From the NCBI RefSeq assembly GCF_038049935.1, contig NZ_CP145886.1:260001-307500 (forward strand): 47,500 nt of DNA. The letters run 5' to 3'. The notes beneath the pieces were generated by a model. The model ran no database searches. It was not told the origin of the DNA and saw only the letters and a list, made by a program, of their open reading frames with translations. The translations under genes and the position numbers were made by a program. This DNA comes from Rossellomorea sp. y25. Lineage in GTDB: Bacteria; Bacillota; Bacilli; Bacillales; Bacillaceae_B. This document shows positions 1 through 47,500 of this stretch, in pieces (position 1 is the stretch's first letter; the number at the start of each line of letters is the position of its first letter).

Positions 1-1808
<1,808 letters not shown>

Positions 1809-1913
1809 CAAAGAGTCATTTTTTAAATGAACAACAATTGGTCGATACTTGGCTTTCTTGACATCAATTCTTTATCTAGTTTTGAAGGAACAACCCTTCA
1901 ATTGAATAATTCG

Positions 1914-2030
<117 letters not shown>

Positions 2031-2115
2031 GAAATATTTTTTTGCACAATCACTTTATTTGTGAAGATGCATATAGTAATATAGAAAGTATCACCTTAAG
2101 TAGTATTCATATCGT

Positions 2116-2189
<74 letters not shown>

Positions 2190-2297
2190 TACCATTTTTG
2201 ACTAAGGATAGTATAATCCTTGATGAGTCATGCATGGGTAGTTATTTTGACTATCGTCTAAAATAATGAAACCTATTTTGCTTACGCAAAAAGCTTT

Positions 2298-2374
2298 GGT
2301 CCGGTAGTTCAGTTGGTTAGAATGCCTGCCTGTCACGCAGGAGGTCGCGGGTTCGAGTCCCGTCCGGACCGCCA
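2298..2374 (+). tRNA. trnD: tRNA-Asp (GTC), CCA encoded
   Basis: 77-nt tRNA including the encoded CCA. Acceptor stem GGTCCGG/CCGGACC, anticodon stem CCTGC/GCAGG with loop CTGTCAC and anticodon GTC, T-arm GCGGG-TTCGAGT-CCCGT. It is the last gene of the rRNA operon and is followed directly by a terminator. Confidence 0.97.
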
Positions 2375-2387
2375 GATTTGTTTATTC

Positions 2388-2414
2388 AAACGAAACCTTT
2401 GTTTCGTTTTTTTT
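2388..2414 (+). terminator. terminator of the upstream rRNA/tRNA operon
   Basis: Perfect 9-bp stem AAACGAAAC (2388-2396) / GTTTCGTTT (2401-2409), 4-nt loop, followed by an uninterrupted T-run. It begins 13 nt after tRNA-Asp. Confidence 0.85.
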
Positions 2415-2478
2415 ATTGCCTATTATCATTAACTTTACTCATATACCCTAAAAAGGGTAAACTACATATATACATTTT

Positions 2479-2512
2479 CCCTTAGGGTAACAAACGATCC
2501 TAAGGGTTTTTT
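2479..2512 (+). terminator. second terminator-like hairpin, 30 bp upstream of tsaE
   Basis: Stem CCCTTAGG (2479-2486) / CCTAAGGG (2499-2506) with a 12-nt loop and TTTTTT. It may back up the rrn terminator or attenuate transcription into the tsaE operon. I see no antiterminator structure or ligand-binding motif. Confidence 0.6.
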
Positions 2513-2541
2513 ATACTTTATTTACAATAGAGGAGATTAAC

Positions 2542-2997
2542 ATGAATCAGTATGAGTTAATAACCGCTAGTCCGGAAGAGACTGGAGCGTTTGCCGAGAA
2601 GCTGGCAGCATACCTCCAGCCTGGGGATGTGTTAACATTAGAAGGTGATCTTGGAGCGGGAAAAACGACGTTTACTAAGGGATTGGCAAAAGGCCTAGGT
2701 ATTTCGAAGAACGTAAACAGTCCAACCTTCACAATCATAAAAGAATATCGGGGGCGTTTGCCTCTTTATCATATGGATGTTTATCGGCTGGATGATTCCT
2801 TTGAAGACTTGGGATTCGATGAATATTTTGAGGGGGAAGGTGTGACTGTCGTTGAGTGGGCTCACTTGATTCAAGATCAACTTCCGAAAGAAATATTGGG
2901 TTTATCGATTTTCCGGGAAGGTGATTCAGCAAGAAGAATCGTGTTGAAACCTTTTGGAGAAAGATATAGAGAGCTGTGTAAGGAGGTTGTTTCATGA
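2542..2997 (+). CDS. tsaE: tRNA t6A synthesis ATPase TsaE (YdiB)
   Basis: 151 aa. TsaE is the small ATPase that works with TsaB and TsaD in the complex that transfers threonylcarbamoyl to A37 of ANN-decoding tRNAs. The Walker A loop is visible at residues 35-43 (GDLGAGKTT), the SPTFTI segment follows, and VVEWAHL is the family's Walker B/W-containing motif. Length is normal. The start follows AGAGGAG with good spacing. Its last codons overlap tsaB by ATGA, so the two are translationally coupled. In B. subtilis thiL lies between the rrn tRNAs and tsaE; it is absent here. Confidence 0.95.
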   Translation: MNQYELITASPEETGAFAEKLAAYLQPGDVLTLEGDLGAGKTTFTKGLAKGLGISKNVNSPTFTIIKEYRGRLPLYHMDVYRLDDSFEDLGFDEYFEGEGVTVVEWAHLIQDQLPKEILGLSIFREGDSARRIVLKPFGERYRELCKEVVS

Positions 2998-3689
2998 CGA
3001 TATTATCCATCGATACCTCTAATTATCCTTTAGGTGTTGCCCTGATTGAAGAGGATAAGGTGATTGGAGAGTATATTACCTATATTAAAAAAAATCATTC
3101 TGTAAGGGCGATGCCGGCCATTGAACAATTAATGAAGGATTGTGGGATAGAGGCTAAGGACTTAACGAAGATTGTGGTAGCAAATGGCCCCGGTTCTTAT
3201 ACAGGTGTTCGCATTGGAGTTACGTTAGCAAAGACGCTGGCTTGGTCATTGAATATTCCTCTTATACCCGTTTCAAGTCTTGCGACACTGGCTTCGTCTG
3301 GACGATATTTTCCCGGTTATATTGTTCCTTTGTTTGATGCGAGAAGAGGACAGGTGTACACAGGACTGTATGAATTCCAGGACGATCAACTAACGTGTGT
3401 TGAGGAAGATTGTAATATATTGCTTGATAAGTGGGTCACTACGTTAAAAGAGTTAAATAAAGATATCTTGTTCGTAGGTAATGATGTAACGATTCACGAA
3501 AGCACCATTAAAGAGATACTAGGAGATCAAGCGAAGATTGCTCCGTTTGTCAGTCATAATCCACGTCCTTCTGAGCTCGCTTTCATAGGGGCAGGGTTCC
3601 CTGAGACTTCAGCTCATGAGGTACTCCCTAATTATATTCGAATGGCTGAAGCAGAAGTGAAATGGCTGGAATCTCAAAAAAATTCTTAA
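2994..3689 (+). CDS. tsaB: t6A synthesis scaffold TsaB (YdiC)
   Basis: 231 aa, ASKHA-fold protein that dimerises with TsaD in the cytoplasmic t6A complex. The N-terminal ILSIDTSNYPLGVAL strand and the NGPGSYTGVRIGV motif are diagnostic. The length agrees with the B. subtilis protein. The start ATG overlaps the tsaE stop (ATGA) and has GGAGG 8 nt upstream. It is a pseudo-enzyme partner rather than a protease, despite older annotations of this family as M22 peptidases. Confidence 0.95.
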   Translation: MTILSIDTSNYPLGVALIEEDKVIGEYITYIKKNHSVRAMPAIEQLMKDCGIEAKDLTKIVVANGPGSYTGVRIGVTLAKTLAWSLNIPLIPVSSLATLASSGRYFPGYIVPLFDARRGQVYTGLYEFQDDQLTCVEEDCNILLDKWVTTLKELNKDILFVGNDVTIHESTIKEILGDQAKIAPFVSHNPRPSELAFIGAGFPETSAHEVLPNYIRMAEAEVKWLESQKNS

Positions 3690-3712
3690 TAGAGATAGAG
3701 GATCGTTAGAAA

Positions 3713-4150
3713 ATGGACATTCGATTTATGACGGTTGATGATTTAGATGCTGTAATGGACATTGAAATGAAATCTTTTAGCATTCCTTGGAGTCGAGACG
3801 CTTTCTTGAATGAGATTGAACATAACCATCTATCTACCTACCTTGTTGTCGAGGATGGCGACCATGTCGCGGGATATTGTGGGGTGTGGCTTGTGGTGGA
3901 TGAGGCTCATATCACCAATGTAGCAGTGCTTCCCGAATACCGGGGACAGGGACTGGGTGAAAGTCTTATGCGTAAGATCATGGGCATTGCCACCAAGTTT
4001 GGAGCTCGTGTGATGACTCTTGAAGTCAGAGTATCCAATTTAGCTGCGCAGCATTTATATAGAAAGCTTGGGTTTCAAGATGGCGGAATTCGGAAGCGGT
4101 ATTATTCGGATAATCAAGAAGATGCTTTAGTAATGTGGGTGAATTTATGA
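3713..4150 (+). CDS. rimI: ribosomal-protein-alanine N-acetyltransferase RimI (GNAT)
   Basis: 145-aa GNAT acyltransferase. The acetyl-CoA pyrophosphate-binding signature R/Q-x-x-G-x-G is at residues 77-82 (RGQGLG), and the C-terminal part has the typical [14 protein letters not shown] helix and RKRYY. The family member RimI acetylates the N-terminal Ala of ribosomal protein S18; the actual substrate here is inferred. It lies between tsaB and tsaD, a very conserved placement, and its stop overlaps the tsaD start. Confidence 0.9.
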
Positions 4151-5163
4151 ATAAAGATATGTTTGTATTGGGAATTGAGACGAGCTGTGATGAAACAGCC
4201 GTTGCAATCATAAAAAGTGGAACTGAGATTGTGACGAATGTGGTTTCCTCTCAGATTGAAAGTCATAAGCGATTCGGTGGAGTGGTACCTGAAATTGCTT
4301 CTCGTCATCACGTGGAGCAAGTTACGTATGTGTTAGAGGAAGCACTTCAACAAGCCGGGATGACGATGGTGGAGATTGATTGTGTGGCCGTGACGGAAGG
4401 TCCAGGTTTAGTAGGTGCTCTTCTGATTGGGGTAAACGCAGCAAAGGCACTTGCTTTTGCTCACAACAAACCTTTAGTGGGTGTCCATCATATTGCAGGG
4501 CATATCTATGCGAATCGACTAGTGAAAGAGATGAAGTTTCCTCTCCTTTCTTTGGTCGTATCCGGGGGACATACGGAGCTTGTGTTAATGAAAGAGCACG
4601 GTTCGTTTCAAGTAATTGGAGAAACACGGGACGACGCTGCCGGGGAGGCCTATGATAAGGTAGCTCGAACATTGAGTCTTCCTTATCCAGGTGGACCCCA
4701 TATCGATCGGCTTGCTCAAGAAGGAGAAGCTACCCTTGATTTGCCAAGGGCATGGCTGGAAGAAGGTTCTTTTGATTTCAGCTTTAGTGGATTGAAATCT
4801 GCGGTTATTAACACGCTCCACAATGCTAAGCAAAAAGGAGTAACCATTCATCCACAAGACCTGGCAGCCAGTTTTCAGGCTAGTGTGATTGACGTGTTAG
4901 TAACCAAGACCATTAAAGCTGTGAAGGAATTTCAAGTCGAACAGGTTTTACTAGCTGGAGGTGTAGCGGCAAATAAAGGGTTGCGTGCGGCTCTACAAGA
5001 AGCGTTTGAGGGAGTGGACGCCGAGCTGGTCATCCCTCCGTTATCTCTTTGTACAGATAATGCCGCTATGATTGCAGCGGCAGGAACGGTTTTATTCGAA
5101 CAAGGAAAAAGAGGCGGCATGGATATGAATGCACATCCTGGGCTTGATATAGAGAATTTCTAA
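4147..5163 (+). CDS. tsaD: tRNA N6-adenosine threonylcarbamoyltransferase TsaD (Gcp)
   Basis: 338 aa, catalytic subunit that moves the threonylcarbamoyl group from TC-AMP to A37 of tRNA. It begins [12 protein letters not shown]; the metal-binding HHIAGH motif is at residues 114-119 and the C-terminal [11 protein letters not shown] carries the conserved Asp ligand. I chose ATG 4147, which overlaps the rimI stop as ATGA and matches the N-terminus of homologues; an in-frame GTG at 4135 would add four residues. It ends the operon and is followed by a strong terminator. Confidence 0.96.
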
Positions 5164-5168
5164 TAGTG

Positions 5169-5205
5169 AAAGCTTAAACGTTAACTTCGTTTAAGCTTTT
5201 TTCTC
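5169..5205 (+). terminator. terminator of the tsaE-tsaB-rimI-tsaD operon
   Basis: Perfect 12-bp stem AAAGCTTAAACG (5169-5180) / CGTTTAAGCTTT (5188-5199), 7-nt loop, followed by a T-rich tail. Confidence 0.9.
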
Positions 5206-5329
5206 TTTTTAGCTCTGTTAATCGATGTCGTTAATAGACGGAGGAAAATGTGAATATCTTGTGGTTAACGTATACCAAATAAGGTAGCATGAAAGAAAAA
5301 AAGAACGAACATACGTTTTATCAACAGGT

Positions 5330-5564
5330 TGTGGATAATTTGTTAATAACTTTGTATAAGTTGTGTACACTATGTGAAAAAGACCTGGGATAAATAGCCT
5401 ATTTTCTGGAATGGACTGTGGATAACCAAGAGTTTGAATGTGGATAATGTGGAAAAGTTGTGTGAATAACGATTGTTTAGGATTTTGAATGTGGATAATA
5501 ATGTGGAATAAGAAAAGGGTGGGGAGCAAGTTAATCGAATACTTATCCCCAACCCTGTGGATTA
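5330..5564 (+). promoter_or_regulatory. cluster of DnaA boxes between tsaD and the convergent ABC-F gene
   Basis: Exact copies of TGTGGATAA (reverse complement of the DnaA box TTATCCACA) occur at 5330-5338, 5417-5425, 5439-5447 and 5490-5498. TGTGAATAA, also within the TTATNCACA consensus, is at 5461-5469. One-mismatch versions are at 5448-5456, 5502-5510, 5543-5551 and 5556-5564. All consensus boxes point the same way. The 5' half of the gap (5206-5329) shows nothing else. There is no AT-rich unwinding region or dnaA/dnaN gene, so it is not the origin. B. subtilis has several such clusters away from oriC that titrate DnaA; whether this exact locus is one of them I cannot confirm from memory. 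Confidence 0.8.
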
Positions 5565-7505
5565 TTGTTCTCCTTGAAGAAGTTCTTCAAGTTCTGTCCA
5601 TTCTTCCAATAGAGATTCAAGCTCTTCTTTTTCTTTTGTCAGTGCTTCATTGATGTCTTGGACTTTTTCATGATCTTGGAAGATCTCCGGGTCGCAAAGG
5701 AGGTCTTCTTTTTCTTGAATGTTTTCTTCCAGAGTTTCCATTTTGTTTTCAATTTCTTCAACTCTTCGTTTTCGTTGACGCTCAAGTTTTTTTGCTTCTT
5801 TATCGATTTTATGAGATTGCTTTTGAGTAGTGACTTGTGAAACAGGCTCTCCTTGTTCCATCCGCTCGAGTGCGGCCAGTTCTTCCTGCTGTTGCAATTT
5901 CTCTACATAATAATCATAATCGCCAAGATATTCTGTTGAACCCTTTCTGGAAAGTTCAACAACCTTTGTGGCGATGCGATTGATGAAATAACGATCATGG
6001 GACACAAAGAGAATCGTTCCTGGATAGTCAATCAAGGCATTCTCCAACACTTCTTTACTGTCCAAGTCAAGATGGTTTGTCGGCTCGTCCAGGATGAGGA
6101 CATTCCCTTTTTCCATCATAAGCTTGGACAGTGCCAGTCGGGCTTTCTCTCCGCCACTAAGTGTTGAAACCGGCTTTAAGACATCTTCCCCTGAGAATAA
6201 GAAGTTTCCGAGTACGGTTCGGATTTCTTTTTCCATCTTCATTGGGTACTCGTCCCACAGTTCGTTTAAGACGGTCTTATTGGAAGACAGTTCAGCTTGT
6301 TCTTGATCATAGTAACTAATCGAAACATTTGATCCAAATTTAATTGCTCCGTCAAGTGGTTGGAGTTTATTCACTAATGTTTTCAATAGGGTGGACTTAC
6401 CAATACCGTTAGGACCTACAAGGGCGATGCTGTCGCCTTTTTTAACAGCGAAGTCGATGTGAGATGAAATTCTTTCGCCTTTTCCATATCCGATGGTAAG
6501 ATCTTGGACGTGAAGAACATCATTTCCGCTTGGACGATCAATTTGAAAAGCAAAGTTGGCGGATTTCTCATCACCCAGAGGTCTGTCCATTATATCCATT
6601 CGTTCTAATTTTTTTCTGCGGCTTTGGGCCATCTTGGTAGTAGAAGCCCGGGCTATATTTCGCTGGATAAAGTCTTCCAGTTTCGCGACCTCCTGTTGCT
6701 GGCGCTCGAACATCTTGAGATCCTTTTCGTAGTCTTCTGCTTTTTGTTCAAGGTATTTACTGTAGTTACCCAGGTATTTTTTGCTTCGATTTCGTGAAAT
6801 TTCATACACTTGATTGACGACGCTATCCAAGAAGTAGCGGTCATGGGAAACGATCAAGACAGCTCCTTCATAGCTTTGAAGGTACGTCTCAAGCCACGAC
6901 AAAGTCTCAATATCAAGATGGTTGGTAGGCTCATCCAGAATGAGGATGTCAGGCTTGGTCAATAGAAGCTTACCAAGAGCCAGACGGGTTTTCTGGCCAC
7001 CGCTTAAAGTAGAGATCTTCGTTTCATAATCAAAGTCGGCAAAGTTCAATCCATGCAGGACTGAACGAATATCTGCTTCATATTGATAGCCGCCGGAATC
7101 TTTAAAACGTACTTGAAGTTCATCATATTCCTTTAATACGCGTTGGTATAAATCTTCTTGCTCATAAACAGAAGGATCGGCCATTTGTTTCTCAAGTTTT
7201 CTTAATTGTTTTTCTTGAGTTTGTAATTCTTCGAATACGGTCAGCATTTCTGACCAAATGGAAAGCTCAGATTCCAAGCCTGTATTTTGCGCGAGGTATC
7301 CAATGGAGACCCCTTTTGGCTTCGTGATATCTCCTGAATCATAAGAGAGATGACCTGCAATTATTTTTAAAAGAGTCGATTTTCCTGCCCCGTTGCGTCC
7401 GACGAGAGCCACGCGATCTCTTGTCTGTATTTCAAGCTTAATATTTGATAGGATATTATCGGCACCAAAGTTTTTCGTTAGTTGATTCACTTGTAATAGA
7501 ATCAT
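5562..7505 (-). CDS. ydiF: ABC-F family ATPase (YdiF-like)
   Basis: 647 aa with two ABC domains on one chain and no membrane segments, which defines ABC-F proteins; these act at the ribosome on stalled or antibiotic-bound complexes. First domain: GRNGAGKST, LSGGQKTRLALGKL, DILILDEPTNHLD. Second domain: GPNGIGKST, LSGGEKARLALSKL, VLILDEPTNHLD. The linker between them is charged. The C-terminal 100 residues (RQRKRRVEEIENKM onward) form a coiled coil as in Uup/YdiF. It is convergent with tsaD and divergent from rex. The last codons overlap the final weak DnaA-box-like site. Substrate and cellular role are not deducible from sequence. Confidence 0.92.
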   Translation of the reverse strand: MILLQVNQLTKNFGADNILSNIKLEIQTRDRVALVGRNGAGKSTLLKIIAGHLSYDSGDITKPKGVSIGYLAQNTGLESELSIWSEMLTVFEELQTQEKQLRKLEKQMADPSVYEQEDLYQRVLKEYDELQVRFKDSGGYQYEADIRSVLHGLNFADFDYETKISTLSGGQKTRLALGKLLLTKPDILILDEPTNHLDIETLSWLETYLQSYEGAVLIVSHDRYFLDSVVNQVYEISRNRSKKYLGNYSKYLEQKAEDYEKDLKMFERQQQEVAKLEDFIQRNIARASTTKMAQSRRKKLERMDIMDRPLGDEKSANFAFQIDRPSGNDVLHVQDLTIGYGKGERISSHIDFAVKKGDSIALVGPNGIGKSTLLKTLVNKLQPLDGAIKFGSNVSISYYDQEQAELSSNKTVLNELWDEYPMKMEKEIRTVLGNFLFSGEDVLKPVSTLSGGEKARLALSKLMMEKGNVLILDEPTNHLDLDSKEVLENALIDYPGTILFVSHDRYFINRIATKVVELSRKGSTEYLGDYDYYVEKLQQQEELAALERMEQGEPVSQVTTQKQSHKIDKEAKKLERQRKRRVEEIENKMETLEENIQEKEDLLCDPEIFQDHEKVQDINEALTKEKEELESLLEEWTELEELLQGEQ

Positions 7506-7694
7506 GACGTTTCACCTCTATTTCATAGTGCTAGTGTACCGTATTTGGGAGGGGAACGGCAATAAATCGACTATTAATCTTCGTACACTTAGGATAAAAT
7601 ATAGTGTATGATGGGTAGTAGAGTTTTAAATTCTGTCTGCTTTCTATTTTGGAAGCGGTATCAGAGGTTTTGAATAGATGTGGGGGAATACAAT

Positions 7695-8372
7695 ATGAAC
7701 CAGGATACAACGAAAATTCCACAGGCAACGGCTAAGCGCCTTCCGCTATATTATCGCTTTATCAAGAATCTGTACTCATCGGGAAAGCAGAGGGTTTCAT
7801 CGAAAGAATTGAGTGAAGCGGTGAAGGTTGATTCTGCCACGATACGCAGAGATTTTTCTTATTTTGGCGCGTTGGGTAAAAAGGGATATGGATATAATGT
7901 CAATTACCTTCTATCCTTTTTCCGTAAGACATTGGATCAGGATGCCATTACGAAGGTTGTGCTGATAGGTGTAGGGAATCTCGGTACAGCTTTTCTTCAT
8001 TATAATTTTATAAAGAATAATAATACAAAGATTGAAATGGCTTTTGAAGTGGATGAAAAAAAGGTTGGGACACAAATCAGCGATGTACCCGTTTTTCATT
8101 TAAATGATTTAGAAGAGAGTCTTGAGGGGCATGATATTGAGGTGGCCATTCTGACAGTTCCGGCATCTTCTGCTCAAAATATCACAGACCGATTGGTTTC
8201 TTCTAATATTAAGGGGATCCTGAATTTCACTCCTGCGAGATTGACGGTGCCGGACCATATCCGCGTCCATCATATTGATTTGGCAGTTGAACTTCAGTCA
8301 CTGGTCTACTTCTTAAAGCATTATTCAGGGGATGACACGGAAATGTCACAAGATGGAATCATATCCGAATAG
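7695..8372 (+). CDS. rex: redox-sensing transcriptional repressor Rex (YdiH)
   Basis: 225 aa. Rex senses the NADH/NAD+ ratio and represses fermentation and respiration genes. The N-terminal winged helix (residues 1-80; [23 protein letters not shown]) is nearly identical to that of B. subtilis Rex, followed by the Rossmann loop GVGNLG (92-97) and the [23 protein letters not shown] dimerisation helix. The start is ATG 7695, preceded by TGGGGGAA; an in-frame GTG at 7680 would lie on that ribosome binding site. The C-terminus is about ten residues longer than in B. subtilis. No obvious Rex operator was found upstream. Confidence 0.95.
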
Positions 8373-8426
8373 AAAATGATTCGTATTTACGTTATGATAG
8401 AATGGTAAAAGAGGAGGTGTCTCATT

Positions 8427-8597
8427 ATGTTAGGTGCAGGTAGTATCGTATTGATAACGGTTGTTGCTTTACTGATATTTGGACCAAAGAAATTGCCTGA
8501 GTTAGGAAAAGCAGCTGGGAATACATTACGTGAGTTTAAGAATGCAACAAAGGGCTTAGCAGATGATGAGGACGATAATAGTAAAAAAGCTAAGTAG
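8427..8597 (+). CDS. tatAy: twin-arginine translocase subunit TatA (TatAy type)
   Basis: 56 aa. It has one N-terminal membrane helix (about residues 4-19, GAGSIVLITVVALLIFG), then the hinge FGPKKLPELGKAAGN and an amphipathic helix REFKNATKGL, then a short acidic/Lys tail: the TatA/E layout. TatA oligomers form the pore of the Tat export system for folded proteins. The start has AGAGGAGGTG 10 nt upstream. tatC starts 6 nt after the stop, so the pair forms a minimal TatA-TatC operon as at the B. subtilis tatAy-tatCy locus. Confidence 0.93.
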   Translation: MLGAGSIVLITVVALLIFGPKKLPELGKAAGNTLREFKNATKGLADDEDDNSKKAK

Positions 8598-8603
8598 GGT
8601 AGG

Positions 8604-9386
8604 ATGAACGCCATGAGTCAAAGTCAAAGAGACATGACAGTCTATGAACATATAGGAGAATTGCAAAAACGACTCATGTTTGTAGTCGTTTTCTTCTTGT
8701 TAGCGGTAATTGTAAGCTTTTTTCTTGCGGAGCCGTTGATTCGATATTTGCAGCACGCGGATGAAGCGAAAGAATTAACCATGAACGCCTTTCGGATTAC
8801 AGACCCTCTCAAAATCTATATGGAAATGATCATGTTTATTGCGATCATCATGACATCACCCATCATTCTATTTCAAGTATGGTCGTTCGTGAGTCCAGGC
8901 TTATATGAGAAAGAGAGAAAGGTAACGCTCAGTTACATACCTATTTCTGTCCTTCTTTTCTTAGGTGGATTGTCATTTTCATATTTTATTTTGTTTCCAT
9001 ATGTCGTGAAATTCATGATGGGTTTATCAACCAATCTGAATATCCAGCAAGTGATTGGAATTAATGAATACTTTCATTTCCTGTTTCAAATAACCATCCC
9101 ATTTGGATTTCTATTTCAACTGCCGGTTATTATGCTGTTTCTGACACGTTTGGGGATTATTACTCCGATGTTATTGGCACAAATGAGAAAAGTGGCTTAC
9201 TTCATATTGTTAGTCATAGCCGCTTTCATCACACCGCCGGACATCGTCTCGCATTTAATGGTAACCGTTCCTTTGCTCCTTCTTTATGAAATCAGCATTT
9301 GGATCTCTAAGATCGGATATAAGAAGGTTTTAGAAGCAGAACAAAAGCTTGAAATGGAACAGTTCGAGGATATAAATAAGGATTGA
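8604..9386 (+). CDS. tatCy: twin-arginine translocase subunit TatC (TatCy type)
   Basis: 260 aa, polytopic membrane receptor for twin-arginine signal peptides, with six predicted membrane helices. Diagnostic segments are EHIGELQKRL near the N-terminus, SPGLYEKERK in the first periplasmic loop and AFITPPDIVSH near the C-terminus. It resembles TatCy more than TatCd by its NAFRITDPLKIYM segment. The start is ambiguous between ATG 8604 and ATG 8613; the longer form is given. It is followed by a bidirectional terminator shared with the opposing ydiK-ydiL pair. Confidence 0.94.
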   Translation: MNAMSQSQRDMTVYEHIGELQKRLMFVVVFFLLAVIVSFFLAEPLIRYLQHADEAKELTMNAFRITDPLKIYMEMIMFIAIIMTSPIILFQVWSFVSPGLYEKERKVTLSYIPISVLLFLGGLSFSYFILFPYVVKFMMGLSTNLNIQQVIGINEYFHFLFQITIPFGFLFQLPVIMLFLTRLGIITPMLLAQMRKVAYFILLVIAAFITPPDIVSHLMVTVPLLLLYEISIWISKIGYKKVLEAEQKLEMEQFEDINKD

Positions 9387-9411
9387 TCAAAAGATCAATC
9401 CTTATTTTTTA
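9376..9411. terminator. bidirectional terminator between tatCy and ydiK
   Basis: Perfect 13-bp stem ATAAGGATTGATC (9376-9388) / GATCAATCCTTAT (9393-9405), 4-nt loop, T-run on the + side. The stem includes the end of tatCy and the stop codon of ydiK, so it serves both convergent transcripts. Confidence 0.85.
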
Positions 9412-9608
9412 TTCTCTATTTTCTTTTTGATCTTGAAATGCAGCATCACCATCCGCAACCCGGAACCAAAATCAAGGGTTGCCAGAAAGACGAGCATATA
9501 AGTGAAAAATCCCCAACCATCATCCTGTACATTTTGCACAGCAAAGTATGTGAAGAGCACACCGAGAAGGAGATAAATCACGCCTGAAAATAGTGGTGAT
9601 CTCCTCAT
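9402..9608 (-). CDS. ydiK: small membrane protein YdiK (DUF4305)
   Basis: 68 aa with two hydrophobic helices (about residues 8-25 and 33-52) separated by QNVQDDGWG, and a Lys-rich tail. Length, sequence style and position next to ydiL and groES match B. subtilis YdiK. Its function is unknown. The ATG overlaps the ydiL stop (ATGA), so the two genes form an operon with ydiL first. Confidence 0.85.
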   Translation of the reverse strand: MRRSPLFSGVIYLLLGVLFTYFAVQNVQDDGWGFFTYMLVFLATLDFGSGLRMVMLHFKIKKKIENKK

Positions 9609-10348
9609 AGAAATAATCCTCCAATAAATCCTTGTATTTGTTCAGCTTCGTTCATCATTTTTTCAATTTCATCCTTATAGATAGATTGCATTAGAACGAC
9701 CGTTGTATTCATGGCAACGTGAGCAAATATTGGAACCAGTATCCGCTTCGTTTTGACATAAAGGAACGCAAAGGTAAAGCCCATTGCAGAGTACAAGATC
9801 ACATGCTCAGGCTCAAAGTGCGCGAGAGCGAATATAACAGAGCTGATTAACGCGGCGAAGAAGAAATTCATCTTTTCATAAAGAACACCGAAGATAATCT
9901 TTCTGAATACAATCTCTTCTAAAATAGGGCCAATGATCGCAGCTACCATCATCGATAGAGGTACCTTTTCAATAATCCCAATAATCATCTGCGTATTTTC
10001 AGATCCCATTTGGATACCTAACGCATACTCAATCTGTATCGCGATGGATTGAGCGATGAACGCCATGAAAATCCCGACTACAGCCCACACAATTGAACTT
10101 CCTGCATTCATAGGAGCGGACCGTTCAAGGTTGGTGCTTGTCTCGCTCTTTCTAAGAATGCCCCAGACGACGAGGAGAGTTAATGTAAAGCTAATCACAA
10201 GCCAGTATCCAGGAACAACATTTCGTACGGTCTGCTCTGGAATCGCAAGGACATCAACACCAATCTTAAATAAAAGGGGTATCCCGACAACACTGGAAAG
10301 CTGCATCACAATATAGGCAATTAAGATAAATCCGAAATGTTTTTTCAA
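9605..10348 (-). CDS. ydiL: CPBP (CAAX/Abi) family intramembrane metalloprotease YdiL
   Basis: 247 aa, about seven to eight membrane helices. The CPBP catalytic motifs are complete: EExxxR at residues 144-149 (EEIVFR), FxxxH ending at His177 (FALAH) and HxxxN at 210-214 (HVAMN). Family members are Rce1-like proteases in the cytoplasmic membrane; the substrate of this one is not known. It is divergent from groES and convergent with tatCy. Confidence 0.88.
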   Translation of the reverse strand: MKKHFGFILIAYIVMQLSSVVGIPLLFKIGVDVLAIPEQTVRNVVPGYWLVISFTLTLLVVWGILRKSETSTNLERSAPMNAGSSIVWAVVGIFMAFIAQSIAIQIEYALGIQMGSENTQMIIGIIEKVPLSMMVAAIIGPILEEIVFRKIIFGVLYEKMNFFFAALISSVIFALAHFEPEHVILYSAMGFTFAFLYVKTKRILVPIFAHVAMNTTVVLMQSIYKDEIEKMMNEAEQIQGFIGGLFL

Positions 10349-10571
10349 CGTTTGATCTCCTTTAACACCTGTTAGATGAAGAACGAATAGGATTCGTCCT
10401 GAACATACTCCTGTACAATTCTACTAAGAAAAGAGAAAGTGTTCAAATTTAAGGGGTTTGTAAGAATTGCCACTCTTCCATTGATTTAAGAATAAAGGCA
10501 TATGGGGAGGCATAGGATTGGAGGGTGTGAAAAAAAGAGAAATATGACGAAAAAAATTTTAGGCAGGACTC

Positions 10572-10603
10572 TTGCAAAATGAAAACGAATTAATTAATAT
10601 AAT
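10572..10603 (+). promoter_or_regulatory. sigma-A promoter of groESL
   Basis: The -35 box TTGCAA is at 10572-10577. Two overlapping -10 candidates are TAATAT at 10595-10600 (17-bp spacer) and TATAAT at 10598-10603 (20-bp spacer). The CIRCE operator begins 8-11 bp downstream, so it covers the transcription start. Confidence 0.7.
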
Positions 10604-10610
10604 AGTTGTG

Positions 10611-10637
10611 TTAGCACTCACAATAAGCGAGTGCTAA
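10611..10637 (+). promoter_or_regulatory. CIRCE operator (HrcA binding site)
   Basis: Perfect consensus TTAGCACTC (10611-10619), 9-nt spacer, GAGTGCTAA (10629-10637). HrcA repression through CIRCE and its relief at high temperature is the established control of groESL in Bacillus; the hrcA gene itself is not in the window. Confidence 0.97.
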
Positions 10638-10675
10638 TAAATATCATTTACATAATTTCAAGGAGGTTGTTTCAC

Positions 10676-10963
10676 TTGTTAAAACCACTAGGTGATCGCG
10701 TCGTTATCGAGCTAGTTGAGTCAGAAGAAAAAACAGCAAGCGGTATTGTGCTACCGGATTCCGCAAAGGAAAAGCCACAAGAAGGTAAAGTGATGGCTGT
10801 AGGTACTGGTCGCATTCTTGACAACGGTGAGCGCGTTGCTCTTGAGGTAGCTGTCGGCGATCGAATCATTTTCTCTAAATACGCTGGTACAGAAGTGAAA
10901 TACCAAGGCACAGAATACCTGATCCTTCGTGATAGCGATATTCTGGCTGTAGTTGGCGAATAA
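10676..10963 (+). CDS. groES: co-chaperonin GroES
   Basis: 95 aa, the heptameric lid of the GroEL chamber. It contains the mobile loop region [21 protein letters not shown] and ends SDILAVVGE. The start is TTG at 10676: AAGGAGG lies 9 nt upstream and the next residues LKPLGDRV match the true N-terminus of homologues. Reading frames that extend further upstream run through the CIRCE leader. groEL follows after 53 nt in the same transcript. Confidence 0.97.
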
Positions 10964-10980
10964 TCAAACTTCGTATATAA

Positions 10981-12651
<1,671 letters not shown>

Positions 12652-12696
12652 TAAGCTGCCTCAACCCTTGATATGACTGGATTTGTTGGTAAGGTG

Positions 12697-12726
12697 AGAG
12701 TGGTTTGCTAACATTTTGCTAACATT
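12697..12726 (+). repeat. left-edge attachment-like sequence (attL candidate)
   Basis: AGAGTGGTTT followed by the direct repeat GCTAACATTTT / GCTAACATT. By eye 26 of 30 positions match the sequence at 28359-28388. It lies between the groEL stop and the 3' end of the integrase relic. The repeated TTGCTAACATT units could be recombinase-binding sites. Confidence 0.45.
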
Positions 12727-12733
12727 GAGGTTT

Positions 12734-13115
12734 TTAACGGAGGCTTCTCATGAGTTCAGCGAACTTTTGAGAGGCTTCTTTTTTCATGTCTTCCGTGACA
12801 TGGAGGTACACGTTTTTTGTAATTTGATCGTCTGTATGACCGAGGCGGTCCATGATTTGTTCGAGTGAGACACCTGCCTTCGCAAGAAGCGACGTATGAG
12901 TATGTCGCAAACTATGTGGAGTCAACTCTTCATTTAGACCTGCAATTTTAAGTAATCTTTTCATTCGATCTCGCACATTTTTAACCACGATGGGATAACC
13001 GTATTGTCTTTCCATTTTGGCCAAAAAAATCTTTGTTATAGTAATCTGGACCTATACGTTTATTGAGCCAGTCATTGCGGAGTAAAAAGCCATCCTTTGC
13101 GGAGTGCAGTACCAC
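12734..13115 (-). pseudogene. tyrosine recombinase (phage/ICE-type integrase), C-terminal remnant with frameshift
   Basis: The last 96 codons (12734-13024) are intact and contain the catalytic C-terminal motifs: HSLRHTHTSLL (H-x-x-R), RLGHTDDQITKNVYLHVT with the nucleophile Tyr, and the MKKEASQKFAELM tail. Upstream in another frame (about 13030-13115) the protein continues as LLRNDWLNKRIGPDYYNKDF, so there is a frameshift in the T-run near 13030. The N-terminal DNA-binding domains and first catalytic Arg are gone. An IS21-type relic abuts it. The intact stretch alone cannot be an active integrase. Confidence 0.85.
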
Positions 13116-13131
13116 TATAAATAGAATAAAG

Positions 13132-13196
13132 AAAAGCCTCCTGTATAATTATCCTTGCATGCCAGCAAGCATGACATTATTATACAGGAGGCTTTT
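13132..13196. repeat. 18-bp perfect inverted repeat directly upstream of the IS21 relic
   Basis: AAAAGCCTCCTGTATAAT (13132-13149) and its exact reverse complement (13179-13196), 29-nt loop, then a T-run. The right arm ends 3 nt before the istA start codon and includes its AGGAGG. It can act as a terminator against read-through into the element, or hide the ribosome binding site in read-through RNA. Confidence 0.7.
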
Positions 13197-13199
13197 TTT

Positions 13200-13731
13200 A
13201 TGATTAATTACCGAAAGATTCTGGAACTTCACCTTGAAGAAGTCAGACAAAGAACGATTAGTTCTAGCACTGGACATTCAAGGAATACAGTTTCAGATAT
13301 CGTTCAACGCGCCAAAAATCTTGGTGTGGGAAAGCTTGGACGACACCATGACTAATCCCTGGCTAGAATACCTTCAAGATTTAAATCAGAAAATCTTTGA
13401 AAACCTAGAAGAAATCAACACCACTGAATTTCAAAAGCGACCCGGTTCGCGCAAAAAGGTGTTTGAGGAAGAAGAGAAATCCTACCTTCAACAGCTTCCT
13501 CAAACAAGGTTTAAACTTGCGGAATGGAGAACAGCAAAAGTTCAACTGAACTACTACAACCAAGTTGAACGAATGTATTACTCCGTTCCATATGATTATG
13601 TCCGAGAGAATGTCGATATACGACTAACCACGGATTTAATTGAAGTTTACTTCAAAGAAGTACGAATTGCATCCCATAAACGATTGTATGGTGAAATTGG
13701 CCCTTGCCCTCGCACTCACTGGCTCAGATGA
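13200..13731 (+). pseudogene. istA: IS21-family transposase IstA, internally deleted
   Basis: The first frame (13200-13355) encodes an IstA N-terminus, MINYRKILELHLEEVRQRT then a helix-turn-helix with SRNTVSDIVQRAKNLG. After about 48 codons it jumps to another frame at about 13348 and continues NPWLEYLQDLNQKIFENLEE ... YSVPYDYVRENVDIRLTTD ... IASHKRLYGEIG, the C-terminal region of IstA. The DDE catalytic core of some 200 residues is missing and no istB follows. This is a dead remnant. Family assignment rests on the N- and C-terminal sequence styles. Confidence 0.75.
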
Positions 13732-13790
13732 CCGCAAATAGTGGCTCAATTTACCGCACTAATGGCTCAATCTGTTCGCAATACTCAATT
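13720..13790 (+). repeat. IS21-type multiple terminal repeats, set 1 (TGGCTCA units)
   Basis: TGGCTCA recurs at 13720, 13742 and 13763 with 22- and 21-bp periods, ending in a partial ACTCAAT. Short tandem repeats of this kind near the ends are typical of IS21-family elements and bind the transposase. It follows the istA relic directly. Confidence 0.65.
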
Positions 13791-13857
13791 CATAGAATGG
13801 AATTTCGTTTAATTTACAAATATATTGCTTTTCATAGTGATTACAGCCAACGAAATG

Positions 13858-13928
13858 TACCATTCTTGACATATTTCCTACCACTGAATGACAAAAAGTG
13901 TACCATAGAATGACAGACTGTTTACCAC
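13858..13928 (+). repeat. IS21-type multiple terminal repeats, set 2 (TACCA-GAATGACA units)
   Basis: Units TACCATTCTTGACA (13858), TACCACTGAATGACA (13879) and TACCATAGAATGACA (13901), then a fourth TACCAC (13923), with 21-22-bp periods. The unit differs from set 1, so it probably marks the end of a different IS21-like element that once lay beside the first. Confidence 0.6.
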
Positions 13929-14091
13929 TTCAAAACTTCTGGTGATAATAGTTGTTATACAAATTTGATTGATTTTCAATAAGATTCTGCAAACGGGACT
14001 TATTGTTGAAGATTGAATTTATTTATTGAGAGAAATTGCTATATCTATCTGCAACATATCTATTTATAAAAGTGGTATGTCAACACTAAAC

Positions 14092-14213
14092 TAGACAATT
14101 TTTTTAAGGTGTTCTTTTTTATATTCTTGACAAACGAACTCAAAACAAACTAAAAAACGCGCGCCAATTGAATATCGGCACGCGCTAACTGAATAGTTTT
14201 TTTACATTGTCTA
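14092..14213. repeat. short IS-remnant with inverted ends (IS3-like or MITE)
   Basis: About 120 bp bounded by TAGACAAT (14092-14099) and ATTGTCTA (14206-14213), with T-rich tracts inside both ends and a GC-rich internal hairpin near 14157-14184. TGTCTACTTGATGGG at the right edge resembles termini of IS3-group elements. It has no coding capacity. Flanks 13929-14091 and 14214-14359 hold nothing recognisable. Confidence 0.35.
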
Positions 14214-14359
14214 CTTGATGGGAACAAGACCATTATTATTTTAAAGTGTTTTTTTATTTTACATCTACGTAGACTTGCTGGTGTCTTCTCAGAATGAACC
14301 TTATCATAAATTTTTAGATAGCCCGAAAACAAATGGTGTTAATTTGGATAAATAGTTTA

Positions 14360-14496
14360 CTAATCTATCAAATTGGCATGTCCTAGCCGCTGTTGTATCT
14401 CTTCAATACCAACTCCAGCTTCAATCAATGAATAAATGAGTGTGGAGTAATGTTCTTATCTATTTCTGCTTTTTTCAGAAGCCTTTTAAGCCTGAA
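14360..14496 (-). pseudogene. second tyrosine recombinase relic
   Basis: On the minus strand one frame reads RLKRLLKKAEIDKNITPHS, then after a small deletion another frame reads SLIEAGVGIEEIQQRLGHANLID before a stop. These are the segments that flank the H-x-x-R box in phage integrases; the box itself and the nucleophile Tyr are missing. It differs in sequence from the integrase relic at 12.7 kb, so at least two integration events left traces here. Confidence 0.6.
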
Positions 14497-14509
14497 CGAA
14501 GGTATTGTA

Positions 14510-15028
14510 GCAAGATATGAGGATGAAACAGAGCTAGATGTTTGGTATCACAATCTAAAGGCGACATATATATATCTGGAAGAGAAGGTAAAGCTGCCAA
14601 ATACGCAGGAACCTGTTTTGAAAAGATGGAAATCTTGAAGCTTGGGAAAAAAATGTACTTAAACTTACTGAGCAGTTTAGTTTATAAGTGGAGTTAAATT
14701 CTTGTTTAACATTTCTATTAATAGATAAATTAGTTTAGGATTAATAGTGGTGAACCGTATCATAAATAACGGTAAACCCCAAGCATGTTTACTAATTATC
14801 CCTAGGACTATTCAAAGAAAAATCACATGCAGTTTTGTGTTACAGAATATAAAAAATTTTCTTAGGAGATTTCATACAATAGTTAGAAGGAAAATAAAAC
14901 AAGTAAATCCTTTTTGTTATGAATTATAATTCTGGTTTCCGAATTCCAATTAAACCTTTTTGCTAATAATATTCTTCTCTATGGACACGATAAGAGAAAC
15001 GAAACTTTATAGATTGGTGGCCGGGAGA
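14510..15028. other. gene-poor, AT-rich stretch
   Basis: Short open frames exist (for example + strand to 14638, ending PVLKRWKS, and 14747-14929), but none has a credible ribosome binding site or a recognisable family. It looks like decayed accessory DNA between the integrase relic and the ASCH gene. Confidence 0.5.
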
Positions 15029-15457
15029 ATGAAGGTATTATCTATGATTCAGCCTTGGGCAAGTCTTTTTGTCCTTCGAGAGAATGAATTTGAAACAAGG
15101 TCATGGAAAACAAACTATCGCGGGCCGCTTGCCATTCATACAAGTAAAAAAATAGATAAGGCTGTCTGCAGGCATGTGGCCATCCGTTCGCTGCTCGGTA
15201 AGCATGGATATACAGAAGAGACCCTTCCGACCGGAATGATCATTTCTGTAGGCCGGCTTGAAAATTGTCTGAAGATAACTGAAAAAAATCAGACATCAGC
15301 AGTCCTGGAAAATGGACAAATCGTATCAGGAAATGATTATTTTTTAGGAGACTTTAATGTGGGAGGATATGCTTGGGAGGTTCAAGACATGAAGATCTTG
15401 AATGAACGTATTCCAGCAAAAGGCCAGCTTGGGTTATGGGAAACTGATTTATTATGA
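15029..15457 (+). CDS. ASCH domain protein
   Basis: 142 aa. The N-terminus MKVLSMIQPWASLFVLRENEFETRSW, then YRGPLAIHTSKK, is the ASCH (ASC-1 homology) fold, a PUA-like RNA-binding domain; the C-terminal GYAWEV and GQLGLWE segments complete it. Some ASCH proteins are ribonucleases or amidohydrolases, but the role here is unknown. I chose ATG 15029 because family members begin MKVLS; the frame stays open upstream and ATG 14981 would add 16 residues. It stands alone between relics. Confidence 0.8.
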   Translation: MKVLSMIQPWASLFVLRENEFETRSWKTNYRGPLAIHTSKKIDKAVCRHVAIRSLLGKHGYTEETLPTGMIISVGRLENCLKITEKNQTSAVLENGQIVSGNDYFLGDFNVGGYAWEVQDMKILNERIPAKGQLGLWETDLL

Positions 15458-15871
15458 AAGGCGATGGAGATAAGCAGTATTTCACTTGTACATAGGAATA
15501 ACAGATTAATTTTTATACTGAGGTGACTTTAATGGAGAGGGAGATTTAGTGATCTTTGGATTTTACAAAGGCTTTCCGCCGAGTGAAGCGAGAAAGTTCG
15601 TGGAAGGCATAAATTTTAATAACTCAACTTTCGCACACTCAAATAGGCCGGTAGACTTTGTTTTAGTTAGGTAAGCCTACAATCCAGTGTGGTAGTTGAC
15701 TTTGAATTAACTTTTGGATCTTTTTGTTGCTTTCTTTTAGGACATCTTGAAGAAGCTCGATTAGCTGCCCAAGTGCGATAGCCCAATCAAGATCACTGAT
15801 TTCATCACATAGATCATAAGAACCGTCCCCTGCTTCCCTTTGGCTTGTATTGATTCTCGCTTAAGAAAGAT
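15458..15871. other. gap with an unrecognised degenerate frame
   Basis: On the minus strand 15663-15860 stays open for 65 codons (central part DEISDLDWAIALGQLIELLQ, end HWIVGLPN) but has no start codon, and a stop lies just upstream. It may be a piece of a lost gene. I see no promoter or terminator. Confidence 0.35.
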
Positions 15872-16042
15872 AAAGCTCTTCGTTTAGCCGTAAAATTGGT
15901 TTAAGGCTACAAAAAGTTTAAAGAGGTTTATGATAAAAAAAGCGAAGGAAAATCACATAAGGTAGTAATTATGGCAAATGCTAGCAAGCTTATCCAGTCG
16001 ATTTATGCTGTATTAACGCATAAAGAGCCTTTCGTAATTTAG
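15872..16042 (+). pseudogene. IS110-like transposase, C-terminal remnant
   Basis: A first frame gives ALRLAVKLV, then after a frameshift KKFKEVYDKKSEGKSHKVV, then IMANASKLIQSIYAVLTHKE and a stop. This resembles the last 60 or so residues of IS110/IS116-type transposases (the F-x-x-x-Y-x-x-K-x-x-E-G-K-S-H-K helix). The catalytic domains are absent. The call rests on pattern recognition and is moderately uncertain. 16043-16240 holds only a short hairpin and the leader of the next gene. Confidence 0.5.
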
Positions 16043-16240
16043 AAGGAAAATAGGTGAAAAGAAAAAAACCTTCCATTTATCCAGGAAAGGTTATTTGCTA
16101 TGTTCATTTTTAATTATATCATCATGCATAAGATTTTCTATTCCTCAAAAGTTGTAGTATAAAGAATAACATTTAGATGCAGTATTTTTTGACATTATAT
16201 GTACAAAATAATGTAGATGAAAATAAAAAAGGTGGCTAAT

Positions 16241-16723
16241 ATGAAAATATTGTGGCTTTTTCTAATTTTAGCGATATTATCCTTTACTTCCTTATACATC
16301 TTGATGAAGAAAATGAACGTCACTAACATCTTGGGCTGTTATTTTTTCTCCAATATTCTTATTACGAATACAGGTCTAATCATTAATTTAAATTTAGAAC
16401 TTACAAAGCAAGATCCAAGTCAGTTAATTTTTTGGACACAAAAAATTCCTGAGTTGTCACTCAAGCCAGCGTTACTTTTATGGGTTATTTATATTTTGTT
16501 CTCTAAAAGAACTATTTTCAGTAAACTTATTCATCTCTTCATCTTCTTAACAGCACTCATTTCAATTGAAGAATTTTTCGTTCATTTTGGATATTTGGAA
16601 TGGGTAAATTGGAATGTATTTTATTCATATTTGAGATACACTCTGATTATTTTATTATTGGCTATTTACTCTTTTTATTTAGAGAAACTTATTTATAGAG
16701 ACAAAGTGGTGAATACGTCATGA
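16241..16723 (+). CDS. CBO0543-type membrane protein (first of pair)
   Basis: 160 aa, about five hydrophobic helices. Notable residues are the SLKPALLLWVIYILF helix and IEEFFVHFGYLEWVNWN, a pattern seen in the CBO0543 family of Firmicute membrane proteins of unknown function. The start is ATG 16241, which has AAGGTGG 5 nt upstream; ATG 16217 lacks one. It overlaps the next gene by ATGA, so the two are co-translated. The codon composition is more AT-rich than in the core genes, consistent with acquisition. Confidence 0.65.
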   Translation: MKILWLFLILAILSFTSLYILMKKMNVTNILGCYFFSNILITNTGLIINLNLELTKQDPSQLIFWTQKIPELSLKPALLLWVIYILFSKRTIFSKLIHLFIFLTALISIEEFFVHFGYLEWVNWNVFYSYLRYTLIILLLAIYSFYLEKLIYRDKVVNTS

Positions 16724-17232
16724 TGTTACCTTTTCCTGAGAAATTTGATTCAAATGAAATATTTATTATCTTTTCCACAGTACTTACTTGGGGCCTCATG
16801 TTTATATTACCTAGACGCTTGCCTGCTGCTACCATCACTATTATTTGGACTTTTAATGTTTTTCTTGCTTTGTTAGCTGATATTACCCTTAGTGTAAAAC
16901 CATATGAATTATACTTTACGATTGATCATAAAAAGCATGAATTATTTGATGTATTATTGCACTTTGTAACTTACCCTACTCTTTCTTACTTTGTAGTAAA
17001 CTTCTATCAATATAAAAAACCAAAAGGCTTAAAGTATCTATTTTATATTATTTTTTGGGCTGGGGTAGCGATTGCTCTAGAATGGATTGCAGTAAAGTTT
17101 CAAGTTTTTACATATACAGGTTGGAAATTGTATTTATCCTTTATCACTTATTTGGTTGTATTTGCTGCTACCATTTGGCTTTCGAACTTTATTGAAAAGA
17201 AAGACCCTTACAAATGGACTTCAACTAATTGA
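16720..17232 (+). CDS. CBO0543-type membrane protein (second of pair)
   Basis: 170 aa, four or five membrane helices, with LPRRLPAATITIIWTFNVFLA and the charged central loop TIDHKKHELFDVLLHFVTYP, followed by WAGVAIALEWIAVKF. It looks like a member of the CBO0543 group and is related in layout to its upstream partner, so the pair may form a heteromeric membrane complex. The start ATG overlaps the upstream stop. The function is unknown. Confidence 0.7.
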   Translation: MMLPFPEKFDSNEIFIIFSTVLTWGLMFILPRRLPAATITIIWTFNVFLALLADITLSVKPYELYFTIDHKKHELFDVLLHFVTYPTLSYFVVNFYQYKKPKGLKYLFYIIFWAGVAIALEWIAVKFQVFTYTGWKLYLSFITYLVVFAATIWLSNFIEKKDPYKWTSTN

Positions 17233-17783
17233 TTCGATTAAAACACCATTATTTGTCGATGAACATTTTCCTATAAAATAAGGAAATATTTGGATGTTGA
17301 GTTTCATCCATAAACGTTAGGATTTGTAGTCAAAAAGATTTTCATCCACCATCATTGATAGATGAAGTAGAGGTAATGGACTTATTATTAATCGGAACAA
17401 AAGGTAGACCAAGGATAATGTACGGAGTTGGTAATGAAAGCGAGCTCTATTATGAACAAATTGTTTCTGAAACCATTTGTTTGATTCTTTTCAATTACAG
17501 TTAAGACTTCAAAGGGAAACCTAGGGATTAACGGAATTCTTAGAATGATTTTATGATTGAATTCGGGTATGATTATAGAATTTAATGAAAGGATAGTTAC
17601 GTAAAAAATCTACTCTCAATAAAATAAAAAGACCTGATTTAGATATATCTCGATGAACCATATCATAAGTAAAAGAAAGTTTCTTTGTGTAATTAAAGCC
17701 GGCTGCGATCAGCAGTCGGCTTTATATTTATATCTAATTGCAATTATCGGATCACCAATTTATCGCTCTCTGTAATCAGGTTT
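17233..17783. other. intergenic region with a degenerate frame and a shared hairpin
   Basis: A + strand frame at 17378-17503 (starting MDLLLIGTKGRPRIMYGVGN) has no ribosome binding site and matches nothing I recognise. At 17695-17723 the hairpin AAAGCCGGCTGC / GCAGTCGGCTTT is placed to end the minus-strand dehydrogenase gene. The rest is featureless and AT-rich. Confidence 0.5.
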
Positions 17784-18812
17784 TTAAACAAAACCTTCCA
17801 GGACAATTTTACCAATCGCCCTGTTACTCTCCAAAAATTTGTGGGCTTGACGGAGATTTTCTGCTGAGATCGGTCCAAGGACTTCGGCCAGTGTTGTCTT
17901 TAATTTTTGATGGTCCACAGCATCAGCAATATGATTAAGCAATAGATGCTGCTCAATCATATCATCTGTTTCGTAAACAGGGCGAGTAAACATAAACTCC
18001 CACACGAAGGTGACGCTTTTTTGCTTAAGCAATTTGAGGTCCAGCGGAGAGGTTGGATCATCAATAGCGCACACAACTCCTTGCGGAGAAATAGCTTCGC
18101 TAATACCGGCCCAGTGTTTTTCCAAAGCATTCAGGCAAAAAATGTACGGAACGTTTGTAAATCCAATTGCTTGAAGTTGTGGAAGGAGCGGGTCATGGTG
18201 ATTAATGGTATAGTCCGCGCCCATTGATTTAACCCAACTAACAGTTTCCGGTCGGGAAGCAGTTCCGATTACAGTAAGCCCCGCTTGTTTTGCAAGCTGA
18301 GTGGCAATGGAACCTACACCCCCGGCTGCACCAATGATCAGCAGAGCCTTTCCTTTGTTAGTCCCAGGATCTTGGGAAATAGACATACGGGTAAATAACG
18401 CTTCCCAAGCTGTAATGGAGGTTAGGGGAAGAGCTGCGGCTTCCACAAAACTTAAGGAAACAGGTTTGCGCCCAACGATTCGTTCATCGACCAGATGGTA
18501 TTCACTGTTTCCGCCTTGTCGTGCAATACTGCCAGCATAAAAAACTTCATCTCCCGGACGAAACAATGAACAGTCCGGTCCTGTCTCTTCGACGACTCCT
18601 GCTACATCCCAACCTAGAATTTTAGGAACTTCCTCAACTTTTTCCTTAGGAGCTCGTACCTTTGTATCAACAGGATTGACCGATATGGCCGCAACTTTGA
18701 CCAAAATGTCACGACCCGTTGCTTTTGGTTTTTCTACAACTACGTCCACCAGACTTTGGGGATTATCAATTGGAAGGTAACGAGTTAATCCTATCGCCTT
18801 CATAGTATTCAT
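17784..18812 (-). CDS. zinc-type alcohol dehydrogenase / quinone oxidoreductase-like protein
   Basis: 342-aa MDR-superfamily NADPH-dependent reductase. The GroES-like N-terminal half has ISVNPVDTKVR and LGWDVAGVVEETG; the Rossmann half has the NADPH loop GAAGGVGSIATQLAK. Typical Cys zinc ligands are not evident, so it is likely a zinc-free quinone or enone reductase of the ZDH/YogA type. I chose ATG 18812, with AAGGAAG 9 nt upstream. It lies downstream of, and in the same orientation as, the HxlR gene, suggesting redox or electrophile control. The substrate is inferred only. Confidence 0.82.
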   Translation of the reverse strand: MNTMKAIGLTRYLPIDNPQSLVDVVVEKPKATGRDILVKVAAISVNPVDTKVRAPKEKVEEVPKILGWDVAGVVEETGPDCSLFRPGDEVFYAGSIARQGGNSEYHLVDERIVGRKPVSLSFVEAAALPLTSITAWEALFTRMSISQDPGTNKGKALLIIGAAGGVGSIATQLAKQAGLTVIGTASRPETVSWVKSMGADYTINHHDPLLPQLQAIGFTNVPYIFCLNALEKHWAGISEAISPQGVVCAIDDPTSPLDLKLLKQKSVTFVWEFMFTRPVYETDDMIEQHLLLNHIADAVDHQKLKTTLAEVLGPISAENLRQAHKFLESNRAIGKIVLEGFV

Positions 18813-19003
18813 GATGAACCACTTCCTTTCCATATTAGTATACCCGTTATTAGTAACAGCTTAAAATAATTACTATTAGCCCTATAGTTTCTAAGCATCA
18901 GTGAAATTTATCAAGCATCATTAATAAAATGGATTAATAATACCTTGGTTTAGTCGTGTTGGACCCTTCGAACATTTTAATTTTTTCATGATGGGTAGAA
19001 AAA

Positions 19004-19036
19004 AAGCACCTTCCATACAGTTAAGTGAAGGTGCTT
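19004..19036 (-). terminator. terminator of the HxlR gene
   Basis: Perfect 10-bp stem AAGCACCTTC (19004-19013) / GAAGGTGCTT (19027-19036). Read on the minus strand it is followed by a run of seven T. It separates the HxlR gene from the dehydrogenase gene, which therefore probably has its own promoter in 18813-19003. Confidence 0.8.
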
Positions 19037-19081
19037 CTTTTCTAATAGGTTTTGTAAAGCAACGTAAATGTAAGCTTATGC

Positions 19082-19471
19082 TTAATTGTTTAATTCCGAA
19101 ATATCCATTTCTTTTATGATTTCTGCTATCCGATTTTTGCCCCATTCATACATCATTTCAACGATAGGAAGTAAAGTCATCCCCAATTCAGTCATGGAAT
19201 ATTCCACTTTCGGTGGAACTTCTGGATAAACCTCGCGATGAACTATTCCATCTTCCATCAGTTCTCTTAATTGATTCGTTAATATTTTATGAGATATTTT
19301 TGGAAAAAGCCTTTGGAGATCACTGAATCGATGTGGTCCTTCTACCCCTAAATGCCATAAAATAACAATTTTCCATTTACCACTTATAATTGATAAGGTA
19401 AGTTCTTTTTCACAATTATAATCACCATTTATGATCTTTTCTTTAACTTCATCTCTAAATGTATCTGGCAT
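19082..19471 (-). CDS. HxlR family transcriptional regulator
   Basis: 129 aa. Winged-helix signature [20 protein letters not shown], then [51 protein letters not shown] split over the recognition helix and wing. The single N-terminal Cys20 is in the position used by YodB/HypR-type members to sense quinones, diamide and hypochlorite by disulfide formation. It is divergent from a DJ-1 gene with a 148-bp shared intergenic region that contains a perfect palindrome. I infer it represses that gene and perhaps itself. Confidence 0.88.
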
Positions 19472-19535
19472 ACATTCTTACCTCCTTATTTGTCTCAATT
19501 GTAACCTGTCGGTAACCTCCTTACAAAAAAGTGCA

Positions 19536-19567
19536 TTCTTCACAGTGAAGAAAACAAGCAGTAGAAT
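19536..19567 (+). promoter_or_regulatory. promoter of the DJ-1 gene with an operator-like palindrome over the -35 box
   Basis: TTCTTCAC-A-GTGAAGAA (19536-19552) is a perfect 8+1+8 palindrome. The -35 candidate TTCACA (19539-19544) lies inside it, and TAGAAT (19562-19567) follows with a 17-bp spacer. The placement is that of a repressor operator; the divergent HxlR protein is the obvious candidate. A second motif, TTGTAACC then GGTAACC (19499-19517), lies nearer the HxlR start. Confidence 0.6.
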
Positions 19568-19619
19568 GAAATAGTCGTCTTATCGGCAAATCTTTTTCAT
19601 TAATGAGGAGGAACTACAA

Positions 19620-20138
19620 ATGAGTAAAAAAGCACTTTTAATTATACCACCAGAACGTTTCAATGAAGACGAATTATTTCAACCAAAAGCGGAATTGGAA
19701 AGCAACGGAATTGATGTGACAATTGCAAGTACAAAAACAGGTGAAATCATAGGGGATTATGAAGGTAAAGCAACTGCTGAGGTCATTTTTTTAGACGTTT
19801 TTGCTTCTGACTATGATGTTGTATCTGTTATTGGTGGATCTGGTACGAACGATCATCTATGGGAAAATAAAGAATTACAAGACTACTTGAAACAAGCGTA
19901 TACTAATAAAGTTCTTGTAACAGGAATTTGTGCAGGTGCGGTTACTGTAGCTAAAACGGGTTTACTTACTGGAAGAGATGCAACTTGCTATCCAGTAGAT
20001 GTACAAAAAGACCAATTAAAAGCGAATAAAGTAACATATGTTGAAAAACATGTTGTTGCTCATGATGATATTATCACTGGTGATGGTCCAGATGGCGCTA
20101 AAGAATTTGGGGAAGCTTTAGTAAAAGCCTTAAGCTAA
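19620..20138 (+). CDS. DJ-1/PfpI family protein (first copy)
   Basis: 172 aa, class I glutamine-amidotransferase-like fold. The nucleophile elbow is GICAGAV with Cys104; a second Cys is in DATCYPVDVQ. The conserved N-terminal acidic position is in PPERFNEDELFQP. Such proteins include Hsp31/YajL/YhbO-like enzymes reported to act on glyoxal or methylglyoxal adducts, and redox chaperones; the true activity here is open. It has the strong site GAGGAGG, its own terminator and the palindromic promoter described separately. Only about a quarter of the residues match the second DJ-1 protein at 22966 by eye. Confidence 0.85.
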   Translation: MSKKALLIIPPERFNEDELFQPKAELESNGIDVTIASTKTGEIIGDYEGKATAEVIFLDVFASDYDVVSVIGGSGTNDHLWENKELQDYLKQAYTNKVLVTGICAGAVTVAKTGLLTGRDATCYPVDVQKDQLKANKVTYVEKHVVAHDDIITGDGPDGAKEFGEALVKALS

Positions 20139-20172
20139 TTCCACATTTCCTCCCTGAATTTTCATATAATCG

Positions 20173-20205
20173 AAAGCCTACGGAATGAATTCTGTAGGCT
20201 TTTGG
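20173..20205 (+). terminator. terminator of the first DJ-1 gene
   Basis: AAAGCCTACGGAAT (20173-20186) pairs with ATTCTGTAGGCTTT (20189-20202), one G-T pair, then T. Confidence 0.75.
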
Positions 20206-20303
20206 CTATCCAAAGTAAGATCTTGCAGACCTTGCATCAAATAGAGAAGTGTATAAGCTGAAAATAATGGAATAAGTTTAAAGATGGAGTGGCGGAATCG
20301 TCG

Positions 20304-20330
20304 AAAAAACCTGTTATTTGCAGGTTTTTT
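20304..20330 (+). terminator. terminator-like hairpin before the ArsR gene
   Basis: AAAAAACCTG (20304-20313), 7-nt loop, CAGGTTTTTT (20321-20330); both arms are perfect. It works in either direction. It may be the terminator of a lost gene or may attenuate entry into the ArsR operon. Confidence 0.6.
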
Positions 20331-20420
20331 AGTGGTCTATTTTAAGATGGGAGCTTTTAGCCGTATCTCCTTCGAAGCAAATCATTTGATTTGGAAGGAC
20401 CAGACGGCTACTATATTAAT

Positions 20421-20436
20421 ATCGGGAATTCCCGAT
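20421..20436. promoter_or_regulatory. perfect 16-bp palindrome upstream of the ArsR gene
   Basis: ATCGGGAATTCCCGAT, 72 bp upstream of the chosen ArsR start and directly preceded by the smaller palindrome ATATTAATAT. A candidate autoregulatory operator. If translation really began at 20391 this would be coding, which I consider less likely. Confidence 0.45.
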
Positions 20437-20507
20437 TTAGCATGATGCTTTCAGATCATCTATCCAGCTTCCATTGGGATAGTGATAATCGATATAGAAA
20501 GAGGCTG

Positions 20508-20855
20508 ATGACATTGAAGCAGGAATTGGAACGCTTAAATGATGAACAAGCCGTTGAAATTTTTAAGGCATTGTCGAACCAGACGAGGGTGGGCATTCTT
20601 CAAATGTTAAAAGATCCCGACAGTCATTTTTCACCGCAAGCCCATATTATTGCGGATGAAGGATTTGAAGGCGGGGTTTGCGTAGGGGATATCCGAAGCA
20701 AGGCGGGGATTTCGCAATCCACTACTTCACAGTATTTATCGATTCTGCTGCAAAGCAGACTTGTTGAAATAAAGCGAATCGGACAATGGACGTATTATCG
20801 CCGTAATGAGGAGACGATCAAAAAGTTCGAAAAATACATTGGTACAAAAATTTAA
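20508..20855 (+). CDS. ArsR family helix-turn-helix regulator
   Basis: 115 aa. The segment EIFKALSNQTRVGILQML, the recognition helix SKAGISQSTTSQYLSILLQSRLV and the wing IGQWTYYRR define the ArsR/SmtB fold. Between them the insert HIIADEGFEGGVCVGDI carries a single Cys; the paired Cys motif of metal sensors is not present. The start is ATG 20508 after GAGG; a TTG at 20514 is a spacing-compatible alternative, and the frame stays open to 20391 without a good site. It heads a run of + strand genes for a flavin monooxygenase and other oxidoreductases. Confidence 0.82.
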   Translation: MTLKQELERLNDEQAVEIFKALSNQTRVGILQMLKDPDSHFSPQAHIIADEGFEGGVCVGDIRSKAGISQSTTSQYLSILLQSRLVEIKRIGQWTYYRRNEETIKKFEKYIGTKI

Positions 20856-20947
20856 GAGAATTGAAGTAAGTTTATTACAGCATCGAGCATATAACAGGTT
20901 GTACCAAAAGGATAAAATGAGTAGGCGTCATCGATGGAACGGATATG

Positions 20948-21387
20948 AGAATGACCCCCATGCCTTTTTCTTCGATTCCGACCATGGTGACAGGGTTTAG
21001 CGATCAATCGATTGAATGGATCGCCCAGAATGGTGACTGCTCGATCCATCACCTGAGGATTATCCACAACAAACTCAATTGATTAACGACTATCGCGAGT
21101 TATCGGAAGTTCACACCACAGAAGTGTTTAAGCCTTTCACTCAGACATTATATATCGATTTATCGGAAAATACCGATGTATTTCCTATTCCGATTCCTTT
21201 AGGATTTCGTGTAGGACACAAACAGTTATTAGAAATTTTATATCAATTCCAATCCATAGGTGTCAATCACCTGGCATTTGTATTGTATTTTTCAAAGCGC
21301 CCTCCCGAGGAAGTCATACAGAGCTTGGAGAGTTTGTGCGGCCTTACTTTCCGACTCATGAAATTCCAGTATGAGATTAGTTTTTAA
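20948..21387 (+). pseudogene. luciferase-like monooxygenase (LLM), C-terminal remnant
   Basis: The first frame reads PFSSIPTMVTGFSDQSIEWI, then AQNGD, the TG-S-QS-EWIA segment of luciferase-type oxidoreductases. After a shift near 21050 a second frame (to 21387) reads TTEVFKPFTQTLYIDLSENT, then PIPIPLGFRVGHKQLLEILY and FQSIGVNHLAFVLYFSKRP. The N-terminal two thirds with the flavin site are missing. It is a different subfamily from the intact LLM gene that follows, so it is not a simple tandem duplicate. Confidence 0.7.
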
Positions 21388-21417
21388 TAAAATTAGATAA
21401 GGGAAGAAGATGAACTT

Positions 21418-22440
21418 ATGTCTAAACATGCAATTAAAATAAACGAAATTCCATTCTCGGTGCTGGATCTTTCACCGATAACAGCCGGAAGTACTCCTGC
21501 TGATTCTTTCCGCCATACATTGGAACTCGCACAGCATGCTGAAAAACTTGGCTACAACCGTTTTTGGCTCGCTGAACACCACAATATGCCGTTTATCGCC
21601 AGTTCCGCCACTTCTGTGGTGATGTCCCATGTGGCAGCCGGTACATCACAAATCCGGATTGGTTCAGGAGGAATCATGCTGCCGAATCACGCTCCGCTCG
21701 TCATCGCTGAGCAGTTTGGCACTCTTGAATCCTTATATCCTGGGCGAATTGACCTTGGTCTGGGGCGGGCACCCGGTACAGATCAGGGGACCGCTCGTGC
21801 ATTGAGACGCGACTTGAGAAGTACTGGAGATGACTTTCCTGAGCAATTAGCGGAACTCCGCGGTTACTTTGATCCATCCTTGGCCCAAGGAAACCCAATA
21901 AAAGCGATTCCAGGTGAAGGTTTGAATATTCCAATCTGGCTGCTGGGTTCAAGCGGCTTCAGTGCGCAGCTGGCCGGAGAACTGGGTTTGCCATTCGCGT
22001 TTGCCTCCCATTTCTCGCCACTTAACACTCTGGGTGCTCTACAGATCTATCGCAAGGCGTTTCAGCCTTCGAATGTTCTCGATAAGCCGTATGCGATGGT
22101 GGCATTGAATATCATTGCAGCAGAAACGGATAAAGAGGCAAAACACCTTTTCACAACCCTGCAGCAGCAATTTTTGAATCTGATGAGCGGCAACCTTACA
22201 AAGCTTCAACCACCGGTAGATAACATATCCGAAGTGGCCAGCGGCTACCAATTAAAGGCTCTCGAGCAGCAATTAGGCACATCGATTGTTGGCAGCCAGC
22301 AGACGGTAAAGGACAAGCTGCATACATTTTTGAAGGAGAGCCAGGCTGATGAAATCATGGCCATTGCCCAAGTTTACGACCACAAAGCTCGCCTGCATTC
22401 ATACGAGCTTCTGGCAGAAATTATAAAAAATGAAAGGTAA
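21418..22440 (+). CDS. LLM class flavin-dependent oxidoreductase
   Basis: 340-aa bacterial luciferase-like TIM-barrel enzyme that uses reduced FMN. Family markers are [47 protein letters not shown] and [13 protein letters not shown]. It is closest in style to the YceB/YvbT group of Bacillus proteins, which lack a known physiological substrate. Alkane, quinone or xenobiotic oxidation would fit but is inference. A GGAAGAAGA site precedes the ATG. A hairpin after the stop (arms around 22447-22480) has no T-run. Confidence 0.88.
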
Positions 22441-22583
22441 AAAGGAGAACATCAGCAAGGAAACCTTCCTGATGATTGTTCTTAGGCATTGAATATGGAG
22501 CAAACCGTGAGATCAGGTTATGAGGTTGTTTACAAGATTCCTTAATTAAAAAGATAAGAGTCGTTAGAATAGGAGACAATGAT

Positions 22584-22883
22584 ATGAACTGCAAAATTAA
22601 CCGAAATGCTGCTAAAGTGCTTAAACAACTGTTGGAAAGTGAAGATTCTGAAGGGAAAATGGTTCGTGTCTACGTTACATTGAACCATGGGGACCATGCC
22701 CATTATGATGTAAAACTTGATACGCCAACGGTCCATGATGAAATTGTGAAAACAGACAAAGGCATTGATGTTTTACTTGATAAAAGGGAACCGTTTTTAG
22801 ATGGGGTTTGGATCAAGTATTTCTATGTGCCGCAAGCAGGATTTGACATCACGAATTCTTCCAAAATCCATCACCATCATTAA
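22584..22883 (+). CDS. HesB/IscA-fold small protein lacking the usual cysteines
   Basis: 99 aa. The layout NRNAAKVLKQLLES, then KMVRVYVTLN, then IDVLLDKREPFLDGVWIKYFY resembles the A-type iron-sulfur carrier fold (IscA/HesB) found in Bacilli. The C-terminal C-x-C pair and the central Cys of true Fe-S carriers are absent; there is only Cys3, and the C-terminus ends in His-His-His-His preceded by other His residues. It may bind a metal in a different manner. AGGAGA precedes the ATG. The fold call is moderate and no function can be assigned. Confidence 0.55.
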   Translation: MNCKINRNAAKVLKQLLESEDSEGKMVRVYVTLNHGDHAHYDVKLDTPTVHDEIVKTDKGIDVLLDKREPFLDGVWIKYFYVPQAGFDITNSSKIHHHH

Positions 22884-22965
22884 ACGCGTGACTGAGCGAT
22901 ACTAATTGTTTTTATAATCCCATATATCTAGCAGTAACAAATACTAAGCACGGAGGCTTATCATT

Positions 22966-23478
22966 ATGAGCAAAAAAATCGCTACACTAATAACAGACTT
23001 ATTTGAAGATGTAGAATTCACAGAACCAGCACAAGCATTTAAAGATGCTGGGCATCAAGTGATCACAATCGACATACAGGCTGGAAAAGATATTACTGGT
23101 AAGAAAGGTGAAACAGTAAAAATAGATAAAGGAATTGGGGAAGTTAATCCTCAAGACTTTGATGCTTTACTAATCCCTGGCGGCTTCTCTCCTGACTTAT
23201 TACGTGAAGATGACCGTTTTGGTGAATTCGCAAAAGTATTTATACAAGAAGGTAAACCTGTTTTTGCCATTTGCCATGGCCCACAAGTATTAATTGATAC
23301 AGACCTATTAAAAGGGGTCGACATAACAGGTTTCAAATCAATAAGGAACGATCTCAAAAATGCAGGTGCTAACTACAAAGATGAAGAAGTTGTGGTAAGC
23401 AATAATATTGTAACAAGCCGTTTTCCGGATGATATTCCTGCCTTTAATCGTGAATCCTTAAAATTATTAGCTGAATAA
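22966..23478 (+). CDS. DJ-1/PfpI family protein (PfpI/YraA/YfkM type)
   Basis: 170 aa. The catalytic motif AICHGPQ places Cys103-His104 at the nucleophile elbow, with the partner acidic residue in DLFEDVEFTEP near residue 17. PGGFSPDLLR and FPDDIPAFNRE are the other subfamily blocks. Homologues are general-stress proteins or deglycases/glyoxalases of debated activity. Its site CGGAGG is well placed. It is followed by the SDR gene after 60 nt in the same direction. Confidence 0.9.
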   Translation: MSKKIATLITDLFEDVEFTEPAQAFKDAGHQVITIDIQAGKDITGKKGETVKIDKGIGEVNPQDFDALLIPGGFSPDLLREDDRFGEFAKVFIQEGKPVFAICHGPQVLIDTDLLKGVDITGFKSIRNDLKNAGANYKDEEVVVSNNIVTSRFPDDIPAFNRESLKLLAE

Positions 23479-23538
23479 TATCGTTTTAGAAATAAAATGA
23501 TCAATACAAAAAAGGTTTTAGGAAGGAAGGGCTTTACT

Positions 23539-24255
23539 ATGTCATTAAATGGTAAACGAGTAGTTGTTTTAGGGGGTACTTCTGGTATTGGTTTAGCAAC
23601 TGCTAAAGCGTTTCTAGATCATTCTGCTCAAGTGATCATTGCCAGCCGTTCTGTTTCCAAATTAAATGAAGCAAAACAAGTTCTTCGTGGCAGTGTAGAA
23701 GCAATTGAAATCGATTTTCGAAGCGAAGAAAAAGTAGCAGAATTTTTCAGTAAGGTTGGAAAATTTGACCACCTTGTGGTTACAGCAGGTGAAGGCGCAA
23801 TGGGGCACTTTAGCGAACTGCCTGTGGCAAGTGCTAAAGAGGCGTTTGATAGTAAATTCTGGGGGCAATATATTACTGTCCGTTCAGCACTTCCATATTT
23901 AAGCAATGAGAGCTCAATCACCCTAACCTCTGGTGTATATGGCGTTCGTCCTCCTCAAGGCGCTACTACGTTAGCAGCAATCAATTCAGCCATTGAAGGA
24001 TTGGTTCGAGGACTTTCCGTAGACCTAGCCCCTATTAGGGTAAACGTGGTTTCACCTGGAATTGTAGACACTCCAATCTATGCTGGAATGTCAGATGATC
24101 AGAGGCAAGCACTGTTCAACGGCCTTGCACAACAGCTCCCTGTTGGACGGATTGCAAAGCCGGAAGACATAGCTGAAACCTATGTATATCTTGCTAAAAA
24201 TGGTTTTACTACTGGGACGGCTGTTCTTATTGATGGTGGTGCTCACTTAGTATAA
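23539..24255 (+). CDS. SDR family oxidoreductase with atypical active site
   Basis: 238 aa, Rossmann-fold NAD(P)-dependent reductase. Cofactor loop GGTSGIG (residues 12-18), TSG around the catalytic Ser position and APIRVNVVSPGIVDTPIYAG are all present. Where classical SDRs have Y-x-x-x-K this one reads LAAINSAIEG, so both Tyr and Lys are missing. I recall a known SDR subgroup with this change. The start is ATG 23539 behind GGAAGGAAGG; ATG 23497 lacks a site. It is in one run with the upstream PfpI gene. Confidence 0.85.
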   Translation: MSLNGKRVVVLGGTSGIGLATAKAFLDHSAQVIIASRSVSKLNEAKQVLRGSVEAIEIDFRSEEKVAEFFSKVGKFDHLVVTAGEGAMGHFSELPVASAKEAFDSKFWGQYITVRSALPYLSNESSITLTSGVYGVRPPQGATTLAAINSAIEGLVRGLSVDLAPIRVNVVSPGIVDTPIYAGMSDDQRQALFNGLAQQLPVGRIAKPEDIAETYVYLAKNGFTTGTAVLIDGGAHLV

Positions 24256-24347
24256 TGCCTAAATGGATGTTGAACCGAAGCTTACCACCCTACCAAGCAG
24301 CAGTTCTAACTAAAATGGAAATAAGGTAAGAATAGAGTGATTTACTA

Positions 24348-24383
24348 GTGGCAATACTGCAAAAGAGTATTGCCACCTTTTTT
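24348..24383 (+). terminator. terminator after the SDR gene
   Basis: Perfect 11-bp stem GTGGCAATACT (24348-24358) / AGTATTGCCAC (24366-24376), 7-nt loop, T-run. It ends the PfpI-SDR transcript. Confidence 0.88.
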
Positions 24384-24430
24384 GTTCAATGAGTACATAA
24401 AAAGATACAAAAGGAAGTGTTGAATTTTTA

Positions 24431-25330
24431 ATGAGTGTACAGGACGAAAATAAATTAACAAAAATAAGAAATTCCCTTGAAAGTTCTGTAGTTACATTGC
24501 CTGATGGAACTTCTCTACCAGGAATAGGACAAGGAACTTGGTACATGGGAGAAAAACCTCAAATGAGAGAAAGGGAAATCAAAGCTTTACAACTCGGAAT
24601 AGAATTAGGCATGAAACTAATAGATACGGCGGAATTGTATGGTGATGGCGATTCTGAACGCTTAGTAGGTGAAGCAATTAAAGGACGTAGAGATGACGTC
24701 TTTTTAGTATCAAAGGTATATCCTCATCATGCAGGATTAGATATGATTGACAAAGCGTGTGAAAACAGTCTAAAAAGGCTGGGAACCGATCATCTTGATT
24801 TGTACCTTTTACACTGGCGAGGACGTGTGCCATTAGCAGAAACCATTGAAGGAATGGAAAAGCTACGCAAGGAAGGAAAAATAGAAAGGTGGGGAGTTTC
24901 CAATTTTGATACCGATGATATGAAAGAGTTATGGAACACCACTAACGGAAGAAATTGTATGACTAATCAAGTGTTATATCATCTTGGTTCAAGGGGTATA
25001 GATTATGATCTCTTACCATGGCAGAGAGATCATCACATGCCTATTATGGCATATAGCCCGCTAGCTCAAGGAGGTTTATTAAGAAGACAATTATTAACGG
25101 ATCCAACCATTAAAGAGATTGCAGAAAAATATGCTGTACACCCCTTACAAATCGCTCTCGCTTGGACAATCCGTTCTAACGATTGTCTAGCTATTCCAAA
25201 AGCTGTTCAAGAAGAACATGTACTAGCAAATGCGAAAGCTACTATCATTGAATTAAGAAAAGAGGATTTAAATAGACTTGATGAGGTATTTCCACAGCCA
25301 ACTAGAAAAATGCCTTTGGACATTATATAG
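24431..25330 (+). CDS. aldo/keto reductase
   Basis: 299-aa NADPH-dependent TIM-barrel reductase of the AKR superfamily. The catalytic tetrad is visible as Asp65 and Tyr70 (IDTAELYG), Lys95 (VSKVYP) and His128 (LYLLHWRG). The cofactor-binding C-terminal region reads AWTIRSNDCLAIPKAVQEEH. It is similar in length and style to methylglyoxal or aldehyde reductases of the YvgN/YtbE and DkgA groups, but the exact substrate cannot be read. It is preceded by a strong terminator and so is probably transcribed separately. Confidence 0.92.
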   Translation: MSVQDENKLTKIRNSLESSVVTLPDGTSLPGIGQGTWYMGEKPQMREREIKALQLGIELGMKLIDTAELYGDGDSERLVGEAIKGRRDDVFLVSKVYPHHAGLDMIDKACENSLKRLGTDHLDLYLLHWRGRVPLAETIEGMEKLRKEGKIERWGVSNFDTDDMKELWNTTNGRNCMTNQVLYHLGSRGIDYDLLPWQRDHHMPIMAYSPLAQGGLLRRQLLTDPTIKEIAEKYAVHPLQIALAWTIRSNDCLAIPKAVQEEHVLANAKATIIELRKEDLNRLDEVFPQPTRKMPLDII

Positions 25331-25608
25331 AAATTTTAGAGGATAGACAAAGAGAAAGGGGATCGAACGTGTATGATATGTTTGGAATAGTTATTCCGAT
25401 TGAGGCTAAAAGTGGAAACTTACCTAATCTATAAAAATATTTAGGAACAGTTTAATTTCCAATGAAACTGTCCCTGAAAACCATTTTTTTGTGAAATGGT
25501 CGGAAAGATATGAGTTTAAGAATGAAGGTAGACCCGTCAGCTAATTCCTGGATAAAAACCGATTAAACCTCACCTGATGTAATGTATAAATTATTCAACT
25601 ATTTTTTA
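25331..25608. other. intergenic region between the AKR and yellow/MRJP-like genes
   Basis: The hairpin GGAACAGTTT (25443-25452) / AAACTGTCCC (25464-25473) can end the AKR transcript. A GTG-started 21-codon frame near 25370 (MYDMFGIVIPIEAKSGNLPN) has a GGGG site; I cannot say whether it is translated. Confidence 0.4.
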
Positions 25609-26706
25609 TTACGAAAAGGTAGAAGCAGGGAATTCATCAATTTTCATACGAAGTAAACTATACGGTTTTTGTCGTAGGTCTTTTCCATAATGAAACCTTG
25701 CCTGCCGATGTAATTGGTTCACAATGACATACAAGTATTGATCCGGCCCAATTGAAAAAGTATCCGGCCATAAAATTCTCGGATCATGAGCGATTGTTTC
25801 CATTATGCCATTCGGCAATATCTTTCGAATACTGTTGTTTTCATAGTCTCCGGCATAAATGGTTCCTTTTGCCCCAGTGATCATTCCATCAGACGCACCT
25901 TTTTCTCCCCAGTACTCGACCCGATAAGGTAAATCAGTGTCCGGTATCGTTCGGTCTCTTAGAGCTTCTGTTGAGATTGAATACAAATGCCGGCTGGAAA
26001 GTGGACAATAAAATAAAACCTTTCCATCAGGAGAAATTGCTATACCATCAGACGCCAATCTAAATGGAGATGTTGAGCCATCTTTGTTTCGGTTCATCAA
26101 AATCTCTCCTTCTACTTTCGGTAAAAAATAACGGTCGGGTGAAGTTGAATTTGCTCCATTTAGCCGTCTGAACGCGTTTCCATTTTCTAGATCTACAACG
26201 ATAATAGCTCCTGGTCCTTTGGAAGATGAATCCGTTATATAGGCATAACCCGCTTTTCCAACACGAAAATCAAAACGGACATCATTCAGATAAGTTGTTG
26301 GCAGGACAACATCTTCTGTAAAGGTATATACTTTTCTTATTGTATTAGTTTTTAAATCAACAGCGACTAATTTTGCCCCTCCTATAATTGGTACAGAAAA
26401 ATTCGGTGCCGCTGTATCTAATACCCAAAGTGTTCCCCTTCCATCCGCAACTACACTTTGGACACTGATGAAAGACATTGTGATATTACCTTGACTACCC
26501 AAATTAGCTTCTAAACTGGGATAAGGCTGCAAAGTGTCTCCAATAATTTCCGCCACTGTGAATTTAACGTCGTCTCCCCATTTCGGAAAGCAAATGAAAA
26601 TACGACCGGTTTCTGATACACTAACGCCTGTGGGCATAGCCCCATAAAATTCATAGACTAGCTCTAACTTACCGAAATATTTTTCCATAGGTAACATAGG
26701 TTTCAT
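25609..26706 (-). CDS. yellow/major royal jelly (MRJP)-like beta-propeller protein
   Basis: 365 aa. The segments MPTGVSVSETGRIFICFPKW, VVADGRGTLWVLDTA, YLNDVRFD, AYITDSSSKGPGAIIVVDLE and DGIAISPDGKVLFYCPL match the bacterial branch of the yellow/MRJP family, six-bladed propellers related to SMP-30/gluconolactonases. No signal peptide is visible, so it is probably cytoplasmic, unlike insect members. The start ATG 26706 has GAGGAGGAG 4 nt upstream; a frame extension to 26742 is less likely. It faces the + strand redox genes. The function is unknown. Confidence 0.8.
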   Translation of the reverse strand: MKPMLPMEKYFGKLELVYEFYGAMPTGVSVSETGRIFICFPKWGDDVKFTVAEIIGDTLQPYPSLEANLGSQGNITMSFISVQSVVADGRGTLWVLDTAAPNFSVPIIGGAKLVAVDLKTNTIRKVYTFTEDVVLPTTYLNDVRFDFRVGKAGYAYITDSSSKGPGAIIVVDLENGNAFRRLNGANSTSPDRYFLPKVEGEILMNRNKDGSTSPFRLASDGIAISPDGKVLFYCPLSSRHLYSISTEALRDRTIPDTDLPYRVEYWGEKGASDGMITGAKGTIYAGDYENNSIRKILPNGIMETIAHDPRILWPDTFSIGPDQYLYVIVNQLHRQARFHYGKDLRQKPYSLLRMKIDEFPASTFS

Positions 26707-27266
26707 GATCTCCTCCTCAAAAATTTCGCACGGGGATATCACCTATATATGATTTAAATTTTTTTTAGTTCCTGGTTTTTAATTGGCTAAAAAATTGCAC
26801 ATCATCCAAACGGACGTATGTACGTCGTTATTGGCTAAAAGCGGATAGCAAAAATGGACTCAAAGCATTCCCGAATGATGGACGTGAGCCTTTTTATGAC
26901 TTATCAAGATATTTCGTCATTTTATGTTTCACTTGAATAACCAAGAAGAGAAAAGGGATATAAACATATAAAGGAAGGTACTGAAAAAACTGTTTCCAGA
27001 GGGTCATTGGTCTTTTTTTATGTAGGTTGAGCAAGTTTTCGACTAGCCCCATATATTATGTGTCCAGGTATTTCTTGAGTGGATTATCATTAACCGTTAC
27101 AATCCTTAATCGACAAATTCATTAAAGATATAGCTCCGGAGAGTTCGCAAAAAGAGCAGGAAGAAACTTAGACATTTAAAAAAATGCTTAAACTGGGAAA
27201 AGGTAAAACTTCTCCATTGCTCTGCTCTAATAAATGGATTGACGTGGGAATTATCGGAAAGAGAAA
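26707..27266. other. mostly non-coding region
   Basis: Besides the small frame at 26894-27007 it holds GACGTA-TG-TACGTC (26813-26826), flanked by two copies of ATTGGCTAAAA, and otherwise nothing I can identify. Confidence 0.4.
26894..27007 (-). CDS. possible 37-aa single-span membrane peptide
   Basis: MTLWKQFFQYLPLYVYIPFL, then FLVIQVKHKMTKYLDKS: one hydrophobic helix followed by a basic tail. There is no clear ribosome binding site (only AAAAAAAGACC upstream), so translation is doubtful. It could be a fragment of a larger membrane gene. Confidence 0.25.
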   Translation of the reverse strand: MTLWKQFFQYLPLYVYIPFLFLVIQVKHKMTKYLDKS

Positions 27267-27309
27267 AAGAAGCTTCCCATTAGTCAACCAAACTGTTGAA
27301 AAGCTTCTT
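27267..27309 (-). terminator. terminator of the coiled-coil protein gene
   Basis: AAGAAGCTT (27267-27275) pairs perfectly with AAGCTTCTT (27301-27309). On the minus strand the stem is followed by a T-rich tail. Confidence 0.65.
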
Positions 27310-27340
27310 CTTACAATTCTTGTGATTGAATATTAATAAA

Positions 27341-27742
27341 CTAACTACTTTTTTTGCTTTTTTTAAATAATTTCGGGTTGTGTTCTTTTAAGGATTGCCA
27401 TTCTTTAGTTAACTCTGAAATTTCCTTAGCGATCGTATCAAGTTTCTGAGAAAAAGAAGAAATCTGCTTTGCTAAACTCTCATGCATCTTGATTAGAGAA
27501 GTAACTTTATCTTCTTGTTCTTCTACATCGATAGAAACTGGATTTTTTGGGTTTTTAAGACTTCCATTGGATTCTATGGAATTTAGTAGAGAGTCATTTT
27601 TAAGAAAAGTTGTTGCAAGGTTCATAAGAGAACCCATAGATTTTTCGTTTTTTAATAAATTGCCAGCCAGGTTCTTGAAAGCGTCATGGTCTACAGAACC
27701 CCCGCTCTTTTCGATACTCTTTTCATTGTTATTTTCATTCAT
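27341..27742 (-). CDS. unrecognised hydrophilic coiled-coil protein
   Basis: 133 aa. The N-terminal part is Asn/Ser-rich with DHDAFKNLAGNLLKNEKSMG and SLMNLATTFLKNDSLLNSI; the C-terminal half (about residues 80-120) has heptads, HESLAKQISSFSQKLDTIAK. The end is Lys-rich. There are no membrane helices or signal peptide. The start is ATG 27742 with AAAGGTGG upstream; the GTG at 27754 lies in that site. I know no family. It shares orientation with the small membrane gene at 27901 but a terminator separates them. Spore-related small proteins can look like this, but that is a guess. Confidence 0.6.
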   Translation of the reverse strand: MNENNNEKSIEKSGGSVDHDAFKNLAGNLLKNEKSMGSLMNLATTFLKNDSLLNSIESNGSLKNPKNPVSIDVEEQEDKVTSLIKMHESLAKQISSFSQKLDTIAKEISELTKEWQSLKEHNPKLFKKSKKSS

Positions 27743-27842
27743 AAAATTAACCACCTTTTTAGTCGATAATAAGCATGCAGAATTTCACTGTTTTAGTAAA
27801 CGGACATAAGATATTAAAAGAAGCACTCTTGTTTAGATTAAA

Positions 27843-27877
27843 AAACCTAGAAGATGAATAACTAATCTTCTAGGTTT
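27843..27877 (-). terminator. terminator of the 58-aa gene
   Basis: AAACCTAGAAGAT (27843-27855) / ATCTTCTAGGTTT (27865-27877), perfect 13-bp stem. On the minus strand it is followed by six T. Confidence 0.88.
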
Positions 27878-27900
27878 ATTGCTATACAGGCTTTTCACAA

Positions 27901-28077
27901 TTAACAGCCTTCACTAGCAATACTATCAGCGAGCTCTCTAATCATATCTCCAGTGGCTGTGTTGATTAATAGGTCTGCAAGTAGAGCTACAACAATTAAA
28001 AGAAGATACACTAAGAATCTTCCAAGTAGACAAAGTAGAGTACCAAGAGTATCCGTTTGTTGAACAGAAACATCCAT
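27901..28077 (-). CDS. 58-aa small membrane peptide
   Basis: MDVSVQQTDTLGTLLCLLGR, then a long hydrophobic helix FLVYLLLIVVALLADLLINT, then an amphipathic tail ATGDMIRELADSIASEGC ending in Cys. It has a near-perfect ribosome binding site AAGGAGGG and its own strong terminator, so it is very probably a real monocistronic gene. I recognise no family. Possible roles include a membrane-active peptide (bacteriocin or toxin), a regulatory small membrane protein or a spore component; nothing in the sequence decides between them. No immunity gene is evident beside it. Confidence 0.7.
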   Translation of the reverse strand: MDVSVQQTDTLGTLLCLLGRFLVYLLLIVVALLADLLINTATGDMIRELADSIASEGC

Positions 28078-28540
28078 TTGAATTTCCCTCCTTCTTTTAT
28101 TTCGTTTTTATAAGAGGCCTCTTATATAGTAATCATATGTATTAAAAGAAAAATGATATAAGCGAACATAACATGGATATAAAAAAGGGGCTGTCCAAAT
28201 TTTTAACTAGATTGAAACCTATAGATATATTTAATCGATCAATGCCTGTCTTACTTTTGCAAATACACTACTGAAGCAGTAGTGCATCCCTGAAGAAAAT
28301 ACTGAGGTATCCGCCATTTTAATCATTAATGCACAAGGGTTTGTATACAAGGTAAGTAAGAGTGGTTTACAAATATTTTGCTGACATTTCGTTTATTGGG
28401 GGACAGTGGCTTATCATATTTGGAAAAGGAAAGAATGCCTGGGGAGACCTGATAAATCTAGTGATTCAGATCTAGATTTACTTGTGAAAGCATTTACCAT
28501 CACGAATCATTCCAATCCGTCGATTATAGCTTGACCAAAC
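28078..28540. other. intergenic region at the right edge of the variable segment
   Basis: It holds the perfect inverted repeat CACTACTG-AAG-CAGTAGTG (28266-28284) and the attachment-like sequence at 28359-28388. A GTG frame from about 28406 to 28532 (VAYHIWKRKECLGRPDKSSD...) has no ribosome binding site and no recognised family. Confidence 0.5.
28359..28388 (+). repeat. right-edge attachment-like sequence (attR candidate)
   Basis: AGAGTGGTTTACAAATATTT then TGCTGACATT. The first ten bases and the TTTGCT-ACATT block match the sequence at 12697-12726. It lies where the accessory genes stop and conserved-type genes resume. Confidence 0.4.
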
Positions 28541-28577
28541 AAAAGACTACCTCCTGAAAAATAGGTGGTAGTCTTTT
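28541..28577. terminator. terminator after the DUF1906 gene
   Basis: AAAAGACTACC (28541-28551) / GGTAGTCTTTT (28567-28577), perfect 11-bp stem with T-runs on both sides. It ends the minus-strand DUF1906 gene. Confidence 0.85.
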
Positions 28578-28580
28578 TAG

Positions 28581-29699
28581 TTATGAGCCAGGCTTCCATA
28601 ATACCTTTAACAGTTCACCATCGAAAAGGTTTGTATCAATGTTACACGTGTCTGCGTCGATTCCATATTGCCAAGCAAGAGCCAGGGAGCCTTCCGGTGC
28701 TTCTGGATTGAATTCTGGTGCCTCGGCCTGAGTTGTGATTCCGACATTTGGTGAAGCGGTCCAGATGTAATTCTCTTCCAGTATGGCGTTATTACTCTGA
28801 ACGGCTGCGTTATAGGATTGATATAAAGCTCTTTGCGGATCGAAGATTCCATAGATCCCTGATTCATAAGAGGACGCAGAAATCGTTTCAAACCATCCTC
28901 TGATAAATTCCGCATCTACCGGATAGGTTGGTTCAATATCGGCAAATAGGGCGACACCAGAGGGAATCCCGAGATCCTGGGCATACCCAATCGCTTCTCT
29001 TGCTTCATTAACTCCATTTTCATAGCCAGTGGCATCGTTAAAATTGTTAAAGATAGGGAGGATATAGTCTCCTTTTGAATGGATCAAAGAAACCTGCTGG
29101 GGTGTAAGCCCTCTGGAGATGTTCTCCCTTGTCTCAAGATAGCGTCCAAAAACGGTCGGGTCCCCAAAGTTTTCTCTTACACAGGCATAAAAGCTCTCCG
29201 TTGTTTCACTGGCGGAATCGATACCCCACATAACTTCGGGGGACGGTGACGGTGGATCTCCATCAGTCCCGCTTGCCTTATTTTCTACCGTATTACGTAC
29301 ATTGATATCAGCTTCGTCACCGAGCTCGTTTTGGGTGGAATTTGAAAACCTGTAATTTCCATCTCCTTCAACGGAGTTTGTAATATTGTTTTTTAGGTCC
29401 CCGGAGGTTTTATTAACATCATTTTCGATAGAACTACTGATTTCTCCGTTCCCATCTCCGTTGCCATTGTTCATTATATTGTTTTCCAAATTGGCAGTCC
29501 CGTTCGACACCTGATTAGAGATGACGGTATCCACTTTTCCAACACTGCCGTAGATGTTATTTTCAACCGTATTGGTGATGATTATAGTGGCTTTATTGTC
29601 CATGGAGTTGTTTTTACCAATGTTATAAAAGGAAATAAAGCCTGAGATCGCCATAATGAGAACAGCAAATAGAATGGTATATCCTGGTGTAACCCTCAT
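28581..29699 (-). CDS. membrane-anchored DUF1906 (glycoside-hydrolase-like) protein with Asn-rich stalk
   Basis: 372 aa in three parts. A single N-terminal membrane helix (residues 5-27, PGYTILFAVLIMAISGFISF) anchors it outside the cell. Residues about 35-145 are a low-complexity stalk rich in Asn, Gly, Ser and Val with repeated N-x-[VI]-x-N units (TNTVENN, SNQVSNG, ENDVNKT, TNSVEGDGN, RNTVENK). Residues about 155-372 match the DUF1906 domain (MWGIDSASET ... FGRYLE ... GVALFADIEP ... GIYG ... WQYGID), a TIM-barrel related to GH25 muramidases. A cell-wall role is inferred. AGGTGAGAAT precedes the ATG. Confidence 0.8.
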   Translation of the reverse strand: MRVTPGYTILFAVLIMAISGFISFYNIGKNNSMDNKATIIITNTVENNIYGSVGKVDTVISNQVSNGTANLENNIMNNGNGDGNGEISSSIENDVNKTSGDLKNNITNSVEGDGNYRFSNSTQNELGDEADINVRNTVENKASGTDGDPPSPSPEVMWGIDSASETTESFYACVRENFGDPTVFGRYLETRENISRGLTPQQVSLIHSKGDYILPIFNNFNDATGYENGVNEAREAIGYAQDLGIPSGVALFADIEPTYPVDAEFIRGWFETISASSYESGIYGIFDPQRALYQSYNAAVQSNNAILEENYIWTASPNVGITTQAEAPEFNPEAPEGSLALAWQYGIDADTCNIDTNLFDGELLKVLWKPGS

Positions 29700-29900
29700 A
29701 TTCTCACCTATTCTTTCAGATTAAGAGTCATTTTCACTCCATAATATGAAGAAAGAGATGATTGGTGTGGGCCAGTAGAGAGTTTGTAGGCCTTATGGAT
29801 GTTTAAGGAGTGAATGGAATAGGTAAAAAATAGTATAAAAGATCAATAATATACAAAGCTTCCTCCACCATTCATTGAAAATGAAAAAGAGGGTGATGAG

Positions 29901-30056
29901 ATGAATTATACTACGATGGTACTAAGGGAATTAGTTGAAAGAATCATTGCCGGAGACGGACGGGCAAAAGCGGAATTTGAACGGAGATGGGAAATTCCCT
30001 GGGAACAGGTAGGGACGGTACCGATTTCGATAGAGAAGAAGGACATGAAGGACTGA
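29901..30056 (+). CDS. small unknown protein (51 aa)
   Basis: MNYTTMVLRELVERIIAGDG then RAKAEFERRWEIPWEQVGTV and an acidic-basic tail. It is an amphipathic, charged peptide with GAGGGTGATGAG ahead of the ATG. It is not recognised. It is 65 nt upstream of alaX in the same direction and could be co-transcribed. The region 29700-29900 holds no other feature. Confidence 0.55.
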   Translation: MNYTTMVLRELVERIIAGDGRAKAEFERRWEIPWEQVGTVPISIEKKDMKD

Positions 30057-30120
30057 ATGGTTCTCTCCACCGCCTATGTGATAAAGTAGTGTGAGAACAG
30101 TTGAGAAAGAGGTTTTAACG

Positions 30121-31317
30121 ATGACAATGAAGCAGTACTATCAAGATGCTTATACTAAAACATTTCAAACATCGATTCAAGATCAGCGACAGGATGAACA
30201 CGGAGGCTGGTACGTCGTGCTCGAAGAAACGTCATTCTACCCGACAGGCGGAGGTCAGCCCCATGATACTGGAACGTTAAATCACCACCGGGTCATCAAT
30301 GTGGAAGAAGTGAACGGAGAAATCCGTCATTACATAGAAGAACCATTTGAGGATATCTCAGGGGAGATAGAAGGACAGATCGATTGGGACAGACGCTTTG
30401 ATCATATGCAACAGCACGCAGGGCAGCATATTTTATCTGCCGCTTTTGTGGAAGCCTTCCAATATGAGACGATCAGTTTTCACTTAGGGAAGGAGATTTT
30501 AACCATCGATTTGGACGTCATGGATATAACTGAATCGGAGGCTCTGGAAGCAGAGGCATTAGCGAACCTTGTCATTCAAGAGAGCAGACTGATTGAAACA
30601 AGATGGATAACAGAAGCGGAATTGTCCCACTATCCATTAAGAAAGCAGCCGACCGTCACTGACGATATCCGATTAGTGATCATCCCGGATTTTGATTACA
30701 ACGGATGCGGAGGTACCCATCCCCGTTCTACCAGTGAAGTAGGAGCGATTAAGATACTCGATTGGGAAAAGCATAAAGGACATATTCGATTGCAATTTGT
30801 GTGTGGGAATCGGGTGCTTGAGCAGTTGCACCGAAAACATGGTCTCTTAAGAGAATTGACGGGGGTATTGCAGGCTCCTGAAGAAAATATGAGACCGGTC
30901 GTCGATCGGTTAATGGCAAAACAAAAAGACCAGGAAAAGGCACTGAAGGGACTGAAGGAAGTTCTTTTGACGTATGAAGCGGAGAGTTTACTTGGCGAAG
31001 GAATTCTGCAAGAAGGACATACATTGATTAAGAAAGCGTACGCAGAGCGTCCCATCCAAGAGCTACAGAAAATCGTTCAACACCTCGTCTCTAAGAGAGA
31101 AGATATGCTTGTGTTATTGGTTGTGCAAAATGATTCAAAACTTCAGCTCGTAGCGGCGAAGGGGTCTACTCCAAGTGTTAACTTAAGGGAGCTTGGTCAA
31201 AAAGTCTTTCCTATGATTAACGGGAAAGGCGGAGGAAAGGAGTCGTTTGTGCAAGGTGGGGGAGAGGCTCTTATGAGTAAGGAAGAGCTTCTTGAAACAC
31301 TGGTACAACAAATATAG
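30121..31317 (+). CDS. alaX: alanyl-tRNA editing protein AlaX-L (DHHA1 domain)
   Basis: 398 aa. The editing domain has the zinc-binding HxxxH motif (QQHAGQHILS) and Cys-x-x-x-His (GCGGTHPRST), as in the AlaRS second additional domain; it deacylates Ser- or Gly-tRNA(Ala). The C-terminal DHHA1 domain ends GKGGGKESFVQGGG. The length with this domain marks the AlaX-L type. I chose ATG 30121 (AGAGG 8 nt upstream, MTMKQYYQDAY); the frame is open to 30091. Confidence 0.9.
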   Translation: MTMKQYYQDAYTKTFQTSIQDQRQDEHGGWYVVLEETSFYPTGGGQPHDTGTLNHHRVINVEEVNGEIRHYIEEPFEDISGEIEGQIDWDRRFDHMQQHAGQHILSAAFVEAFQYETISFHLGKEILTIDLDVMDITESEALEAEALANLVIQESRLIETRWITEAELSHYPLRKQPTVTDDIRLVIIPDFDYNGCGGTHPRSTSEVGAIKILDWEKHKGHIRLQFVCGNRVLEQLHRKHGLLRELTGVLQAPEENMRPVVDRLMAKQKDQEKALKGLKEVLLTYEAESLLGEGILQEGHTLIKKAYAERPIQELQKIVQHLVSKREDMLVLLVVQNDSKLQLVAAKGSTPSVNLRELGQKVFPMINGKGGGKESFVQGGGEALMSKEELLETLVQQI

Positions 31318-31327
31318 AAAAGGCTAA

Positions 31328-31366
31328 ATATCCACCCTGTATGGCCGGGTGGATATAATCTTTTTT
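31328..31366 (+). terminator. terminator of alaX
   Basis: ATATCCACCC (31328-31337) / GGGTGGATAT (31347-31356), perfect 10-bp stem, then AATC and a T-run. Confidence 0.85.
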
Positions 31367-31381
31367 GTTATTGAATGCAAT

Positions 31382-31401
31382 TTAAACAAACGTTTGTTTA
31401 A
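31382..31401. promoter_or_regulatory. perfect 20-bp palindrome upstream of pncB
   Basis: TTAAACAAACGTTTGTTTAA, ending 147 bp before the pncB start. ACAAACGTTTGT cores are typical of TetR/AcrR-family operators. No TetR gene lies nearby, so the regulator would act in trans. The known Bacillus NAD regulator NiaR uses a different motif as far as I recall. Confidence 0.55.
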
Positions 31402-31548
31402 TGCGGAAACTGTTTAAGATCCCTTAAAAAGAATGGAGATCTCCTTCCCGCGCCAACCCTAAACATTCGATATCCCACCCAAAATTGGTTAAAATAGAAA
31501 AGACACACACTGTTCGACAAATGGCTACAGCTTAAAGGAGAGAAATAC

Positions 31549-33018
31549 ATGACGAACTATGCGGATGATAGTTTAGCTTTACATACAGATTTGTATCAGA
31601 TTAATATGACGAAGGCGTATTGGGATGATGATTTCCATAATCGAAAGGCTGTTTTTGAAGTGTTCTTTCGAAAGCTGCCTTTTGGGAATGGATATGCGGT
31701 GTTTGCCGGGCTTGAACGGATCATTGAATATGTGAAAAAGTTTCATTTCTCTGAAAGTGATATTGAGTATTTAAGGGAATTGGGTTATGAAGAGGAGTTC
31801 CTTCAGTACTTAGCGGACCTTCGATTTACGGGGACGATCCGTTCGATGCAGGAAGGGGAGATCGCGTTCGGGAATGTTCCTCTTATCCGTGTCGAGGCTC
31901 CTTTGGCCCAGGCTCAGATACTGGAGACAGCGATCTTAAATATCGTGAACTATCAAACCCTGATTGCGACGAAGGCGAACCGGATCAAGCAAGTGGTCCA
32001 GGATGAAGTCGTGATGGAGTTTGGGACGAGACGGGCCCATGAACTGGATGCTGCCATTTGGGGGACGCGTGCGGCTTATATTGGCGGCTTTGATGCGACA
32101 AGTAATGTTCGGGCGGGTAAGTTATTTGGGATACCGGTATCAGGAACCCATGCCCATTCAATGGTTCAGGCATATCAGGATGACTATCAGGCCTTCCATA
32201 AATACGCTGAGAGCCATAAGGACTGTGTGTTTTTAGTGGATACTTACGATACATTGAAATCCGGTGTACCTACGGCCATCAGAGTAGCAAAAGAGCTTGG
32301 CGACCGGATTCATTTCAAGGGTATTCGTCTGGACAGCGGTGATATGGCTTACTTATCCAAGAAAGCCCGTAAAATGCTTGATGAAGCAGGTTTTACCGAA
32401 ACAAAGATCATTGCGTCAAATGACCTGGATGAATATACGATACTGAATTTAAAAGCCCAAGGGGCCCGGATTGATGTGTGGGGTGTGGGGACGAAGCTGA
32501 TCACCGCCTATGATCAACCAGCTTTAGGTGCTGTATATAAACTCGCTTCCATTGAAAACGAGTCGGGGGAAATGGAAGATACCATTAAAATATCGAGTAA
32601 TGCCGAGAAGGTTTCAACTCCTGGACTCAAAAAGGTTTATCGTATCATCAATACGGTTAATCATAAATCAGAAGGGGAATATATTGCCCTGGAGCATGAA
32701 AATCCTCAAAATGAAAGCCGACTGAAAATGTTTCATCCTGTGCACACCTATATCAGTAAATTCATCACCAATTTCGAAGCGAGAGAGCTTCACGAGGATA
32801 TTTTTAAAGATGGGGAGCTGGTTTATGAATCTCCGTCACTTGAATCAATGAGATCCTTTGTGAATGAAAACCTCGACCTGTTGTGGGACGAGTATAAACG
32901 TTCCATGAACCCAGAGGGATATCCCGTGGATTTAAGTGAAGAATGCTGGACAAACAAAATGAATCTGATTCAAAAGGTTAAGGAAGAGGTAAAAGAGAAA
33001 TTCAACAAAACGATGTAA
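31549..33018 (+). CDS. pncB: nicotinate phosphoribosyltransferase
   Basis: 489 aa. It converts nicotinate and PRPP to nicotinate mononucleotide with ATP hydrolysis, the first step of the Preiss-Handler NAD salvage route. Visible are LHTDLYQINMTKAYW, EFGTRRAHE, the GTHAHSMVQAY loop with the phosphorylatable His, and FKGIRLDSGDMAYLSKKAR. The length is typical of the long Firmicute PncB (YueK type). AAAGGAGAG precedes the ATG. nadE, the last enzyme of the pathway, is the next gene, but 730 bp of repeat DNA separates them. Confidence 0.95.
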   Translation: MTNYADDSLALHTDLYQINMTKAYWDDDFHNRKAVFEVFFRKLPFGNGYAVFAGLERIIEYVKKFHFSESDIEYLRELGYEEEFLQYLADLRFTGTIRSMQEGEIAFGNVPLIRVEAPLAQAQILETAILNIVNYQTLIATKANRIKQVVQDEVVMEFGTRRAHELDAAIWGTRAAYIGGFDATSNVRAGKLFGIPVSGTHAHSMVQAYQDDYQAFHKYAESHKDCVFLVDTYDTLKSGVPTAIRVAKELGDRIHFKGIRLDSGDMAYLSKKARKMLDEAGFTETKIIASNDLDEYTILNLKAQGARIDVWGVGTKLITAYDQPALGAVYKLASIENESGEMEDTIKISSNAEKVSTPGLKKVYRIINTVNHKSEGEYIALEHENPQNESRLKMFHPVHTYISKFITNFEARELHEDIFKDGELVYESPSLESMRSFVNENLDLLWDEYKRSMNPEGYPVDLSEECWTNKMNLIQKVKEEVKEKFNKTM

Positions 33019-33059
33019 ACCCGATAAAAAAGATGGGGAAAATAATCAGATCAAAAGGC

Positions 33060-33300
33060 TTTCGTAAAGATTGTTGCTTTTAACATAAGGGTCTGCTTGA
33101 GCTCTGCCAATCGGTATGTGCTGGATGGTAAGGTGAACTGCTCCGCTTTCAGGGGACGTTCGGGCGAGCCTACTCAGCTTAGCCGAACGGGGTCTCGGCA
33201 CGCCCGAACTTCCGCAAGAGTCTACGCAGTTACCCACACCATCTTTAAAAGATTTTTTGTGGCAGAGCTTAAGGTGTCTGAGAAAAACAATGTAACTAAA
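33060..33300. repeat. composite intergenic repeat, copy 1, part A (long imperfect palindrome)
   Basis: The outer stem is GCTCTGCCA (33101-33109) / TGGCAGAGC (33260-33268); the inner arms start GATGGTAAGG (33124) and end CACACCATC (33243). Inside is a GC-rich core with TGCTCCGCTTTC and GGTCTCGGCACGCCCG. The same arrangement recurs at 42840-43060, including the lead-in TTGTTGCTTTTAACATAAG. The outer stem keeps full pairing in both copies although one pair differs. No coding potential is supported. Confidence 0.85.
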
Positions 33301-33720
33301 AATAGAATGCTTCTTCTTTAAAAGGAGAATAATCTTTCCTCACCTTATATGAGGTTGTTTGCTAAAAATTCTTGTTTTTCTCTCTTTCTAATTAGGATTT
33401 ATGCTCAGAAAGTTGATTCTCGCTGCAGGATGATCGACTCCTGCGGGAATAGCTGGACAGTACTAAAAGCGGAGGGGCTTTGCCCAGGGGCGACAAGCAT
33501 AAGACGAGTCTGCCGGAAAGGCGCTCTTTGCCTTTTTGGCAGACTTGGCTTATGACCTCGAGCCCCTAAGCCCCGTAGCTGGACAGGTGAGACCCCGGAG
33601 GCGCAGCCGAGGAGGCTCACCGCCAGCCCCGCGGAAAGCGAGCATCCTGGAGCGGAAATCAACTACTACATTCTTCCTTAAGATAACCACAAACTTTGCG
33701 AAAAGTGGCAATCAAAATAA
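33301..33720. repeat. composite intergenic repeat, copy 1, part B with a nested hairpin insertion
   Basis: Bounded by AGTTGATT (33411-33418) and AATCAACT (33657-33664). The GC-rich interior reads GACTCCTGCGGGAATAGCTG ... GGTGAGACCCCGGAGGCGC ... GCGGAAAGCGAGCATCCTGG. It is interrupted at 33461-33575 by a 115-bp hairpin element (stem blocks AGGGGC/GCCCCT, CATAAG/CTTATG, AGTCTGCC/GGCAGACT), flanked by the 11-bp direct repeat TAGCTGGACAG (33450-33460 and 33576-33586). The corresponding site in copy 2 has the whole GC-rich part missing. Confidence 0.8.
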
Positions 33721-33750
33721 ATGATAAAACCTAAATGGAGTGTGAAAAAC

Positions 33751-34578
33751 ATGGATTCTCTTCAAAAGCAAATTGTAGAAGAAATGATGGTAACCCCGGA
33801 AATCGATCCGCAAAAAGAAATACGTCGCAGTGTTGATTTTATGAAATCGTATTTGAAAAAGCATTCATTTTTGAAAAGCCTGGTCCTTGGCATTTCAGGT
33901 GGCCAGGATTCTACTTTATTAGGAAAACTTGCACAGATGGCGATTAACGAGATGAACGAGGAATCAGGGTCATCGGATTATGCCTTTTACGCAGTGAGAC
34001 TTCCATACGGTGAGCAGGGAGATGCCGAGGACGCCATTGATGCGGTCGAGTTCATCAGTCCATCCGTTTCTTTGACGGTTAATATCCAGCCGGCGGTTGA
34101 TGCCAGTGTTGAAACATTAAGTAAAAATGGGATTCATCTTTCCGACTTTGTAAAAGGCAACGAAAAAGCTCGGGAGCGGATGAAGGTTCAATTCGCCATT
34201 GCTGCCATGAAGGATGGTGTTGTCCTGGGTACCGATCATTCTGCTGAAGCGGTTACCGGCTTCTATACGAAGTATGGTGATGGAGCGGCAGACCTGGTTC
34301 CACTTTTCCGACTTAATAAACGACAAGGGAAGATGCTCTTAATGGAGCTGGGTTGTCCGGAACACTTGTACAACAAGAAACCAACGGCAGACCTTGAGGA
34401 AGACCGTCCGCAACTTCCGGATGAAGAGGCGCTGGGGGTCACATACGATCAGCTGGATGATTACTTGGAAGGTAAAGAAGTACCTCTTGAAGCGAAGAAA
34501 GCCATTGAAGGTCATTATTTGAAAACGCAGCATAAACGTCATCTGCCTGTTACGGTGTTTGATGATTTTTGGAAATAA
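33751..34578 (+). CDS. nadE: NH3-dependent NAD+ synthetase
   Basis: 275 aa. It amidates nicotinate adenine dinucleotide to NAD+ using ammonia and ATP. The PP-loop GISGGQDST, the [12 protein letters not shown] segment, [18 protein letters not shown] and [13 protein letters not shown] are NadE signatures. There is no glutaminase domain, so it is the ammonia-dependent form. I chose ATG 33751 behind GGAGTG, matching the B. subtilis length; an upstream ATG at 33721 has no site. It is followed by a terminator hairpin. Confidence 0.95.
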
Positions 34579-34585
34579 TCAGTGA

Positions 34586-34626
34586 AAAAGCCGATTCTCA
34601 CATTGTTGAGGATTGGCTCTTTTTTT
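34586..34626 (+). terminator. terminator of nadE
   Basis: AGCCGATTCTCA (34589-34600) pairs with TGAGGATTGGCT (34607-34618) with two G-T pairs, then a long T-run. Confidence 0.85.
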
Positions 34627-34771
34627 ATGATTTTCAAGGTGACCGTTATCTACAACACCTTATATCCTACCAATTTCCTAAAAATTCTGTATGAATGTGC
34701 CATTTTTTAGAGGAATTTCGACTTTTAAAACGAAAGTAATAATAGTTAAAGATGATTTCAGGAGGGGTAAG

Positions 34772-35728
34772 ATGTCATTTGAAATGGTGAATCCGAAGTT
34801 GCAAAGTATCATTGATAATATAGAAAAAGTCATGATTGGAAAGAGGAAGGTAGCGGAGCTGAGCGTAGTGTCCCTGTTAGCTGGTGGACATGTGCTGCTT
34901 GAGGATGTTCCGGGCGTTGGGAAAACGATGATGGTCCGGGCACTTGCTAAGTCGGTGGGGGCGAGCTTTAAGCGAATTCAGTTTACACCGGATTTATTGC
35001 CCTCTGATGTAATTGGTGTCTCGATATATAACCCGAAGGAAATGGAATTTACGTTCAGGCCCGGTCCGATCATGGGGAACATTATCTTAGCGGATGAAAT
35101 TAATCGAACGTCTCCGAAGACACAATCTGCTTTACTCGAAGGAATGGAAGAGAGCAGCGTAACGATAGACGGGATGACCAGAAAGCTTGATAAGCCTTTC
35201 TTCGTTATGGCGACCCAAAATCCGATTGAGTATGAAGGGACGTATCCTCTGCCTGAGGCGCAGCTTGACCGCTTCTTATTAAAGATGAAAATGGGATATC
35301 CTGAACCGGAAGAAGAGATGGAGGTTCTGCATCGTGCCCAGAAAAACCCGCCGATCGATGAGTTGGAGCCTGTGATGACCCTTGAGGAATTGAGGTATAT
35401 TCAAGGAGAAGTGAAGGATGTATTGGTCGATGACACCATCAAGAAATACATTGTCGAAATCGCGAATCGAACTCGGATTCACGCCAATGTTTATTTAGGA
35501 GCGAGTCCACGTGGTTCGATTGCGTTAATGAAGGCATGTCAGGCTTATGCATTTTTAAGAGGGAGGGATTATGTGGTCCCAGACGATGTTCAATACTTGG
35601 CTCCGTTTGTTTTCTCTCACCGAATCATTATGAAGTCAGAAGCGAGATATGAAGGCATCACCCCGGAAGAAGTAGTGGAGAGAGTGATGGCGCGTATCCC
35701 GGTTCCCGTACAAAGGCTTGTGAGATAG
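34772..35728 (+). CDS. yeaC: MoxR-type AAA+ ATPase (YeaC)
   Basis: 318 aa. Walker A VPGVGKT (residues 46-52), Walker [21 protein letters not shown], the sensor segment [22 protein letters not shown] and arginine-finger region ASPRGS are all present. MoxR ATPases act as chaperones for von Willebrand-type or membrane-anchored partners. The true start is ATG 34772, with AGGAGGGG 4 nt upstream; the open frame extends to 34691. The DUF58 gene starts 1 nt after its stop, and a transglutaminase gene follows, the conserved yeaC-yeaD-yebA operon. Confidence 0.9.
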
Positions 35729-35729
35729 G

Positions 35730-36947
35730 ATGAAGACGAAATTTCAATTTATTAAACCACTTGGGAAGTTCATACTGCTGCTCATCCTGGTAGGGATCTC
35801 GTTTTCGTATGCGATGTTCCAGGGGGGATTTGTCAGCTGGTTTTTGTTTTATAGCTTTCTACCGTTTGCTCTCTATGCTGTTCTCGTATTCTTATATCCT
35901 CTTTCGGAGTTTTATGTAGAGAGGGGGTTCGAATCGAATGAGTACAAAGCCGGGGATGAGTTGAAGGTTACGATCACCCTTTCCCGTAAAATACCCTTTC
36001 CCTTATTTTACATGGTGTTAGAGGATGTGGTAACGGATTCCGTGTTTCATCATTCCGGTTTTCAAAAGGCGAAAGCGATGATTCACCCTGGATTCAGGAA
36101 ACGAATCAAGCTTACGTATTACATAGAAAAGCTGCCTCGTGGAGAGCATATTTTCTCCGCTGCACGGCTCCGTACAGGTGATTTCTTTGGCGTATTTGAA
36201 AAGGAAGCAACGGTGGAGTGTACCAATAAGCTCTTGGTCTATCCGTCGTTTGTGGATGTACCTTACCGTCCTTTAGAAAATCGCTATGATCAAGGGATGA
36301 CCGCTTCAAATGTGAAGATTCAAAAAGACACCACCATGGCAACGGGTATACGTGACTATCAACCAGGGGACCGCTTCTCATGGATTCATTGGAAAACCTT
36401 TGCCAGAACAAATGAACTGATGACGAAAGAGTTTGAGGAGCGTCAATCCCATGATGTTCTGATTGTATTGGACCGGGAGGCGTCGTCTGCTTTTGAAGAA
36501 ATGGTGACGTTCACGGCTTCTATGATTCGCTCCATTTTGAAAAAAGGGGCTCAAGTCGGCCTTGTCTCAATCGGGGAAGATCATGTCTCATTTCCGATTC
36601 GCGGTGGGGAAGAACACCAAAGCCAGCTTTATTATCATTTAGCGAAAGTCAGGCAGGACAGCCCTTACGCTTTAGGAAAAATCCTTCAAGGAGAGGGCTT
36701 GAATTACTCTCAATCTGCCGCAGTGCTGTTTGTAACTTCATCTGTTTCGAAGAAGATGATTATGAGTGCGAATGAATATGCGAAGCGGAATAGTTCGGTT
36801 GTCATCTTTTTAGTGAAGCGAAAAGGGGACGTTTATACGGCTGAGGAGAAATCATTGAAAGCCTATGCTTCCTCCCGTGGTATTCGAATGAAGGTATGCT
36901 TTGAAGGGGACTTCTCTTCAGCCTTTATGGAGGTGAAACGGGCATGA
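35730..36947 (+). CDS. yeaD: DUF58 domain protein (YeaD)
   Basis: 405 aa. Two membrane helices at the N-terminus (about residues 13-29 and 33-57), an extracytoplasmic-type beta region, then the DUF58 signature GIRDYQPGDRFSWIHWKTFARTNELMTKEFEER followed by a vWA-like fold starting VLIVLDREAS. These are the expected partners of MoxR ATPases. Its function in Bacillus is not established; a link to cell-surface protein assembly is inferred from the operon. It overlaps yebA by ATGA. Confidence 0.88.
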   Translation: MKTKFQFIKPLGKFILLLILVGISFSYAMFQGGFVSWFLFYSFLPFALYAVLVFLYPLSEFYVERGFESNEYKAGDELKVTITLSRKIPFPLFYMVLEDVVTDSVFHHSGFQKAKAMIHPGFRKRIKLTYYIEKLPRGEHIFSAARLRTGDFFGVFEKEATVECTNKLLVYPSFVDVPYRPLENRYDQGMTASNVKIQKDTTMATGIRDYQPGDRFSWIHWKTFARTNELMTKEFEERQSHDVLIVLDREASSAFEEMVTFTASMIRSILKKGAQVGLVSIGEDHVSFPIRGGEEHQSQLYYHLAKVRQDSPYALGKILQGEGLNYSQSAAVLFVTSSVSKKMIMSANEYAKRNSSVVIFLVKRKGDVYTAEEKSLKAYASSRGIRMKVCFEGDFSSAFMEVKRA

Positions 36948-39157
36948 GTATTGAAACACCGAAACACCGGGTTTTTACGGTTATGATTTATCTGTTTGGA
37001 TTCCTGCTTCTATGGGAGTGGTTGAAGCCCCTTCAGGTTGTGACGGATACAGGGAGTTTGACGTACTTCATCGTATTTATTGCTCTATCCCTCGTCCTGT
37101 CGTATTTAAGAATTCATTATTTCATAACGGCACCGGTTAAAATCCTTTTTATTTTGTTTAGCCTTCATGGGTTGTACTATCATACAGGATCTTTCTTTTC
37201 TCTTACGTGGCTGAAAGAGTTTGGGAATGATTTGTGGCTGAATATCGGATTGACGCTTGGGCGCGAGTGGCCAAGCCTTTCATTTGAGTACAGGAGCTTA
37301 TTATTCTTTATTTTGCTATGGCTGATGACGTACTTGATTTATTACTGGTTAGCTGTACGAAAAACGATTCTTCTCTTTTATGTGATGACTGTAACATATG
37401 TTTGCCTTATTGATACCTTCACCATATATGAAGGGGATAAAGCGATTATCCGAGTGGTCATTTTCGGCTTTCTCTTAATGGGACTGTTGGCACTTGAACG
37501 ACTGGTTCAGAAGGAGAATCTGCTTGGAGCCAAGATGAGCCGTCACCGCTGGATTGTGCCCCTTACCGTTATGCTTGGGTTGAGCTTGATTGTCGCTTTT
37601 GCAGCTCCTAAAGCGGATCCCATCTGGCCGGACCCCGTTCCATATATTCAATCCTTTGCTGAGGGAGCCGGGGGCAGCGGAGTGAACAAAATAGGTTATG
37701 ATGAAGATGATTCAGAGCTTGGGGGTCCCTTTGTCGGTGATCCTACTGTCATTTTCAATGCTGAAGTCACGAGAGAACACTACTGGAGAATTGAAACGAA
37801 GGATTTATATACAGGCAAGGGCTGGGAGCAATCCATTCCTGATGGCCAGCAGGCTGCCGCCCCTTTTGAATCAGAGGAAATGGTTCCCTTTACAACCAAC
37901 GAACCGGATGGAGAACGGGAATTGGAAACAGAGAGGGTAATGGTGGAACGAACCTATTCTCATGTTGTCTATCCTTATGGGATAGAAAGAATAATCGGAA
38001 ATGAAGAAGGTTATTTCTCCTTTGATCCCGTTAACGAAAAGGTTACAAGTTATGAAGGGGAAGACGAAACCATTAAATTAGAGGATTATGAACTTTCCTA
38101 CCGTTCACCTTCTTATTCTCAAAAGAAGATGAAAGCAGCTAATGAAGGTCAGGAAATCATGCAGAATCCTGAATTTGTGGACCGCTATACACAACTTCCG
38201 GAAACGACTCCCCAGCGTGTGAAGGACTTGGCTTTTGAGATTACATCGGGAGAAGATAATTGGTACGACAAAGTCAGGGCGATCGAGAATTATTTTTCGA
38301 AAGAAGCTTATGTGTATGACCAATTTGACGTTCCGGTTCCTGAGGAAGGACAGGATTACGTTGATCAGTTCTTATTTGAAACCCAGAGAGGATACTGTGA
38401 TAACTTCTCTACTTCCATGGTTGTGTTAGTCCGGGCTCTTGGCATTCCGGCAAGATGGGCAAAGGGATATACAGAAGGGGAATACAGTAGACAAGTGGAT
38501 ACGACGTATAAGCTGTATGAAGTGTCCAATAATAATGCTCACTCCTGGGTGGAGGTATTCTTCCCTGAGGTAGGTTGGGTTCCGTTTGAGCCTACTGTTG
38601 GATTCAGTAATAACGTATCATATCAGTATGACCTGGATGTACCTGAGGCGGATAACAGCGAAGTCCCTGTTCCGGAGAAAGAGGAAACACCGAAACAGCC
38701 GATTCAACCTGAAGAGGATGATTCTCGAGCGGCTGGAAGCGGTTTTTCTCTGTCGAAGCTTTGGGATGACATGCAAACATTCTTTGTGGAAAACTGGGGC
38801 AAGCTTGTCATGGGATTCATACTCCTGCTTATCATAGCAATCGCATTGTACGTTGTAAGAAGACGCTGGATGCCGTATGTCCTGATTTTCTATTATCGCA
38901 GAAAATCATCGGATGGCGCATTTTCCGAAGCCTATCTTTCTTTAATCAAACAGCTTGAAAGATACGGACTGAAAATGGATGACGGACAAACATTAAGAGG
39001 CTATTCGAGATATATCGACTCATTCTTCGGTACCCATGAAATGACGAGCCTGACCAATAATTATGAACGTATTTTATATGGTCAGAGGCAAGCGGAAGAA
39101 GATTGGCCGAAGATGAGAGAATTATGGGAAAATTTAATTAAAAGGACAACTGGTTGA
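36944..39157 (+). CDS. yebA: membrane transglutaminase-like protein (YebA, TgpA type)
   Basis: 737 aa. About six N-terminal membrane helices (to residue 220), an extracellular part with the transglutaminase-like domain, one more helix near residues 617-637 and a cytoplasmic DUF4129-like tail. Catalytic Cys485 (RGYCDNFSTSM) and His533 (NNAHSWVEVFF) are clear. The third position is in FEPT, Glu549, where many homologues have Asp; this may be a family variant. It ends the moxR operon; the guaA promoter -35 box overlaps its last codons. Confidence 0.88.
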   Translation: MSIETPKHRVFTVMIYLFGFLLLWEWLKPLQVVTDTGSLTYFIVFIALSLVLSYLRIHYFITAPVKILFILFSLHGLYYHTGSFFSLTWLKEFGNDLWLNIGLTLGREWPSLSFEYRSLLFFILLWLMTYLIYYWLAVRKTILLFYVMTVTYVCLIDTFTIYEGDKAIIRVVIFGFLLMGLLALERLVQKENLLGAKMSRHRWIVPLTVMLGLSLIVAFAAPKADPIWPDPVPYIQSFAEGAGGSGVNKIGYDEDDSELGGPFVGDPTVIFNAEVTREHYWRIETKDLYTGKGWEQSIPDGQQAAAPFESEEMVPFTTNEPDGERELETERVMVERTYSHVVYPYGIERIIGNEEGYFSFDPVNEKVTSYEGEDETIKLEDYELSYRSPSYSQKKMKAANEGQEIMQNPEFVDRYTQLPETTPQRVKDLAFEITSGEDNWYDKVRAIENYFSKEAYVYDQFDVPVPEEGQDYVDQFLFETQRGYCDNFSTSMVVLVRALGIPARWAKGYTEGEYSRQVDTTYKLYEVSNNNAHSWVEVFFPEVGWVPFEPTVGFSNNVSYQYDLDVPEADNSEVPVPEKEETPKQPIQPEEDDSRAAGSGFSLSKLWDDMQTFFVENWGKLVMGFILLLIIAIALYVVRRRWMPYVLIFYYRRKSSDGAFSEAYLSLIKQLERYGLKMDDGQTLRGYSRYIDSFFGTHEMTSLTNNYERILYGQRQAEEDWPKMRELWENLIKRTTG

Positions 39158-39181
39158 CCCTTTTGAAAACAAGGTATAAAA
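39153..39181 (+). promoter_or_regulatory. guaA promoter
   Basis: -35 TTGACC (39153-39158), 17-bp spacer, -10 TAAAAT (39176-39181). It overlaps the yebA stop codon and lies just upstream of the riboswitch. Confidence 0.75.
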
Positions 39182-39212
39182 TGATGTCAAATTCATAATA
39201 GCGTTCGTTAGC

Positions 39213-39367
39213 ATCCTTCGTATATCCTCGATAATACGGTTCGAAAGTATCTACCCGGTCACCTTAAATGACTGGACTATGAAGGCAGTGTTCTAATTTG
39301 ACATACGTGTATGCAAAAAAACTAGAATTCTGCCTTTTTTTAAGGCGGAGTCTGGTTTTTTTTATTT
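39213..39367 (+). promoter_or_regulatory. purine (guanine-class) riboswitch with terminator controlling guaA
   Basis: The aptamer runs from about 39213 to 39285: P1 arms CCTTCGTA / TATGAAGG, the ATATCCTCGATAATACGG block, P2 loop and J2/3 AGTATCTACCCGG, then TAAATGACTGGACTATG. The J3/1 residue that reads the ligand is C in GACTAT, specifying guanine or hypoxanthine rather than adenine. The expression platform is a long imperfect hairpin (39312-39356) followed by T-runs, so the ligand should turn guaA off. Confidence 0.92.
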
Positions 39368-39458
39368 TTTTAGGAATGCTAACAACATCAGGTACTATAA
39401 GGGTGGATGAAGACTTTAGCCCATCCTTGCCCAAGAAAAAACTAATGAGGTGAACTGA

Positions 39459-41012
39459 ATGCTTGGTAAAGAAGAATTGCACAATCAAGAAATGATCGTC
39501 GTTTTAGACTTTGGAAGTCAATACAATCAATTAATCACACGAAGAATTCGTGAATTTGGTGTTTACAGTGAGCTCCACCCGCATACAGTTACCCTGGAAG
39601 AGATTAAGGAAATGAACCCGACAGGTATCATTTTCTCCGGCGGTCCGAACAGTGTCTATGGTGAAGACGCGTTCCGTTGTGATGAGCGCATCTTTGATTT
39701 GGACATCCCGATTCTTGGTATTTGCTATGGGATGCAGCTAATGACGATGCACTTTGGCGGTAAGGTAGAACGCGCGAAGCACCGTGAATACGGGAAAGCG
39801 GCTATCAATATTGAAAAGCAGTCCAAGCTATTTTCTAACCTTCCCGAGGAGCAAGTCGTATGGATGAGTCATGGAGATCTTGTTGTAGAAGCTCCTGAAG
39901 GCTTTGATGTGAATGCAACAAACCCTTCTTGTCCGATTGCTTCCATGAGTAACGAAGAAAAAGGCTTGTATGCTGTTCAGTTCCATCCTGAGGTTCGTCA
40001 CTCAGTGCACGGAAATGAAATGCTGAAAAACTTCGTATTCGAAGTGTGCGGCTGTGCAGGCGACTGGTCCATGGAGAATTTCATCGAAATTGAAATGGAG
40101 AAGATCCGTCAAACAGTTGGAGATAAAAAAGTCCTTTGCGCATTAAGCGGAGGAGTGGATTCTTCTGTTGTTGCCGTTTTAATCCATAAAGCGATCGGCG
40201 ATCAATTAACATGTATCTTCGTCGACCACGGTCTTCTTCGTAAAGGTGAAGCGGACAGCGTAATGAAGACATTCGCTGATGGCTTTAACATGAATGTGAT
40301 TAAAGTAGATGCTCAAGATCGTTTCTTAAATAAACTTAAAGGTATTTCCGACCCTGAGCAAAAACGTAAAATCATCGGGAATGAATTTATTTACGTGTTT
40401 GATGATGAAGCAACTAAGTTAAAGGGTATCGAGTATCTTGCTCAAGGTACCTTATATACAGACATCATTGAAAGTGGAACAGCCACTGCCCAGACAATCA
40501 AATCTCACCACAATGTTGGTGGACTGCCTGAAGACATGCAGTTCACACTTATTGAGCCATTGAACACGTTATTCAAAGATGAAGTGCGCGCATTGGGATC
40601 TGAACTGGGTATTCCAGATGAAATCGTATGGCGTCAACCATTCCCTGGTCCTGGTCTGGGCATTCGTGTACTTGGTGAAATTTCTGAGCAGAAGCTTGAA
40701 ATCGTTCGTGAGTCTGATTACATCCTCCGTGATGAAATCAAGAAAGCGGGACTTGATCGAGACATCTGGCAATACTTCACTGTGCTCCCTGACATCAGAA
40801 GCGTCGGAGTAATGGGAGATGCCAGAACATATGACTACACGATTGGAATCCGTGCTGTAACATCCATTGATGGTATGACCTCAGATTGGGCTCGTATCCC
40901 TTGGGATGTACTGGAGAAAATCTCGACGCGTATCGTAAACGAGGTCGATCATATCAACCGCGTCGTGTATGATGTGACGAGTAAGCCACCTGCAACGATT
41001 GAGTGGGAATAG
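39459..41012 (+). CDS. guaA: GMP synthase (glutamine-hydrolysing)
   Basis: 517 aa. It aminates XMP to GMP. The class I glutamine amidotransferase domain is first ([16 protein letters not shown], nucleophile in GICYGMQ, and [10 protein letters not shown]), then the ATP pyrophosphatase with the PP-loop [10 protein letters not shown] and the C-terminal dimerisation domain ending KPPATIEWE. Nearly every block matches B. subtilis GuaA. The N-terminus has eight or so extra residues compared with the core motif. It is controlled by the upstream riboswitch. Confidence 0.98.
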
Positions 41013-41024
41013 AAATGAAAACGT

Positions 41025-41107
41025 AATGACAGGCACCATCCGTAAAGTGTCGAATCTTCTATGGGTAACATTTAAGATTCGACAGAAATCGGAAGGTGCC
41101 TGTCATT
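41025..41107. repeat. 83-bp double-stem palindromic element after guaA
   Basis: Outer stem AATGACAGGCACC (41025-41037) / GGTGCCTGTCATT (41095-41107), perfect 13 bp. Inner stem GTCGAATCTT (41049-41058) / AAGATTCGAC (41074-41083), perfect 10 bp. There is no T-run, so it is not a classic terminator. It resembles the TGACAGGCACC-type intergenic palindromes I associate with Bacillaceae genomes. Confidence 0.75.
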
Positions 41108-41119
41108 TTGTGTATAAAA

Positions 41120-41151
41120 CGAACATTCAAATAAAAAATATATATAATGTT
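41120..41151. promoter_or_regulatory. PurR operator (two inverted PurBoxes) upstream of pbuG
   Basis: CGAACATT (41120-41127) and AATGTTCG (41144-41151) separated by 16 bp, each in the A-rich context expected of Bacillus PurBoxes (AAAACGAACATT). The pair ends 10 bp before the -35 box. PurR repression relieved by PRPP is established for pbuG in B. subtilis. Confidence 0.85.
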
Positions 41152-41161
41152 CGTATTTGTG

Positions 41162-41190
41162 TTGACGGTCATGGATCTGGTTGGTACAAT
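41162..41190 (+). promoter_or_regulatory. pbuG promoter
   Basis: -35 TTGACG (41162-41167), 17-bp spacer, -10 TACAAT (41185-41190). Confidence 0.82.
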
Positions 41191-41221
41191 AGTACTGTAA
41201 TTATAACAAAACATTATAAAA

Positions 41222-41397
41222 GTATTACGTCGTATAATTTCGGGAATAGGGCCCGAGCGTTTCTACCAAGCTACCGTAAATGGCTTGACTACGAGGTGAT
41301 TGAGAATAGGACCGGGGAACATTTTTTATCTCCATTTACCTATTCATCATGATCTTAACAGTCAAAGCCTTGAACTCTGGTAGTTCGAGGCTTTTTT
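41222..41397 (+). promoter_or_regulatory. purine (guanine-class) riboswitch with terminator controlling pbuG
   Basis: Aptamer about 41222-41300: GTATAATTTCGGGAATAGGG, then CCGAGCGTTTCTACCAAGC, TACCGTAAATGGCTTGACTA and CGAGGTGAT. The specificity base is C in TTGACTACG, so guanine or hypoxanthine. The terminator AAGCCTTGAACT / TAGTTCGAGGCTT followed by seven T lies at about 41364-41397. The ligand should shut off uptake. Confidence 0.95.
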
Positions 41398-41444
41398 TAT
41401 TGAAATGTCAGATTCTACGACGACTCTATAGGAGGAGTGCAAGA

Positions 41445-42779
41445 ATGAAAAATTTCTTTCAGTTCGATCAGTTGGGAACCACTTACAGAAGGGAAATCAT
41501 CGGGGGATTAACAACGTTCCTTTCAATGGCTTATATTTTAATTGTTAATCCACTTACGTTAACCCTTCAGTCTGTACCGGATCTGCCGGATAGCATGAGA
41601 ATGGATTATGGAGCAGTATTTGTCGCTACGGCATTGGCTGCTGCCATCGGCTCGTTGATCATGGGCTTGATTGCAAAATATCCCATTGCTTTAGCTCCAG
41701 GTATGGGATTGAACGCATTCTTCGCATACACGGTGGTGTTAACGATGGGTGTACCATGGCAATCAGCTTTAACAGGAGTATTGATTTCAGGTTTGATTTT
41801 TATCGTACTCACATTATCAGGTATCAGGGAAAAAATTATTAACTCAATCCCGGCAGAATTGAAATATGCCGTGGGAGCGGGTATCGGACTTTTCATTACC
41901 TTTATCGGGTTTCAAAATGCAGGAATTATTGTGAATAACGATGCAGTATTAGTGGGTCTTGGCGATTTAACGAATGGTTCGACTCTTCTTGCGATCTTTG
42001 GAATTATCATTACCGTTATTCTTATGACAAGAGGCGTTAAAGGCGGTATATTCATCGGGATGGTTGTTACGGCAATCGTCGGAATGATCGTTGGGTTAAT
42101 CGACACGCCGGAAAAAGTAGTAGACGCCGCACCAAGTCTTGCTCCTACGTTTGGAGCAGCACTAGATCCTTTATTCAATGATGCAGGCAGTATTTTCACC
42201 ATACAAATGCTTGTTGTAATTCTAACATTCTTATTCGTTGATTTCTTTGATACGGCGGGCACCCTTGTAGCGGTAGCCAATCAGGCAGGATTAATGAAGG
42301 AAAATAAATTACCACGCGCTGGTAAAGCTTTATTTGCCGATTCTTGTGCAACAGTAGTGGGAGCGATCCTGGGTACTTCAACGACAACGTCTTATATCGA
42401 ATCTTCTGCCGGGGTAGCAGCAGGAGCGAGAACAGGATTTGCTTCAGTGGTAACAGCGGTACTATTCTTACTCTCTATTTTCTTCTTCCCGCTCCTTGCC
42501 GTCATTACATCGGCAGTGACAGCTCCAGCACTTATCATTGTAGGGGTGTTGATGGTTTCGTCACTGGGTGAAATTGATTGGAAGAAGTTTGAGGTAGCTG
42601 TGCCAGCATTCTTAACGATTGTGGCCATGCCATTAACGTACAGCATCGCGACAGGTATCGCCATCGGTTTTATCTTTTACCCTATTACGATGATTATGAA
42701 AGGTCGCGTAAAGGAAATCCATCCGATCATGTATTTCTTGTTTGTTATCTTCGTTATGTATTTTATATTCTTAGTTTAA
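41445..42779 (+). CDS. pbuG: guanine/hypoxanthine permease
   Basis: 444 aa, NCS2/AzgA-type transporter with 12-14 membrane segments. Signatures are TFLSMAYILIVNPLTL, APGMGLNAFFAYTVV, ELKYAVGAGIGLFITFIGFQ, FVDFFDTAGTLVAVANQAG, and the ILGTSTTTSYIESSAGV loop that defines the family. The start is ATG 41445 (AGGAGGAGTGC upstream); the frame is open to 41349 through the riboswitch terminator, which cannot be coding. Its control by PurR and a guanine riboswitch fits hypoxanthine/guanine import. Confidence 0.95.
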   Translation: MKNFFQFDQLGTTYRREIIGGLTTFLSMAYILIVNPLTLTLQSVPDLPDSMRMDYGAVFVATALAAAIGSLIMGLIAKYPIALAPGMGLNAFFAYTVVLTMGVPWQSALTGVLISGLIFIVLTLSGIREKIINSIPAELKYAVGAGIGLFITFIGFQNAGIIVNNDAVLVGLGDLTNGSTLLAIFGIIITVILMTRGVKGGIFIGMVVTAIVGMIVGLIDTPEKVVDAAPSLAPTFGAALDPLFNDAGSIFTIQMLVVILTFLFVDFFDTAGTLVAVANQAGLMKENKLPRAGKALFADSCATVVGAILGTSTTTSYIESSAGVAAGARTGFASVVTAVLFLLSIFFFPLLAVITSAVTAPALIIVGVLMVSSLGEIDWKKFEVAVPAFLTIVAMPLTYSIATGIAIGFIFYPITMIMKGRVKEIHPIMYFLFVIFVMYFIFLV

Positions 42780-42794
42780 AATAAAAAATTCTTT

Positions 42795-42824
42795 AAGCTG
42801 GTCTCTCGCAGATCAGCTTTTTCT
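42795..42824 (+). terminator. terminator of pbuG
   Basis: AAGCTGGTC (42795-42803) / GATCAGCTT (42811-42819) with one G-T pair, followed by a T-rich tail. Confidence 0.75.
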
Positions 42825-42839
42825 TATTCGCTCTTTTCT

Positions 42840-43250
42840 CAAAGCTTGTTGCTTTTAACATAAGTTCTGCAAGGCTCTGTCAATTAGCGTGTGCTAGATG
42901 GTGAGGGGAACTGCTCCGCTTTCCGCGGACGTTCGGCCGAGCCTCCTCAGCTACGCTTCCGGGGTCTCGGCACGCCCGTACTTCCGCAGGAGTCTGCGCA
43001 GTTCCCCTCACCATCTTTAACAGAATCTATGTGACAGAGCTTCAAGGTGTACCATAAAACAAAATAACTAGTATAAATAATTCTTCTTCCTTAAGATAAA
43101 CAATCTCTTTTTAACTTAAATGAGATTGTTTGCTAGAAAGCTTCTTATAATTGTTTTCGATTAAGGATTCATGCTCAGAAAGTTGATTGGAGCGGAAAAC
43201 AACTAGTACTTTCTCTTCTACAATAGCAAAAAATTTACGAAAAGAGCCTT
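42840..43250. repeat. composite intergenic repeat, copy 2
   Basis: Part A: outer stem GCTCTGTCA (42874-42882) / TGACAGAGC (43032-43040); inner stem GATGGTGAGGGGAACTGC (42897-42914) / GCAGTTCCCCTCACCATC (42998-43015), a perfect 18 bp. Middle: AAACAATCTC / GAGATTGTTT hairpin at about 43106-43139. Part B is reduced to AGTTGATTGGAGCGGAAAAC (43181-43200), where copy 1 has about 230 bp more. The tail ACGAAAAGAG is also shared. The whole unit follows copy 1 in the same order and orientation. Confidence 0.85.
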
Positions 43251-43336
43251 CTTATTTAATAAAGGAAAAGTGTGAAACATAAATAGAGGAGTCGGAGGGA
43301 GATTTAGAGAAGATATACGTATAGAGTAAGTATGAA

Positions 43337-43365
43337 TTGAAAAAAGTGAGGGTTTTCGTTAAAAT
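43337..43365 (+). promoter_or_regulatory. glcT promoter
   Basis: -35 TTGAAA (43337-43342), 17-bp spacer, -10 TAAAAT (43360-43365), 51 bp before the glcT start. Confidence 0.75.
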
Positions 43366-43415
43366 CATGAAATCGGATAGTGTCGAAAATGGTCGAAATT
43401 ATGGGGAGAATGACG

Positions 43416-44258
43416 ATGTCTACTTTAAATGTGAAAAAAGCGTTAAATAACAATGTATTGATTGCAGATCACGAGAACTACGGTGAAGTCGTGCTGATCG
43501 GAAAAGGAATAGGGTTCAACCGCAAAAAAGGGGACCCCATCCAGAATGATATTGCAGAAAAGATGTTTGTGTTAAAAGGAGAGAAAGAACAGGAGCAGTA
43601 CAAAAACCTCCTTCCTTTCTTAAATGATGATATGTCAAACGTCATTATTTCTGCCATCGAGTTAATCAGAAAAAGAACCAACTCTTTTCTTAATGAGCAT
43701 ATTCACATCGCCCTGACCGACCATATCCTGTTTGCGATTAACCGATTGATGAGAGGGATGGAAATCCGTAATCCGTTTCTGGTAGAAACGAGGACACTCT
43801 ATCCATTCGAATACGAAATAGCCAGAGAAGTGGTAAGTATGATCAATGAAATGACAGATGTTCATTTGCCGGAAGGGGAAGTAGGGTTTATTGCCCTCCA
43901 TATCCATAGTGCCATGATGAACAAGGATCTGTCTGAAGTGAATCAACACTCCCAGTTGATTGGACGCCTGACCGGGATGATCGAACAGCAGCTGGATGTG
44001 AAAATTAACAAGGAAAGCGTCGATTATATGAGGCTTGTACGCCATATTCGATATACAATAGAACGTGTACTCCGGGAAGAAAGAGTGGAAGAACCAGAAA
44101 AAATCGCAAAACTGTTGAAAGAGGAATACCCTCTCTGCTATAATTTATCTTGGAAGCTGATCAAGATGATGCAGCAAACATTACAAAAACCCGTCTACGA
44201 TGCAGAGGCTGTTTACTTAACCATGCATTTGCAGCGTATTCAGAGTAAAGTTAAATAA
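43416..44258 (+). CDS. glcT: PTS-regulated antiterminator GlcT
   Basis: 280 aa, BglG/SacY family. The RNA-binding CAT domain (residues 1-60; KKALNNNVLIADHENYGEVV and IGKGIGFNRKKGD) is followed by two PRD modules carrying the phosphorylatable histidines (NEHIHIALTDH around 93-103, IALHIHSAM, RLVRHIRY). In B. subtilis GlcT binds a RAT hairpin in the ptsG leader and is inactivated by EII-Glc phosphorylation when glucose is absent. I chose ATG 43416 with GGGGAG upstream; ATG 43380 and 43410 are in frame. It sits directly before ptsG. Confidence 0.93.
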   Translation: MSTLNVKKALNNNVLIADHENYGEVVLIGKGIGFNRKKGDPIQNDIAEKMFVLKGEKEQEQYKNLLPFLNDDMSNVIISAIELIRKRTNSFLNEHIHIALTDHILFAINRLMRGMEIRNPFLVETRTLYPFEYEIAREVVSMINEMTDVHLPEGEVGFIALHIHSAMMNKDLSEVNQHSQLIGRLTGMIEQQLDVKINKESVDYMRLVRHIRYTIERVLREERVEEPEKIAKLLKEEYPLCYNLSWKLIKMMQQTLQKPVYDAEAVYLTMHLQRIQSKVK

Positions 44259-44274
44259 AGCACTTATCTTTCTT

Positions 44275-44380
44275 ACGTGTTACTGATACGATCAGGCATG
44301 AGTGAAGAAGATGATTGAAACGTATATTTTGGGGAAGTCTATCCTTATACGTTCATTATCCTCTTTTCTCATGCCTTTTT
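44275..44380 (+). promoter_or_regulatory. RAT antiterminator site and overlapping terminator in the ptsG leader
   Basis: The RAT-like segment ACGTGTTACTGATACGATCA runs into AGGCATGAG (44294-44302), which is also the 5' arm of a long terminator closed by CTCATGCCT (44368-44376) and a T-run. Mutually exclusive pairing is the established GlcT switch. A secondary stem, AACGTATA / TATACGTT, lies in the terminator. Confidence 0.85.
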
Positions 44381-44439
44381 TGTTTGCAATCATCATCTAA
44401 TTAGTTGAAAAAAAGAACGAAATAAAAGGAGGAAACTTC

Positions 44440-46515
44440 ATGTTTAAAAAGGCTTTTGGCGTTTTACAAAAAGTCGGTAAAGCTCTTATGCTGCCTGTAG
44501 CGATCTTGCCAGCAGCGGGACTATTGCTTGCATTCGGTAATGCACTGCAAAATCCGACGTTATTAGAAATTGCTCCATTCCTTTCAAACGGCGGCGTTGA
44601 AATGGTCGCAAGTGTCATGGAACAAGCAGGTGGAATTATCTTCGGAAACTTAGCACTCTTATTCGCAGTGGGTGTAGCCATCGGTTTAGCTGGTGGGGAA
44701 GGGGTCGCTGGTTTAGCGGCTATCGTTGGTTTCTTGATTATGAACGTAACAATGGGAACAGTTGAAGGACTGGGAATCGGAGATGTAACAGGTGATGGTG
44801 TAGATCCTGCATACGCACTTGTTCTAGGAATTCCTACATTACAAACCGGGGTATTCGGTGGTATTATCGTCGGGATACTCGCGGCGGCAATGTACAATCG
44901 TTTCTTCCAAATCGAACTCCCTTCATATCTGGGATTCTTCGCGGGTAAACGATTTGTTCCAATCGCAACGGCAGCGTCTGCTGTTGTACTAGGACTATTA
45001 ATGTTATTAATCTGGCCTCCGATTCAAAATGGCCTTAATGCATTCTCTAACTTTATGCTTGGTGAAAACAGAGCATTTGCTGCATTCATATTCGGTGTAA
45101 TCGAACGTGCTCTTATACCATTTGGACTTCACCATATTTTCTATTCACCCTTCTGGTTCGAATTCGGTTCGTATACTTCAGAAGCAGGGAATATCGTTCG
45201 TGGAGATCAGGCGATCTTCATGAAGCAGATTCAAGATGGTGTTCAGGATCTGACTGCAGGTACCTTCATGACTGGTAAATTCCCATTCATGATGTTTGGT
45301 CTTCCGGCAGCGGCATTAGCGATCTACCATGAAGCAAAACCTGAAAGAAAAGCAGTTGTAGCAGGTATCATGGGATCTGCAGCTTTAACATCTTTCTTAA
45401 CAGGTATCACAGAACCAATCGAATTCTCATTCTTATTCGTAGCACCGGTACTATTTGGTATCCATACAATCTTTGCAGGTTTATCTTTCTTAACCATGCA
45501 TCTATTAGATGTTAAAATCGGTATGACATTCTCAGGTGGATTAATTGACTACATCCTATTCGGATTGATCAACCCACAAACAAACGCATGGATCGTTATT
45601 CCGGTAGGGGCAGTATTTGCTGTCATTTACTACTTCGGATTCCGTTTCGCTATCCGTAAGTTCAATCTCATGACTCCTGGTCGTGAAGATGTGGACGAAG
45701 ATGACGATGGATCACCGGCGAGTTCAGCTGGAGACCTTCCGTACAACATCCTGGAAGCAATGGGTGGACAAGAAAACATCGCTCACTTAGACGCATGTAT
45801 CACTCGTCTCCGTGTTTCTGTAAATGATGTGAAAAATGTTGATAAGAATCGCCTGAAAAAATTAGGTGCTTCAGGTGTACTTGAAGTTGGAGATAATATT
45901 CAAGCAATCTTCGGACCTAAATCCGACACAATCAAATCGCAAATGCAAGACATCATCCGTGGAAAAGCTCCACGCAGAGTAGAAACAAGCGCAAATGAAG
46001 AAGTTGAGCAACAAATTGAAGAAGTGAACCCAGAAGCACTTCAAACAACAGAAGAACAAAAGAACGAAAAGTTCGTAGCTCCAATTACAGGAGAAATCAA
46101 AGACATCACGGAAGTTCCCGACCAAGTATTCTCAGGGAAAATGATGGGTGATGGTTTCGCGATCGTACCGACAGAAGGAACAATCGTTTCTCCTATCACG
46201 GGTAAAGTCGTGAACGTATTCCCGACGAAGCATGCCATCGGACTAGAGTCCAAAGCAGGCCGTGAAGTTCTGATCCACGTAGGAATCGATACGGTTAAAT
46301 TAGAAGGTAAAGGATTTGAAGCGCTAGTAAAAGAAGGAGACCAAGTAGAAGCAGGTCAACCATTACTAGAAGTAGATCTTGACTACATCAAAGAAAACGC
46401 GCCTTCAATCATGACACCGATTGTATTCACGAACCTTAAAGAAGGTCAGCAAGTAACGATCGAGAAGTCAGGTAAGGTAAACCGTAACGACGAAAACATC
46501 ATCAAGATCGATTAA
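44440..46515 (+). CDS. ptsG: PTS glucose-specific EIICBA component
   Basis: 691 aa, glucose permease and phosphotransferase in one chain. EIIC membrane domain: residues 1 to about 410 with the substrate motif [16 protein letters not shown]: about 430-515 with phospho-Cys453 in [15 protein letters not shown]: about 540-691 with active His613 in [13 protein letters not shown] and the accessory His in TKHAIGLES. Control is by GlcT through the leader. In B. subtilis ptsH and ptsI follow; here the next gene is an rRNA operon. Confidence 0.97.
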
Positions 46516-46525
46516 TGAATAATCA

Positions 46526-46570
46526 AAAACCATTTCCATCCTCTTACTATGAGGGTGGAAATGGTTTTTT
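46526..46570 (+). terminator. terminator of ptsG
   Basis: AAAACCATTTCCATCCTC (46526-46543) / GAGGGTGGAAATGGTTTT (46551-46568), one G-T pair, T-run. Confidence 0.92.
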
Positions 46571-46768
46571 TGTTAGTATTTGAACTTTTACTAGAGGGAG
46601 TGGGTGAAGTATAGCTGCTTAATATATAGAAGGAAAATATCAGAGAGTCTCTGCTTCAAAGCCAAGAATGTCAGTTTCCAGTCTGTGTTGTGGGTGGTGT
46701 GGTCGTAATGAAAAATAAATAATAGAAAGACTAAATGAAGTTTCTCGAAAAAAAGTCTCTCAAAAGTA

Positions 46769-46797
46769 TTGACGTATGTCTGATAGATTGATATACT
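46769..46797 (+). promoter_or_regulatory. rrn promoter P1
   Basis: -35 TTGACG (46769-46774), 17-bp spacer, -10 TATACT (46792-46797). First of two tandem promoters of the downstream rRNA operon. The stretch 46571-46768 contains nothing else that I recognise. Confidence 0.8.
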
Positions 46798-46873
46798 TTA
46801 AAAACCGTCGCAAGAGAGCAGCGAGTACATAACAACTTCAAAACAGGAATTTAAAACATCGTGAAAAAAGTTG

Positions 46874-46903
46874 TTGACAAACATACTGCATTCTTGATAT
46901 GAT
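46874..46903 (+). promoter_or_regulatory. rrn promoter P2
   Basis: -35 TTGACA (46874-46879), 18-bp spacer, -10 TATGAT (46898-46903). Second tandem promoter, 105 bp after P1, as usual for Bacillus rRNA operons. Confidence 0.85.
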
Positions 46904-46912
46904 GGTCAAGTC

Positions 46913-46960
46913 GCTTCAAACAGAAGCACTTACACATTGAACCTTGAAAACTGAACAAAA
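46913..46960 (+). promoter_or_regulatory. rRNA leader antitermination region (boxB-like hairpin and boxA)
   Basis: A small hairpin GCTTC / GAAGC (46913-46927) precedes CCTTGAAAACTGAACAAAAC (46941-46960), which matches the Bacillus rrn leader boxA-type block seen before 16S genes. Confidence 0.65.
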
Positions 46961-47016
46961 CAAGACAATACGTCAACGTTAATTCTAGATTTATTTTTAA
47001 AGAGCTATTCAAACTT

Positions 47017-47500
<484 letters not shown>

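Follow-up and report, generated by a model that had tools for sequence, protein, structure and literature searches.

Two palindrome-bearing intergenic repeats of Rossellomorea sp. y25 are non-autonomous transposable elements with a probable IS1595-type partner

Introduction

REP and REPIN palindromes, which are linked to RAYT transposases, are not known to form insertions bounded by terminal inverted repeats (TIRs) with a fixed target duplication, and the element described here departs from them in this respect. The bcr repeats of the Bacillus cereus group are also intergenic and partly palindromic sequences of Bacillaceae, but their ends and the length of their duplication appear to differ from those reported below. 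Prokaryotic MITEs are characterised, in PMC3852290, as short, non-coding elements with TIRs and target duplications, whose ends resemble those of an autonomous partner. According to PMC8101967, members of the IS1595 family of insertion sequences (IS) usually duplicate 8 bp of target and encode a zinc ribbon together with a DDE domain; the same paper gives GG ends for the Merlin elements, which are related to this family.

Here, we analysed a stretch of 47,500 nucleotides of Rossellomorea sp. y25 (contig NZ_CP145886.1, positions 260,001 to 307,500 of the forward strand), referred to as the window. It holds two copies of a composite, palindrome-bearing intergenic repeat, for which a preliminary description had considered either a structured noncoding RNA or a mobile element.

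Results

Both copies are non-autonomous transposable elements (MITEs), bounded at each end by a TIR of about 24 bp (GGCTCTTTTCGCAAAGATTGTTGC). Copy 1 covers 33057..33709 on the plus strand (653 bp), with a left TIR at 33057..33077 (plus strand), 3 nt below the consensus length, and a right TIR at 33686..33709 (minus strand). Copy 2 covers 42829..43248 on the plus strand (420 bp), with TIRs at 42829..42852 (plus) and 43225..43248 (minus). The preliminary description had placed the copies at 33060-33720 and 42840-43250, with their parts in a common order; the order stands, but the limits had to be moved to those given here, and the TIRs had been missed. Mapping of the flanks for target-site duplications, which had also been proposed there, revealed an 8-bp duplication directly at the TIR ends of both copies. 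It is perfect in copy 2, with TTCTTATT on the left (42821..42828) and on the right (43249..43256), and decayed to 7/8 in copy 1, where GATCAAAA at 33049..33056 faces AATCAAAA at 33710..33717, as read from the relatives' sites and by flank comparison; no strand is assigned to these duplications.

The first internal palindrome, P1, lies at 33101..33268 in copy 1 and 42874..43040 in copy 2 (both plus strand). Its 9-bp outer stem reads GCTCTGCCA/TGGCAGAGC in copy 1 (33101-33109/33260-33268) and GCTCTGTCA/TGACAGAGC in copy 2 (42874-42882/43032-43040), and we confirm that one pair differs on both strands, C-G in copy 1 and T-A in copy 2, with pairing intact. A second palindrome, P2 (GTTGATT ... AATCAAC), lies at 33412..33663 of copy 1 (plus strand), where it is swollen by extra hairpins; copy 2 retains, by eye, a remnant of 22 nt at 43182..43203 (plus strand). 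Between P1 and P2, copy 2 carries a small A/T-rich hairpin at 43098..43131 (plus strand; 14-nt arms, 93% complementary), and copy 1 has a similar stretch by eye, which the hairpin search did not list there. A second hairpin region in both copies, as first reported, can thus be upheld only in part: if P2 was meant, copy 2 has just the remnant, and if the A/T-rich hairpin was meant, its counterpart in copy 1 is one seen by eye. The sole listed open reading frame of at least 80 aa within the two copies (33405-33662, minus strand, 85 aa, TTG start) overlaps P2.

The neighbours of copy 1 encode nicotinate phosphoribosyltransferase and NAD synthase, and those of copy 2 a xanthine/uracil-type permease and a PRD/CAT-RBD antiterminator; in agreement with the first account, the genes on either side of each copy are co-directional. 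By eye, the insertion point of copy 2 is the T-tract of a terminator-like hairpin (42795-42828). The window also holds two purine riboswitch aptamers on the plus strand, at 39198-39299 and 41210-41311, one of them shortly upstream of the permease gene at 41349.

Close relatives reveal both insertion sites in their empty state. In the base-by-base reading, which covered five loci at the place of copy 1 and six at that of copy 2 (the remaining loci were scored for P1 and TIR only), the copy 1 site was empty in all five close relatives compared (G014, G032, G013, G010 and G029). G014 reads CAGATCAAAAAAATG there, with the target present once; in the other four the site is empty but diverged, the target itself being kept in G014 only. 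The copy 2 site is empty in G014, G032, G010 and G013, with TTCTTATT present once in three of them and one change within it in G010, and is filled in G029. Among 29 other loci of the same genus at each place, P1 was found at none for copy 1 and in G029 alone for copy 2; at one of the loci, L417, the stretch upstream is missing. One TIR-like match each was seen at two more distant loci, L399 and L400, and L399 may, by eye, hold a decayed piece of P1, for which reason the insertion may be older than it appears.

The insertion of G029 (L395) at the copy 2 place has its P2 intact. Since this relative keeps P2 at the same place, we infer that P2 of copy 2 was lost between the short direct repeats GGAGCGGAA. 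The G029 element and copy 2 have, by eye, two end changes in common and are therefore probably the same insertion. If so, the window copy would have lost P2 later, and the empty relatives would have lost the element exactly, or the lineages would have exchanged DNA. G029 is filled at this place while G014, a nearer relative, is empty.

The two copies are members of a large population. With copy 2 as query, the genome of Rossellomorea sp. y25 yielded at least 80 matching pieces (40 of 60 candidates scored), some of which are not whole elements. Side-by-side reading of 17 loci of this genome revealed that the fuller copies start with GGCTCTTTTCGCAAAGATTGTTG or a variant and finish with its inverse. 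A 23-base TIR pattern matched this genome 34 times when up to 3 mismatches were allowed, and the reversed control pattern not once; at up to 2 mismatches the pattern was present in 40 of 61 genomes, including this one (reversed control 0/61). In 17 TIR pairs from the genome, compiled by hand as a permissive scan (7 substitutions) gave many false pairs, the duplication was 8/8 in ten, 7/8 in three and 6/8 or less in four, while shuffled flanks gave a mean of 0.61 perfect duplications and a maximum of 4 in 2000 trials.

A TIR-pattern scan of named genome contigs gave at least 120 stretches; the 80 loci listed belong to Bacillus, Rossellomorea, Peribacillus, Cytobacillus, Metabacillus, Fictibacillus, Sutcliffiella and others. 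The 78 TIR pairs from the loci listed span 60-609 bp, and their longest internal stop-free stretch is 94 codons. After one pair had been removed by an edge filter, 41 of the remaining 77, all from other genomes and picked by TIR alone among the matches listed, displayed a perfect 8-bp duplication (shuffle mean 0.67, maximum 4 in 2000), and other lengths (5-7 and 9-12) gave 0-2 perfect duplications each in the same pairs. Target composition was counted for 40 of the 41 perfectly duplicated elements: positions 1, 2, 7 and 8 are A or T alone, and the G+C content is 0.09, compared with 0.35 over the adjoining 50 bases. Hairpins of -8 kcal/mol or stronger adjoin 19 of the 40 targets and 7 of 40 positions at a distance (rank test p = 0.12), and we do not claim a preference of the element for terminator sites.

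Viral contigs gave no exact match to the TIR pattern. A plasmid search with the whole of copy 2 gave one partial match covering 24% of the query (L430), with two TIR-like matches. A very large expansion was found in genome G028, with 324 TIR-pattern matches at up to 3 mismatches (control 0); the stretches read there contain short elements of about 160-195 bp plus longer ones. Wide TIR spacings in this genome were considered as autonomous elements and rejected, the stretches read being separate MITEs around other sequence or a tandem array. The array (L088:1501-3011) consists of a TIR pair that, instead of palindromes, encloses a 53-bp unit repeated 23.4 times in tandem (TRF, 88% matches), and its flanks, AAATAAAA and AATAAAAA, are 6/8 alike. 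In the open-licence PMC literature, the TIR string had no match in the text of papers, which does not show its absence from print in general; the palindrome string matched works that are, by their titles, on other subjects, and no title or abstract start named this element.

A candidate partner was found in the IS1595 family. A profile search (PF12762) of 20 mostly TIR-rich genomes gave matches in five, and a matching IS in two of them only, G024 and G009. In both, a transposase gene is bounded by the TIRs described here and by perfect duplications (1482 bp with TTTAGATA and 1665 bp with AAAAAGAA, respectively), and both proteins are transposases of the IS1595 family that carry an IS1/IS1595 zinc ribbon. 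A second gene in G009 and the gene in G011 have another TIR type, and no TIR was found for the G010 gene; G028, despite its 324 TIR matches, had no IS1595 match. The L251 protein scored 59.1 bits with PF12762 (cut-off 27) and 208.9 bits with NF033547 (cut-off 75). Its N-terminal zinc ribbon is of the IS1/IS1595 type (NF050000, 51.4 bits, cut-off 28), the score with PF12760 being 20.7 bits, under the cut-off of 25.4.

A wider search (E of 1e-30 or better), which covered 397 genomes of the order, found relatives in 91; the genome of Rossellomorea sp. y25 had no matching IS1595-family transposase in either this or the PF12762 search. The same ends and duplications accompany the IS1595 transposase genes of L251, L252 and 12 of the 21 further loci of the close subgroup that were fetched, these 21 having 57-93% identity and the 12 carrying TIR pairs of the GGCTSTTTTC type. 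Nine of the 23 close-subgroup loci had no TIR pair in the stretch read. Among nine more distant loci (41-46% identity), six have ends of the GGCTnTGTTA type, one of them with a poor duplication. All 14 partner ISs have a WWNNNNWW target, and the duplication is 8/8 in 13 and 7/8 in one, these 13 perfect duplications not being independent evidence, as the search for IS ends required GG and rewarded target duplications. Small frames accompany the transposase gene in some of these elements: L252, an autonomous element, has a lipoprotein-like frame at 2138-2536 without a Pfam or NCBIfam match, and L265 and L270 show small extra frames by eye.

In a tree of 25 transposases, the distant sibling subgroup splits off with a support of 1.000. 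The first TIR type was found for 11 proteins, the second for three and none for 11, and neither group has the other's type; where a TIR was found, its type follows the transposase clade. The consensus of the MITE ends of the genome, built from 16 of the 17 pairs (copy 1 excluded, and one end of one pair misplaced by two bases), agrees with that of the partners at 24 of 26 positions and with that of the sibling subgroup at 15 of 26. By blastn, the likeness between MITE and IS consists of end pieces of up to 35 bp plus two weak matches further inside, one of 39 bp (E 0.028) and one of 18 bp (E 0.35). Because it is confined to the ends apart from these two matches, it does not show that the MITE descends from the IS through internal deletion.

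The palindromes have a distribution of their own. P1 of copy 2, reversed, aligned with the minimal P2 of locus L002 with a local score of 84, against 39 at most in 200 shuffles, and the two palindromes are hence inverted relatives. With P2 as query, plasmids of Priestia, Peribacillus, Bacillus, Paenibacillus, Niallia and Cytobacillus gave 35 matching places, spread over 15 records, with no TIR nearby at the seven places read; phages gave no match. In Peribacillus (L424:400-905) the palindrome adjoins a gene for an IS1182-family transposase. Among the plasmid records H17-H23, those of Peribacillus muralis and Bacillus badius (H19, H20) have similar flanks, and in Cytobacillus firmus, Peribacillus asahii and Arthrobacter citreus (H21-H23) the homologous stretch ends before the palindrome. 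On a Priestia plasmid, the annotation of a 'hypothetical protein' (WP_080754389.1; L425:702-884) overlies a palindrome (701-826) and is possibly that of a spurious gene.

These findings raise the question of whether the palindromes, as REP-like units, are themselves what moves, the TIRs being secondary. The plasmid copies in six genera, the neighbourhood of the IS1182-family gene and the nine of 40 P1 copies without a left TIR speak for it. Against it, the left TIR precedes P1 by 33-51 bp in the other 31 of these 40 copies (14 other genomes, picked among the matches listed, up to 7 substitutions), and in the window the duplicated target lies at the TIR ends and not at the palindrome ends, so that we regard this explanation as unlikely. 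A further reading is less likely than not: the G+C-rich palindrome (GTTGATT ... AATCAAC, about 126 bp) may be a second module that spreads independently and is nested in unrelated transposable elements, occurring twice, inverted, in IS1595-type MITEs and upstream of the IS1182-family transposase gene in Peribacillus. If true, palindrome and MITE would form a two-layer parasite, with the palindrome carried by many kinds of element.

The preliminary description had taken the paired change in the outer stem as a pointer to selection on structure, and a structured noncoding or cis-regulatory RNA maintained by selection on base pairing was weighed accordingly. Folding of the copies is strong, with z-scores of -3.85 (copy 1) and -8.01 (copy 2) relative to dinucleotide shuffles, none of 200 being as good in either case. 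For the comparison of P1, 59 copies were aligned, 19 from the genome itself and 40 from 14 genomes of the same genus, picked among the matches listed. At the pair in question, 54 copies have T-A and copy 1 alone has C-G; the remaining four have T-G, C-A (in a stem with a 3-nt gap), A-A and a gap, so one-sided states do occur. Changes on both sides were found in 5 of 2227 cells (38 pairs), in five different copies, which is no excess over partners slid by 1-3 columns (3-8). Three other measures were higher in register than in the slid controls: the covariation score was 0.038 (slid, 0.009-0.021), further pair types numbered 22 (slid, 8-17) and 97.5% of cells were paired (slid, 34-46%).

A smaller set of 20 copies from the genome, from which 10 of 30 loci had been excluded as partial, poorly matching or repeats of another locus, displayed the same tendency, with a covariation score of 0.066 against 0.019-0.035 and 17 pair types against 7-12. 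Both-side cells numbered 7 in register and 0-6 when slid, but 6 of the 7 come from a single divergent copy, L026, which is part of this set and was excluded from the larger one. All five measures exceeded column shuffles in both sets, none of 500 shuffles being as high (both-side cells 5 against 0.3 in 59 copies and 7 against 0.9 in 20 copies); such shuffles, however, ignore kinship, and a structure drawn from these very copies tends to beat its slid versions without any selection. The RNAalifold covariation term of +0.65 gives no support. A search of the whole window revealed no Rfam family at gathering score at either copy, the best sub-threshold match in copy 1 reaching 25.9 bits against a cut-off of 93, and relatives live without these insertions. 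We therefore hold a selected RNA structure to be quite improbable, though the excess of covariation score and pair types over the slid controls raises its odds slightly. The compensatory pair is genuine, but in our reading it is an isolated event with one-sided intermediates and not evidence of selection; arm-to-arm correction by template switching could be another route to such a paired change.

A further explanation keeps the MITE and replaces its enzyme by one of another family with 8-bp duplications, ISL3 or IS6; the partner families searched were these two and IS1595. ISL3 came into consideration by its GGCTCT ends and 8-bp duplications. Copies in relatives can also start with GGCTCT, L109 has an 8-bp A/T-rich duplication, and three genomes of the same genus (G008, G009 and G013) have both ISL3 and TIR matches. 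However, ISL3 had no match in the genome of Rossellomorea sp. y25, none of the 30 loci fetched (further ISL3 matches exist) had the TIR pair, and the genomes G003, G022 and G027, also of the same genus, contain ISL3 without any TIR match at 2 mismatches; with matching TIRs absent, ISL3 was dropped. IS6-type matches were found in 4 of 20 genomes, one of them over the cut-off, and none of six loci had a TIR pair around the gene (L258 has a short pair elsewhere), on which ground this family was dropped as well. A partner from either family is thus very unlikely.

The preliminary description had named, as what would speak against its reading, a lack of covariation and of transcripts together with an origin of the two copies by one local duplication. 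Covariation is indeed not clear; but although the copies lie 9.8 kb apart in the same direction, a local origin can be dismissed because their empty sites in relatives are separate, and their target duplications and gene neighbours also differ, with many more copies around the chromosome.

Discussion

The copies of the window combine TIRs, a fixed 8-bp duplication, the absence of a transposase inside and an autonomous partner with matching ends, the latter in related genomes. The suggestion of a mobile palindromic element that needs transposases elsewhere is strongly supported by the TIRs, the 8-bp duplications, the empty sites and the IS1595-family match. We are highly confident, from sequence comparison, that both copies are MITE insertions that would be served by the transposase of an IS1595-type IS acting in trans. 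From the empty sites and duplications we infer this mobility in trans, and the enzyme that moved the element was very probably that of related IS1595-type elements. The evidence on movement consists of traces in the sequences.

A mechanism of the following kind may be proposed. An IS1595-type IS would supply the transposase, which would bind the TIRs and cut the element; insertion would follow at an A/T-rich WWNNNNWW site, duplicated to 8 bp in the process. The large G+C-rich palindromes would be cargo, and mutation by way of G-U intermediates, or template switching, could produce matching changes in their arms with no need for selection on RNA. The copies of Rossellomorea sp. y25 are probably relics, or await the arrival of an IS, because no such IS was found in this genome.

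With these results, a recurring and unexplained intergenic feature of Bacillus and its relatives becomes an element whose ends are defined, whose targets follow a rule and for which a candidate enzyme can be named, and its mobility can now be tested directly. They also indicate that, when two palindromic copies differ by a compensatory change, this speaks only weakly for a functional RNA, and that a wider set of copies should be inspected first.

In comparison with known systems, the REP and REPIN palindromes with their RAYT transposases resemble the element of the window in their many intergenic palindrome copies, while the latter has long TIRs and 8-bp target duplications. Prokaryotic MITEs are alike in shortness, lack of coding, TIRs, duplications, many copies and a likeness to the partner that lies mainly at the ends; in contrast to them, the cargo here consists of two large G+C-rich palindromes that are inverted relatives of each other. 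With the IS1595 family (DDE_Tnp_IS1595; related to eukaryotic Merlin), the MITEs of the window have the 8-bp target duplication and the GG-ended TIRs in common. Relatives of this family with the same end type encode a zinc-ribbon and DDE transposase, whereas the window copies are without a transposase and have the ends alone in common with them.
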